Positions 1 to 64,000 of a stretch of 64,000 nucleotides of DNA are shown piece by piece. The stretch covers positions 18,835,685 to 18,899,684 of the forward strand of contig OX457044.1 of assembly GCA_949752735.1 (NCBI GenBank), given 5' to 3'. Source of the DNA: Lumbricus terrestris (Eukaryota; Annelida; Clitellata; Crassiclitellata; Lumbricidae). Under the pieces are notes generated by a model. It was not told the DNA's origin. It saw nothing but the letters and a program-made list of their open reading frames with translations, and searched no databases. Numbering within the stretch: the first letter of the stretch is position 1; each line of letters starts with the position of its first letter. The position numbers were made by a program, and so were the translations under genes.

Positions 1-33
1 AATTTATGTAATAATAATAATAATAATAATAAT

Positions 34-735
34 ACCTCCACCATACCTCAACCATACCTCCACCATACCTCCACCATACCTCCACCATACCTCAACCATA
101 CCTCCACCATACCTCCACCATACCTCAACCATACCTCCACCATACCTCCACCATACCTCCACCATACCTCCACCATACCTCCACCATACCTCCACCTTAC
201 CTCCACCATACCTCCATCATACCTCCACCATACCTCAACCATACCTCCACCTTACCTCAACCATACCTCCCCCATACCTTCAACTTACCTCCACCATACC
301 TCCACCATACCTCAACCATACCTCCACCATACCTCAACCATACCTCCACCATGCCTCCACCATACCTCAACCATACCTCCACCTTACCTCCACCATACCT
401 CCACAATACCTCCACCATACCTCCACTATACCTCAACCATACCTCCACCATACCTCCACCATACCTCCACTATACCTCAACCATACCTCCACCATACCTC
501 CACCATACCTCCACCATACCTCAACCATACCTCCACCATACCTCCACCATACCTCAACCATACCTCCACCATACCTCCACCATACCTCCACCATACCTCA
601 ACCATACCTCCACCATACCTTCAACTTACCTCCACCATACCTCCACCATACCTCAACCATACCTCCACCATACCTCAACCATACCTCCACCATACCTCCA
701 CCACACCTCCACCACAACCTCCACCACACCTCCAC
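34..735. repeat. 11-bp minisatellite (catacctccac family)
   Basis: About 700 bp of an 11-bp unit of the form catacctccac, with variants such as catacctcaac and catactctcc-like changes. It follows a short (AAT)n run at 10-33. Long open frames on both strands here are by-products of the 11-bp period and are not genes. Confidence 0.95.
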
Positions 736-1554
736 AACCAAATCGAGAAGTTTTTTAAGTTGACGCAGGAGTGGTAAGGCTCCATGAGGTGGAACGGGCT
801 TCCTTGGCACGTTGCTTCCCTATAGGGTTCTCCTTCACTCACCGCACTATATCGGTTCCTATTGGCTTATTTATTCCTATTGGCCTGTGGATCTTGAGCG
901 CCTCTAATTAGATACTCTGATGTGGCGACATATAAATTTCGATTGCTGGATTGATTCGGCAGATTCTGAGAACATCTTTTTTAGGATCCGCCTCTCTATG
1001 GCCATCAGGATTTTCATTAGACATGCTGCTGTCTCCAATTTCTGCTGTCAATGATGTCATCAGTCGCTCTCTCGTCCTCCGTTGCGAAGTTCTGGCAATA
1101 TCATTTTGCTAACTTCAGTCAAAAGAAAATGTAAACCCCTGTTGATGCAAAAATACGGTGTCAAATTTAAGAGGCATATTTCTGTTTCTTAAGGGTCTGA
1201 AACTTGACTGGCGCACTAAGCCAGACAGTCTGCAGACAGCAGGAACGCCTTGCAAATAAGGAATGGCCTGAAACTGCTAATAAACTAATGACCATCAGAG
1301 AGAAACCGAATACCAAGCCACCGAATATCAAGTCACATTCTTTAAGGAGTTAATGATTTCGCACAAATATAAGGTTGCACAATAAACATATGGCTGTCTA
1401 TTAATATGGGATTATCTATTACTTGCAGACTGCACGATCTCTCAGATGATTTTCATTATCTATTCTGCCGTGACTTGAAAGAAATCTATACACAGCCTGG
1501 TGTTATGAGAACTGCTGAGGAGTAGCGGCAGACAAAGGAAGCTAGGATGTGACG
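736..1554. other. No gene seen; degenerate LINE-tail remnant
   Basis: I see no coding signal. Around 820-945 there is a decayed segment ending in 'gagcgcctctaattag...acatataaattt', resembling the 3' tails of the LINE and SINE copies found elsewhere in the window. Confidence 0.5.
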
Positions 1555-1980
1555 AGGAAGTGAGAGGTGGAACAGGAGAAGGTGTAGGAGGTGTAGGATC
1601 AGGAGGAGGAGGAGGAGAAGGAAGAGGAGAAGGAAGAGGAGAAGGAAGAGGAGAAGGAAGAGGAGAAGGAAGTGAGAGGTGGAACAGGAGAAGAAGTAGG
1701 AGCCTAGGAGGTGAAGGATCAGGAGGAGGAGGAAGAGGAGAAGGAAGAGGAGCAGAAAGAGGAGGAGGATGAGAAGGAGGAGGAGAAGGAAGAGGAGAAG
1801 GAAGAGGAGAAGGAAGATGACGAGGAGAAGGAGGAGGAGGAGAAGGAGAAGGAGAGGGAAGAGGAGCAGAAAGAGGAAAAGGAAGAGGAGGAGGAGAAAG
1901 AGGAGGAGGAGCAGAAAGAGGAGGAGGAAGAGGAGGAGGAGGAGGAGAAAAAGGAGAAGGATGAGAAGGTGGATAAAACG
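1555..1980. repeat. Purine-rich (GGA/GAA)n tract
   Basis: About 425 bp, almost purely purine on the + strand, built from gga, gaa and gag triplets in irregular blocks (ggaagaggagaa is frequent). Frames read as Glu/Lys/Arg runs on one strand and Ser/Pro runs on the other, which is low complexity and not a gene. Mirror-symmetric stretches could form triplex DNA. Confidence 0.93.
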
Positions 1981-1990
1981 ACGAAGGAAG

Positions 1991-2218
1991 CAAGGCCGTA
2001 GCTAGGGGGGTGTTTTGGGTGTTTGAACACCCCCCAGAAATGGAAAATGTGAAAAATAAAAGAATGCATTTACGAGCACATGATGTAAAAACCATGAAAT
2101 AAAACCACGAAAACACCCCCCGAAGTATGCCGGATGGCTAAAAAAGGTCATCAGTTTTTTAGGAAGGAAAATTGGTGAGTGAAACACCCCCCGAAATCAA
2201 ATCCTGGCTACGGCCTTG
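1991..2218. mobile_element. hAT-like MITE, terminus CAAGGCCGTAGC, copy 1
   Basis: A 228-bp element with inverted termini (CAAGGCCGTAGCTAGG at the left, the reverse complement of CAAGGCCGTAGCCAGG at the right). It is flanked by a perfect 8-bp duplication GAAGGAAG at 1983-1990 and 2219-2226. Eight-base duplications are typical of hAT transposases. There is no coding capacity. The interior has 'ggctaaaaaaggtcatcag', a module shared with other elements in the window. A second copy lies at 17886-18225. Confidence 0.88.
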
Positions 2219-2226
2219 GAAGGAAG

Positions 2227-2504
2227 AGCGGATAAAAGCAGAGAGAGAGAGAAGTGAACGATGGTCACCGGATGACGATGGGATAAATGATGCAGGTGCA
2301 ACAGGTAAATGCTGCTGCTGCTGCTGGTGCTGCTGCTGCTGATGCTGATGCACTTCTAATGCTTTCTCTTCGCTTTTGCTCCTTCGTCAACGTTGCATTA
2401 CGTTGTAAACCGAAAATAGTTCCGTAGATGTAGACATATGCGTTTGTGCAGAGCACGAAAGACCAATCATGGTGAATTAATTATAATACTATCTATAATC
2501 TATC
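2227..2504. other. No gene; short (CTG)n run
   Basis: Contains an imperfect ctg/gat triplet run at about 2310-2350. No splice-bounded coding segment was recognised. Confidence 0.5.
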
Positions 2505-2930
2505 TGTGCATATAAGTATGCATGTACGTATGTGCGTATGTATGTATGTATGCATGCATGTATGCATGTATGTATGTATGTATGTATGTATGTATGTATG
2601 TATGTATGTATGTATGTATGTATGTATGTATGTATGTATGTATGTATGTATGTATGTATGTATGTATGTATGTATGTATGTATGTATGTATGTATGTATG
2701 TATGTATGTATGTATGTATGTATGTATGTATGTATGTATGTATGTATGTATGTATGTATGTATGTATGTATGTATGTATGTATGTATGTATGTATGTATG
2801 TATGTATGTATGTATGTATGTATGTATGTATGTATGTATGTATGTATGTATGTATGTATGTATGTATGTATGTATGTATGTATGTATGTATTTATGCATG
2901 CATGCATGCATGCATGCATGTATGCATAAA
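2505..2930. repeat. (TATG)n microsatellite, about 82 units
   Basis: An uninterrupted tatg run of about 328 bp (2563-2890) with tgca-containing edges on both sides. Open frames here read as repeating four-residue patterns and are artefacts of the tetranucleotide period. Confidence 0.97.
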
Positions 2931-2931
2931 T

Positions 2932-3083
2932 ACAGTGCGGACTCGGATTTTCACGCCGAAGCGCTGAGCAATTGCGAGTGAAGGACTTGCCCAAGGTCCC
3001 TACAGGGCGGCTTGAGGTGGATTCGAACCTGCAACCCTCCGGCTCCAAGGCATCGAACCCACCACTACACCACCGTGCCCCAT
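2932..3083 (-). mobile_element. tRNA-headed SINE, family A, copy 1
   Basis: Reverse-oriented copy of a SINE seen five times in this window. On the minus strand the head has a pol III B-box-like segment (complement of 'ggtggattcgaacctg' near 3016-3031) and the body has the complement of 'gacttgcccaaggtccct'. The tail abuts the TATG microsatellite. Confidence 0.8.
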
Positions 3084-3774
3084 ATGTCTCACACCGCCCC
3101 TCCCCCGTGTACGTGCTCGTGTGCATATGCGTAATGTTCGCGCGCGTGCGTGGTGTGTATAGGTGTATGTATGTGTGCGTGCGTGCGTGTTTGCTTAGAC
3201 ACTTAACTGTGTCGCTTTTTATGTAGCCCGCAGAAGATTACGAGGAAGAGCAAGTGGAATGCGGAAGAGTGGATCATGTAGACCTAGAACTTCATAGATG
3301 ATGTCCTTCAGTGTTATTAGTTTTCCGATTATTGAAATAGCTCTTCGCAGTTTTTAAATTTTGGTGATTACAAACTATCATTATTTGGCCAATATTTCAT
3401 TACAGAAAAACATGGCTTTTCATGCAGGCCTACTTTTGGAGTTGCTCTTTTATTTTGGTAATTGCATTTTTTGCTTTGGAGTTGTGGCTTTCGGATATTC
3501 TTGTTCCGTGACCAGCGGCCTTGGGTGCAGGCAAAGCAGGGAGTTGCATGGGACGCCAAAACCTATGAGCGTTTGAACACTTTTATGCTTTCCACTACAA
3601 GCAAAAAGATATCTGATTAGCCTACTTCCACAAATATTTCTTTGTAATTGGCATTTTTCTTTTTCTGGTAATTCGAATTTTTTATGCTTCATAGTAAGCC
3701 CATTTTTAACAATTTCCAAAAAATTCGAATTATCAAGAGTTGAAAATGAAAAAACCCATGATAGACTATTAAGC
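3084..3774. other. No gene seen
   Basis: GT-rich low complexity to about 3200, then AT-rich sequence. Short open frames on both strands (up to 157 codons) overlap one another and show no motif or family resemblance. Confidence 0.5.
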
Positions 3775-4027
3775 AGTGACGTAGCCAGGAATTTATTACG
3801 GGGGTTTGGGATTTTATGGCCTGGCCGGATGCCCTTTCTGACACCAACCCATGCAACAAATAAAAAGGGAATAAAGTAACAAGGGGAATAAAGTAAGAAA
3901 AACAATTGTGTTACTACAAGCAATTGTCTTGTTTTTTTCTTATTTAAGTCGATAAATAACCTTTAAAAACTTTTTCCTAGGCCAATAGGGGTTTTAACCC
4001 CCCAAAACCCTCTTGTCTACGCCACTG
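3775..4027. mobile_element. hAT-like MITE, terminus CAGTG[A/G]CGTAGCCAGG, old copy
   Basis: Inverted termini CAGTGACGTAGCCAGGA and the complement of CAGTGGCGTAGACAAG. The interior has 'ggggttttaacccccc', as in the copies at 18398 and 42403. The flanking octamers (CTATTAAG and ACATTAGG) agree at only 5 of 8 positions, so this is an older copy or my ends are slightly off. Confidence 0.7.
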
Positions 4028-5274
4028 ACATTAGGCCTAGGCCTACTAAAAAATTACTCAGTAGAGCTAAATGTTCTGGACTTCAATCTGGCTATATTTG
4101 GTTAATTAATCCTGAACCGTTTTTCTTGGGGTTGTGGCATGGTGGGGGGGGGGGGTGTATCGTGGAGTGGGTGTCAGAGGGTGCCAACTGAATGCGCTTT
4201 GCTGGGGAAACCATTTTGGGATTGAGTTGACCCTGCAGAGCCCCGGAAATTTTAATCTGGCCCTGAATCTTGGGTTTATATTATTGCACATGTTCACTAA
4301 TAGATTTGCGCAAGCTAAAACCGATTTAGACTGATTTTCACTTCGCTTACAGCAGCCAAGTAGGCTACTTCCCAACATCTTGTTTGCACAGTATACCTAC
4401 CCATTGTGTGGAAACTCTGTCAGCCCCATTGGCATGCAAGGACACATCCAGACAACTCCGGGAGACATCCAAGTTCTAAGCGCGACAGACCATAAACAAA
4501 ATCCAAAAAGTCCTGGTCAAGTAAATAAAAATCAAGAGAAGACAGCTGCCTCCACGTAGATGCATGCCTATGTTGGTATGCATGGAGTCTTTTATGAGTC
4601 TGTGAAAGCTTAGCATTAAACATTCACGCCATGAAATTTAGTAAGCCAGTTCGAATCTAATGTCTAGATTTGTGCACCGTGCTAAGAATACACAATCGAA
4701 TCGTTGTGGAGGACATAACCTATAGCTACATGTGAGCTCAATAGACCTACATAGTCTACATGTATGTCTTGTATATTTAGTCAAACGCTTACACGACATA
4801 GAATGCATATATAGAACTCTCTATATGTACGTTATTTATATATATATATATAATATAAGCAATATATATGTTATATAAAAAAATAAATAGATGTTCAATT
4901 CTACTAGGCACTTGAAACCCAAAACCACGCGGTGACCTCTTCCCTAATTACTGAATCACATATACCCATATAGGTCTACATGGTGCACCATGAAATTGCT
5001 TTCCTGGAGCGATGCTGCCGCATCAGTCTTGCGACTCATGCATTGTATATTTATTTTAGTGTATAATAATAAACTCATAATTACGCTTGTAATGTATAAA
5101 AGTTTGAATAAAGACATCAATGAGCATTTCATGCGTTGCTCCGCGTGTTTATGAGGAATTAGGCGAGGGAGTAATTGAGACTATAGGTATACACCCTAGA
5201 ACATAATATCCGGGGGTTAATTGTTGCCGGGGTGGCACAAGCCTACGGAAACAAATAATATTATTATCACCTGA

Positions 5275-5279
<5 letters not shown>
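4028..5279. other. No gene seen
   Basis: AT-rich DNA with a poly-G run near 4143-4155 and no convincing exon. Confidence 0.5.
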
Positions 5280-5355
<76 letters not shown>

Positions 5356-5450
5356 GGACAGACAGACAGAGAGACAGACATGCAGAGAGAGAGAAAGAGA
5401 GAGAGAGAAAGAGAGAGTAAGAGAGAAAAAGAGAGAGAGGCAGGCAGACG
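5280..5450. repeat. (GA)n and (GACA)n microsatellite
   Basis: Pure GA repeat 5280-5353, followed by mixed gaca, gaga and gaaa repeats. A related gaca cluster lies at 5590-5660. Confidence 0.95.
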
Positions 5451-5626
5451 CACCTACACAGACAGGCGCAGGTCCATACGTAGAAACGGAATCGAAAAGA
5501 AATGGAATAAACACCTAATGAACATACATCAAAGTAATGGACACGTAATTATAGTCAAAGAGAAACAACATAACTACGCAGACATACATTCAGACAAACA
5601 GACAAACAGACAGACAGACAGAGAGT

Positions 5627-5658
<32 letters not shown>

Positions 5659-6330
5659 GATAGTCAGATAGAATGCACATGACACGCATGTCCTTTGAAA
5701 TAGATTTTACGGGCATCCATCGCATTACGCCTATATACAATATACATTGGCCTACACTCTGAGGCTAATATTAGAACCGACCGCTAATAAATTATGTCAC
5801 GTATATACATTCTATGCAGAATAAATGCATACAGCAGATTATACCTAAATAGGCCTATATGTATATATATATATATACATATATATATGCAACCTATGCC
5901 TATGCATCAATCAATCAATCTTTTATTTTGAGACAAATCATTTCTTTTACAGTAATACAATTGCAAATTTGCAATCACATATTTATAGGGGAAATGGACA
6001 AGGATAGGCCATGAAGGGATCACTCATCCCGCTAATAGGGACACCTGCGTACATGTAAAAAAAGGTATACGCTATGCATTGGCCGACAACTATTATGCTT
6101 TTAAGTAAGACAGTGAAAGATTACAATTACTTAGGTAACATAACTAAATTAGACAGTGCAAACTCTTAATTAAAATTAAGGAAGAATAAAAAAAATGCTA
6201 TAGATACAGATGCATGTTTAAACGTATAGGCCATATAATTTATGTCGACGAATAAATCTAATCTGTTTAGACATTATAGGGCGTAACATATATTATATAT
6301 ATATTATAATTATAGCCTATATAGTAAAAT
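5451..6330. other. No gene seen; AT-rich with TAGGCCTA motifs
   Basis: Short gaca repeats to about 5660, then AT-rich sequence with several taggcct/ggcctata motifs and short AT runs. No coding signal. Confidence 0.5.
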
Positions 6331-6337
6331 TTGGGGG

Positions 6338-6425
6338 AACCCGGTAGTGCATTAGATAACACACTGGCATGGCATGGAGTTCAGTAGATCCGAGTTCGAG
6401 CCTCGTAGGCGGTGTAGCTATTAGC
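6338..6425 (+). mobile_element. tRNA-like SINE head
   Basis: Contains an A-box-like segment (ggtagtgcattagataacac) and, about 50 bp on, a B-box-like segment 'gagttcgagcctc'. It is too divergent, and lacks a foldable acceptor stem, for a working tRNA, so a SINE head is the better reading. The 16-mer atggagttcagtagat recurs just before the LTR element at 44303-44318. Confidence 0.55.
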
Positions 6426-6528
6426 GCCTTCTCAACAAGCGACTGTGTAACCCGTATTATAGTACTTCCCTTCCATGTATACGCCTAACTGAGTTGCGGT
6501 CTTGTCAACCTGTTTTTTTCACATTAAA

Positions 6529-6530
<2 letters not shown>

Positions 6531-6588
<58 letters not shown>
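6531..6588. repeat. (AT)29 microsatellite
   Basis: Uninterrupted at-dinucleotide run. Confidence 0.98.
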
Positions 6589-6590
<2 letters not shown>

Positions 6591-7425
6591 CTGTACACTG
6601 TAATCGGTTGCCATCTGCACCGTCTGTCAGCCGGATTGTTTAATAAAGAATATTATAGAACAGGTCGTGTTGCAATTTATGTGCATTTGCTATATACATA
6701 TTATTATATTATGTATTATGTATATATGTATATATTATATTATATATATATGTACCTACATGAATATGATATACTGGTTGAGTGCGTGCATCACAATACA
6801 CGACGTAGCTAAGTATAATGATGAATAGTGGGGTCGGTGCAATCGATTCTATATGGAGCAATGGCCTCACGACCGAAGGACTCGAGCTGCAGCGCACGAC
6901 ATTGTGTGAGGACATTGCGCACATTCACCAGTCCATTAACGCAATGAGATGGCGATACACGGCATCTATAAGGTATACGCAGGAATAAGGCATAGAATAG
7001 GCTAAATATGTTTATACACATGATATTTTATCACGTTCATTCATTCATTCTTGGAATTTGTATAGCGCCATTTCAAGGAAAAAACCAATCATCAGAAGCG
7101 CTCGCAGGGCATTCACGACTAAAAAAGCAGCCTTACGTGTATAGGTATACACCGTATACGCGTAAGTATATTTATTATATAGATCTAACTATATAAATCC
7201 AGCTGGAATGTTCAGAGGGAGTGAACGCAACTCCATCCGGGAGTTCATTCCAGATGGATGGAGGGACTTCAATCGAGAAAGTTCGGCGTTGCCTATTATA
7301 GTGGCCAGACGCAAGGGCTGATTGATCCCCCTGGATCCGCCCCTGGCCAGGCGTAGGGGTTCACCTCTCGTGGCGGTGCGAAGCGCCAGACGCCTGCAGC
7401 GTCGGAGAGATGGATACATATATAT
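6589..7425. other. No gene seen
   Basis: AT-rich DNA with a reverse-oriented SINE/LINE-tail remnant near 7035-7135 ('tgtatagcgccatttcaagg') and an unrecognised GC-richer stretch at 7200-7410. Confidence 0.45.
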
Positions 7426-7560
<135 letters not shown>

Positions 7561-7929
7561 ATAGAGAGAGACTATAGAGAGAGGTCTGTATGTTCTATAA
7601 GAAGGAGAACAGTCAAGACTGTATCGCAACGATTTATTCATATAATTATCACCTCTCGAAGATTAACTATTCATGCAGAGGGTTCTCAGGATGGAAACTC
7701 AGAAGAAAGGAAATGCATGTATATTTATACATGCATTTCTCTCTTTTACATGCTTCTCTGTCGATGTATATATGCATATATTTAGTATACAGTGTAAAAA
7801 TTGTGTGAAAATAGAGGGTTGTACTATCATCCACTTGGAATTGGGGTGTGAAAAACAGACTTTATTATATGGGGCTCCAAAAAAGACTGGGGCGGAGGTT
7901 AAAACCCTCAACCCACAAATTATTTACCC

Positions 7930-7942
7930 TGTATATATATGC

Positions 7943-8023
<81 letters not shown>

Positions 8024-8190
8024 CAGAGACACAGAGACAGAGAGAAATAGAGTAGGTGAGACAGAGACAGAGAAACAGAGAAAGACATAGAGAGACAGAG
8101 AGAGACACAGAAACAGAGACAGAGACAGGGAGAGACGAGAGAGAGACAGACACAGAGACAGATATATATATATGTATATATATAGTTATA
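7930..8190. repeat. Compound TA/GA/GACA microsatellite
   Basis: TA run, then GA run (7962-7996), gaca repeats, and imperfect acagag repeats ending in tatata. Simple sequence only. Confidence 0.93.
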
Positions 8191-8955
8191 TATATATGCA
8201 TCCTCGTGACATGTAGGCCTTGAGATGATTCTATTCCAAAAATTTTAAATGTAATTACTGGATCACCATTAGGAAACTACTTTACTTGGGCCTACTTACA
8301 CAACATATAATTACGATCGACTTTCTTACAGAACGTACGGAACTATAGAAATATAATATTATATATAATTTGTATGTATGTATTGTATATATATAGGCCA
8401 TATGCACATGTTGTGTGTGTGTTTGTATGTGTGTATACATGCATACGTGTGCAACTGTGCATATATGGTATATATGATGCGTGTACGCTATATATTTACA
8501 TGGTATGTTCATCCGACGTATATTTGTTGGTGCGTTGACATTTTATTTGGCATCATTTAGAACCTGATGTCCTGCTGTGATTGGTCAGTTGCCGCCACAT
8601 GCAGACGCTTTTATTTGATCACCCGCAATTACATCTGCAGAGGGCGATGATGATGATGACGGTGATGATGACGTAGAAGATCCATGTGTATCCTCCTCCC
8701 CCATCGAGGGTCGTCGGCCTCTTGGACTGCGAGGATAAACGGACCGATGACCGGATGGACGGAGGGAGGGAGGGAGGCTGGTAGCCACTGGGGGAGCAGA
8801 GCGTTCGGATGGTCACGGCACGCGTCTTTCTTAACCCCAAATATCTGAGAAGCAATGAGACGGCGCTGCTTTGGCCTACTACTCTCCGATAGATCAATTC
8901 GTATGATCAGACAAATTGGACCAAGAACACACGAGAGGGAGTGCGAGAGGTATAG
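8191..8955. other. No gene seen
   Basis: AT-rich DNA, a (GAT)n-like stretch near 8645-8680 and a (GGGA) stretch near 8760. No supported exon. Confidence 0.45.
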
Positions 8956-8963
8956 ACAGAGAT

Positions 8964-8994
<31 letters not shown>

Positions 8995-9050
8995 GTCAGA
9001 CAGACAGACAGACAAACATACATACATACATACAGACAGACAGATGGAGG
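8956..9050. repeat. (GACA)n / (ATAC)n microsatellite
   Basis: Tandem gaca units, then cata units, then gaca again. Confidence 0.95.
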
Positions 9051-10006
9051 GAAGGAGAGGGAGCTGCATATCTCTTTCTCTCTCCCTCAGAGAGAGAAAA
9101 ATAGAGGAGAAGCGAAAGAGAGAGGTGAACGATCTCTTGTCCTGTTTGTCGTGCACGGAATTTATATATTTATCTATGCAAGCCCACACACGCGCACGCG
9201 CTCACATATTTTCTCTCACACGTGCAAACATACAAACACACACACACGCACACACTCTGTCACATGTACACACACGCGCACCAGGTAATTACATCTTTGG
9301 CTATAGTGCCAAGTGACTAAACTTCATACATATACTTATTGTTGCCTCCTTTCGAGTGACCATGACCATGGAATCCATGCATGGATACACCAAGCAATGA
9401 ACATCTTCATATATATATAGTCTGTGGGCTATATATATATACGCTTACCTGTATGTACATACTTATTATTATACGCTCACCTGTATAGTGTATACGCTTA
9501 AAGGCTTCTCATGGTAAACGGTGGTGCTAAGTAAATATTTCCGGTTGATTTGGAGCCATCGTCTTCGAATGAAGAACTCTATCGCACATCTGATTTGAGT
9601 AAGTAAGTAATTACTATGTGAAGCTGCAAGCGGGTGTAAAATATTGCATGGTGCAAAAGCAAAGGGTTATGCATGGAAGTAAATCGAGATCTGTGCAGAA
9701 TAAAGATAAAAGAGAAGGCGCAGGCCTATGTAATGGCTGACGCGTTATCATTAATTTTGTTCATTTCCAGATCGTGTCCACCAACATGTTCCAGGCTGCA
9801 GCCTTTTTTGACCTTTTTCTACCGCAACGACGTCTATCGTTCACCATGCTTGTTATAGCGCCTTGTTTTTTTTTACAAAATCATTGAACGTTACAGGCCT
9901 ACAAAATTATAATTCACGGGACTAAAAATTCACTTTTAAGTAAAAAGTGAAGATGTACATTTAAAAAACGGGACTAAATCCACGTTTAAACTTATAACCT
10001 TCTTTT
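9051..10006. other. No coding gene; possible 5' region of the GPCR gene
   Basis: AC-rich simple sequence at 9185-9280, then AT-rich sequence. A good splice acceptor (pyrimidine tract then cttttcag) ends at about 10009, 58 bp before the GPCR start codon. The receptor mRNA may therefore have an untranslated first exon somewhere upstream. Confidence 0.45.
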
Positions 10007-10066
10007 CAGATTCCTGAATCATTTTCCCGCCGCCCAACTATATCCTACTCCGCCACCGCAGTTACG

Positions 10067-11563
10067 ATGTCGGCATCCTCCTTCTCTTCTGGATCGGCGG
10101 CAGCGTCCGACTGCAAAGACCCGCAGCTGTTGCATCTGCTGAAGACGCACTTCAGCTCCAACGACACCGTCTGGCAAATGGCCTTCGAAGGTCAACGCTC
10201 CTCCTCCTGTCCACTGCTCGCCAACGTCTCCAGCGATGGTCTCCTCCATTCCAACGACGTCCCGGTGGTCGACGTCGGAGGCTCCGGCGACGCCACTCTG
10301 CTCGGTGAGCTGCTCTACGCCTTCCTCACACCGTTCCTCCTCGTCCTCGGCCTAGCCGGGAACCTCATCTCGCTCAAGGTCTTCTCGTTTCCGCAGCTCC
10401 GGAAGCTGTCGGCCAGCATGTACCTGACGGCGATCTCCGTGTCCGACTGCCTCGTCCTCGTGACGTACGTCCTCCTCGACTGGCTGAACCGCGGTCTGCC
10501 GCTCTGGCCTGGCTCCCACCGCGTCCAGATCGTCAACACGCGAGGCGTCTGCCAGTGCTTCCTGTTCGCCTCCTACACGTTCCGCTTCGTGTCCGTCTGG
10601 CTGATCGTCCTCTTCACCATCGAGAGATACATCGCAGTCTGTCGACCCTTCCACCGTCGCGTCATCTGCACGAAGACGTTCGCCTACCGCGCCATCGCGT
10701 CCGTCGTCGCTCTGGCCGCCCTCCTCAGCCTCTACAAACCGCTCCTCAGCGGCGTCTACACGACCACCAGCACCGTCCCCGACCCCAACAACAACAACAA
10801 CAACAACAACAACCTGCCTTTCACGACGTCCCCCTCTACCATCGGTAACTCAGCGCTGCATGGATCAGCGCCGCTCACTCTCCCCTTCCCAACCACACTC
10901 CCGGACAGCAGCAACAGATCCTCAGCGACGCCAGAGTCCGATTTCGCCGGCTGGGGCACCCGGGCGGCTGCCGGCGACATCCTAATGACCTACCCGGACG
11001 ACGTGACGGCCGAACCGTCGTGCCGTCGCAATCCGGCCTACGACGACTCGTACGTGAACTTCGTGATGGACGTGACGTACGGTCTGCTGATCACCGCCGT
11101 TCCATTCGTCCCGATCTGCGTCTTCAACATCTCGATCCTGTGGACGATGATCAAACGAGACACGAAGATCCGCCACCTGAAGATCATGGTCCCTGAGAAG
11201 AAGGTCCGCCTCGAGTTCACCGTCAACCTGCTCGCCGTGTCCGCTGGCTTCGTCGTCCTCAACATGCCGTACTTCATCGTCTGGTGCCAGCAGTTCGTCC
11301 AAACCCTGTACCCCGAGGACCCGTCGCTGGCCATCAGGATCCGCGACAAGCTCCTACTGACGAAGGTCACCTTCTACGTCAACTACGTCATCAACTTCTT
11401 TCTGTACAGTCTCACCGGTGGTTACTACCGCAACGCACTCGTCCGTCTCTTCTCGTGCAGCGAGGTAAAGCAGCGCACGTTCAAGATGAGACACGTCTCT
11501 GTCTCGACCACCGTAACGCACTTCTCGTCCGTTAAGGAATTGAAAATAGGAACAATCGTCTGA
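10067..11563 (+). CDS. Class A (rhodopsin-family) G-protein-coupled receptor, neuropeptide-receptor type
   Basis: A 498-residue open frame without introns, expected at the plasma membrane. TM1 has the GN motif (GLAGNLISL), TM2 has SVSDCLVL, and TM3 ends in E-R-Y (residues 186-188), the DRY-equivalent G-protein switch, followed by IAVCRP. Cys162 or Cys164 at the top of TM3 and Cys319 in extracellular loop 2 can form the conserved disulfide. TM6 carries N-M-P (399-401) without the usual CWxP. TM7 has N-F-F-L-Y (443-447) in place of NPxxY, a variant known in invertebrate peptide receptors such as FMRFamide/myosuppressin-like ones. The N-terminus has N-glycosylation sequons (NDT, NVS). Loop 2 is about 100 residues long and holds a nine-Asn run (241-249). 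The gene is much richer in GC than its flanks. The start ATG is the first in frame after a likely splice acceptor at 10009. The ligand cannot be told from sequence. Confidence 0.9.
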   Translation: MSASSFSSGSAAASDCKDPQLLHLLKTHFSSNDTVWQMAFEGQRSSSCPLLANVSSDGLLHSNDVPVVDVGGSGDATLLGELLYAFLTPFLLVLGLAGNLISLKVFSFPQLRKLSASMYLTAISVSDCLVLVTYVLLDWLNRGLPLWPGSHRVQIVNTRGVCQCFLFASYTFRFVSVWLIVLFTIERYIAVCRPFHRRVICTKTFAYRAIASVVALAALLSLYKPLLSGVYTTTSTVPDPNNNNNNNNNLPFTTSPSTIGNSALHGSAPLTLPFPTTLPDSSNRSSATPESDFAGWGTRAAAGDILMTYPDDVTAEPSCRRNPAYDDSYVNFVMDVTYGLLITAVPFVPICVFNISILWTMIKRDTKIRHLKIMVPEKKVRLEFTVNLLAVSAGFVVLNMPYFIVWCQQFVQTLYPEDPSLAIRIRDKLLLTKVTFYVNYVINFFLYSLTGGYYRNALVRLFSCSEVKQRTFKMRHVSVSTTVTHFSSVKELKIGTIV

Positions 11564-12518
11564 AGTGCAGTGACAACATCTGAATTGTTATTTTCTTCAC
11601 GACTGTATAGTTAAGGGCTACGTTCTCGTTGGGCCCTTCGAACACAGATAAATGAGTAAGTACGTGGTCATCGTTGCAGCGCAATCGTAGCCTTCAACTT
11701 TTAAAGAACCACTTGACGTCGAAAGGCACAGGGCACCAGCTTATTTACAAGCGCTATGTCGTGTCAAAGAATTGTACAGAGGTCCCATGCGGATATCCAA
11801 ACACGGTTACTAGAATGATCAGAGATCCGACTATTGAACTTATATTGCATTGTATGTAGCAATTACACTATACAGGCTATACAGGCTACATGTTTCAAAT
11901 AGCGCAGAATACATAGGCAGCCAATGACAACTAAACTATAACCAAAGATATATCGATTCACAAAGCTATTCGAAGCAGTTTAGATTTTACAATAGACAAG
12001 ATGAAACGGTGTTCTAGAGGACACATTTACCTCACGAGGAGGTGACAGGAACTACGATCAGCTACATGTACATGTACTCTAAAGTTTAGTTCTTTCCACA
12101 TGTTTGCCATACGAGTGCGTGTCGCTTTAATCCAGACAAAATTGTTAAACGCCTTCGAGAGATTCTTGTTAAGGCGCTATATAAATGGTCATATACAATT
12201 ATACATACATACAAACGGCCAGAGGTTGGGAAGTTTGAAAGGTACATAGAGAAAGATCGCATTTATTTATAGGGGCGAGGAGATGTCTGAATAGTGACAA
12301 GCTGGCACAAAGATATGAAGGACACGTGGTTGCTAATCGTCATCCACCCGCAAGCCCCATCAGGTTGACTCAAACCTTCGCTTCTTATGGAGCGAGTGTA
12401 AAATGAGTGGTAGGCCAAATGGACGCCTTGCAGGTCGCTATACAGTTAAATTCAACTTTTGTTAAACTTGCTATGATCTGTTACTGCTATATCATGTTAT
12501 ACATGTAATCTAGTTACG
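11564..12518. other. GPCR 3' flank; no other gene seen
   Basis: Probable 3' UTR followed by AT-rich DNA. A LINE/SINE tail (ending 'aaggcgctatataaatgg') lies near 12140-12190. Confidence 0.5.
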
Positions 12519-12670
12519 TGGGCCCAGAGCCCTGCGCCGACTTGGTACTTCCGGCGGCGGCGCGCCGGTCATTTTTGGTCGGCGGCGGCGGCGCGCCCAC
12601 CTACAAAAGTCGGCGGCGGCGGCCCCATCAAAATATCGGCGACGGCGGCGCAGCGCGGCGTCGAGGGGCA
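12519..12670 (+). repeat. CGG-rich repeat element, copy A
   Basis: A very GC-rich block (cggcggcggc runs alternating with short AT spacers such as 'tcatttttggtcgg') beginning with gggcccagagccctgcgccg. It is related to 15358-15497 in the opposite orientation, where the same edge reads as the complement of 'gcccacgcagagccctgcg'. Confidence 0.75.
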
Positions 12671-12884
12671 AAAGAAGATACTGACCCAAGATCGGTCCAG
12701 GGTCATTTGGAAAGGCCCTCAAGGGTCCTCGAAGGACAGGAGGACGAAGGTCTTCTGAAGCTGTAGAAAGATAATGAAGTAGGAGCAAAAAATTACAGAG
12801 GCAGCGTGGTAAGAAATTTGGATTGAAATCAAATATGCATAAAATAGAAAAACTTACTGCAAAATAAAATCTCTAATGCTAGAT

Positions 12885-13213
12885 TGACTTAGGCGTAGGG
12901 GACATTTCGGCAGTGGGGGGTAAAGATTTGACTTTTGCCCAAAAAATATATTTTGACAATTTTGGGCGGACCGCGAGTTTTTACATTATCCTTCGACCAA
13001 ATTTTCTGACGATTTTTTAGTCATTCCGATTTCCCAGCCGAAATATCTGAGTTCCCAGCCGCCGAAATAACTGATGATTTTTTTGCCTGTTTTCCCGGGA
13101 AAAAATGTAAAAACGTTTGTCCGCCCATGCCTGCTTTGCCCAAAAAACACATTTGCCCCAAATTGGGGGGAGCATTTGCCCCTCTGGACCCCTGCATCCT
13201 ACGCCTATGTCTA
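12885..13213. mobile_element. Foldback element (MITE), terminus TTAGGCGTAGG
   Basis: Left edge 'cttaggcgtagggg' and right edge 'cctacgcctatgtctaag' form inverted repeats. The interior carries G-rich and C-rich arms and 'ctgacgattttttagtca', the module also found in the neighbouring hAT-like elements. I could not define a clean target duplication. Confidence 0.6.
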
Positions 13214-13570
13214 AGACTGATGAACAAACTATGAGCTAACCTTGAAAAGGTTCAATTTTTGGATGCTGACCTGGCAGCTAAAGTTCTATACCTACATGTG
13301 GGCTCAAGATGTATCATAAGATTATAGGACCTATTATTCATTAGCCGCATTGTCCATCCAAAAGATTGAAACAGCCGTGTAAATGTTCGCGACCAAAATG
13401 CATTTGTCATAAAGTGTACGGTAATAGCAATGCATGCTACAACTTGCTTTTGCTGTACGAGGTCCGTGGACTTAGGCAACGCAAATGTCCCCGGTTTTTG
13501 GTGCGAATGCTATAAATCAGATATACTGCAAACCCTGGCAAGAGCAAGGGTTTCCATACAATAGTTTTAT

Positions 13571-13631
<61 letters not shown>
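13571..13631. repeat. (TA)n microsatellite
   Basis: Near-pure TA run. Confidence 0.97.
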
Positions 13632-15357
<1,726 letters not shown>

Positions 15358-15497
15358 ATCAGCGGCGCGCCGACAAATTGTCGGCGGCGGCGTCGGCGCG
15401 CCGACCAACAAAAATCGGCGGCGGCGCTAAAGAAATGTCGGCGGCGGCGGCGACGGCGACGGCGCGGCGCGGCCGGCGCAGGGCTCTGCGTGGGCCT
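15358..15497 (-). repeat. CGG-rich repeat element, copy B
   Basis: Opposite-orientation relative of 12519-12670: runs of cggcggcgg broken by AT spacers ('caacaaaaatcgg'), ending 'cggcgcagggctctgcgtgg'. The pair forms a large, imperfect inverted repeat with a spacer of about 2.7 kb. Confidence 0.75.
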
Positions 15498-15910
15498 ACA
15501 TGACAGTTTGAATTAACGAACGAATATAACTATTAGGCCTACTTTTATACTGATTATCTACAATTCTACGACTCAGCATGCAGTTTGGTTTCGTTGAATA
15601 CACGGGAATTGCCTGCAGATGCGATCACGTTAAAGGGCTTCAGAATTAATGTCAACTTCAGATTTTGAGATCCGTATACAAGTGCAGCAAAATAATCGGA
15701 AATATCGGTCACGAAATCCTATGACAATGGTAGACTACTCCTGATGGAAAATCATGGAACCCCAGAGCTATAACTGATGTGCAAAAGTTTGTTGAAGACT
15801 GAAGAGGTGATGCACGCTTTGAATGTTAGGAATTACCGCAAGAAGTTGTTGTGCAACGTCACATTTAACTGTAGACTCTGCACCAGACACTCGGAACTCT
15901 CCGGTCTACC

Positions 15911-16253
15911 CAGTGGCGACGCCAGGATTTTAGTTTTGGGGGGTTGAATCCATTCGTTCGCCAAAATTTCTGACGACCTTTTTTTCTTTAGTCATCGGTC
16001 TCGGAATCTCAAGGAAAATTTCCATTTCAGCCGTCAAAATTTCTGACGACCTTTTATTTCTTTTTTTAAGTCATTTGGTCAAAATCTTGGAAAATGGTTC
16101 TTTTTCATCCGACAAAACTTTCCGACATATGTTTGCGCTTCAGTTTGTAGGGGGGAGGGCTAATCGTGCAAATATTTCATTTTTACATGGGGAAAAAATT
16201 GATGGATTTTTTGAGGGGCTTAGCCCCCCTATAGTTCCCTGTCGCCGCCACTG
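15911..16253. mobile_element. hAT-like MITE, terminus CAGTGGCG[A/G]CG
   Basis: A 343-bp element with termini CAGTGGCGACGCCAGG and the complement of CAGTGGCGGCGACAGG. It has a perfect 8-bp target duplication GGTCTACC (15903-15910 and 16254-16261). The interior repeats 'tttctgacgacctttt...agtcat' twice. No coding capacity. Confidence 0.88.
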
Positions 16254-16261
16254 GGTCTACC

Positions 16262-16944
16262 ATAAGCAACAGGTGTTGACTATACCAACCTATACTATGC
16301 TATGCTCTGCTATGCTATACACCTACATAATTAGCAAATCTAGGCATGCAGTGAGTCGATAAAAAGGGCTTAGAGGTGACCTAATGTGTCCATTATGAGG
16401 ATAAACCGTATAGCTGTTTGATGGAACCAAACCACTTTTGTGCATCGCGTGTTGGTCGGACATATAGCCTAGCTATAGCTGTCAGAAAAGGAGGTGCTTT
16501 TTCATAGAAATTGGCCATTAATCCCGACGCAAATGACGTTGAATTGGTTATACTCAGCTGGATATATTCGCATGCAATAACATCGATGCTGCAAGCTATA
16601 CTGCGTTGGAATAGAAGGTCTTCCTAAAAGGATTATGTTATGCTTTGCAGTTGGCATTCCTGTCCAGCGGCTCATTACTTGTCATAAACTGTCATAAACT
16701 CGGCGAGCGGCACACCGCGCAATAACACCATGTGCATGACACCATGTGCATGACACCATGCGCATGACACCATGTGCATGGCTCGAATGCATGCGTGACA
16801 AAAAATGGACAATCAAACGCGTACGATATTTATCACAATCAACGTGAAAAGCCAGTCCTTAAGTCATATGGTCTTTCGCGTGAATGGTGATAATATTATA
16901 GCCTATAAATTTGTCAAACTAATGGGTAGGTCTATAGCAACAAC
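16262..16944. repeat. Unannotated DNA with a 15-bp tandem repeat
   Basis: Mostly unassigned. At about 16726-16781 the unit 'catgtgcatgacac' is repeated about four times with single changes. Confidence 0.55.
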
Positions 16945-17325
16945 CATGGGCGCCCGCAGAAATTTTTGCAGGAGGGGCAAAACACGATGGTCAAGGTTAA
17001 CAAATTTTTTAGTAAGAGGTAAAAAATGCAAAGCAGGAAATTAAGAACATGCATGGGTATTTTTCTATAGAGGGTATGATCCAGCAAGTTTATGTAAATT
17101 TCTCTGTTTAACTTTTTTATTTCTGATATGAATTGTTTCTTTAGCGCAATGAAATTTTTTTTAAATCAAAAAGTATTAGTTAAAAGTAGGTTTTTTTATT
17201 CTCTTATGCACAGAAATTTATTATAAAATCCATATTATAAAATCCACAAGTAGTAGTGAGAAAAATAGGTTTCAATTTTCCAGGGGGTCACGTGCCCCTA
17301 TTGCCCCTATATGCGGGCGCCAATG
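16945..17325. mobile_element. hAT-like MITE, terminus CAT[T/G]GGCGCCCGC
   Basis: Termini CATGGGCGCCCGCAG and the complement of CATTGGCGCCCGCAT. The flanking octamers GCAACAAC and GCAATAAC agree at 7 of 8 positions. The interior holds G-rich and C-rich arms ('aggaggggcaaaac', 'attgcccctat'). Confidence 0.78.
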
Positions 17326-17514
17326 GCAATAACTCTTGCTGGATCATACCCTACTAACACATAGGCAGTTTAAAAACCTCCGCCTGTGTGAAGGCCTATA
17401 CATAGTGCACAGCGCACACTCACGCCTTCATTTTACCCGAGTACCTCTGGCAAGCATTGTAGAACTTTGAATACATAATAAATGGTCAGATACAATACAA
17501 TACAATACATACGC

Positions 17515-17613
17515 TTTAACTCTGCCACTGCGCGCACTTTGGTAGTGCCAATCCCAAGCCAGGATAAAGAGGAGGGTGACTCTAACGATCTTTCTTGTCA
17601 CACAGGGTCTTTA
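17515..17613 (+). mobile_element. Short SINE-like repeat, copy 1
   Basis: About 100 bp resembling 25253-25357 and 60335-60425. The shared core is 'tcccaagcc[a/t]ggataaa' followed by 'ggaggg' and 'tctttcttgtcacac'. It is interrupted on its right by the hAT-like element at 17622. Class not determined. Confidence 0.55.
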
Positions 17614-17621
17614 CACTGAAA

Positions 17622-17832
17622 CAGGGCTTTTTTAACGTGCAGTTCTAGGCCTACACAAAATGTGCAGTTCTAAATGGATTCGTGCAGTTGTAGAAGCACT
17701 TTCGTCACGTTCCGTGCAGTTAAATCTAGTAAGAATAGGTCATTTTCCTCAGATTGGTAGTAATTTACCATGGAGGATGAGAAAGGAGAGAAGAAGATGT
17801 GCAGTTCTAAAAATTCCTTAAAAACAGCCCTG
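17622..17832. mobile_element. hAT-like MITE, terminus CAGGGCT, copy 1
   Basis: A 211-bp element with termini CAGGGCTTTTTTAACG and the complement of CAGGGCTGTTTTTAAGG. Target duplication CACTGAAA is perfect at 17614-17621 and 17833-17840. The interior has the motif 'gtgcagttcta' several times. The reverse-oriented sister copy is at 54808-55014. Confidence 0.92.
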
Positions 17833-17885
17833 CACTGAAACTTCTACGTATACGATTTCTTCAGCAGAATGGCGGTAGGCCTATC

Positions 17886-18225
17886 CAAGGCCGTAGCTAG
17901 GGGGTGTTTTGGGTGCTTGAACACCCCCCGAAATGGAAAATGTAAAAAATAAAAGAATGCATTTACTAGCACAAGATGTAAAAACCATGAAATAAAACCA
18001 TGAAAACACCTCCCGAAATGAAAAAAATGTAAAAAAATTGAATGAATAGGTGACATTTTCTGAAGATTTCAGCCGGATGACTTAAAAAACAATCAGTTTT
18101 TTCGGACGGGAAATTGGTGGCATTTTTCTGAAGATTTTGGCCGGATGACTAAAAGAAGGTCATCAGTGTTTTGGGATGGGAAATTGAAGAAACACCCCCG
18201 AAATCAAATGCTGGCTACGGCCTTG
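17886..18225. mobile_element. hAT-like MITE, terminus CAAGGCCGTAGC, copy 2
   Basis: A 340-bp relative of 1991-2218 with perfect target duplication GGCCTATC (17878-17885 and 18226-18233). The interior module 'gatgactaaaagaaggtcat' and a variant of it occur in tandem, which accounts for the greater length. Confidence 0.9.
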
Positions 18226-18397
18226 GGCCTATCGCTATATTTTGTGAACACATGGTATTGAAATCCTGTGTTCAGTGGACCTTGATCACCAACAGAAGCC
18301 ATGTCAAAGGGTCTGCAAAACATGACAAGCGATGTTATACCCATGAAGCCGTGTTTTGCCTTCTTACACGAACCACACATACCCAAAGTGCCAAAAC

Positions 18398-18559
18398 CAG
18401 TGGCGTAGCCAGGAATTTTTCATGGGGGGGTTTTATGGCCGGAAACCCTGTTTTTTGCTATTTTTTCTTACTTAAACGGAAAAATAACCTTAAAAAACCT
18501 TGTTTTCGGAGCCAATGGGGGGGTTTTAACCCCCGAAACCCCCCTTGCCTACGCCACTG
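18398..18559. mobile_element. hAT-like MITE, terminus CAGTGGCGTAGCCAGG
   Basis: A 162-bp element with long matching termini (CAGTGGCGTAGCCAGGAA; complement of CAGTGGCGTAGGCAAGG) and perfect target duplication GCCAAAAC (18390-18397 and 18560-18567). Same family as 3775-4027 and 42403-42666. Confidence 0.92.
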
Positions 18560-18756
18560 GCCAAAACATCAGTTTTAACCCATTTAAATATGTAAGTTAC
18601 TGCATAATAGACCAGCCAAGCATTATTTTGCCTAAATTAGCCTATAGCGCAGTAGGCATAGGTCAATTTCGTAGACGACATACCATAGGCTACTACTCAA
18701 GAGAGCTCGATACGTTTCAAAACCCAGTGTTCACAAAATATAGCAATAGGCCTACC

Positions 18757-18942
18757 CAGGGCTTAAAGTGTGCCTGGACGATCATGAACGGCGTCCATGC
18801 ACTTATTTTAAAATGTGAACGCCGTCCTGCCACAGTGCCACTTATAGGCCAGCACTGACAGGAAAGGTAAGGGGCGTCCAGGCACTTCTTTTGGAAAGGT
18901 AAGAGGCGTCCAGGCACTTATTTTTCCACACTTCAAGCACTG
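18757..18942. mobile_element. hAT-like MITE, terminus CAGGGCTTAAAGTG
   Basis: A 186-bp element with termini CAGGGCTTAAAGTGTG and the complement of CAGTGCTTGAAGTGTG, and perfect target duplication GGCCTACC (18749-18756 and 18943-18950). The interior has repeated 'ggcgtccaggcactt'. A damaged relative is at 58945-59062. Confidence 0.9.
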
Positions 18943-18994
18943 GGCCTACCGCCCAAAACAAATCATTTACTACTTGCGCTACACAAATTACTAT

Positions 18995-19385
18995 CATGGG
19001 CGGAGACCTAGGGGGACAGAAGGGGCGCCCCCCCCCCCCCAATGGAGGTGCTGGGAGACGGCCCATGCATTTGTCCACCCCCCCCCCCCCCAAGCGTTGA
19101 GCGTCAAGACTAAAAGAAGTCATCAACTTTTTTGCGGCGAAATTAGAAAATGTTGTCGAGATTTGGCCGGCTGACCAAAAAAAGGTCATCAACTTTTTTG
19201 AAAAAAAAGGTCGTCAACTTTTTTTGCGGCGAAATTATAAAATTTGTTCGGGATTTCGCCGGTCGTCAGAAATTTTGGCCGAGAAAAAGATGTAAATTTT
19301 TCTTGGACACTCAGCCATTCGTCCATCGGAAATTCTCGCGTCTTTCCGTCCCCCCCCCAAGTCTCGGCCCAGGTCTCCGCCTATG
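18995..19385. mobile_element. hAT-like MITE, terminus CATGGGCGGAG, copy 1
   Basis: A 391-bp element with termini CATGGGCGGAGACCTAGG and the complement of CATAGGCGGAGACCTGGG. Perfect target duplication ATTACTAT (18987-18994 and 19386-19393). Poly-C runs lie near both ends, with the aaaaaaggtcatcaac module in tandem inside. Confidence 0.9.
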
Positions 19386-19421
19386 ATTACTATACCTATC
19401 TATAGGCCCTGTATAATTATA

Positions 19422-20310
19422 CAGGTTAGTCCAGTATAAATGAACCAGCTTTGCCTGCATATAACTCCGCCAATTTGTGGAATTTATTCATACTTTATGC
19501 GCCATATTAAATAATGATAGCGTTTTCATCCTAATTTTGCGAACCGATAAGGGATTTAATTTCGGTTGAAATGATTAACGAGTCTTCTAGCAGAGGATGG
19601 AATAAAAATACATTGAATCATCTGCTACAAAAATTGATCAAACAGGACCATCTACTCGTAAACCATGGGAATCGATGCGCACGGCGCGCACATCCCCCAA
19701 CATTGCTCGTGTGTCCAAATAAATTTGCAGTCAAGACAATGACCCGGGTAGACCCTACAAACAAATTACCAGAGAAATTCAGCGCGAAACAGGTAGTCCA
19801 AGAATCACCGTATAACGCTTTGGAAAAGATGGCTTAAAGTTATTTGTCGACGTGAAGTTCAACAGTTCTCCAACACTGGTGCAAAGACACTGCTGCTATG
19901 GAGTGCTGCCAGCCGTTTCTTTGCGTCTGAAGCAGCGCATGGCAGTGCACGGCTGTTGATAACATTGAAAGGACATGGCTTAGTGATGAAAGATAGCCTA
20001 TTCATAGTAGAAACTCCTACAAACACTCCAAATGATCGCGTCTATGCGCGTGTTTAGCAAACAAATATGTGAATTTCCAGGAAACGGTGCCACATGCCCA
20101 CATTACGTCAACAAAGACAACAAAATATGGTAGACTAGCTATCACTGTTCCAAGCATATATAATTAAAACCTAAACAAGCACCAGTTCGACTTTTCACGG
20201 CTAATACCAGAGTGAAATATCTTAAATTTGACGCATGAAGTATAAATAAATGCCAAAAATTGGTGGAGTTATATGCATGCAAAGTTGGTTCATTTATCTT
20301 TACTACCCTG
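19422..20310 (+). pseudogene. Decayed Tc1/mariner transposon
   Basis: An 889-bp element flanked by TA (19420-19421 and 20311-20312) with long inverted repeats of about 90 bp. Left 'aaatgaaccagctttgcctg' pairs with the complement of right 'catgcaaagttggttcattt'. Between them are broken pieces of a transposase: a helix-turn-helix-like part (NTLNHLLQKLIKQDHLL), a segment readable in another frame as DPGRPYKQITREIQRETG, and a piece near 19977-20030 containing W-L-S-D-E then P-N-D-R-V-Y, as around the second catalytic Asp of mariner enzymes. Stops and frameshifts, plus a length below the usual 1.3 kb or so, show that it is dead. Confidence 0.8.
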
Positions 20311-20312
20311 TA

Positions 20313-21091
20313 CATACATATGTATTATATAAGTTGCATAAGTTATATAAGCATATAGGCCTTTAGAATATAGCCTATAGGCCTACATCATATATGCCAT
20401 GATTATGTAATATTTATATACATTACAATGAATCCAGTATATCCGCCTTCGTTCCTTCCGACTACGAAACAAATAGCCTACAGCTCGTCGTGCTATAAGT
20501 GCAATAAATATACATAAGTGATATATAAATATACCTTGTAATACACGCTGCTTACATCTCGAGTGTTGAGCTCTAAGACAAATACCCGGAATGGCAAACG
20601 CGGAAATGGCATGTCCTTAAGTAGCGGAAGTCGATTACATTGATAGATTCGAGCAATCGGCGCCATATTAGTACTCGCGTAGACTTGCACATGCTTCACT
20701 CCATTGGGGCTTTTAGACCAGACGTCGACATCGGCGATGGTCTAAAAGGTTCTTCTCGTTGTAAATAACACGTTCGTCATAATAATATTGTCATAGGAAT
20801 ATAATTATTATCTGAAATCAGTGTGTTTTGTTTTTCTCCGCAGAATTCAATCTCCATCTATAGCGAGTGTTAGAAAGTAGGCCTAATATCGTTCAAACTC
20901 CTTCTTCATTCAATGCTGCGTTGTGAAGAGCCTAAAAGATGGGGTAAAGCACAATGATTTATTTATTGGGAGCACCCATAGAACACCCTCAAGATTTACT
21001 ACTCAGAAGCGCTCCCATCCCAACCAAGGCTAAAAAGAACAGTCTTTAAGGCAGAGAAAAAATCGATGGACTGGGCACTAGGCGAAGTGCC
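20313..21091. other. No gene seen
   Basis: AT-rich DNA with taggcct motifs. A small palindrome ('ttttagacca...tggtctaaaa') lies at about 20710-20750. A SINE/LINE-tail remnant is at about 20955-21060. Confidence 0.45.
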
Positions 21092-21099
21092 ATAGGAAG

Positions 21100-21518
21100 C
21101 AGGGGCGGATCCAGGGGGGGCCAATCCGGCCATGGCCCCCATTTAAAAATTACATGGAACGTGCCCCCCCATTTGGTTTTAAACACATGTAGTGGGAGAG
21201 AAAAACAGGACATCTGGCCCCCCCTATTAGAAAATCGTACGGGACGTGGCCCCCGTTCGGAAATGGCATCTTCTTTTCCTAAAAAATGAATGGATGACTA
21301 AAAAAAAAAAAAAAAAAAGGTCATCAGTTTTTTCGGCGGATGAAATGGTATTTTTTCCCGAAAAATTGGTCGATGACTAAAAAAAAGGTCATCAGTTTTT
21401 TCGGCGGATGAAATGGTATTTTTTCCCGGAAAATTGGTCGATTGACCAAAAAAAATTTCTCCTGTCTCACAAGACCAAAAATTTTGGCCCCCCTCGAAAA
21501 TTCCTGTATCCGCCCTTG
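21100..21518. mobile_element. hAT-like MITE, terminus CAGGGGCGGATCCAGG
   Basis: A 419-bp element with termini CAGGGGCGGATCCAGGGG and the complement of CAAGGGCGGATACAGG. Perfect target duplication ATAGGAAG (21092-21099 and 21519-21526). The interior has tandem copies of 'aaaggtcatcagttttttcg'. Confidence 0.9.
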
Positions 21519-21544
21519 ATAGGAAGCCCATCCAGGCTGCAGGG

Positions 21545-21870
21545 TCAGCACCGAGAAAGCACGGCGTTGCCTTGTGGAGGTCCGCCAGGGAGGGACAAGA
21601 AGCTCAGCCTGAACAGATGAACGAAGGAAACCTCGGCATTGGACATTCGAGGTAGAACAGCAAAGTTCCCGCAGGTGTATACGGGTAGGCTGAACCCTCG
21701 ATGCAACGCCATACCGAAGAAGACATCCGGTATGTCATCCGCTGATAGAAAGGCAGCCAACGAACGACATCATCCAGCATGTAATCAGAAACATGGCCGA
21801 AGTTAAGGCTGCCGCTGCCAATAAGGCGCGCCGCCGTGCGCAGAACCCGATTCAAGCATCCAATTCGGCA
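21545..21870 (-). pseudogene. LINE ORF2 3' fragment (CR1/L2-like)
   Basis: On the minus strand, conceptual translation gives R-V-L-R-T-A-A-R-L-I-G then G-H-V-S-D-Y-M-L and R-W-L-P-F-Y-Q-R-M-T-Y-R-M. This is the familiar 'ARLI...LHWLPvxQRixYKI' signature downstream of the reverse transcriptase in CR1/L2-type LINEs. The copy is short and interrupted. Confidence 0.75.
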
Positions 21871-23420
21871 TGTATGACTTCCAGGAAGCCCATCATAATA
21901 TTGGCAATCCTTGTCGAGTGTAGATGTACAGAGAGCGGAAACTGAAACTGGTTTCAGAATTAATAATGTAGCGATTGTCAGAGGTAAGGTACGGTATCTG
22001 AGGATGGTTAGACTGAAATCGGTCCTTGTCTATAATGCACAGTGAGTGGCATGCAGTGCCGCGGCCATACAGCAGGACATGCTTAGGAAAATGCCTCTGG
22101 TAAAATAAACCGTTTCCCTGACTCTTTTAGCCGAGTATAGTATAAATCGCTTCTCTGCGCTGGTTACTTGCATGGCTGCCCTGTGGTCTATGCCCCAGTT
22201 ATAAATATTCTTGCGCCAACTGTGGTGGCATGGAGTCTAAGAAATTAGCTCCATCCAAGTAGCCGACTCACAATTAAATAATTGGGACAGGTGTAACTCT
22301 CTATAGCTGATATTTTATTCAACACTGGTCTTGTCAGTGTGAAGAAGAACCTGCCGTTGAACTTCACGTACTCGCAGTATTCCATGCACTGAGGTAAGAT
22401 GCAACACAAGCAAAAGGATACTGAAGCAAAAACGTGCGTTGATACCAGAGTGATAAGTTTTAATAGGACTCAGCACGGGTATATACAGGAATTGCCACGG
22501 AGTTGAGTTCAACACCCTATATAGTCTTTCTTAGGATTCCGAAGTTAAGTCTTCGTTGCACATCCAATCTCCAGGCTGGTATACCCCAGTTATTTTTCTA
22601 GAATTCTCACATTGGGACTATAATGGGTAATACGAACACATACCATAATGGACGTTCCACAGCCGCTGCTATGAGCAACAGAAAATCTCCGCCTTATGTG
22701 CTTGTCTCCAATCCTACACATATGGATTCATACGCTTATATTTCACTGGAAAGCAGCTGAACCAATTCGCAATGTCATCCATTGAGCAAATAATTGGACT
22801 CTGAGGAAACCTTGTGCGATATGTAAATGACTTGTGGCATATGTCGTCTCGGGCTTAAGATGCTCCTCGTTCGAAATTGAAAACTGTCAAATTGTACGTT
22901 TGATATGTCAGGTCAAGATGACTACCCACTGGACAGTTTCTCAGGACCTGAATAAGGCTGAATTAATTATTAAAGGGACCTATAGGCCTATAATAAATGC
23001 GCGCCTATTCGACGATGTCGAATCCCAAAGATCAATTCTAAGATGAATCATTAGACATTGTGAGTTCCAAGAGATACAGCGTAGCCTATGCAATTATGCA
23101 TCATATAGCCTAAAGCCCTAAACGCAGGTTCCAACTCGCAGATTCACTACATTCAGAGGTGCTCCCATAGTAAAAGATCTCAGGAATAAAGACAAGTTTT
23201 GAGGCGGCGAAAAGATGTAGCAGGCCCAGCGGATAGTGTGATGGTGGGGAAATGTCGGGCAACTAGATTCCACAGTGAATGGACAGCAGTGCGGTACTGA
23301 GTAATGGCCATTCTCACGCGAGAAACGAAAAGATTAAGATCGTCAGAAATCATATACGCATATAAAAGTGTATAAGCTTATATAATAAATATAGCATACA
23401 TGATAAAGTATATAACACTC
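21871..23420. other. No gene seen
   Basis: About 1.5 kb without a recognisable exon or repeat match in the window. It may include more of the decayed LINE at its left end. Confidence 0.4.
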
Positions 23421-23426
23421 ACGCAC

Positions 23427-24640
23427 ATTCATTTTGAGAATATAAACGAGGCCCATTGCTAAGTCACTTCGATTATTCTGCAAATCTACAATTACATAGG
23501 TTGATTTGAGAATGCAAAACTAGGTCAGTTGTGACGTCACAACGGTCACATTGATGCAAATATTTAGTTCATTTTCAGAGTGTAAGCAATGTCTATTGTG
23601 ACGACACTTCGATAATGATCTATATACTATTATAGAGGTTCATGTTGAGAACGCAAAAAATGCCGCGTGTGACGTCTCTTCGATTATAATACAGTTCTAC
23701 TGCATAGATGTTCATTTTGATAATACAAAACCAGGCCTATTGTAGGCCTATCATCGCTCTGATGATAATAAAACATATCTACTATTATGGAAGTTCATTT
23801 TGAGAGTGTAACCATGCAAAGCATATTGTGACGTCACTTCGATTATGATACAGATCTACTATTATTATAGGGATTCATGTTGAGACCGCAAAACTAGTTC
23901 TATTGTGACGTCACTTCGATTAAAATACAGATCTACTATTGTTTAAGTTCATTTTGAGAATATATTAACAAGGCTTTTGTGACGTCACTTCGATTATGAT
24001 AGTAATCTACTATTACAGAAGTTCAATTTGAGAATATGAAACTTGACACATTGTGACGTCACATCTAATATACTGCAGATCTACCAGATAGATATAGATA
24101 TTCATTTTGAACATATTAAACTAGACCTATTGTGACGTCACTTCGATAATGTTACAAATCTACCACTATAGAAATTCATTTTCAGAATATATGAGCTAGA
24201 CCTATTGTGAGGTCATTTCGATTATGACACAAAACAACTATAGGCCTAATAGAAGTTCATTTTGAGAATATAAACACGGTCCATTGCGTCGTCACTTCGA
24301 TTATTTTGCAGTACCACTATTATAGAAATTCATTTTGATAATATAAAGCTAGGCCTGTTGAAACGTCACTTAGATTATGATACCGATATGCTATTGTAGA
24401 AGTTCACTTTGGGAATGTATAAATGAAGCCTATTGTGACGTCACATCGATTATGATACAGGTCTACTCCAAAGGAAGTTCTTTTTCAGAGTATCATATGA
24501 ACTTGACCTATTGTGCTTATAATACGGGTCTACAATTACGGAAGTTCATTTTGAAAACATGAGGTAGACGTATGGTGACGTCACTTCGATTATGATACAG
24601 TTCTACTACTATAGAAATTCATTTTGAGAATACAAAATTA
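23427..24640 (+). repeat. CRE-bearing satellite array, block 1
   Basis: Tandem, diverged units of about 75 bp. Consensus parts are 'attgtgacgtcacttcgatt', 'atgatacagatctactatta', 'gaagttcattttgagaatat' and a final 'aaactaggcct'. Nearly every unit has the palindromic octamer TGACGTCA or a one-base variant. Unit lengths vary by a few bases. Confidence 0.92.
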
Positions 24641-24775
24641 TTCTATTCTATTCTATTTTGTGATTTATATAGCGCCTCTCACATTACATTCTAATCAGAG
24701 GTGCTCCCAGTGCGAAGAACTACTGGGAAAAGAAAAGTCTTAAGACAACGGGCAGAAAAAGTAAAGCCTATTGTT
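24641..24775 (-). mobile_element. SINE/LINE tail inside the satellite
   Basis: Reverse-oriented tail, 'tgatttatatagcgcctctc...cagaggtgctccca', following a ttctattctatt run. It interrupts the array. Confidence 0.65.
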
Positions 24776-25015
24776 GAAGTTCATTTTGAGAATATATTAA
24801 CTAGGATTTTGTGACGTCACTAGGCCTATTGTGACGCTACTTTGATTGTGATACAGATGCTATATTACTATTATAGAAGTTCTTTTCTGAATAAAAACTA
24901 GGCCTATTGTGACGTCACTTCGATATTGATACTCAATACACATCTACTATTGTAGAAGTTCATGTTAGGAATACAAAACTGGGCCATACCAATTGTGACG
25001 TCATATTGATGTTTT
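24776..25015 (+). repeat. CRE-bearing satellite array, block 2
   Basis: About four more units. The first includes a partial unit, with 'gtgacgtcactaggcc' and 'gtgacgctactttg' only a few bases apart. Three perfect TGACGTCA octamers. Confidence 0.88.
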
Positions 25016-25019
25016 TATG

Positions 25020-25915
25020 CATTATTTAGTATTTACACTGCTGATCTTGGTCCGCTCCTAGCCGCTTGTTCTGTGCTGAGCCAATCCTACGCGGATGACC
25101 TGCAGGCGTATTTGCGCCGTTTTGCGCCAGCAGCCATTTCCGCTGTCCGGGTCATGAACCGGGCAACAGAGGCTCCGGTGGCCTGCATGGATGTCCTCCA
25201 ATCGTCTGAGGTTTAACTCATCTAAAACCCAGTTTATTTGGCTTGGCACACGTGAAACTCCGCCACTGGTTGTTCTCTGCCAGTGCCAGTCCCAAGCCTG
25301 GATAAAGGAGGAGGGCGACACTGATCATCTTTGGCAGTGTCGTTAAGCATGTAACAAGCTTGGCACACGCCAACAGCTCGCCAAAATTGACCTAGGGTTC
25401 TTGCCCAGGAGTTCCCGCAGTTTGCCTTCTCTTCCTCTATCCGGGACCTTGGTGTTACATTAGACCAAGAACTTATCGCTACGAGGCGTGTCAGCCTGCT
25501 ATGCCGCAGTTGCTACTACCTAAGCTTAGAGTGGTGTTCCGCCCCTTAACCTCCAATGCTGCCTTAACGCTAATCCACTCTTGTGTTGTATGATTTTGTA
25601 TCTCGTCTGGACATTGACCTTTTACACTGTGTAGGTCTTCCGGCGACTCTGGTTGAGTGTTTGGATCGGGTCTTGCGCACATCGGCACGCCTTATTGGTC
25701 GCATCCCAAGGATTCGGCCATGTCACTGATTATATGTGGGACGTTCTGCATTGGCTCCCTTTCTCACAAAGGGTCACTTACTGGATATCCTCCTTGGTTT
25801 GGCTTTGTCTCGCGGGTGCGCCCCTGTCTATTTGCAGGAGCTCTGTTAATCCACCCTAAGCGTCCAGCGCCGTGGCTCTCTCCGCTCTTCTAAACAGGCT
25901 GAGCTTCATGTCCCC
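25020..25915 (+). pseudogene. LINE reverse transcriptase fragment (CR1/L2-like), inserted in the satellite
   Basis: Frameshifted remains of ORF2: S-Y-A-D-D-L-Q-A-Y-L (the catalytic Y-A-D-D box) near 25095-25125, W-M-S-S-N-R-L-R-F-N-S-S-K-T-Q-F-I-W in another frame, R-D-L-G-V-T-L-D near 25440, and A-R-L-I-G-R-I-P then D-V-L-H-W-L-P-F-S-Q-R-V-T-Y near 25690-25790. Several frame changes and a small insertion show it is not functional. Confidence 0.88.
25253..25357 (+). mobile_element. Short SINE-like repeat nested in the LINE, copy 2
   Basis: A 105-bp insert with a perfect 12-bp direct duplication gcttggcacacg at 25241-25252 and 25358-25369, which fits target-primed insertion. The core 'gtcccaagcctggataaagg' is shared with 17515-17613 and 60335-60425. 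Confidence 0.85.
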
Positions 25916-26445
25916 GTAAACTGCCTATTGTGGCGTCACTTAGATTATGATACAGATATATACTATTATAGAAATTCATTTGAAAGTGTAAACACGGCCT
26001 TATGTGACGTCACTTCGATTATGACAGAGATCTGCTATCATAGAGGTTTATTTTTTAGAACACAAACTAGGTCCGTTTTGACGTCACTTCGATTGTGATA
26101 TGCCTACAGTTCTACTGCTATAAAAGTTTATTTCTGAGAGTACATAACTAGGCCCATTGTGACGTCACTTCAATTATGACGCCGGTCTACTATTAGAGAA
26201 GTTCATCGTGAGAATATTATATGAACTGGACCTATTGTGGCGTCACTTCAATTATGTTACATATCTAGGGCCTACTACTGCTATAAAGGTTTATTTTTGA
26301 GAGTACAAAACTAGGCCTACTGAGACGTCATTTCGATTATGACACAGATGATAGATCTACTGTTATACATGTAGATGCTCATTTTGGGAAGATGACAAGG
26401 GCTATTGTAACGTCACTTCGATTATTATATAATCATACTATTTCA
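25916..26445 (+). repeat. CRE-bearing satellite array, block 3
   Basis: About seven further units of the array, in the same orientation as the earlier blocks, with three perfect TGACGTCA octamers. The LINE insertion split a continuous array. Confidence 0.9.
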
Positions 26446-26469
26446 AAAAATTATGTACACATAGATATA

Positions 26470-26579
26470 CAGGCTGGGCCATAAAAAGTAATCCCCTGCG
26501 GTTTTATGCCAATATCTTGGCCAAAAATAAAAAAATAAAATAAAATTATACTGGCTTACTTTTTTTATGGTCCGCCCTG
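26470..26579. mobile_element. Mariner-type MITE
   Basis: A 110-bp element flanked by TA on each side, with inverted termini CAGGCTGGGCCATAAAAAGT and the complement of CAGGGCGGACCATAAAAA. TA target and termini of this kind fit Tc1/mariner. Confidence 0.8.
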
Positions 26580-26654
26580 TACATATAAAATGCCTACTAT
26601 ATATACGTGAGCACTTGTTATAGCGTCCCTTCAAGATTTCGACTCAGAGGGGCT

Positions 26655-26812
26655 CTCGACTACTGCGCGGACACTGAATCGGATTTCACACCGAAGCGCA
26701 TGAGCAATTGTGAGTGAACGACTTGCCCGGGTCCCTACGCGGCGGCTTCATGTGGATTCGAACCCGCAATCTTCCAAGGCACCGAACATACCCCTACACT
26801 ACCACGCCCACA
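26655..26812 (-). mobile_element. tRNA-headed SINE, family A, copy 2
   Basis: Reverse-oriented. Complements of 'gtggattcgaacccgcaa' (B-box region) and 'ccgaagcgcatgagcaattg' match the other family A copies. The tail is at about 26610-26655 (gcgtcccttcaag). Confidence 0.8.
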
Positions 26813-26970
26813 TATAGGCCTAGGCCTAAGCTCACATAATTATACATATAGGCCTAAGCTCACATAATTATACATACCGTATAGGCCTAAGCTCACATAA
26901 TTATACATATAGGCCTAAGCTCACATAATTATACATATAGGCCTAAGCTCACATAATTATACATATAGGC
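26813..26970. repeat. 28-bp tandem repeat, about 5 copies
   Basis: Unit 'ataggcctaagctcacataa' plus 'ttatacat', nearly identical between copies, with one 4-bp insertion. There are no spacers of varying sequence. Confidence 0.93.
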
Positions 26971-27748
26971 GGAATAGGCCTATATAAAAATTATGGCATC
27001 GGCGATTGCCACAATTATTGTCAATCGATCGCCTGCGCACAATTAGGCCTAGGCGGAAATCTCAGCAGCGTATAATCATCTCCATAAAGTTTAGAAGTTA
27101 ATTAGTTCACTGTCCATGCAGTCAATCAGCGATCGTGCGAACGCTCAAGAGATCTTATGTCATCACCGTTCATCACACCTAAGCTTACACCAGCTGCTAT
27201 CAGCAGTCCAAAGATCAGGCAACAAGCGGACAGCAATAAGGACTTGTATACGTATAGGGGAAAGTGGGCCGTAGTGGGACGGATGTGTTGATTTTCCCCA
27301 TCTCTAATTAAGAGAAAATGATCACGCAGGAAGTGTTTACATGGCGGCAATAAAGAGTTGGCTAATTGCAATTTGTTATTTGGGCTTGTTGCTGTTTAAC
27401 GACGACACTGCGCCATATCAGAGAAGATTAGAGTCGCCCTCCTCGTTTCTCCAGGCACGGGACTGGCACTGCCAAAGTGCGAGCAGTGGCATGCAGAGTT
27501 AATTTTCAACTTCCGTCTTACCTTGTATATATATATATATATACGAAATATATATATATATATATATATATATAAAGAGTTCAATGCAGACGGCAATAAC
27601 TGATGGGGAGTCAAAACCAGCTGGTAATCAGATAAGGGTCTACATTAAAGTGAGGCAGATTTAATAAGCCCTTTACAGCAACCAGCACACAATCATTATC
27701 TGGCAAAACATACACTAATACATAGGACATACTTACAAACATGCATTC

Positions 27749-27790
<42 letters not shown>

Positions 27791-28100
27791 ATCATATATA
27801 TAGCATATATATAGCCTACACTCCCCTGCAGTATTACAGGCCACACACACACACCTACACACACAGGTCTATATATGTGGGACCACCACTGTCCTCTGTG
27901 CTAAGCTGCTCTCAAAAACGGACGGAGTCTGTAGGTGCGCTGAGATGCTGCACCAACATCTTAAGCATGCAGCACAACACATAGACAGCTCGTGCAGCAC
28001 AGTTTGTCTGTTTGGTAATCCGTGTCTGATCAAACATTTGGTTGAACGCACATAAGAAGAAGTGCGACCAACAGTAGACATTAGAACGAGTGGTTTGTCA
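26971..28100. other. No gene; AT microsatellites
   Basis: Two TA-rich runs (27529-27575 and 27756-27785), an AC run near 27843-27865, and unassigned DNA. A reverse-oriented relative of the short SINE-like repeat may lie near 27440-27500. Confidence 0.45.
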
Positions 28101-31100
28101 TTTGCTGTAGCCGTTTGAATCTTTAATGTTGTTGTTGCTCAGGGGATGAGTAGATGGATGCCTGACAAAAACCGCGATATATGTATTTTGTTGTCAGATT
28201 TTTTATTAGGCTTTCGTTCCTTGTGCAAAATGCAACAAGAAATTTATCTTTGCTGCTTGAAACAGATGATCATTTTTCTAAGTAGACCATAGATCGCTAA
28301 TGCAACAAGTAGCCTTTGCTGCAAGTATAGACTTGGTGCTTTAGCCTGTAGGCCCAGTATATGTTAGCCCTTGCTGCAAGTATACGCTTGGCCCATTAGA
28401 TATATAGGCCCAGTATGTGTTGGTTAGATATAGCGTCTTAAGCACCTCTCTGTTGGTGAGCCTGCAGATAAAAGTTTGCCTTGCGATGCTGGCTTATTTT
28501 AATAGAAATTAATCTCAGGGTAAATGCACTATGAACGGGGAACCTAAAGCATAAAAATGGCAGCGATCAAAGGTCTCAACCAGCGTGTAATATAAATTTA
28601 TAATCAGAGTTCATGAAATGCAATAATGTAAACAGCAAATAAAAACTTATCATTTTGTCAAATTTTTTGGAAGGGAAGTCATTCCTAGACACTACCCCAG
28701 GAGATGCCTTGATTAAACAATGCATCTTAACAGATCAACTCATTTAAAATGAACAGGGCCTAAGACAGATGGCTACCGAAAACATGAGTTACTAGGCACA
28801 GTAATAAATTTATATTATCATGACAGATTGACACACACCCTCATTTATTATTAAACAAATACAATGTATTTACTACCATTAATAATTTTACCATCATATT
28901 CTAAGCCATGCAGAGGCGATCTCTGGGGTCTAATTTCTTAAAGCAATTCAATTGTATTTTTATACTCAAAGTGCGATATAATCCACCAGGATTTAAAAAG
29001 AAAACAGCATTATTCTAAAATGTCTCGTCTTTGTTGGACTTGTGCGAAGAGCAATGTGAAAAGTGATTGCATTGAAGCACTGGATGGCGAGTGGTGACAG
29101 ATAAACACAGGTAGAGAAATGTCAAATGTGTTGCTCTGTTGTCTCCAGTTTTTTTGGGCAAGGTGGTGGCCAAGTATGTTGAAGAAAGCCGCACCTCCGT
29201 GATTAACTGGGCCAAGAGTTTTGAATGCCAAAGCAACAAAGCAGTATTATTACAACTATTATTATTACAAGTATTATTATTAGGTCATAATCTTTTATGA
29301 TAATAATGCTAACTGCAACCACCACCACCATGACCACAAACCCAGCCACCACAAATGTAAAAGGTTACAACAGAAAGCATCACAACCGCAACGCAAAGTT
29401 TCATAAAATTTCAAGACCTAGAAGCACAAATTGCTGACAAGAATAACACGCGCGTAACATTCATTGACATCAGCTTTAAAATGAAATTAGTAAAATTATA
29501 AAATACTTTGTAAAGTCAACTAAAATGCTAAACAGACAAATAACGCTCTCTCGAACAGCTAATGTAAATAAAGTTTTGTAACTAAATATATGAAAACTTG
29601 AAGCACAAACCACCAATTCAATTCAAACAATGTCATGTAACAAACTACAAATTCTACCAATATAACAGCATTATTAAAAATGCTTCTAAATGTATAACAT
29701 TTAATTTGTCATGTACATCATCAGTTGATTAAACTACCAGGTTTATTTGAGACAGTTCAACAATCCAATTTATAAATTCACAAGATGTTATACTATGCTA
29801 ATTATACTGTTTGTCTGTAAAAATGATGCCAGTGAATCAGATTCAAAAGATATAAATTATATAGCTGCATTCAAAGCTGTTTGTACATCTAGTTTATGTT
29901 CTTAGTTCTTACATCTACATATTAAATGCCACTCTAAACAATGACTGAAAACAAAATTCAAACAGAGAAATTTTAACAGAGATGTTAAATGACAATATAA
30001 ACAGTGAACACACCATGAAAAGCTCTGATAATGACGCATTCTGTCACAAAGCAAACATCCAGACTAACTAACCACTGTATCACACACACAACTACGCAGT
30101 CATAATATTATGATTGGAACATGCTAAAACATAACGCTTAACACCTAAGCCTATGCATTACTCTATCAAAGAAATTTACATAGATCTGGCATTAATTTCA
30201 AATAGAAATGCATCACACAGTGCAAAGAAAGAAGTATATATTAACACATGTATATATTTTCACATACATATAAATATCTAAGATTTATATGTAAATGTAT
30301 GCATGCAGAAGCTTAACATAAGCTTAAGTTTAGTACTCTGAGTAGACCAATGCATACATAAACACACTTCAATGTTCAATCTTGTACATAGCATAAAATT
30401 TTGATAAATACACAAGCAATTATATATAAATACAAGTGTATATCGTGAATATGTATTATATAACAACCTGTATATGATAGGTCATGTAGGGAACTCATGC
30501 ATATATCGTATTTAATAAACAATGACCGGTAACTCAAGGGTCCATAACTAAAACTCTCGTTAGAAGAAGAGCAGTCCTTTAAGCTTGCCCTGACGCAGAC
30601 ATGGGTCAGACATTAGCGACTTCATTTTCTTGGCCTCAGCATATGAAGGTGGGTGGCCAGTCCTCTCCCTCACCGTCTAATCCTCCCAACGACAGCGTAT
30701 CATTATAGTTGAGTTGTCTACGGGGTGTTAGCGGGAAAAAATGTCAAATAAAAATTTTATGCCCAGACAGGGATTTGAACCCTGGTCTTTCAATTGATAG
30801 TTCAACACGCTAACTACTATGCTATTAAGCACCACTCTGGTAAACTTTGGCTAACAAACACCTAACTCTACGATGAGACTAAACAAGTTCTATTAAAATG
30901 ACAGATCATGATTTCAAATCCTACCAAAACTCACTCCGAAGAACAAGTGGTCTGATGCTACCTAAACCCCAAAACTGGGCAAAGCAATAACCACACAACA
31001 CATATATCACTTGCGCACAGCTTCCTATCTCGCAAGCAGAATCTCATTTGCAATGATCTCGTGGTTCTAACAACTTCCGCGAATGGCAGCAATCGAAAAC

Positions 31101-31226
31101 CGAGCCACTAATCTAGGAAAGTTTTCATCACAAGTCGCATGGGGGTTGAGCAACACAACAATTTTCACGATACAAGGGATTTTAAACCCACGAAAGACTC
31201 CAGCATCACATAGAATGAAGCTCGGC
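28101..31226 (-). other. AT-rich 3' flank / possible 3' UTR of the DEPDC1-like gene
   Basis: Lies directly downstream of the DEPDC1-like stop codon on the minus strand. AATAAA poly(A) signals occur on that strand, for example near 28843-28850. No splice-bounded coding exon was found. Whether the mRNA ends early or runs through much of this region cannot be decided by eye. Confidence 0.35.
30565..30835 (-). mobile_element. tRNA-like SINE, family C, copy 1
   Basis: The minus strand has an A-box-like 'tagtagttagcgtgttg' and a B-box-like 'gggttcaaatccctg' (complement at about 30770-30785). The left part 'ccctgacgcagacatggg' resembles 40598-40612 ('ccctgaagcagctatgg'). Confidence 0.65.
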
Positions 31227-31406
31227 CTAAAAGCGCATACTCTTCAGCCGCTGTATCGGTTTCTTGAGCATTGAAGTCATCTTGTTAGACGAATGCGTCT
31301 TTGCTGACTCCACATTGACAGATGCAATGCGAGTAGGAGCAACCTTGGGAGTTGCGTTGGTTCGGTCCTTCTTACCACCCATTCCATTCTCAGGTCTGTT
31401 CACAGC
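31227..31406 (-). CDS. DEPDC1: DEPDC1-like terminal coding exon
   Basis: 180 bp including TAG. Acceptor ttttattgtag. Basic C-terminus ending MLKKPIQRLKSMRF, like the basic C-terminal tail of DEPDC1. The segment between the GAP-like domain and the tail is shorter than in vertebrates. Confidence 0.87.
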   Translation of the reverse strand, partial: AVNRPENGMGGKKDRTNATPKVAPTRIASVNVESAKTHSSNKMTSMLKKPIQRLKSMRF

Positions 31407-34400
31407 CTACAATAAAATACTTCAGCTGTAAGGTAGGACACATGGACACGGCAATTGGACATTCATGCAGCACCGTTTGTTCACTGATTTCACAACTGAA
31501 TTTGTAAAACAAATAGAAATCATATAATAGTTGCCAGGCGCTTGTAGAGAATTGAATTACTTGAGTTGGAAGTATTGCATATATCTTCTTTTGTTCTCTG
31601 TCCTCAGGCAGGTTCGTATATCTAATGACGCCAATCATCTCCATGAATTTCTGTGCCTTTCTCTTCAGTCTCCTGTAGCTTTCCTTTGTCGTCATCCAGT
31701 CTGGTAGCATCGTTCTTGGTCTTACTCGTGTCTTTTTTCCCTCCATTCTTCCTTTGATGACTTCACTTATTATGGTGTCACCTCTCACGAAGTGACCAAT
31801 CCAGCTTCTCTGCTGTCCTCGTATTGACCCCAGCATTGACCATTTCTCTCCCATCATCTGTAGAATTTCTCCATTCATCTTGTATTCCCTGCAGCTGACT
31901 CTTTCCATTCTATGCCAAATAATTCACATTTCAAAAGCCTCTTATATCATCCATCCTCGTCGTCCATGTTTCCGATCTATACAGGTCACAGGACTACACT
32001 TCACAACAGCACATATATAATTATATATGTATGTATATACATTTGTTCAATGAAAAACCACAACCACACATGAATACATAAAAGAAAGGACAATGGAAAT
32101 GGCATATTTAGTTACAGTCATTCAGTTAAGTAAGCTTATAAAGATGAGGGGGATGATTTCTCTTCTCGTCAGTATAATATTTGTGGGATAAAAATTGCGT
32201 TCGTCCTTTGCTGGCAGTGAAAAGTCATGTGGTCTTTATCGAAGGTTATGGCAGTGTCGAGCCAATGGGGGAGTGGGGTGAAAGAGGTCATGAAGAACAC
32301 GGGAGTCGCATTGCCTAACAGAACAAAATAGGTCAACAGCGGCCTTGGCATGAACCTCAGGCAGGGCCCCATTCGCAGTGCATGGCGCAACAGTCACTTC
32401 GTTAAATGCACCACAAGTCTTTTGTGCATGGCATGTGATGAGGCCAATTGTGAACATCCCTTACAATATTATCATAAGGTTTGTGAAAAACACTCATTTG
32501 ATTCTTGCAGATCCTGTTATTCCACCCACACACACACAAAATTGTGCGTGGCTCCAGCAAATCACAGTACTTGTCCTTTGTGCTCAATATGCAGGCAACA
32601 AATTCAGCCTGCTCGTGAAAATATATATATTATCGAAGAGAAGACTAAAAAAGGTGTCAAGAAAAAACCCAGATTCAGACTGTTATAACAAAGCTAACTT
32701 TTTGGGGGGCTCAACTCATCCACTGTATATTCATTCATTCATTCATTGTTATAATTTATATAGCGCCCCTTCAAGAAACTACTCAGAGGCTCTCCCAGCC
32801 CAGCCACGGCAAGAGCCATTTGCTTCAAATTATTCTGCAGCAAAGTGCAACATGGCAATTTAACATCACTATAAACTTGTGTAGCAAGTAATGGAAGTTT
32901 GACTCAAAGTCCTTGAACTGTGAGGACCTACAAGACTCAATCGCATTCCACAGTAAATACTACATGAACAAATTCAGCTTTATATTATTGTGCCTCGACC
33001 TAGCGCAAGATTTGCAAAATACGATCATTAACATGTAACTAGCCAATTTGTGCACAAGCAGCTTGCAAGATCAACAACATTAAATCGTCAATGCACAGAC
33101 TCTCTTTTCATCAAAGATTCACCTTTAAAGTCCACACAACTGTACTCTGACCATACATGTAAATACTGTTCTTTGAATTTATAGTTGCCACGCAGAACAG
33201 AAATTCACGCTACCCACCATCTAAACAAATACGAATGCCAGTTTCTTACCTTTGAGTACTGAACCCTTTCATCGAATTCACGTGCAACGAATTGCAATGC
33301 TTCTGGAATCCTTGTAACATCTTCATGATGGTCGACCATAAAAGCAAGGACATCCAGCAGAAACTCATCGCATGCATCATCGTCGACTTGGAAAATGGCA
33401 CAGGCAAAATGCCTCCGTACCTAAAAAACACATCGATATGGCTTAGCATTTGCATCGGACATTATTGTTTAATGGAAATGAAATGCTGTGGTATCGACAG
33501 ATAATGAGAAGTTACTCTGGTCGTGAAGAGCAATGAACATGACTTATGGGGCCAGAGTGGGGCTATAACAACTGTCTTTATCATTCAATAAGTGGGGACT
33601 GTGGGGGTGGTGGTGTAGTGGTGGCGTCGAAGCCGGAAGGTTCGAGGTTCAAATCCACCTCAAGTCGCCGCATAGGGACCTTGGGCAAGTCCTTCACTCG
33701 CAATTGCTCAGCGCTTTGGCATGAAACTCCGATGCAGTGTCCGCTCTGCAGTCGGTAGCGCCTTTGAGTAGAGAGCTTGAAGAGGCGCTATAACAAGTGC
33801 GCATACAAACAAACAAAACAAACAAACAATACCACAGTTTATCAACTTGATAAGCATGATGTGCTGAGCTGGTTGCCCGGAGCCCAGAGTATCTCGCATC
33901 GGATTGCTGCTCTGCACACTGCATCCTTGGTTGTGCTCTATCTTGCATACACGATCTCCATCACCCAGTCTCTGACATTGAAACGTGTCGGGTTCTTTGC
34001 TTTGCTATGAAGAAGCGTTCTTCTATTTCCGCGGGCTCACTTAACTGCCAGGCAACATCGAGCTTTATCGGTTGTAGGACCATTCATCTGGAACGATCTC
34101 CCGTCAAAGCTGAATTCATTATATCTGACCAATAAAACTTTGTTTCATAAATCTCTGAAGTCTTTATTCTTCTTGGCGTGGCTGGACTGGGAGCGCTTTG
34201 CTTAGATTTTGAAGAGTGTACTATATAAATCCATCAAATGAATGAATGAATGATGAATCTATTTATTGGCAAAAGTCAGCAGCCATTTCTGTGCTATTCT
34301 GTGCAGTAACGAACAAATTTGTCTTCCTAACATTAGCTGAACATGTTTACATAAACTGGCCACATGCGTCCATTTGTGGGCTCCGGTCCCAGCTGCAAAT

Positions 34401-37400
34401 CATGAATAGCATGACTCTGAAGAACTGTAAATCAAATGCATCATTCAAGCATGTGCCATAATCCACACACTAGCCACTGATGCTGCAAATGGCGGCAGAT
34501 ACTGGTATGGTTTCACTCAAGGAAATTATTTCCAAAGTCAAACAAACTAAAAACGAACTTAGTGCAGGGTAGAGATAAACACCACCTATATGGCCGGGAA
34601 CTATCATAAAGCACACCATACAATTTTATTTGGTATATGCATACATTCGCTCATAGAATACAATCAGTCCAAAATAAATTTCAATACAGTTAGCCATTAT
34701 CGATAAATTTTAGTTCATGCTTTGAGTATATGGTGGCAGCCTTCAGCTTCAAGAGTAATTATGCTTTGGTGGCACATGGTGTCAAAAAGCTTGGACAGCA
34801 CTGCTTTAGCCATTGTATGAGCCATCATATTACATACTAAAATAAAACCATGTAGCAGCATCTGATAAACTCACCATCTGGCGAACCGATAATTGTTCAT
34901 TCAGAATAAGATCTTCATTTGCCGAAATCCTACTAAGGAAACGCAGAAGAGCGATGAGACAGCGCCGTGTAGCAACCGGTAGCAGAAGCGAAAACATCTG
35001 AAGTACACCGATAAACTTCTGACTATGGTCCCACTTTGCAGCTGTTCACATAAGCAAAAGTCATGGTAAGATAAGTTACTACGTCATAGCATAATTATGG
35101 CAGAGTACAGCAAGTGGATGAGTGGTAGAATGCGTTTAAAGTCATTTGTTTGAAGACAATTTATAGAACAAACATCTACATCACAATAACAAACCTAACG
35201 AACATCTAAAAGCAATTTAGAGCGAATGAGGTCAAAGATATAAGGTCACTCCAAAATGTTTAGACAGACTCGATAAGACCAGTTGTTGGTCCTCGTCCAA
35301 TAAGGTTTTAACATGAACAAAGTTTTACTCTGCAATTTCTCGATTATGAGCTCAGGGTTGTCTGAAATAATCTCCCCTTTGGCCTTTGTTCCCTTCCGCA
35401 GGACAAGTCAACTTTTTTCTAAACTACTCGAGATTTTCCCTTCGGTCGTGCCTGGTCGGGAGCGCCTCTAAATAGTTATCTTGAAGGGGCGCCATATAAA
35501 TTTTTGAGATAGACAGATAGATAGAATAGTAAAGCGAATGTGCCAAACCTACAAACATGCACCCTTCAACCTAATGGAGCATAACTATAACAAACAGCTG
35601 CCAGCACAACTAATACCTATGGCCCGTGTTATGCACAGCACCTGTAACACATACCCCCCCATAGAACTAGTCTAAAAAGTACACTGACAATAATCCATAA
35701 TTCATTGGTATATCATCCATTAATTTAGCAACTGAATCTCTGAACAGTTTATCTTTCTGATGCATTATACATGTTTCGTATATATTTCCAATCACAAAAC
35801 TGTTAACCTCGTCGATGATTAATGGCGCTGCTGAACAGACTTTTTCCAACTGGTGTGGAGAATGACTCATTTTTGTCGACAGCCAGACGGTATGACGCCG
35901 TAACAGCTCCACGTGAAGTCGAACGGCTTAAAAAGAACGACTCTGAAGCATTGTCCAGACGTGGCTGCGACTTCAAGTCGCAAGAACAACGGCTTGGCTG
36001 TGCCAAGTATGCACAGGAATGTGACTACAACATGCGGAAAAAACACAAAAGCTATCATAATAAATCATCATTCGTAATAATAGCAGAAATATCAATTGTT
36101 GTAATACAATGTAATTTAAGTAGACATTGACGATGTTAATATTCCATATCTTCAGGCCAGAAGAGTGATCCTATAAGTGTATTCCTTTTATTGCAAAAGC
36201 TAAATAAATAAATAATTCCTGTTATGACAAATGCTTGCTTGACTCAAAAACTAGCAATAACTGTGCTATAAAAATGCAAACATCTACTATTTACTAACAC
36301 TGTTGAGTGTTGATCAATGATCATGATATATCATTCTTGACAGATTGTCAAAAGAATGCTGCAACAGAAGTTCAATCCTATCTTGGTTCTGAAGCTTCCT
36401 ATAAAGCTGAACGCATGGCTACAGGTCAACTGTGCCCTCCACCTGCGACAATCCACAAGTGCACCAATTCTTTTTTTATACTCTACACAGCTTAAATGCC
36501 TTCGTAGGATGGGGCCAAAGAATCTGTAATATCTTGAAAAGCATTTCAAACATTGCATGAAGACTTTGAATCATTCCATCCAATAAATCCTGCAACAAAT
36601 GGTCAAATTTAATCAAATTTTGCTGGGTGGGAACCTTCTTAAAAATTGGTTGAGTTGAGTTGGAATGAGCCTGATGCAATTTCCATTGCAATCCATCACA
36701 GTATTTGTGTTCATTCACATACTGATGACAAACAGAACTTTACATGTATGAATACATAGAGTGCTGTCATTTTTCTCTTCTAATATAGTCCATATCCCAG
36801 TTAGCGTGCATTGCAGACTTGAGCAGATAAATAACATAAAATCATCTGAAGCTGAAAATGGAAACAGCTTAACAAAACTTCCATGTTGTCAGGCTGAACT
36901 CAATGTCCTATGAACATTTTTAACACTTGTCAGTAACCTATCCACACACATAAAAGCTTCACTGTGGCACGTCCATCTTTCTGTAAGTTACCTACCAGTC
37001 TCTGTAATGAACTTATCTAGAGGTCTTTCTTTGCCATTTTTCTGCAAGCATTTGAACACCATTCCCTTTGATTTTGGTTTGGTGCTCTCATGTGGGTGGG
37101 GAGTGCCTCTGACGAATTTCTATTCAAGAGGTGCTACATAAATTCATTAAATTACGACTACACTGTTTTTACCATCACTTATGTCAGCCATGTACCATTC
37201 ATCGTACATCAATCTTCTAGAACCTCATCGGCGTCACATAGATCCGACCAACCTTACGAACTCCAGCTGCGGATGCGTTGTCAACGACGCATTGGCATCT
37301 ACTGTCAGCAGGAAGATGAGTGATGCTTCTCGATCGATCCCATTGTCTTCGTTTCACATTGTCTCCATCGAAAGTAATCAGTTGCGTAGGGTTATTGAGC

Positions 37401-40400
37401 GAAGGCGCCGGAATGGCTTCTTCAGATGGCAGGGGTAAGTGAAGAGAAGACATCATTGGGTGATGGCATCCGTGATTGTGGGTGGCTTCAGTGTTGCCCC
37501 AAAATGACACCGAGGACACATCTGAGCAGAGAAAAAGAAAAGTAATCTTGAAATTCACTTTAAAAATCAAATAACACGTAATAAGATCGTATCGTAATCT
37601 CGAGACTTCTACAGCGCCCACAAAAGCCAAGTCGCGGGAACCAGCTTAATCACAGATAACCTCACATAGCACTGCAATGCAAAATGGCTCTACATTAATG
37701 AACTGTGTCACCATAATGTCACACAGCAAATTAATTTTCAATTGCAATTTCAATGCTAGAATGCATAAATATGGTAGCATATTTAGAATTTTAGAAAACT
37801 TTATAACAGCAGAAGTCAAGAATTAGTGGCTAACAGCCATGAGAAGGTTATATGCACTGCATAAAAAAATCTATGCAAAGAGTAACAGAATGACGAAAAG
37901 GCAGTATGTGTGGCACTCCAGTAGAGGTCTAAAGGAGGCCCTTATATGCATTTAAGAGATTCTTAAAAGGGGCATAGGGTGGCTTTTATCTCTATTCAGG
38001 GTGAATGCAACTTGAGCCCAGTGAAAAACAGAGGGGTTGTAAATAATGAGCTAAAACTCACGTACAACAATCTGGGAGGTCCTACCCAAGAGGGGAAGGT
38101 TGCCCGGGAGGAAGAAGGAGAGGGATTGCAAGAGGGAGGTCTGGTCTGGGAGGGTTGGGGGGGAGATTGCCCGGGATGGGAAGGATAAGGATTGAATCAG
38201 GTTGTTTAGTGTGAATAGAAGCATGCTTAACAAATGTTCATATAAACCGATATACAGGCACATGCATACATACAACATCTGAACATCTTCGGTCTGTCTT
38301 ATGAAATCGCTAACCTTCCTGTGACTGGATGGCAGAATACGACGGCATTTTCTTTGAACGTCTGCTTGTTCCTGCAGTGGTGTTAAACAGCGGCTGGTCT
38401 AAGAAGCTGACATCCGGCATCGAATGAAGATAGGAAAGTGAACTACCGCTGCTTTCAATATAATCTGCAAACCAATTACAAAGACAATGCTGTACTCACA
38501 CTACAGTACTGCAATGTAATCAAATTAGCCATGCAATAACGGGCTATACTGTCTTCCCATACATTTTAATACACGCTCTTGTCTTTGAAGGGTTAAACAC
38601 ACATGCACAGTGCATGTTAAGGAAAAGAACCATTGTTGAATTCAAATACACTGGTGATATCCCCTAAAGCAAGTAAGTTTGCATGAGTGAGTTTCTAAGT
38701 AAATACACATACTACTGCAACTCTGCACTGTACTCTCTGGTCTCCCCGAATGCATGCTCTCTCCTGTAACTACGACAATACATCAGGCTGCAAGACTGTC
38801 TGCGACTCCCTTACAGAGATCATAATCACACGTGCACTACTGCACTTCATTATCTACATTGGCTTCCACTTATCATTGTTTGGTCAAGATATCAAACAAC
38901 ACCTCAAATTGACATCTTGATGTGACCATGCACTCACTAAAAATTTAATAATAAATATGCAGTAACACAAACAGTATGATATTGTAGCATCACACTGGTC
39001 TACCTGGTACTTGACTGAGATCTAGTCCACTGGTTACTAGTGACATTGGATTTGAGCAGTTCTTCAGTGGAGAAGCAATGACCCGCGGCTGGGCAAGGCA
39101 AGATGGACCTCGAGGCACCCGACTGGAACGGACAGGGGGCTGGTGGATGAGACGTGTTCGAGGTTCGTCAGCGTGAAGCCCAAATGATGTCTCCATACAA
39201 GCCTCATTCACCTCCTTTGTTCCTTCTTTCCTTGCTTGGGAAGTATTCTCCTGTGGTCGGAAATTTAGGTGCACTAAAAAAAATGGAAGAAACAAAATAT
39301 AAACACTTGCAGATATAATTCAGGTGTCACTAAAGCTGCAAAAAAATAGCAGCTTAAGCTACATTGGAAAATATAAATAGACTTACTATTTGGCAAAATA
39401 CAAATATCAAACCAGATATTGCAGCCATTTATTCTGTAAAGTGAAATGACAAATTTGTTAAGATAAAGGGGTCAAAAGAAACAATATTGCAACAGTAACC
39501 TTCTGAAGATTGGCTCCACATTCACATCTTCAAAGTAGTTAATAACTACTACCGAACAAGTTGTAAAAATTAATTACAAGACATAATTTACAGTTACAAT
39601 GTCTAACTTGTAAAATTTTTGATTCTGTAAATACTAGAGTTAGTTAGTTCTGTGAGAAATTAACAAGTCTCACCTAGACTTTTGCAAACAGCTTGGCTCA
39701 GTGACCTTCTGAAGATTGGCTCCACATTCACATCCTCAAAGTAGTTAATAACTGCTTGAAAAACATCCTTTTCAAAACCCGGATATTTTGGAAGACTGCC
39801 TACTGCTTCATGTGGCCCTGGAAAATTCAACATAATTTATGCGATTATAATGCTCAAAAGGTAGTTTTTACCAGTTTTCCATTTAGGCAATTTTGCCCAT
39901 GTCAGCAGCATTTTCATTACAGGAAGAAGGAGTGTTTATCTCATTTCAGTCTTAGGTGATTATCAGTTCATAACATATAACCAAATCTCTACACCACTAA
40001 TAGATTCTATTTAATTTGAAGCAATAATCAAATCTTTACAATTATACCATACAAGCTTGAAGATTAATAGTTATTTTAGATAAATAGTAGAAGCACAGTA
40101 AAACAAGGTAAAGATAAAGCAAATATAAGACTGTCAATGTTACATCAAATACATGCAAAGGACTGCACAGTGCACAGTAAGTAAGGTACTGGTATGCAAA
40201 GTAAGGTGATGATAGCAATCAAAAACCTTAGAACAGTGACTCATAACTTTCTGAGAGCTCTTTCAGTCTGAATATGTATACACCCATAACTAAACAATGC
40301 CATAGGTGGCATGGCTCAACAATGTACTTAACAATGCACCCAAAGTTCTGCGAACATCAACAGCACTGGCAAAAGTCTGATTTATCAACAGTCAATCACC

Positions 40401-43400
40401 ACGCATTCTAAAGACTTGACCATTCTAAAGACAATGTGGACCTGAACAATAGCTTTTTAACTTACAGTGCATAAGACATCTCATTGCAGAATGCAGCCAT
40501 GCTGGGAACGAATCTAGAAGACAAAAGAAATTGTCACTGTAAGAAAAACCAATGGAGCAGCTTAGCATAGACAAAAAGCAGTCCCTTCAGTTAGCCCTGA
40601 AGCAGCTATGGTATGTAGTGCTTAAAATAATTTCAATGTCCAATCCTTGGCTTAATGAGGGCAGCAGGCTAGCCCTCTCCCATGCCATCTCATCTTCTCA
40701 AGAACAGTGTATGGCTGTACATTCCGTCTAATCATAGCTGAGTTGGCTGGGGCATACATATGCAGAACAGAAATCCGAAAAGTTCTGCCCTGGCATGGAT
40801 CTGAACACCCTACCTCTCGACTGACAATCCAGCATGCTAACCATTACACTATCGAGCACTGCCTAGTGCAACACAGGTCAATATACTGTAAGTCAATGTA
40901 AAGCATAAACTTGTGCAAAAAGTGATTTAAAATGCAACACAGAAAGTGAGGCATTCAAAAAGCATAAGGGCATTCCAGGTAAAATCCATATCTCGGAAAC
41001 CGGTTGACCCAAAAATCTAGAATTCTGGTATTGAGCGTTTCTCATTGGGTTCTACCATCTTGCCAAATTTCATCCAAATCCGAGATGGTCATGCTGGAAC
41101 ACTGTGATGATTTGACCTGGAATGACCCATAATGTATAGATAAATCAGTCACTGTAAATAATTGTTCCAAGTCAATAATACCATTCAGTATATATAATGT
41201 TTGCATACATGTGTCCATGGGCTGGGAGGTTTGAATGGTAACACACTAGCATAAAGGGACGTGTGTTTGATGCACACTAGCTCATAAATTTGACTCCGTA
41301 TTCAAATCCTTAGGGGACTATTGCAATATGAGCGGTGTGAAAAATAGAGGGAATTGCAGACTGCCATAAAGTTCAATTCAACTCCTTTTAAACATACTAT
41401 TATCTGTTACTACCATGCCATCTTGGCCCAGTGGTATGGAATGCCTCCCACTTGAGCTGCGCCTGTTCCCTAGATCACTCTCTGACACATTCTATAAGCC
41501 CTTAAAAACTGTTCTGTTTGTCCGTGCAGTAGTTGGGAGCACCTCTGAGTAGTTTCCTTGAAGAGGCGCTATATAAATACTTGATTGAATTAATGAATGT
41601 AATATTACGGCAGGCCTACTTGTCAGATTGAATTAATAAACGAATAGTATTATCATTGCCCAATGCCCACAAAAAAACACATTCTGCAGCCAGACATTTA
41701 TGCAATATACAGATTGACTCAGAGACAGTCAAGAGCCACGTACTTTGACTGTCAATGTCGCAGCTGTTGTCTTCACTGTCAGCACACGTCAAATTGCAAA
41801 ATATGTTTTCATGGTCACCAGGAGCAGGAACATAAAATTCGTTGAGATCATCGACATCCAAGACAATACACAGCCTAGAAAAGAAGGCAGTATCATTTTC
41901 AAAGAATAGCCTTTGCAAAACATTCCACATTGTTGTATTGTATCTAAAATTATTTCACTGCAGTTAGGGAATAACCGGGAAGACATTTTTCTTGCTTGTT
42001 TGCATACATGTAGTATCCTGGCAAGGAAGAATTTCTGAGTCAGGATATTAAGCATGGGGAGTTCACAGTTATGGGACCAGAGCTACAGGGAGCAGGGAGT
42101 TTGCTTGATCTGCAATAATATTCATGCAATACATGACAAGGATGGTTAAGAATACAGCAAAAAAATTGGCAATTGCTTTACTGAAAATTAGCTCAAATAA
42201 GGTAGAAGATAGGGTGAGTACCCGGCCTTCGAGTAAAACAATGTGTTGTGTGAACCCTTAACAAATCACAGTAAAAGTTACCAGAATAGACAATGCACCT
42301 GGACAAGAAGACATGCTAATAATGAAACTCATGCAGTATTAACAATCTAAAAGTGGCACAGATAATCAATGCTGAGCACTTTTAATTAGTTTGATATAGC
42401 ACCAGTGGTGTAGTCAAGGAGCAGTTTCGGGGGTTAAAACCCCCATTGGCTTAGGAAACAAGTTTTTTTAAGGCTATTTACCCACTTAAATAAGAAAAAC
42501 AAAACAATTGCTGGTAGCAACAATTGTTTTTCTTACTTTATTCCTTTTGTTACTTTATTCCCTTTTTATTTACTGTAATACTATTGGGTTGGTGTCAGGA
42601 AGGGCATCCAGTCAGGCCATAAAACTCCCAAAATTACCCCATCATAAATTCTGGGCTACGCCACTGTATAGCACGCACACAGTTGGTGAAACTGAGAACA
42701 GTTTGGAATGTGTCGCATAGTAAAGGGAAGCCTGTTCCAGGTTGTAGGATCAACCACACAGAAGGAACAGCTCTGCATTGTCGCAGGGCGGGTGAAAGGT
42801 ACCATTAAGTCACTGTGGACACAGAGGAGCACAGTGCACATCATCCTGTCCAAGTGAAGGAGGGCAACAAAGTTCAAAATCGTGTCAAATGAAAACAAGC
42901 AAACAAAAATAAGCGCTTGCCTGATTTTGAACTCGGCAAAACATCTCTGCTTTAAGTCATCCTCGCTTATCAAACGTGCAAACGATTTCTTCCATAGACC
43001 CAAAGCAGATCGCATCCCAGTGTTAATCGGTTGCACCGTCCCCTGTTGCCTTACACTTGACGAATTACTCTGCTTCATGTATTTTACCGAATCCTCAACA
43101 ATGACAGCGCCTGATGTCATTTGTCTCTTCTCATCAACTGACTGAGAAAGTGAAGTAACGGCATTCGGTCTGAACGTTTGGAAGTTGAGCGCTTGAATCT
43201 GAGGAAACTCTTCTGAATTGCGATTGGCGACACTGATCGGTCTACGCATGGTAATGAATTCAACAGGTTTAGGGCAAGGCATTGTGTTAACCTGTGTCAG
43301 TGCCCTTCTTTGCTGGGCTCTACAGTGGGAGCTGGCCCCAGTCTCCTCTTTAGCTCTGGGCAGTTTCCAATACAACTGCTGCTGTGCTCCTCTTTCTAAC

Positions 43401-46400
43401 GGCTGCACACGACTCATTTGACGACCAGCATAAATTGAATTCTGAACATCGGACAGAACTGGTATTCTGGGCGACCGCGTCAGCTGCAGCGCACCAAAGA
43501 GACTTTGGTTTTCTTTAAGAGCCGCCGGTGCCGTCTGCTTCACTTGATTGATCTGCCGCAATGGGAGGACGGTCTCTCTGTTCATAACTTTAACTGGAAC
43601 CTCCTCCTTAGCATTGAACTGTCTCATTGGAACATACTCCTCGACAACATTTCTTCTCTTCGGACGAAAATCATCTTGCGGCTGAAACATCACAGAAGAT
43701 TATTGTCTTAAACATCCTAAACCGTTACCAGTACATCAAGTGCTTCAAAGTACGGGAGCATCATCATTATTAACTAGCTTTTTTACCCATCCTAAGATGG
43801 TCTCATTTACAGGGGCATTATGCATAGTTACATCATCGTTTCTGTTTATTTGCATTATTGTTTGACCAGGTCTTGGCAAGTAAAAGTGTGAATTCATGCC
43901 GTGAATGCGCCATGATTTCCATAAAGTTATACAAAAGCCTACTGCGACTTTTGAACAACTTCGCTGGGAATTTCTACTGGCAAAAATCATTATAAAATAC
44001 ATATATATACATACATATATATACATATATAATGTATCTATACATTTATATAGCGCCTCTTGAGAATGAATACATATACAACCTGGAATGGCCTCCCTGT
44101 TACACTGTGCTTATTGCCCATGGATCACTCGACACAATTCCGTCGAAATCTCAAAACTGCCATATTTAGCCGTGGTTGGGAGCACTTCTGAGTAGCCTAC
44201 CTCTGAGAGGTGCTATATCTAGAATCCTAAATATTAATAATAATAAATCTATATATATATATATATATATATAAATCAAATGTGATCTTTACGATGGTGC
44301 TCAATGGAGTTCAGTAGATATAAGTGTAGCGACGTATAACTACGCTACGGGTCGCTAATATTATTTTATTTAATTTTTGATCGATTATGGGGTTTCAGGG
44401 ATCTGATATATTTGTTTTATTTCTGTATTTTTGAGCTGCCTTGTGTGACCTATATTTTAATGTTGATTTGCGCTTGTCACGGGTCACAGCGACCGCTGAC
44501 GTAGGCAGCAGTCGTTGCTGTTCCATTAATTGGTATATGTTCACACGCTCTCAGCGATCGTCGGTCGCTGTCTTCAAAGGCCGTGCCGCTTGCAGTCGAT
44601 GAGGGTAATTAAACTTTCGCACGCTCTCTGAGGTGGTCTGATGATCAGAGTGAGCGAGGAATACAGCCAGACAGACAAGCACAGGCAGGGACACGGATTG
44701 AGAAGGAAACACTGTAGGCGTGTGGGCCTGTGTATGTGTATTTTCGCAAGGTTAAACTGGTGCATCTGTGGTCTACGTGATCAACGGCAGATGACGCTTT
44801 TCAGAAGGAGAGATAGACAGAGAAAGACAGCCACTGCTGGGCAGACGCGGAGATACACAGGAGAGGACACAGGTGGCAGCTGATTTTTGGCGCCTTGGCA
44901 GCTGCTGGTTCGGCGCGCTCGGCTCTTCAGCTGCGCATGCGTAGTAGAGGGACGCTCTCCTTGTCAGGCAGTAATAAAAGAGCAGCGCAACGCTGAGAGG
45001 CACAGTTGCGCACAGGATCTCAGGGCGGTCGGATGTATTGCGGCGGTTGGTAGTTTTAGGCTCGATCAAGTTGGTGAAGCATGGCCAGGATAAGCGCCTG
45101 CTTGCACTAGTTGCGCATACACGGATTTTGTTGTCGATTCATTCTCTCTCGACATGGAGTCGATTTAATAAAAGAGTTTGTTTGTTGCGAGAAATATATC
45201 AGCGTTGTTGCGAGTTTTGCCTTCGCTTTCGCATTGGATCTACTCCTGGATTAATCGGTCAAGGCCTCTCTTCGCCCTGTCACACGGAGTGATTTATCGT
45301 GGGCTTCGAATCGTCAGCGCTCTGCTCTCGTTCTTCGAAATTGTGTTGCGAAGCGGTTGTTCGTATACTTGCCTAAGGGCGTCTTTCTCAAACGGCTTGG
45401 ATACATAGCCGAAATTGTTGTTCATTGCGAGAAATCAGCGTCGGATTTAGCTGATCTTTTCGGGCGTTTCAAACTCGACGCCTTTCTGTGTGTTTCGTCG
45501 TCTTCGTCGCTGTTCTTCGCACACGATCGGCTTTGTCCCTTGTCTTCGGACATAAGGTACGCTTTATTGGGGAATTAATACGATCGGTTATTTAGATATT
45601 TTGGGCTGAACTGAAATTGGCTGTGGGACTTGAGAGTTAATCGGGATTTAATTTAGGTATACTCCGGTTGATAGGTGTTTGCATTGAATTGTTGCATTTG
45701 ATTTTCATTGAATGTCTTTACAAAGGATAGGAACTGATAATTAAACTTACTGACTTTTATGTTTGATTGCTTTGAACATAATTGATGTCAATTGAAGATT
45801 CAATTGATTGTGAATAATAAGAAATATTAATTAAACTTCTGACTTTGATTATTGATGGCTTTGAATGTAACGGATGTGGATTGAATGCTTGATTTGTTAA
45901 TAAGAATAACTACTTCGTTCACTGCTAGCGATATTGATTGTGAGCTATAAAGATAGGAGTCATTTCTATAGCGCTATGGAGGAGTCTAGGCCAGTCACTC
46001 CTGCTCAGCCTTCTAGGCCCCCTTCTTCTATGGAGATATTGCTCGAAGCAATTCAGACTAATGCTAAGTCTACTCATGAGGCGATGTCTTTTATGCAGTC
46101 GTCCATTCATACTAATGCTAAGTCTATTCATGATGCTATGACTTCTATACAGTCGTCTTTGCAACTGAATGCCAGAGAGACGCAAGAGGCGATTGCCACG
46201 GTGGAGTTTAATGTCCTGGCCGTGCAATCAAATGTTGGCGATGCTATTTCCTCAGTGCAATCAAATGTAAGAGAGGAGATCTCGGCTGTAAGAGATAACG
46301 TCAGGGAAGCGCTGACGGAAGTTGTGTCACGATTGGAAAGGCTAGAGGCATCGCCGGTACCCAAGCCTGCTGTGGATTTGAACCCTGGTTACCTCACCGC

Positions 46401-49400
46401 TATTACCACTGCGGACGCGCCATACCACTCGACCATCGGCCTGGAAGAAACTTTGGGTGCTAGGCCCAAAGATTTCACGCAACCTGGTATATTGCGAAGA
46501 AGTGATAGATTGGCTAGTAGGCCGCCAATTTCATATAGGGAGTCCGGCAGTCGAAATAACTGGCCGCCTTTCCATCGTTGGGATTCGAACCCGGAAGTCA
46601 CCTCATCCTGTCCTCCCTCTATCTCTAGAGCTCGTCCACAGCAGCACGCGGCCATATCGAGCGAGGATCCGGAAGTGGCGACTCCGGGGAGGCCGGTAGG
46701 GGCGGGCGTTACAATTGGTCCCAGCCAGTGGGGTCAAATTAGTTCTAGAGATTTTGGCGATGATAGGTTAGAAGAGGAAACTGACTATGCTAGAACAGGC
46801 GAAATGGCAATTTCTTTTGAAAGAAGGAAGGAAAGGGAATTTGCGGATATTGTGGATATAATGTCTGATGATGGTAGTGTAGACATTGAGATCAGCAAGA
46901 TAATGGAATCTAGACCTAAAACTGTTAAAATAATTGATAACAGAATGCATGCAGCACGGCAACCGGAGTTTAGAAATTTTGAAGTGAATAAACCGATCGC
47001 TAATAAATTGTCATGGGAGGGGGGTGATAAGGTCAACCCAGTCCCTTTGGCCTCTTCGTCCCTTCCTCTCGTCGAGTATCCTCGACCGGATCCACAATGG
47101 AGAATTCAAGCGTCGCTCGCAAAGGTCGATCAACAAAGAGTGGAAATGGCACCGAGTCGGGTCGACTTTACACAACCAGCGTCGGTAATGCCGACCTATC
47201 AGTCAATGCCTGACTGCGTCCTCGACGGTCGTGCAACGTCGACCATGGTTGGTCGAGACTACGCTCGACCCGACCTTCCTCCTGGACCAGCGGCGATGGC
47301 AACGGTCGACTGGATGCAACCATACGCTCGACCCGACCATTCAAACATGCCGTGGAGGTATGCCCCGACTTACACTCCGAGCGCTTTCTACGGTAGCAGC
47401 GACAACCGGGTTTGGGTCGACCCGCCTCGCTGTCTCGACCCGCTTCGACCAAGCGACGCCGTCTTTCCTCGGTGGCCAACGGTCGTGGAATCGGCGAGGA
47501 TGAGTTCGTGCCTCGGCGCGCAAAACTTCGGATTTAGCCGTGATGCCGAACTACCGCGATGTCAGGCGGTAATAAAGTCGACACCTCTGGATAGAAATGA
47601 AACGACGGGCGATGATAAAGCGACGTCTGCGGTTGGTGAAACGAGAGCACGGACGTCTACCAACGCTTCAGTCGGCCCTATTAAAGTTGTCCCGACGACC
47701 ACCGTCGCAACGCAAACGACCGGCGACTGGGAGCTACCGTCGATCAGTTCAAAGGGAACAGTCAAAGAAACTGAACCGACCGCGTCTGCAACAGCTAAAG
47801 AGGGCGAGGTTAAACAGTCATCGACTTCTCCTCCTAAGCCAACACAATTCCTGAAACTCGGGTCTTTTAGCGGAAAGACGGACGTTGAAACATTCTTACG
47901 AAAATTCTCCGTGTGCGCCAGGAATAACCGATGGACGGACGAGGAGAGGTTGAACCAATTAGTAGTCTCATTGGTTGAACCGGCGACTCATTTGCTGAGC
48001 GAGTCGAACGCAGATAGCCTGGACACTTGGACGGCTTTGGTCCAGCGACTTCGTGAACGATACGGCAACGCTGAACAACAAGCCCTGTTCCAAACGCAGC
48101 TAAGCACCAGGAAACAGAAAGTCGACGAGGATATGGGCGTCCTGGTGGACGACATCCGACGTCTCTCCACGCGAGCCTATCCGGGTTCCTCGACGGCTCA
48201 CAGCGAAGCAATTGCTGTTCGGGCATTCTTGGATGCCCTGAGAGATAGAACGCTTGCTCTGAAAATCCGAGAGCGAGAACCGAAATCCCTCGACGAAGCC
48301 TACAAGGTAGCGATGCGATTGGACGGCTATCAGAAAGCAGAGGCCGGCGGCCATGAACAACAAGACCGACGACACGGCCGTGTCAACGCAATTAAAGAAC
48401 AGGAAGAAGAGTCGAAAGTAAAGGATCTGGAACGGCGGATGGAGCAAATGAGGAGACAAGTGGAGCGACTAGAGAAGGAGCGACAATCCGTTTCGGCGCC
48501 ACAATACAGAGACAACAATCGCGGGCCGTGGAGAGGTCAGAACGGGTCAACAAGAAATGAATGGTCGAATAACAATGGAAGTTATGGACGGGGAACTCCG
48601 CGATGTTTCCTGTGTCATCGGCTCGGTCATTTGAGCTCGGCGTGCAGACTTCGGCCATATGTGGAAACAGAAACGGAAGCAGGACCTTCCGCGCGCCGAT
48701 GCTTCGAGTGTTCTGCGACGGACCACATAGCGCGCCTCTGTCCTCTTCGACAACAGCAGCAGGCTCCACCTAGCGACAACCTTGGACAACCTGTGGGCGA
48801 TAACCACGACAACCCCAGTGTTGGTCGTGTGTTCGCTGTTCGGTCCGCTCCAGCGCCGAGCAGGGACCAGCGGAACGGGCAGAACCAGGAGCGTCGGTCT
48901 CGGATGTCGCCATCATCGACGAGGAGGCGAGATGGTGACCGGAACTTGCAAAATGAGGAGCGCCGCTGTTTCTACTGTGACGACCCCTCCCACCTCCTGC
49001 GGGAATGTCCGCTCCGCAATGGGTCTTCCGACGACCACCACTGGCGATCGCTGGGTGAAACGACAGGAAGTCGTCCGCCTGAGAACTTCACGTCAGCTGG
49101 GTAACTCTGTTAAATGACCGCTTAATTTGCGGCCATTTTGAATGCAGGAAGCTTCTGTAACACTGTTTTATTTTGATTTTGATGAATACATTTTTGATTT
49201 ACATGTGGAAGGCTTTACATGTGTGTGTTACTGTGTAAATAACTGAATTTTTACATCGTATATTGTGCATTCATATGTGTATTGCATAGTATTAATATTT
49301 GTATTGCCTTGCATTGTACTTCAGCGATGGACAATTTTATTATTGCCTCTGCTGTAGACAGAAAACTGGACTGTCATTGCCTGCATTGCGCTATATAAAT

Positions 49401-52400
49401 ATTGGTTTTACCTGTTGATGTATATATAAGGTTGCCTATTTTAGTTAAGGCCATTGATGACGATTATGTGACCTTGAACTTAGACTTGCAGTGGAATTAG
49501 CCATGATGATGTGATTATGTGATATTATGACCTGCGGTGAAATAGTAGGCCTATATGTTTCTGAGTTAATGCTCGGAGGGGAAATTTGCATTAGGCCTAT
49601 ATTCCGCTTTATCTACAATCTGATTTATGAAAAATAATTTTAAGAGATTTGCACAGTTAAATTTTAATGCTCCTAATTTCTGTGGTAGTGTTTTTATATT
49701 CGTAACTATTGTCATCGTATATATATAATTGTATAGAGGCATGTTAATTAATTTCAGTGAGGCGCTGAATGAATGCTTTGAGGCCCATATAGCGCTTATC
49801 TGCAATCTGTCGGGATTAGGCCTATATATATATGGTTTACCCTGAGGATAGGCCCATACTATTCTGAGGATTTGAAGACAAATTTCGGCATTTTATATCA
49901 ATTAGGATGATAGGCCTACTTGTTTTAATAGCCTAGCGCGGAGGAATAGGCGATAATTTAGTTATGCTGTGTAATTTTTGCATTAGGCCTAGTTTTGCGG
50001 TTTTGCCTGATTCCGCCTGCAATGGAATTATATGATTAAACTGGTTGCCTAATAATATTTATTAGGACTAGGCATAAAATAATTAGGAGCTCTGTCTGTG
50101 CGAGAAATGAGGTTGGCCTAAATGATTTTGTAGCATTGGATTTAATATTATTATTAATCTTGTGTAGATTTATATTTGGATCAGTGGATCAATGATGACC
50201 TAATTTTGAGTCTGCAAATTAGGCCTAATCTAGTGCACGACAACGTGACCTCCGACGCTGCCCGACGCCTGAGAACAGGGCGATTTAGTTGATGTTGCTG
50301 GCCGCTTAGAATCTCACGGCTTCTACAGATTCAGTTGTAGAGAGAGTGGGGATAGCGACAGCGTAGTCCGTGGGACACATCAAAGGCAGTGATAATTATT
50401 GCTCGTCGTGGATGGACCGACGGAAGGATAAGTAACGTCGTTAAAATTATTATGGGACTATATAATCATGATTTGATAGTAGGCCTAGATTTGAAGGTTG
50501 ATAGTTAATACAGGCGCCAGATATGTGGTAGGCCTAATTTCTATCCTACTTTTATGAGCGCTAATTAGGCCTAACTTTGTGCAGGTCAGCGCGACCTTAG
50601 TCGTACGATGCACTTTAACCTACATGTAAAAGGATCATGTTTAGTTGCCTAATTCTCACGGTTAGACGCACGCTGTAGATGCATGGCGTGGGGAAATAGG
50701 TACTGAGTCGACGCATCAACGCGGCGATTATTATCGACCGATGATTTTCCCAGGCGCTGACGCGTGTGTGGCCTGATGCATGTGCTAATAATAGACTGCC
50801 TGAAGGATGATGCAAATGCATAAGATAGACTAAAGTGGCCTAACTGTTGATTTGTGCTTTAGACTAAGATCTCATATTAAAATCATGATAATCTTTTTAG
50901 GCCTATGATTTTTATGGTTACGCTGTATCGTGAAAGACGATTACACAGTGTGACTGTTCTGTAACGTTAATTGCAGTAATATGTTACGGTGACCTAATTA
51001 AGTTCTTATTGTTCTGTGCATAATCGGTTGCATTTTTAATAAATAAGTAGGCCTACTGAAAAATGCTATGAAAAGAGCGGCTTATTAGGCTGAAGTTAGG
51101 CTTAGTCTTTTGCGGTAAACTTTGATGGGGAGCCTACGGATAGTTATAATGAGCATTGGCCTTTGGAGACTTAAGCTGTGTGTGTAGTCTCAGGTAATTT
51201 GCTATGATAGCACCGTTGTTAATGGGATTAGAGACTTAGGTTTAACTGCTTAGATGAGTCTTTAAATGTAGACGTTTGCCTACAGTGAAATGCCTAAAGA
51301 AGTCTCGATGGTAAAGGCCATGGGTGGCCTATTAATCAGATGACCTGTTGTAAAGGTAACGAAGGTCTAGTGGTTTTTGTGGCTGTCCCGTGGGTTCTTA
51401 AGTCAATGCTTGCCGTGGAGGACTTTGTGCTTAACTAAACTCAAGGAGACCTATATATAGAATTGCTTTTGAGCTTTACTGAACTATTAGCGATGGAGCT
51501 ATATAATTATAATAATAATAAATGTTTCTTTCGCTTGAACTGACATTTAACGCTAAAATGTGAACTTTCTGATGCTTACGTTGAGGACTGTTCGTTGCAT
51601 ATATTTTTAATTCTTGCATTTGAATCATTGATGTAAAAATTGGAGTATGGCCTTACTAACATTTCAGGATCCATTTTTCCAATTAAAAGGATCCTGAAAT
51701 CAGGGAGGGCCGAGAATAGTGTAGCGACGTATAACTACGCTACGGGTCGCTAATATTATTTTATTTAATTTTTGATCGATTATGGGGTTTCAGGGATCTG
51801 ATATATTTGTTTTATTTCTGTATTTTTGAGCTGCCTTGTGTGACCTATATTTTAATGTTGATTTGCGCTTGTCACGGGTCACAGCGACCGCTGACGTAGG
51901 CAGCAGTCGTTGCTGTTCCATTAATTGGTATATGTTCACACGCTCTCAGCGATCGTCGGTCGCTGTCTTCAAAGGCCGTGCCGCTTGCAGTCGATGAGGG
52001 TAATTAAACTTTCGCACGCTCTCTGAGGTGGTCTGATGATCAGAGTGAGCGAGGAATACAGCCAGACAGACAAGCACAGGCAGGGACACGGATTGAGAAG
52101 GAAACACTGTAGGCGTGTGGGCCTGTGTATGTGTATTTTCGCAAGGTTAAACTGGTGCATCTGTGGTCTACGTGATCAACGGCAGATGACGCTTTTCAGA
52201 AGGAGAGATAGACAGAGAAAGACAGCCACTGCTGGGCAGACGCGGAGATACACAGGAGAGGACACAGGTGGCAGCTGATTTTTGGCGCCTTGGCAGCTGC
52301 TGGTTCGGCGCGCTCGGCTCTTCAGCTGCGCATGCGTAGTAGAGGGACGCTCTCCTTGTCAGGCAGTAATAAAAGAGCAGCGCAACGCTGAGAGGCACAG

Positions 52401-55400
52401 TTGCGCACAGGATCTCAGGGCGGTCGGATGTATTGCGGCGGTTGGTAGTTTTAGGCTCGATCAAGTTGGTGAAGCATGGCCAGGATAAGCGCCTGCTTGC
52501 ACTAGTTGCGCATACACGGATTTTGTTGTCGATTCATTCTCTCTCGACATGGAGTCGATTTAATAAAAGAGTTTGTTTGTTGCGAGAAATATATCAGCGT
52601 TGTTGCGAGTTTTGCCTTCGCTTTCGCATTGGATCTACTCCTGGATTAATCGGTCAAGGCCTCTCTTCGCCCTGTCACACGGAGTGATTTATCGTGGGCT
52701 TCGAATCGTCAGCGCTCTGCTCTCGTTCTTCGAAATTGTGTTGCGAAGCGGTTGTTCGTATACTTGCCTAAGGGCGTCTTTCTCAAACGGCTTGGATACA
52801 TAGCCGAAATTGTTGTTCATTGCGAGAAATCAGCGTCGGATTTAGCTGATCTTTTCGGGCGTTTCAAACTCGACGCCTTTCTGTGTGTTTCGTCGTCTTC
52901 GTCGCTGTTCTTCGCACACGATCGGCTTTGTCCCTTGTCTTCGGACATAAGGTACGCTTTATTGGGGAATTAATACGATCGGTTATTTAGATATTTTGGG
53001 CTGAACTGAAATTGGCTGTGGGACTTGAGAGTTAATCGGGATTTAATTTAGGTATACTCCGGTTGATAGGTGTTTGCATTGAATTGTTGCATTTGATTTT
53101 CATTGAATGTCTTTACAAAGGATAGGAACTGATAATTAAACTTACTGACTTTTATGTTTGATTGCTTTGAACATAATTGATGTCAATTGAAGATTCAATT
53201 GATTGTGAATAATAAGAAATATTAATTAAACTTCTGACTTTGATTATTGATGGCTTTGAATGTAACGGATGTGGATTGAATGCTTGATTTGTTAATAAGA
53301 ATAACTACTTCGTTCACTGCTAGCGATATTGATTGTGAGCTATAAAGATAGGAGTCATTTCTATAGCGCTATGGAGGAGTCTAGGCCAGTCACTCCTGCT
53401 CAGCCTTCTAGGCCCCCTTCTTCTATGGAGATATTGCTCGAAGCAATTCAGACTAATGCTAAGTCTACTCATGAGGCGATGTCTTTTATGCAGTCGTCCA
53501 TTCATACTAATGCTAAGTCTATTCATGATGCTATGACTTCTATACAGTCGTCTTTGCAACTGAATGCCAGAGAGACGCAAGAGGCGATTGCCACGGTGGA
53601 GTTTAATGTCCTGGCCGTGCAATCAAATGTTGGCGATGCTATTTCCTCAGTGCAATCAAATGTAAGAGAGGAGATCTCGGCTGTAAGAGATAACGTCAGG
53701 GAAGCGCTGACGGAAGTTGTGTCACGATTGGAAAGGCTAGAGGCATCGCCGGTACCCAAGCCTGCTGTGGATTTGAACCCTGGTTACCTCACCGCTATTA
53801 CCACTGCGGACGCGCCATACCACTCGACCATCGGCCTGGAAGAAACTTTGGGTGCTAGGCCCAAAGATTTCACGCAACCTGGTATATTGCGAAGAAGTGA
53901 TAGATTGGCTAGTAGGCCGCCAATTTCATATAGGGAGTCCGGCAGTCGAAATAACTGGCCGCCTTTCCATCGTTGGGATTCGAACCCGGAAGTCACCTCA
54001 TCCTGTCCTCCCTCTATCTCTAGAGCTCGTCCACAGCAGCACGCGGCCATATCGAGCGAGGATCCGGAAGTGGCGACTCCGGGGAGGCCGGTAGGGGCGG
54101 GCGTTACATAACAAAGAAACATGAATCCGCAACTTGATTGAAAAAACTGAGCCATTCCGCACCATTTGGTTTTCTTTGTCATCAAATGTAATTGTTCTGT
54201 TCACTTTCTTGTGTCCTGATGGCTCAGCTGGTGAGATTGGCTTTCCTGGTGTCCGAATGTTTATCAGAGCACGGCAGAAAGAGAATGGAGATCGCGGTCC
54301 AGCGGCTCGACGGCAAAACCTAGACACACGAAAAACACCGTTAGCGACAAGCACATCTAATATTATTGTGTGGAGTCTTCCATACAAATGCGTGCTTTTT
54401 CTGTGGATGGCCCGGAAGTATGGAATAGCCCCTCTTTTGAGCTGCACCTGTTCCCTATGTCACTTTCTGACACATTCTGTAAGCACTTGAAACTGTTTTT
54501 TGCTGCACATGCTGGAGTTGGGAGCACCTCTGAGTAGTTTCCTTGAAGAGGTGCTATATAAATACTTGAGTGAATGAACATATTAAAATGCATGGAAAAT
54601 TAATCACTCTCGTTGTTAAAGAGCTAACTATGACCAAACAGGAAAATGAGAGCAAGGCACAGTAAACAAAGACACATAACAAGAGATAAGTTTAAACTGT
54701 AAATACAGCTATCGGTAATATGAGTTATGCAACTACAGACAAGTTCAGATGCAATTCAACGCAGTATGGTTTACCAGTTGAGGTTGTCAACTATCTGCCA
54801 CTATCAGCAGGGCTGTTTTTAAGGAATGTTTAGAACTGCACAACCCCCTCTTTCCCTTCCCATCCTCCATGGTAAATTACTTCCAATCGGATGACAATTA
54901 CCTTTTTTGCTAGTTTTAACTGCACAGAACTTATGACAGAAGTGCTTCTACAGCTGCACAAATCCATTTAGAACTGCACATTTTGTGTACAACTGCACGT
55001 TAAAAAAAGCCCTGACTATCAGCCTAAAACTGCCATTACTCTTGAGAATTAAAACAAGCAACCGTCAAAGGCAGAACTTCAATGCCTTTTAGCAGTTTCT
55101 GTTTCTGTAATAATATATGGTGCAGAAGTAAACCTATACATTTGGTGTATATACCACGCTCCATCATATTTACGCAGTTCATACAAAAGATTGTTAAAGC
55201 CGAGGTGCGCAAGATCATGCAGCAAGCATTGGATCAGAAATTCTATTTCTCTTGACATATTTTCAGACCATGGGCGGAGTTTGGTTTCCGTTCTTGGAGG
55301 GGCTAAAGCCTTCTTGGGGGGCTAAGCCCGAAAAAAGATGCCATTTACACGGTTAAAAAATGAATCTGGGTCTTCTTGGGGGGGCTTAGCCCCCCTAGCC

Positions 55401-56713
55401 CCTGATAAACTCCACCCATGTTTCAGACTGGATAACACCCAGATGGTCATTGGTCAAGCAAGTTATGCTTGAAATGAAGGATGGTGCAAGGAGGTAGACC
55501 AAGAATAGAATGGATGTAGGGCGGCAGGAATTGGGACAGGATAGATGCCTACCAGCTGAGCCAAGTAGCACATGACAGAAGCCAGTGGAGCTTTTAGAGA
55601 AACAAGAGGCTGCCACCAAATGATTGGTAAGACCACGATCAAAAACAAGAAGAAAGAAGTATATCTGCAACTGAGTCTTGTAACGTAATGTAATTAGTAA
55701 TATAGTGCCGCTCATAGCCATTCAGTAGCGTTCCCCAGTGCAAGAAAAATAGGTTTTAAGAAGAGACTTAACTGCATGATGTCAATGCCATAAAAGAGCA
55801 ATTCCCAAAACGCACCTATATCCCCTATCCGATTTTTTACCGTACCTATACAGTCGGTTGGTGTTCTCAGTAAAACCTTCCCCGTCATACTTTGCACCAC
55901 GGACATCCTCAAAAACCTTTGCCTTGTGCAACTTCTGAAGAAGCTGGACGGTCTGCAACCTTCAAATAAAACCAATTCGTCACAGGCAAGATCTGCGTAG
56001 CACACGGCTCACAACAACACAGGAAAATCTATTGCACAACCAAAACAGTTAATGGAAAATACTAAATATCAAGAGTGAATTTCACACGACAAAAACTAAG
56101 GCCAATGTAAACAATTCCACACAATACCATGCACAATGAACATCTTCAAAGACCTTGCATTGTGCAACATCTTTAAAAGTTGGGCACTATGCAATCTTAA
56201 ACTGCAATCAATTTCTTTCAAGCATCACCCAAAAAACATGGACGCTAAGGCAAATGGCAGATATAAATAGTCTTCAATTCATTTCAAACTAACGACCACA
56301 GTATGATTGCAATTCGTACGAACAGATAATCACATGCCATTACAGAAGTCGAATCAACTGTCTGGCAGCCATGCAAGGCGTCCATCACATCATCATGCCT
56401 ATTTTACCAAAGCCATCTATCGAATGGACGGTTGAGTCGTTCTTTGGGAGGGTAGAGGGAAGCAAACCAGCGTTTGTGCAGTCCTCATGCCAGATTATCA
56501 CTAATACCCTAAATCCTCCCAATAATCTAATTCTTCACTGTTAATTTCTACGCACCTTGTGACTGACAGACCGAAGTTTGGATTTCGCTTTAGGTAGCGC
56601 AGAAGGAAGTTGACAGCATCAGAAGCAGTGAAGCTGTCGTCATAGTACTTCAGCTGTCGCCAATGACGACCGACCTCCATTCCATGCTCAAATGACTCCA
56701 CAATGCCAGTCCA
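31227..56713 (-). CDS. DEPDC1: DEPDC1-like protein (DEP domain plus RhoGAP-like domain), 15 exons found, first exon missing
   Basis: Minus-strand exons in transcript order: 56556-56713, 55846-55959, 54163-54319 (or 54148), 42921-43681, 41744-41874, 40466-40513, 39706-39817, 39387-39433, 39004-39273, 38315-38464, 37253-37521, 36996-37041, 34875-35041, 33250-33420, 31227-31406. All join in phase to 926 codons plus stop; vertebrate DEPDC1 is about 811 residues. The first two exons form the DEP domain (DSFTASDAVNFLLRYLKRNP, then FGLSVTR/LQTVQLLQKL, ending NRLYRF as in DEPDC1). WLHSAMRCLM, P-G-F-E-K-D-V-F and F-M-V-D-H-H-E match the RhoGAP-like half. The C-terminus MLKKPIQRLKSMRF resembles the known DEPDC1 end. 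Between them lie long disordered stretches. In vertebrates DEPDC1 is a nuclear, mitosis-linked protein whose GAP-like domain is thought inactive. The N-terminal exon was not located. An LTR retrotransposon fills the third listed intron. Confidence 0.88.
31600..31910 (-). pseudogene. LINE ORF2 C-terminal fragment in a DEPDC1 intron
   Basis: Minus-strand frame with S-W-I-G-H-F-V-R-G-D, V-I-K-G-R-M-E-G-K-K-T-R and R-P-R-T-M-L-P-D-W-M. This matches the well-known 'RWIGHVLR...I.G.I.GKR.RGRPR..W.D' tail of LINE reverse transcriptases. It is short and truncated. Confidence 0.75.
32735..32870 (-). mobile_element. SINE/LINE tail fragment
   Basis: Reverse-oriented tail beginning with (attc)n and 'atttatatagcgccccttca', then 'actcagaggctctccca', shared with many tails in the window. 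Confidence 0.65.
33250..33420 (-). CDS. DEPDC1: DEPDC1-like exon, end of RhoGAP-like region
   Basis: 171 bp, phase 0 at both ends. Acceptor tgttttttag, donor tcaaag|gtaaga. Encodes D-E-F-L-L-D-V-L-A-F-M-V-D-H-H-E-D-V, matching the known L-V-S-F-L-M-D-H-H-Q-E-I. Confidence 0.92.
33597..33815 (+). mobile_element. tRNA-headed SINE, family A, copy 3
   Basis: The most complete copy. A-box-like 'gtggtgtagtggtggcg', B-box-like 'gaggttcaaatcc', body 'gaccttgggcaagtccttca' and 'gcaattgctcagcgctttgg', tail 'gaagaggcgctataacaagt' followed by (caaa)n. Confidence 0.85.
33840..34235 (+). pseudogene. LINE ORF2 3' end (CR1/L2-like)
   Basis: Frameshifted remains with D-V-L-S-W-L-P-G-A-Q-S-I-S-H-R-I and, in another frame, V-V-G-P-F-I-W-N-D-L-P-S-K-L-N-S. 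It ends 'gggagcgctttgctt...actatataaat'. Confidence 0.78.
34875..35041 (-). CDS. DEPDC1: DEPDC1-like exon, RhoGAP-like region
   Basis: 167 bp. Acceptor tgtgaacag, donor cagatg|gtgagt. Encodes F-I-G-V-L-Q-M-F-S-L-L-L-P-V-A-T-R-R, matching the L-Q-L-C-C-L-L-L-P-P-x-N-R-R segment of DEPDC1. Confidence 0.9.
35335..35510 (+). mobile_element. LINE 3' end fragment
   Basis: Ends 'gggagcgcctctaaatag...gaaggggcgccatataaat' with a short gaca/gata tail, like the other CR1/L2-type tails here. Confidence 0.65.
35667..36130. other. Unassigned open stretch in a DEPDC1 intron
   Basis: Both strands stay open through about 35822-36006. Minus-strand reading includes E-V-N-S-F-V-I-G-N-I-Y-E-T; plus-strand reading includes V-E-R-L-K-K-N-D-S-E-A-L-S-R-R. 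I recognise neither, and neither fits the DEPDC1 phase chain. Another minus-strand open stretch lies at 36480-36718. Confidence 0.3.
36996..37041 (-). CDS. DEPDC1: DEPDC1-like small exon
   Basis: 46 bp. Acceptor aaatgcttgcag, donor actg|gtaggt. Encodes K-N-G-K-E-R-P-L-D-K-F-I-T-E-T and supplies the single base needed to join the next exon in frame. Confidence 0.7.
37253..37521 (-). CDS. DEPDC1: DEPDC1-like exon, disordered insert
   Basis: 269 bp. Acceptor tctctgctcag, donor cgtaag|gttggt. Contains a His-rich H-N-H-G-C-H-H stretch and K-R-R-Q-W-D-R-S-R-S. Ends in phase 0. Confidence 0.78.
38315..38464 (-). CDS. DEPDC1: DEPDC1-like exon, disordered insert
   Basis: 150 bp. Acceptor gtttgcag, donor gaag|gttagc. 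Encodes Y-I-E-S-S-G-S-S-L-S-Y-L-H-S-M-P and a basic R-R-S-K-K-M-P stretch. Confidence 0.82.
39004..39273 (-). CDS. DEPDC1: DEPDC1-like exon, disordered insert
   Basis: 270 bp. Acceptor tttttttag, donor ccag|gtagac. Pro/Ser/Arg-rich, no domain. It corresponds in position to the long variable insert known inside the GAP-like half of DEPDC1. Confidence 0.8.
39387..39433 (-). CDS. DEPDC1: DEPDC1-like small exon
   Basis: 47 bp. Acceptor cactttacag, donor aaata|gtaagt. Encodes I-N-G-C-N-I-W-F-D-I-C-I-L-P-N. Support comes from good splice sites and the exact phase fit between its neighbours. Confidence 0.72.
39498..39547 (-). repeat. Partial duplication of a DEPDC1 exon
   Basis: 50 bp matching 39704-39753 at 49 of 50 positions, offset by 206 bp. 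It includes the 3' end of the exon at 39706-39817 and the adjoining bases, with a GT (gttact) at the donor position. It lies in the following intron. Confidence 0.9.
39706..39817 (-). CDS. DEPDC1: DEPDC1-like exon, RhoGAP-like region
   Basis: 112 bp. Acceptor ttttccag, donor cagaag|gtcact. Encodes P-G-F-E-K-D-V-F-Q-A-V-I-N-Y-F then E-P-I-F-R, paralleling the known V-G-F-E-R-D-V-F...D-Y-F. Its 3' part is duplicated in the next intron at 39498-39547. Confidence 0.88.
40466..40513 (-). CDS. DEPDC1: DEPDC1-like exon, start of conserved RhoGAP-like region
   Basis: 48 bp. Acceptor ttgtcttctag, donor cact|gtaagt. Encodes S-F-P-A-W-L-H-S-A-M-R-C-L-M-H, matching the L-P-H-W-V-L-S-A-M-K-C-L-A segment known in DEPDC1. 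Confidence 0.88.
40570..40870 (-). mobile_element. tRNA-like SINE, family C, copy 2
   Basis: On the minus strand 'gtaatggttagcatgctgg' resembles an A box, and a B-box-like 'tgttcagatcca' follows. The left part resembles 30565-30620. Too degenerate for a tRNA gene. Confidence 0.62.
40970..41133. mobile_element. Foldback MITE, terminus GG[G/T]CATTCCAGGT
   Basis: Left 'gggcattccaggtaaaatcc' pairs with the complement of right 'gatttgacctggaatgaccc'. No coding capacity. Superfamily not determined. Confidence 0.72.
41410..41592 (+). mobile_element. LINE 3' end fragment (CR1/L2-like)
   Basis: Nearly parallel to 54345-54590: 'gagctgcgcctgttcccta', 'ctctctgacacattct', 'gggagcacctctgagtagtt' and 'gaagaggcgctatataaata', ending in gaat-type repeats. 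Confidence 0.75.
41744..41874 (-). CDS. DEPDC1: DEPDC1-like exon
   Basis: 131 bp. Acceptor tcttttctag, donor caaa|gtacgt. Encodes LCIVLDVDDLNEFYVPAPGD and an acidic Cys-containing tail. It joins the preceding exon through a split AG|G codon. Confidence 0.85.
42403..42666. mobile_element. hAT-like MITE, terminus CAGTGG[T/C]GTAG, in a DEPDC1 intron
   Basis: A 264-bp element with termini CAGTGGTGTAGTCAAGG and the complement of CAGTGGCGTAGCCCAG. Perfect target duplication TATAGCAC (42395-42402 and 42667-42674). The interior resembles 3775-4027 in the opposite orientation. Confidence 0.92.
42921..43681 (-). CDS. DEPDC1: DEPDC1-like large exon: disordered region
   Basis: 761 bp, 253 codons plus two bases. 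Acceptor gatgtttcag. The donor is the non-canonical but well-formed atcag|gcaagc (GC-AG intron). The product is rich in Q, S, R and P with no domain recognised, ending S-F-A-R-L-I-S-E-D-D-L-K-Q-R-C-F. The open frame is unbroken over the whole exon. Confidence 0.85.
44075..44235 (+). mobile_element. LINE 3' end fragment
   Basis: Conceptual T-W-N-G-L-P-V-T-L then H-S-T-Q-F-R-R-N-L-K-T-A-I-F, followed by 'gggagcacttctgagtag' and 'gagaggtgctatat'. A standard CR1/L2-like 3' end. Confidence 0.7.
44325..46713 (+). repeat. 5' LTR with start of gag
   Basis: 2,389 bp, from tgtagcgacg to gggcgttaca. A TATA-like taataaaag is at 44972-44980. An AATAAA at 45167-45172 is followed by GT-rich sequence, a plausible end of R. 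If so, U5 is about 1.5 kb and holds the first 246 codons of gag (45976-46713), ending on a codon boundary. Confidence 0.95.
45976..49104 (+). CDS. gag: Retrotransposon Gag polyprotein (capsid plus three CCHC zinc knuckles)
   Basis: 1,042 residues from the first ATG; an open frame extends 14 codons further upstream without ATG. Residues about 15-125 are helical and repetitive (I-Q-T-N-A-K-S, I-H-T-N-A-K-S, V-Q-S-N-V), a likely coiled coil. A long Pro/Arg/Asp-rich part follows. Residues about 625-770 resemble the Ty3/gypsy-type capsid (F-S-G-K-T-D-V-E-T-F-L then W-T-A-L-V-Q-R-L-R-E-R-Y-G). A charged coiled coil sits near 815-845. Three C-x2-C-x4-H-x4-C knuckles begin at Cys877, Cys909 and Cys998. 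Gag assembles particles and packages element RNA; here polymerase would have to come from another element. Codons 1-246 lie in the LTR and codons 247-252 or so read through the predicted primer-binding site. The frame ends without any fused pol. Confidence 0.9.
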   Translation: MEESRPVTPAQPSRPPSSMEILLEAIQTNAKSTHEAMSFMQSSIHTNAKSIHDAMTSIQSSLQLNARETQEAIATVEFNVLAVQSNVGDAISSVQSNVREEISAVRDNVREALTEVVSRLERLEASPVPKPAVDLNPGYLTAITTADAPYHSTIGLEETLGARPKDFTQPGILRRSDRLASRPPISYRESGSRNNWPPFHRWDSNPEVTSSCPPSISRARPQQHAAISSEDPEVATPGRPVGAGVTIGPSQWGQISSRDFGDDRLEEETDYARTGEMAISFERRKEREFADIVDIMSDDGSVDIEISKIMESRPKTVKIIDNRMHAARQPEFRNFEVNKPIANKLSWEGGDKVNPVPLASSSLPLVEYPRPDPQWRIQASLAKVDQQRVEMAPSRVDFTQPASVMPTYQSMPDCVLDGRATSTMVGRDYARPDLPPGPAAMATVDWMQPYARPDHSNMPWRYAPTYTPSAFYGSSDNRVWVDPPRCLDPLRPSDAVFPRWPTVVESARMSSCLGAQNFGFSRDAELPRCQAVIKSTPLDRNETTGDDKATSAVGETRARTSTNASVGPIKVVPTTTVATQTTGDWELPSISSKGTVKETEPTASATAKEGEVKQSSTSPPKPTQFLKLGSFSGKTDVETFLRKFSVCARNNRWTDEERLNQLVVSLVEPATHLLSESNADSLDTWTALVQRLRERYGNAEQQALFQTQLSTRKQKVDEDMGVLVDDIRRLSTRAYPGSSTAHSEAIAVRAFLDALRDRTLALKIREREPKSLDEAYKVAMRLDGYQKAEAGGHEQQDRRHGRVNAIKEQEEESKVKDLERRMEQMRRQVERLEKERQSVSAPQYRDNNRGPWRGQNGSTRNEWSNNNGSYGRGTPRCFLCHRLGHLSSACRLRPYVETETEAGPSARRCFECSATDHIARLCPLRQQQQAPPSDNLGQPVGDNHDNPSVGRVFAVRSAPAPSRDQRNGQNQERRSRMSPSSTRRRDGDRNLQNEERRCFYCDDPSHLLRECPLRNGSSDDHHWRSLGETTGSRPPENFTSAG
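46716..46733 (+). promoter_or_regulatory. Candidate primer-binding site inside gag
   Basis: TGGTCCCAGCCAGTGGGG, two bases after the LTR end. It begins with TGG, as expected for pairing to a tRNA 3' CCA end. The donor tRNA was not identified. It lies in frame within gag. Confidence 0.55.
49105..51660 (+). other. Internal non-coding region of the LTR element
   Basis: About 2.6 kb downstream of gag, rich in AT and taggcct motifs, without long open frames on either strand. It occupies the place where pol would lie. It may carry packaging or regulatory sequence, or be captured host DNA. Confidence 0.8.
51661..51719 (+). promoter_or_regulatory. Hairpin and purine-rich tract before the 3' LTR
   Basis: A perfect 12-bp inverted repeat (atttcaggatcc / ggatcctgaaat, about 51659-51701) with a loop of about 16 nt. 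It is followed by cagggagggccgagaatag, a weak polypurine-tract candidate, ending at the LTR. Confidence 0.6.
51720..54108 (+). repeat. 3' LTR with truncated gag copy
   Basis: Second copy of the LTR, apparently identical to the first. It repeats the gag start (ATG at 53371). The frame runs 246 codons to the LTR end and stops at a TAA (54109-54111) contributed by the host junction. This is a duplicate of the 5' coding part, not an independent gene. Confidence 0.95.
54163..54319 (-). CDS. DEPDC1: DEPDC1-like exon: linker after DEP
   Basis: Acceptor tgtgtctag at the right edge. Encodes F-C-R-R-A-A-G-P-R-S-P then K-V-N-R-T-I-T-F-D-D-K-E-N-Q-M. The donor is ambiguous: atg|gtgcgg gives 54163, ggctca|gttttt gives 54148; both keep phase 0. 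The LTR element ends at 54108, only 40-55 bp beyond. Confidence 0.75.
54345..54590 (+). mobile_element. LINE 3' end fragment (CR1/L2-like)
   Basis: Conceptual A-F-S-V-D-G-P-E-V-W-N-S, then 'gagctgcacctgttcccta', 'gggagcacctctgagtagtt' and 'gaagaggtgctatataaata' with a gaat tail. It lies just upstream (transcript sense) of the acceptor of DEPDC1 exon 54163-54319. Confidence 0.78.
54808..55014. mobile_element. hAT-like MITE, terminus CAGGGCT, copy 2
   Basis: A 207-bp element, reverse orientation of 17622-17832. Perfect target duplication ACTATCAG (54800-54807 and 55015-55022). Same internal 'gaactgcaca' repeats. Confidence 0.92.
55269..55420. mobile_element. hAT-like MITE, terminus CATGGG[C/T]GGAG, copy 2
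   Basis: A 152-bp element with termini CATGGGCGGAGTTTGG and the complement of CATGGGTGGAGTTTATC. Perfect target duplication TTTCAGAC (55261-55268 and 55421-55428). Confidence 0.9.
55846..55959 (-). CDS. DEPDC1: DEPDC1-like exon: DEP domain, second half
   Basis: 114 bp. Encodes (R)LQTVQLLQKLHKAKVFED and later NTNRLY. Acceptor tttgaag, donor tatag|gtacgg. The frame agrees with both neighbours. Confidence 0.92.
56556..56713 (-). CDS. DEPDC1: DEPDC1-like exon: DEP domain, first half
   Basis: 158 bp. Acceptor ttctgctgcag and donor acaag|gtgcgt. Encodes W-T-G-I-V-E-S-F, basic G-R-H-W-R-Q-L-K, then D-S-F-T-A-S-D-A-V and N-F-G-L-S-V-T. It starts in phase 0, so the missing upstream exon must end at a codon boundary. 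Confidence 0.92.
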
Positions 56714-57625
56714 CTGCAGCAGAACACACAATGCAGTCTTGAAGTATACTATCATCTCTGAAAGGTTATTATATATTATATTGCATATTTTTGTTCATTC
56801 AAGAAAATTAAGTTCACAGATCGCAACTTATTACACGAAGTAGGAAATGAAAAGTGGATTTAAAGTTATCTGTTTCTGCAAAAATTCTATGCTGAGAGTC
56901 TGGGATTATTATTACTGGAACAATAAATAGCCTGGCATACAGCTGGCATAGTTGCTAGCTAGTGCAAGCCTCTCTGAAACATCTGTTCGTCCACTGTGTG
57001 GCACCGACTGTCTTCACCTCTTTGTCCTTTGTGTTCGGCGTGCCTTGGGTCAAAGCTTGGCATTTGTTGTTATAGGTTCTTTCAAATGACAAGCTCATGT
57101 CTGGGTTTTCCCCTCATCCTCTCGTTCTCTCAAGACGTTATTTTTTCGCCCAGCGCTCCTGTGCTGAAAGCACTTCTGAATACTCTTCCATCTCTTCAGA
57201 AGGCTATATACCAAAATAGGTGTACTCTAATGAATGTGGTTAAGAATGCTGCATGAGAGCCCATAGCTTTACCCGGCCAGTAAATGTAATTGTATATCCC
57301 AATGACAACCTTCATTTTTGACTCAACGCTTTAACGACATGCTGTGCACATCGATTCGCCAGTCACTTTTTGTTAATTAATGGGTTAGAGACCTCATCAT
57401 CTTTACAAATTGTGCTGAGAAATGTAGGCAATTTATACCTCTGCTTTACACCATTACTTACATTAGATTTTGTAATGAATTGAAATCCCGAAGAGGAAGG
57501 GCAACTGGTAGGCAACAAGATAAGGCGGTGATGATCATTGAATTCTGGTTTCTCTGACTTAGCTGGTTTAATTAAATTTCGATCTTGCTTCTCTAATGTT
57601 CTGCAACTTTAACTACAGTTTCGGT
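56714..57625. other. DEPDC1 upstream intron or flank; no exon located
   Basis: The missing N-terminal DEPDC1 exon should lie to the right of 56713 on the minus strand. I searched by eye for a G-P-Y-[KR]-A-T-like end with a donor and did not find it. A possible LINE remnant is at 56990-57190. Confidence 0.4.
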
Positions 57626-57634
57626 TAATAATTA

Positions 57635-58237
57635 CGAAGTGACTAGGGGACCGCCAGGCGGCCCTCGTATTTCAATTACTAGCGGACCGCCAGTTACGTG
57701 TAACCTGTCACATGACCCGAGTCACGAGTCTTCATTCTTGAATAATGGCGCCAGTTACCGATTGCTTGTTTTATGTCGGACAAAAGTGTTCTTGTTTTTT
57801 CTTGTTTTAATGACAGAGTAAGTAACCAATCTTCATTTACATGATAGGGTTAGGGTTAGGGATAGGGTAGGGTTAGTCACAAGAACTTTTTCTTCAAAAA
57901 TCGAACTTAAAATTGCATAATAATCTTCTTTATGGGATGGTCGCCACTCGCGCATTCAGCATGAGACGGCCGCCTGCTAACCAATCTTCATTTACATGAT
58001 ATGGTTAGGGTTAGGGATAGGGTAGGGTTAGTCATAAGAACATTTTCTTCAAAAATCGAACTTCAAATTACATAATAATATTCGTTTAGCCGTCTCATTC
58101 TGAATCCGCCACTCGCGGATTCAGCATGAGACGGCCGCCTGGACTCGTGACTCGGGTCATGTGACAGGTTACACGTGACTGGCGGTCCGCTAGTCATGGA
58201 AATTCGAGGGCCGCCTGGCGGTCCCCTAGTCACAGCC
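57635..58237. mobile_element. Foldback element with 9-bp target duplication (Mutator-like?) carrying TTAGGG-type repeats
   Basis: A 603-bp element between direct repeats TAATAATTA (57626-57634 and 58238-58246). Its arms of about 90 bp are inverted: 'gtgactaggggaccgccagg' at the left and its complement at the right. Inside, a segment of about 100 bp (57823 onward and 57978 onward) is directly duplicated, and each copy has 'gggttagggttagggatagg'. The phrase 'attcagcatgagacggccgc' also occurs twice. Nine-base duplications with long arms are typical of Mutator-like elements. No transposase frame. Confidence 0.82.
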
Positions 58238-58246
58238 TAATAATTA

Positions 58247-58944
58247 TTGTCATATTATGCATTATAACTGCCCACTATAATTAATTATAGCATATATTTG
58301 GTGTTCACTTAAATGGTTACTCTGTTCTGCTTCTCTGCTGAATTTCTGCCAAACAATCAGAGCGGTAGCTGGATAACGACAGCGAAACTTAATTTCAAAA
58401 CGAAAATTGTAACTCTTGTTATTAAGCAGTCAATAGGCCAGGCCTACTATTAATAATTATTTATACAGACCAGTTGAGTTGCACGGTAAGGCTCAGCATT
58501 CGTCACATAAACACCCGTTTTCCCAACTTGTCCATCCATAATTTTCTGACCGCTATGACCGGTTTATTTCCTTTGTGCGAAACGATCAATTACGAATAAG
58601 TTAATTGCTATTATTGGCAATCATTTAATAAAAAATTGTAATAAAAATTGTACACCGGTCTTTTAAAATTTCCGCAAGCATCTTGTGATCTGCTTGTGAT
58701 TGGCTGATAGAGCACATCGTCTGTATCTCTGCATTTCCGATAAAGATAAGTAAGTAATATGTCATAAGATAGAACTATCATGGTATGAGTATAATTATGG
58801 TATTTCTAAATCATACAATCAAATGATTATCAATGCTAAATTTACGACACTTTTTCCAGCATCTTCAGTATGGAGATCTTGACGTAGATTTCAAACCACA
58901 GCTTAGAAACAATCTCGCTCATTATGAATTAACTGGTAGCAGCG
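58247..58944. other. No gene seen between the divergent genes
   Basis: AT-rich. A 5' exon of DEPDC1 or shared promoter sequence may lie here, but I saw neither a splice-bounded frame nor a clear core promoter. Confidence 0.4.
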
Positions 58945-59062
58945 CTTAAAGTGTAAAAAAAACTAAGTGCCTAGACAATCCAGTATGTGCTAGCGAAATA
59001 AGTTGCATGACGGCATTCAGATTTGAAAATAAGTGCATGAACGCCGTCCATGACCCTCCACC
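58945..59062. mobile_element. Damaged MITE related to 18757-18942
   Basis: Begins 'cagcgcttaaagtgta' and contains 'gtgcatgaacgccgtccatg', matching the interior of 18757-18942. The far end is lost. Confidence 0.6.
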
Positions 59063-59139
59063 CATACTATAGTAAGCTATAAACTGATCCGTCGTTGTGC
59101 ATCACAGACATCCAAGATAAGGAGTAATATGAAGAAAGA

Positions 59140-59500
59140 TATGATAATAATAATCTTCGTTTATTGACATTCAATCTGACAAACCGCAGAACGATTACAT
59201 GTACAAGTTATACGAAATACGGCCTGCTTCGCACGACACGCAGTTCGGCTACAACAGGTTCGGTAACTTAACACTAATGGCCTAAGTACTGGATCACTCC
59301 TGATTCGGCCAAGCCAGGAGTGGGAGGGGCTATCTTTTATTTTTAGCAGAACCCGAGTCAAGCAACACAACAGCAAAGCGCCAATGGCAGCTAACAGAAA
59401 ATTCAAATAAATTTTGCCCCGTGTGAGGCTTGAACCCGGGTTGCGCGGATGACTCTCAGTTTAACGGCCAGCGCTCTCTCCACTGAGCTACGGGACCCCC
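59140..59500 (-). mobile_element. tRNA-headed SINE, family B, full copy
   Basis: On the minus strand it starts 'gggtcccgtagctcagtgga' (A-box region), then 'cccgggttcaagcctcaca' (B box). A body follows, ending with (att)n at the left edge (59140-59155). Its body is repeated at 63105-63370. The tRNA-like head has no proper acceptor pairing and carries a long body, so it is not called a tRNA. Confidence 0.82.
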
Positions 59501-59906
59501 CAAATAATCAAAATATATCTTCCCACAAATTGGGTTCCAAGATGAGAGGTATATCGAAAGCAGGCGTGCCGCGTTAGGCCCAGCGGATGGAAGAGTGGCG
59601 ACATTGGACAGCCAAACCTGCCTAGTGGCAGAGAACCAGAAGAAGGGAGAAGAGGGGTTAGGATCATTAATAAAAAGTTGCATTATTACAGACGCAAAGA
59701 ATAGTCCTATGGATGACTTTGGTACATACATAATCAGTCAAATGTGGCAAACGATTGTTTTAGAAATAAAAAGCAGTCTTTCTTTAGCAGCGAATTTGAC
59801 GTTTTAGAATATGCACGTGTTATTGATACTTTCAAAATCGCAGCGCTATAGCAAGGCGACAAAGAAATCCTGCCAGAACCTTGTCCGCATGCATGGAAAT
59901 TTGAAA

Positions 59907-60076
59907 ATGGCGGCAATGGATCTCTTTCTATTTCTCTTGTCAAGTAGTTTTCTCTTTTGCGTTCATAATGATTTGTGCTATGCGTCGAAATTGAACGTGC
60001 CGAAACTTCTGTTACCCTACTACAGCCAGGCTGCCACGAACTTCACGTTAGAAGCCAGCGATGGGTGTTTTATTTG
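59907..60076 (+). CDS. NUP210: NUP210 exon 1 (signal peptide)
   Basis: 170 bp of coding sequence. Donor tatttg|gtaaga, splitting the Trp codon after C-F-I. Confidence 0.92.
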
Positions 60077-63000
60077 GTAAGATCATCACTTGTGCGCACA
60101 TGGAATTGCCGGTTGTTGGTGATTTTATAGCGCCGTAAATAAAGTATCAGTATACTGTAAATAACACCGTGGTATCAGTATGTTATTGACACCCAGAGAC
60201 CTGCTCTTAACTTCTTACTGTTGTGCTAAGGCGATGGATGTAAATAACCTTTTATTGGAAATAATAATTCGTGATAAAATTTATGTGTATGGCACTTTAC
60301 GAGACGATAAAAAATATAAAAATCAAGGGCTTTAAACTCAGCCACTGGTTACACTCCACCAGTGCCAGTCCCAAGCCTGGATAAAGGAGGAGAACGTCGC
60401 TAATGGTCTTTGTTACCACACAGTGACGTTAAACTGCAAATCACCACCGCTTTATTCCTTCGCCAGAAATGGGGCTGTTTCGCAGAGGTCTAAAGAGAAT
60501 TTCAGTTTCATTTCAAATTCATTCCTTAGGACCTTCCTTGTTACGATCCTGTTATTTGATTTCATGTGCACTTGTTATGGCACCCCTTCAAGCTCCCTAC
60601 TCAGAGGCGCTCCCGACTACAGAGCGGACACTGCTTCGGAGTTTCACGTCGAAGCAGGACTTGCCCAAGGTCCCTACGCGGCGACTTGAGGTGGATTCGA
60701 ACCTGTAACCCTTCGGCTGCAAGGCGACGATTATACCCACAAGGTCTTTGAAGTTGTTCAGTAATACTTTGAGCGCTGTCTCTGGAAACCAGACTTCTCT
60801 CTCTCCGCTAGACGTGAACCTCCACCGGACTGGATTTCAATGACGCTCTCTGATACGATGCAGTGCTCTGGAATAAGCTGATGCCCTGCCCTTCAGAGTA
60901 GCTCTTTAGAAATGTTGATGGATTGCGATGATGAAATTAGCATTGCTCTCCAAAAGAACTGTTCATTCAAGTAGAATTTTATAATTTAAGCCGTTTTTAA
61001 AAATTTATTTCTGCAGGCGCTCATCTCGGCCTGAGGTGGCCTCCGTCCGCCCCCTCGGAACGTCAGATCCTTCGATTTGCTCAAGAACTGCAGTTGTTAC
61101 TTCTGTGTCGACCGCCCAAACTCGGAGAACAACTATTGTTACGGCAGAAGAATCTGGTAGACAGGAATTTGTGTATTCTGCTCATATGATTGTTATTTAT
61201 GATTACAATTATGCACAACTATTGTATTGTATTGTATCTTTAAATTTATGTAGCGCCTCTTGTAGTGCGCACTAGTCAGAGGCACTCCCAGTGCGAAAGA
61301 CCAAGGGAGAAAAAAGTGAGCGAGTGTTTTGGTTTTTATAGTTTTTGTCACCAGCTTGAAGCTTGCTTCAGTTGGCGTAAAGACCATCTCTGGAAATGAC
61401 ACCGCATCAGGTGCAATAGCTGTTACCCATGTGCGAGATGTAATGTAATCAAGACAATTTATATAGCATCGTCGGTAGCAAGCTACTTCTAGGATGCTTT
61501 ACACACATAATACTATTGTCAAAGTTCAGCATAAATGCAAACTGCTCGAAATCAGGTAGAGTTTTAACTGTTTTCTAAAAGCAGATTGAGTTTTTATTTC
61601 TTGAATAGATGCTGGAAGACTGTTACAGGTGCCTGGGACAGTCTTCCAGCATCAATTCAAGAAATAAAAAGGTTACACCAGTCCCAGGAGTATTCTCAGA
61701 CCTGTCTTAGTAAACAAAAGGTTGGATAAAAAGTTCAGCATTGAACTGTTTCTGTGCTGACAGAGTACAAATGTTTGTAATAAGAGACATATTGAGTACC
61801 CTAGGTATGTATGATTCCTCTCATAGCTAGTATATTCCAGTGTTTGCTTGCTCAACGCTGAGATGCGTGCACCCTGGAAAAAAGCAGTGATGATGGACAG
61901 AGATGTATGGCTTCAATGCAGTGTGAAAGTAACCATGTTTCCTGAAATTCATTACCATTTCGTGACAGTGAAATTTAAATTCCGAACTTCTTTTTGTAGT
62001 GACTGGTCAGGAGTTGAGGTGTGATGTCATCGTTGACGTCATCACTGAATTGGACGTCGAAACCACGACAAAGGAACTATTTTTAGATGACTCGCCTGAA
62101 GAATTTATCATCCGTGCAAAGAATGACAAAAGTTTGTGTACAACTGTACATCATCCATTTATAGCATTTTTAAAGGACTTTGCAATTCTGTATTACCGGC
62201 GTACAATAGGCCTACCTTTTGTAAACACAGGTAAAAATTTTATGGAAATTATTTGAATTGCACCAAACATCGACTCAGTTGCAATACCGAAAGCTCACCA
62301 TTATTTTTTTAGCCTTAGCCAGTTAAAACTTTTTAAGGCTTCATGATTTCATTGTGTTTCAATTAATCGATTCAGAGAAGTGGCAAACAGAGAGTGTGTC
62401 TTTGTTCAGTGTTGCTGTGATGTAGAAAACTGCTTTCTTGTTAGATATGACCTTCAGGTCACCTTGGTGTGCCTAGTATAGGCCTACAAATGTTTTGCAA
62501 TCGCTGGTTGGCTTCGTGATCAATTTTTAAGATGACTATTTCACATTGACTGGATATTATTTAGTGATCATTTTTTAGATGACTGTTTTGCAACAATTTC
62601 ACTGGATTACTGTGTGATCAATTTCTTAAGTTTTGCGGTGACTGTATTACTTTGCAATCATTTTTAAAGAGGACATGTTCAGCAGTCTGGATGGAATGCT
62701 CTTCGACTGGAGTCTCACGTCTGATGAAGCTTCCGGTGACCAGAATGCTGCCAACGTTCTCAGGTATACACGCTTGAATTTGTATGTATTTTAAACTCAG
62801 AACTTCAGATATTTTGCCTTTCATGTGTGAGAGACAGTAAGGGAAATTGGTTTCTCATGAGCTTGCCATGAACCATGCTTCTCTCAACAATGGTTTGCAG
62901 AAATAAGGTTGAGAGTTTCAGAGTTCATTCAGCTCAGGTTTAGTAAAAGGCATCAACAGTCTCACTGCTGGGCGCACTTTCACTTGTGGTTACGTGGTTC

Positions 63001-64000
63001 TGTCCACTTTTGTCGTATGATCTACTGAACATTATTTTGAGGGGTGTATGATGTAGCGGTTGGCAATCCAGAGGTCTGGGGTTTAAATCTCTGCAAGGGC
63101 AGACAATAATAATAATATTCTTTATTCACATTCAATCTGACACACCGCAGAACGATTACAGGTACAAGTTATACGAAATACGGCAAGCTTCGCACGACAC
63201 GCAGGTCGGCTACAACAGGCTCGGTATACTTAACACTAATGGCCTAAGTGTTGGAACGCTCCTGATTCGGCCAAGCCAGGAGTGGGAAGGGCGATCTTAT
63301 TTTCAGCAGATCCCGAGTCAAGCAACGCAACAGCAAAGCGCCAGCTAACAGAAAATTCAAATAAATTTGGCTGCCTCAAGACTAGCTTTGGGTACTGCAC
63401 TTTTACTGTGGGTTAAAGCCACAGGATGATGAGAAGTTGCTTTATGCCACTTGTCCACTATATAGCGTGGATGTGTAATGGGTATGTTCATCGCCTTGCA
63501 TCCGAACCGTTGCAGGTTCAAATCCACCTCAAGTCGCCACGTTGGGATCTTGGGCATGTCCTACACTCGCAATTGCTTGTGCGCTTCGGCGTGAAACTTC
63601 GATGCAGTGTCCGGCGCTGTAGTCGGGAGCATCTCTGAGTAATGAGCTTGAAGGGGCACTATAACAAGTGCACATACAAACAATTAGCAGCAGCATCATT
63701 ATCTTTCCATTGCTATTTAAAAAAATTAAGGTTCTTTCTGAAATTGAGGTGTTGGTAGCCAAGTTTGCTATAACGATGTAGACGTGTTTGCGTACTTCAG
63801 TACAAGTGCAGGTCGTTTCATGCGTTGGTAAAGAAGTGTTCCTTATTTCTTTCTTTTTCTTAGGCTGCTTAAGTTCTCAGAGTCGTCGTACACAGCGCTT
63901 CCACACATAAAGCATCTCGAGGAAAGTGGCAAGCGTGGCGATCGCATCCTAATGAAAGGGCTTCAGACAGGAGGGGCGGTTGTCATCGTTAAGTCTGCTG
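59907..64000 (+). CDS. NUP210: Nuclear pore membrane glycoprotein 210 (gp210), exons 1-5, partial at window end
   Basis: Exons 59907-60076, 61017-61156, 62000-62131, 62670-62763 and 63864-64000 (cut by the window) join in phase to 224 codons. NUP210 is a large single-pass membrane nucleoporin (about 1,900 residues) whose lumenal part lies in the perinuclear space. The start has a signal peptide (L-F-L-F-L-L-S-S-S-F-L-F-C). Then come K-L-N-V-P-K-L-L-L-P, N-F-T-L-E-A-S-D-G-C-F-I-W, R-P-E-V-A-S-V, G-Q-E-L-R-C-D-V-I-V-D, T-K-E-L-F-L-D-D-S-P and G-D-R-I-L-M-K-G-L-Q-T-G, all matching the conserved N-terminus of gp210. I chose the ATG at 59907 because aaaatggcgg is a good start context directly before the signal peptide. 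In-frame ATGs at 59889 and 59811 are possible but would bury it. Confidence 0.94.
60335..60425 (+). mobile_element. Short SINE-like repeat, copy 3
   Basis: 'cagtgcc'/'tcccaagcctggataaagg' core, as at 25253-25357. In NUP210 intron 1. Confidence 0.7.
60571..60740 (-). mobile_element. tRNA-headed SINE, family A, copy 4
   Basis: Reverse-oriented: tail 'acttgttatggcaccccttc' at the left, body complement of 'gaccttgggcaagtcc', B-box complement near 'ggtggattcgaacctgtaac'. In NUP210 intron 1. Confidence 0.82.
61017..61156 (+). CDS. NUP210: NUP210 exon 2
   Basis: 140 bp. Acceptor atttctgcag, donor atctg|gtagac. Encodes R-S-S-R-P-E-V-A-S-V-R-P-L-G and T-T-I-V-T-A-E-E-S. Confidence 0.94.
61230..61320 (-). 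mobile_element. SINE/LINE tail fragment
   Basis: 'aatttatgtagcgcctcttg' and 'cagaggcactcccagtgcg', in NUP210 intron 2. It resembles 24641-24775. Confidence 0.65.
61591..61670. repeat. Near-perfect 33-bp inverted repeat (hairpin)
   Basis: Left arm 61591-61623 and right arm 61638-61670 pair at 32 of 33 positions. Inside the 14-nt centre, cagg and cctg can also pair, leaving a very small loop. In NUP210 intron 2, sense to that gene. Confidence 0.92.
62000..62131 (+). CDS. NUP210: NUP210 exon 3
   Basis: 132 bp. Acceptor ctttttgtag, donor acaaaa|gtttgt (somewhat weak, but the phase fits exon 4). Encodes T-G-Q-E-L-R-C-D-V-I-V-D-V and K-E-L-F-L-D-D-S-P. Confidence 0.93.
62670..62763 (+). CDS. NUP210: NUP210 exon 4
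   Basis: 94 bp. Acceptor atttttaaag, donor ctcag|gtatac. Encodes D-M-F-S-S-L-D-G-M-L-F-D-W-S-L, parallel to N-T-F-S-T-L-x-G-L-V-F-E-W in known gp210. Confidence 0.9.
63040..63110 (+). mobile_element. tRNA-like SINE head fragment
   Basis: 'gtatgatgtagcggttggc' (A-box-like) and 'ggggtttaaatctctgc' (B-box-like), followed by an (aat)n tail that abuts the family B SINE copy. Confidence 0.6.
63105..63370 (-). mobile_element. SINE family B, 5'-truncated copy
   Basis: Body closely similar to 59140-59410 ('ttcggccaagccaggagtgg' shared), lacking the tRNA-like head. Confidence 0.82.
63440..63680 (+). mobile_element. tRNA-headed SINE, family A, copy 5
   Basis: B-box-like 'gcaggttcaaatccacctc', body 'gatcttgggcatgtcctaca', tail 'gaaggggcactataacaagt'. 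In NUP210 intron 4. Confidence 0.83.
63864..64000 (+). CDS. NUP210: NUP210 exon 5 (continues past the window)
   Basis: Acceptor ctttttcttag. Encodes L-L-K-F-S-E-S-S-Y then H-L-E-E-S-G-K-R-G-D-R-I-L-M-K-G. Open to the last base. Confidence 0.93.

Follow-up and report, generated by a model that had tools for sequence, protein, structure and literature searches.

A young gag-only Ty3/gypsy-type element whose gag begins in the LTR and spans the primer-binding site, with probable recurrent frameshifting by tRNA-Leu(UAA)-primed copying

What kind of element carries a single gag gene that starts inside its own 5' LTR and reads through the primer-binding site (PBS), and what does reverse transcription do to such a gene? 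The locus (Table 1) lies in a window of 64,000 nucleotides, the whole stretch of DNA that was analysed. The element is a young member of a non-autonomous Ty3/gypsy-type family that carries gag only, and this assignment is part of a joint explanation that we hold to be very probable: the family recombines with a pol-bearing partner, and copying primed by tRNA-Leu(UAA) recurrently frameshifts gag at the PBS.

Table 1. Features of the gag-only element, in window coordinates
Feature	Position	Strand	Remarks
Left target-site duplication TAAG	44321..44324	+	imperfect, 3/4
5' LTR	44325..46713	+	TG...CA, 2389 bp; same sequence as 51720-54108
gag	45976..49104	+	1042 codons, no interruption; ATG 45976, stop ends 49104
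gag codons 1-246, encoded in 5' LTR	45976..46713	+	738 bp
Predicted PBS TGGTCCCAGCCAGTGGGGT, in gag, two bases past LTR	46716..46734	+	frame-keeping form; imperfect fit to tRNA-Leu(UAA)
Capsid-like region, Gag residues 626-797	47851..48366	+	sub-cut-off Ty3_capsid; relatives align here
Zinc knuckle 1	48604..48645	+	motif position
Zinc knuckle 2	48700..48741	+	motif position and Pfam
Gag-only tail block, at the place of ~3.7 kb of pol in the partner	48754..49112	+	
Zinc knuckle 3, within tail	48967..49008	+	motif position
3' noncoding region without pol	49105..51717	+	translation inspected, tblastn
Candidate PPT, purine-rich	51702..51709	+	directly 5' of 3' LTR
3' LTR	51720..54108	+	identity with 5' LTR
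Second copy of LTR-borne coding segment, in 3' LTR	53371..54108	+	LTR identity; open frame
Right target-site duplication TAAC	54109..54112	+	

The two LTRs show zero differences over 2389 bp, or over 2391 bp when the AG before each is counted. The target-site duplication differs at one of its four positions, unlike the perfect 4-bp duplications found in all 15 other copies with both ends located. The candidate PPT, AGGGAGGG, was assigned by position and base composition; 15 of the 16 copies compared carry it, and one copy has an altered last base. The window also carries a rhodopsin-type receptor frame (7tm_1), as in animals.

The gag frame was found as the initial annotation had described it, with its ATG within the 5' LTR, a crossing of the LTR border on a codon boundary (738 bp, exactly 246 codons) and passage through the PBS region ATTGGTCCCAGCCAGTGGGGT, which it reads from 46714. 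The chance of an open frame of this length at the local GC content is about 6e-20. In the Pfam analysis of Gag, zf-CCHC was above the cut-off, while the matches to Ty3_capsid (E 0.00035) and Retrotrans_gag both fell short of the curated cut-offs. A comparison with solved structures was rejected as a lead (best E 0.028), as was an origin of knuckle 3 by duplication of knuckle 2, for which there was a weak match of 19 nt only. The layout without pol was borne out as well: tblastn with four pieces of the partner pol and eight related proteins found nothing in 49105-51717, and in the rest of the window the same queries matched gag only.

Pol-bearing copies with the same LTR and PBS, i.e., the autonomous partner for which a genome search had been proposed, occur in the same genome. 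Exact-pattern counts give 117 pol genes and 266 gag-only tails. In all five pol-bearing copies read, the LTR, the PBS and the start of gag within the LTR are as in the gag-only form, followed by protease, RT, RNase H and integrase, and the partner uses the same PPT. The start of gag in the LTR is real, as initially annotated, and the pol-bearing copies have it as well as the gag-only ones. The order of the pol domains in one of these copies (L009) is that of Ty3/gypsy elements (Metaviridae); RT precedes integrase there, whereas in Ty1/copia elements (Pseudoviridae) integrase comes before RT. In viral_contigs, five stretches fit a pattern for RT relatives, and none of them codes for a relative. 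The LTRs of a pair differ at 0-2 positions in all 14 copies measured, drawn from both classes, which makes gag-only and pol-bearing copies alike very young. Exact runs of 2085, 1772 and 1758 bp are common to the two classes, which indicates that they recombine. The correlations between neighbouring blocks did not show a hotspot of exchange precisely at the LTR/PBS border: they are low at many places among all 57 copies, and for the 15 pol copies the correlation is 0.12 at the border but also 0.14 and 0.17 within the LTR, with values of 0.89-0.98 inside the body only.

The LTR-encoded segment of gag behaves as coding sequence, as the initial annotation had supposed, and is presumably translated. 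Its indels are multiples of three in 28 of 32 cases, compared with 6 of 29 in the sequence ahead of the ATG (Fisher p 1e-7), pN/pS is about 0.3, the gag-only tail included, and within the final 600 nt of the LTR the gag frame is open in 56 of 57 copies, the other two frames in 0 of 57. It might be argued that this segment is untranslated, with an internal ATG as the start of the protein and an open frame that is incidental, because in each of 15 copies numerous ATGs precede the gag ATG within the LTR, a TATAAA 30 bp upstream of the gag ATG in 8 of the 15 would leave almost no leader, and similarity to the relative P0001 starts no earlier than residue 389. Against the indel pattern, pN/pS values of 0.33 and 0.25 and the single open frame, this reading is very improbable. 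Scarcely any weight, and slightly less still, attaches to the proposal that gag-only copies are deletion derivatives of pol-bearing elements with no independent life, pol being lost after or during each insertion. Another copy, C1e, did indeed arise separately, by deletion from a pol-bearing element, and P0001 suggests a protease-bearing ancestor; yet all 11 gag-only copies read agree in tail block and right junction, and the tail is under purifying selection (pN/pS 0.29). Nor is the loss of pol by deletion from a single copy, an outcome that had been named as fatal to the gag-only interpretation, what is seen, the pol-less tail pattern recurring throughout the 266 copies counted. The tail resembles the third-knuckle region of P0001, which has a protease downstream, and it was therefore probably an ancestor of the gag-only form that lost pol, judging from these sequences. 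Two points count against the joint explanation: gag is broken in 5 of the 11 gag-only copies, and the selection on gag may date partly from pol-bearing ancestors. A more serious alternative, possible although we doubt it, is a division of labour in which gag-only copies give free Gag and Gag-Pol copies the enzymes, making the former helpers and not the capsid parasites that the initial annotation suggested. Gag and Pol form one frame in three of the five pol copies and the other two are broken, so that no separate Gag is evident from the partner; together with the purifying selection on the tail, this means that gag-only copies might supply Gag, and the excess of tails over pol genes points the same way. 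However, a fused Gag-Pol could still be processed to free Gag, as happens in Tf1, and selection could work via packaging in cis alone.

The frame-keeping PBS of the window element is present in 344 copies (pattern count), and no tRNA found fits it. A variant PBS, present in 60 copies (pattern count), is one base shorter, leaves gag broken and matches the 3' end of tRNA-Leu(UAA), a gene for which was found, at 18 of 18 positions. The frame runs uninterrupted through the PBS in 32 of 33 normal copies versus 0 of 24 variant copies. Among 37 copies chosen without regard to the PBS, 33 were normal, four tRNA-type and none hybrid, and the tRNA-type PBS is present in gag-only and pol-bearing copies alike. 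Its share is 15%, short of the 50% expected under simple strand segregation, a point against the explanation that follows. Two other sources of the primer were considered: self-priming was rejected, since no stretch of the LTR matched the complement of the PBS region over 7-14 nt, and another tRNA for the frame-keeping PBS gave 0 matches in the genome with a pattern confined to ordinary T-loops.

In the proposed explanation, gag-only RNA would probably be packaged together with partner RNA, and the partner Pol would reverse-transcribe and integrate it from a tRNA-Leu(UAA) primer to which the inherited PBS is an imperfect fit. Progeny keeping the RNA copy of the PBS would retain the frame-keeping form, while progeny keeping the tRNA copy would have a PBS that is shorter by one base and matches the tRNA perfectly, with a frameshift in gag near codon 250; the fate of the strands at the PBS would thus generate the variant. 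Transcription, translation, co-packaging and trans-mobilisation are here inferred from the genomic copies. With the PBS lying inside gag, tRNA sequence would be written into gag during reverse transcription, and since the frame-keeping PBS and the tRNA do not match fully, the gene would be broken. We consider it likely that the host tRNA acts in this way as a coding template, 18 nt of tRNA-Leu(UAA) being recurrently written into gag and about one in seven extant copies being broken; the family would then carry a replication-coupled brake which steadily turns coding copies into help-dependent ones. Alternatively, the tRNA-type PBS could have originated in one copy or a small number of copies and then have been spread by recombination and trans-mobilisation, not by repeated copying of the tRNA. 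Exchange between copies is frequent, so that fewer events could have spread via exchange on both sides of the PBS, and one LTR haplotype is common to 5 of the 24 variants. This is improbable in view of the complete identity of the variant to the tRNA and of the diversity of its surroundings: the 24 variants fall into 20 clusters upstream and 11 downstream of the PBS and are not mutually nearest (0.35 versus 0.41 with shuffled labels), and in two of them (C2c and L078) the sequences flanking the PBS on either side are those of a normal pol copy. On the other side of the argument, a normal copy at five or fewer differences per 1000 exists for only 4 of the 24, so most direct parents lie outside the sample.

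With recurrent writing of the tRNA as the preferred reading, the known inheritance of the PBS from either tRNA or genome becomes a heritable coding change, and each insertion may record which PBS strand was kept. Genome sequence alone would then suffice to measure strand fate at the PBS, primer identity and co-packaging, and what it costs to have gag lie across the PBS becomes visible. The layout is of a known kind, TR-GAG-like with the PBS in gag as in Ty1; the proposed copying of tRNA sequence into gag would be a consequence of this layout which the initial annotation had not foreseen. The family is an apparent animal counterpart of the gag-only elements of plants, and a single genome shows its partner, its copy numbers, the ages of the copies and the exchange between them. 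An animal gag-only element that leans on the polymerase of a relative is also known from HeT-A and TAHRE of Drosophila, but these are telomeric and non-LTR. Among titles and abstract openings in the open-licence literature, no animal element with gag in the LTR or the PBS in gag was recognised.

In Ty1 of yeast, a member of the copia group that uses tRNA-iMet, gag also starts in the LTR. The PBS lies within the gag frame there too and is a 10-nt acceptor-stem PBS (PMC4974528); the present family differs in the Ty3/gypsy-type pol of its partner, in tRNA-Leu(UAA) and in the 246 codons within the LTR. Plant TR-GAG elements such as AT5TE33540 of Arabidopsis are described as having a pair of LTRs and one gag frame but no pol, with recent movement and a related autonomous element in the genome (PMC8704663). 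The LTR pair, PBS, candidate PPT, lone gag frame, lack of pol, autonomous relative and youth are all present here, and the element works like a TR-GAG, its mobilisation in trans being presumed. It is not filed as one, TR-GAG having been described from plants, and it is set apart by the animal-type genome, the 1042-aa Gag, the 2.4-kb LTR and the strong exchange with its partner; no statement that gag starts in the LTR or crosses the PBS was found for TR-GAG in the abstract and passages of PMC8704663. In HIV and SIV, progeny inherit the PBS from the tRNA or from the genome (PMC4549124), and the PBS lies in a noncoding leader, whereas in the present family a change of PBS breaks gag.

In the window (G000:C10:18835685-18899684 of the 1.06-Gb home assembly), the gag ATG at 45976 lies exactly 246 codons before the end of the 5' LTR, which bears out the initial annotation of a gag start inside the LTR. 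Pfam analysis of gag returned a zinc knuckle exceeding the cut-off, while Ty3_capsid and Retrotrans_gag fell under theirs; three knuckle motifs are present. The same annotation had reported the absence of pol, and a search of the window with four pieces of partner pol and eight related proteins likewise found none.

Features of the window (window coordinates)
Feature	Position	Description
LTR pair	44325-46713 and 51720-54108	Identical across 2389 bp
gag	45976-49104	Open frame
54-bp tandem repeat	46051-46172 and 53446-53567	In frame, in LTR-encoded gag
11-bp inverted repeat	51662-51699	Near-perfect, TTTCAGGATCC ... GGATCCTGAAA, immediately 5' of the PPT; retained in the 16 copies compared, with small changes at the loop or loop edge
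498-codon open frame	10067-11563	Rhodopsin-type receptor domain (7tm_1); sign of an animal genome
345-codon open frame	42656-43693 (minus strand)	No Pfam match; directly upstream of the element

Probing the home genome with the LTR yielded 1028 candidates, 40 of them scored; paired LTRs were spaced either ~7.1-7.6 kb or ~10.8-11.0 kb apart, with two others at 8.8 and 9.3 kb. The 17 elements read, window included, comprise 11 gag-only copies, 5 pol-bearing copies and 1 deletion copy, and are not a random sample since they were chosen for resemblance to the window LTR. The five pol-bearing copies represent the partner with the same LTR that had been proposed as a search target. Partner copies align to the window across gag as far as the second knuckle; ~3.7 kb then replaces the tail, and the match resumes at window 49113, where the partner's pol stop codon lies. 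Pol pieces of one such locus (L009) contain gag-asp_proteas, RVT_1, RT_RNaseH, Integrase_H2C2 and rve, and a single continuous Gag-Pol frame is present in 3/5 copies and broken in 2/5. Mismatch-free patterns, which overlook diverged tails and pols, count at least 266 gag-only tails and at least 117 pols in the genome; the sum, 383, is close to the 404 PBS forms. Among the matches listed (100 tails, 100 pols), tails and pols are always more than 7 kb apart. Relatives of this pol are numerous: of 8000 candidates scored, 6150 pass 1e-60. The closest of those scored have 72-76% identity, and the named matches are from animals (a pseudoscorpion, fishes, amphibians; 34-47% identity). One gag-only copy, L026 (G000:C2:57471500-57481499), carries ~2 kb of additional sequence near its 3' end resembling neither class.

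The tail is missing from the partner copies read. Its pN/pS is 0.29 (9 copies), with Fisher p values of 3e-5, 3e-5 and 1e-8 in the three pairs tested of eight with the window. P0001, a related protein from another source, aligns to the tail, its third knuckle included, before continuing into an aspartic protease; therefore, the tail probably descends from a three-knuckle lineage with pol lost. The gag frame is broken in 5/11 gag-only copies, three through a change at the PBS and two through other stops.

The LTR-encoded part of gag could be left untranslated, as many ATGs lie upstream of the gag ATG within the LTR and a TATAAA is found 30 bp ahead of it in 8/15 copies. Against this, of the 32 distinct gap events that fall within LTR-encoded gag, 28 are multiples of three, versus 6 of 29 from the LTR start to the ATG (15 copies; Fisher p 1e-7), and pN/pS comes to 0.33 among the gag-only copies (n = 11) and 0.25 among the pol-bearing ones (n = 5); because copy pairs are not independent, these figures serve as effect sizes. 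Moreover, over the 3'-terminal stretch of the LTR (up to 600 nt) the gag frame is open in 56/57 copies and either other frame in 0/57. The length of the segment ranges from 630 to 783 bp across 15 copies, changing in steps of three. It weakly resembles the N-terminus of P0013, a relative (E value 0.007), and a frame upstream of the PBS in L063, another element of the home genome (E value 3e-7); thus it seems to be an ancient component of Gag.

The gag frame also passes through the PBS. The sequence following the LTR is ATTGGTCCCAGCCAGTGGGGT in 13/17 elements and ATTGGTACCAGAAGTGGGGT, shorter by one base, in 4/17; genome counts are 344 and 60, respectively. The shorter form is perfectly complementary (18/18) to the 3' end of a tRNA-Leu(UAA) gene once CCA is added. 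The longer form adjoins no ordinary tRNA T-loop anywhere in the home genome. The frame is open over LTR end, PBS and body in 32/33 normal copies, the sole failure having its stop in the LTR, and in 0/24 variants. Among the matches listed, the variant occurs in 11/100 pol and 17/100 tail copies, and therefore both classes are hit.

The 24 variants (4 from the elements read and 20 sampled from the remaining 56) were compared with 33 normal copies. Clustered on upstream sequence, the variants form 20 groups, and on downstream sequence 11; of the downstream groups, 5 have several members, and 4 of those 5 include normal copies. A variant has another variant as its nearest neighbour at a frequency of 0.35, versus 0.41 with shuffled labels, and five alternative flank choices gave 0.22-0.46, never above their own shuffles. 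Two variants, at loci C2c and L078, are identical to a normal pol copy on either side of the PBS. Within 5 differences per 1000, only 3/24 have another variant and 4/24 a normal copy, and thus the direct parent of most lies outside the sample. Such a distribution would be expected if the primer tRNA were copied into the plus strand, whereby the PBS of the progeny would be turned into a tRNA match. In HIV/SIV, the progeny PBS is known to derive from either tRNA or genome, 50-50 after mismatch (PMC4549124), whereas the variant share here is 15%.

Gag-only and pol-bearing elements alike have transposed recently. Of the 17 elements, 14 were measured, and in every one of these the two LTRs are separated by no more than 2 substitutions (0 in eight, 1 in four, 2 in two); 4-bp target duplications are perfect in 15/15 other copies with both ends located (one copy whose right end was not found is left out) and 3/4 in the window. 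Exact runs common to gag-only and pol-bearing copies reach 2085 bp (C2b), 1772 bp (C2c) and 1758 bp (C1d), next to stretches of clearly lower identity; the longest in the window is 386 bp. Of the pol copies, 12/15 are near-identical over 400 nt past the PBS (at most 3 differences from one of the 12), yet these separate into 7 groups when the final 600 nt of their LTRs are compared. Sequence may have been exchanged between copies at the DNA level, but co-packaging and template switching best explain the shared runs and mosaics. The data do not show the LTR/PBS border to be a special exchange hotspot.

The likeness to plant TR-GAGs, one of which was observed transposing in Arabidopsis (PMC8704663), stands as regards layout, but a gag start in the LTR is not specific to gag-only elements, being found in 5/5 pol-bearing copies too. 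A PBS within gag is shared with Ty1 (PMC4974528). The combination of 246 LTR codons with a gag broken by primer copying was not found in the literature searched.

The only further genome match to the tRNA pattern is in L063 (positions 1475-1520; G000:C47, about 32359-32404), where 46 nt of tRNA-Leu(UAA), 95.7% identical, occupy the expected place of a PBS, an apparent trace of tRNA priming. They adjoin sequence ending in CGACA, which we infer to be the end of the putative LTR of a different element; a gag-like frame lies upstream, and L063 has no DNA match to the window family. On the minus strand of G000:C7, three tRNA-type PBS copies at 63678694, 63686198 and 63693690, spaced ~7.5 kb and each with a gag-only tail, look like a tandem array with common LTRs. 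Two pol copies at C13:39124700 and 39135623 are similarly spaced.
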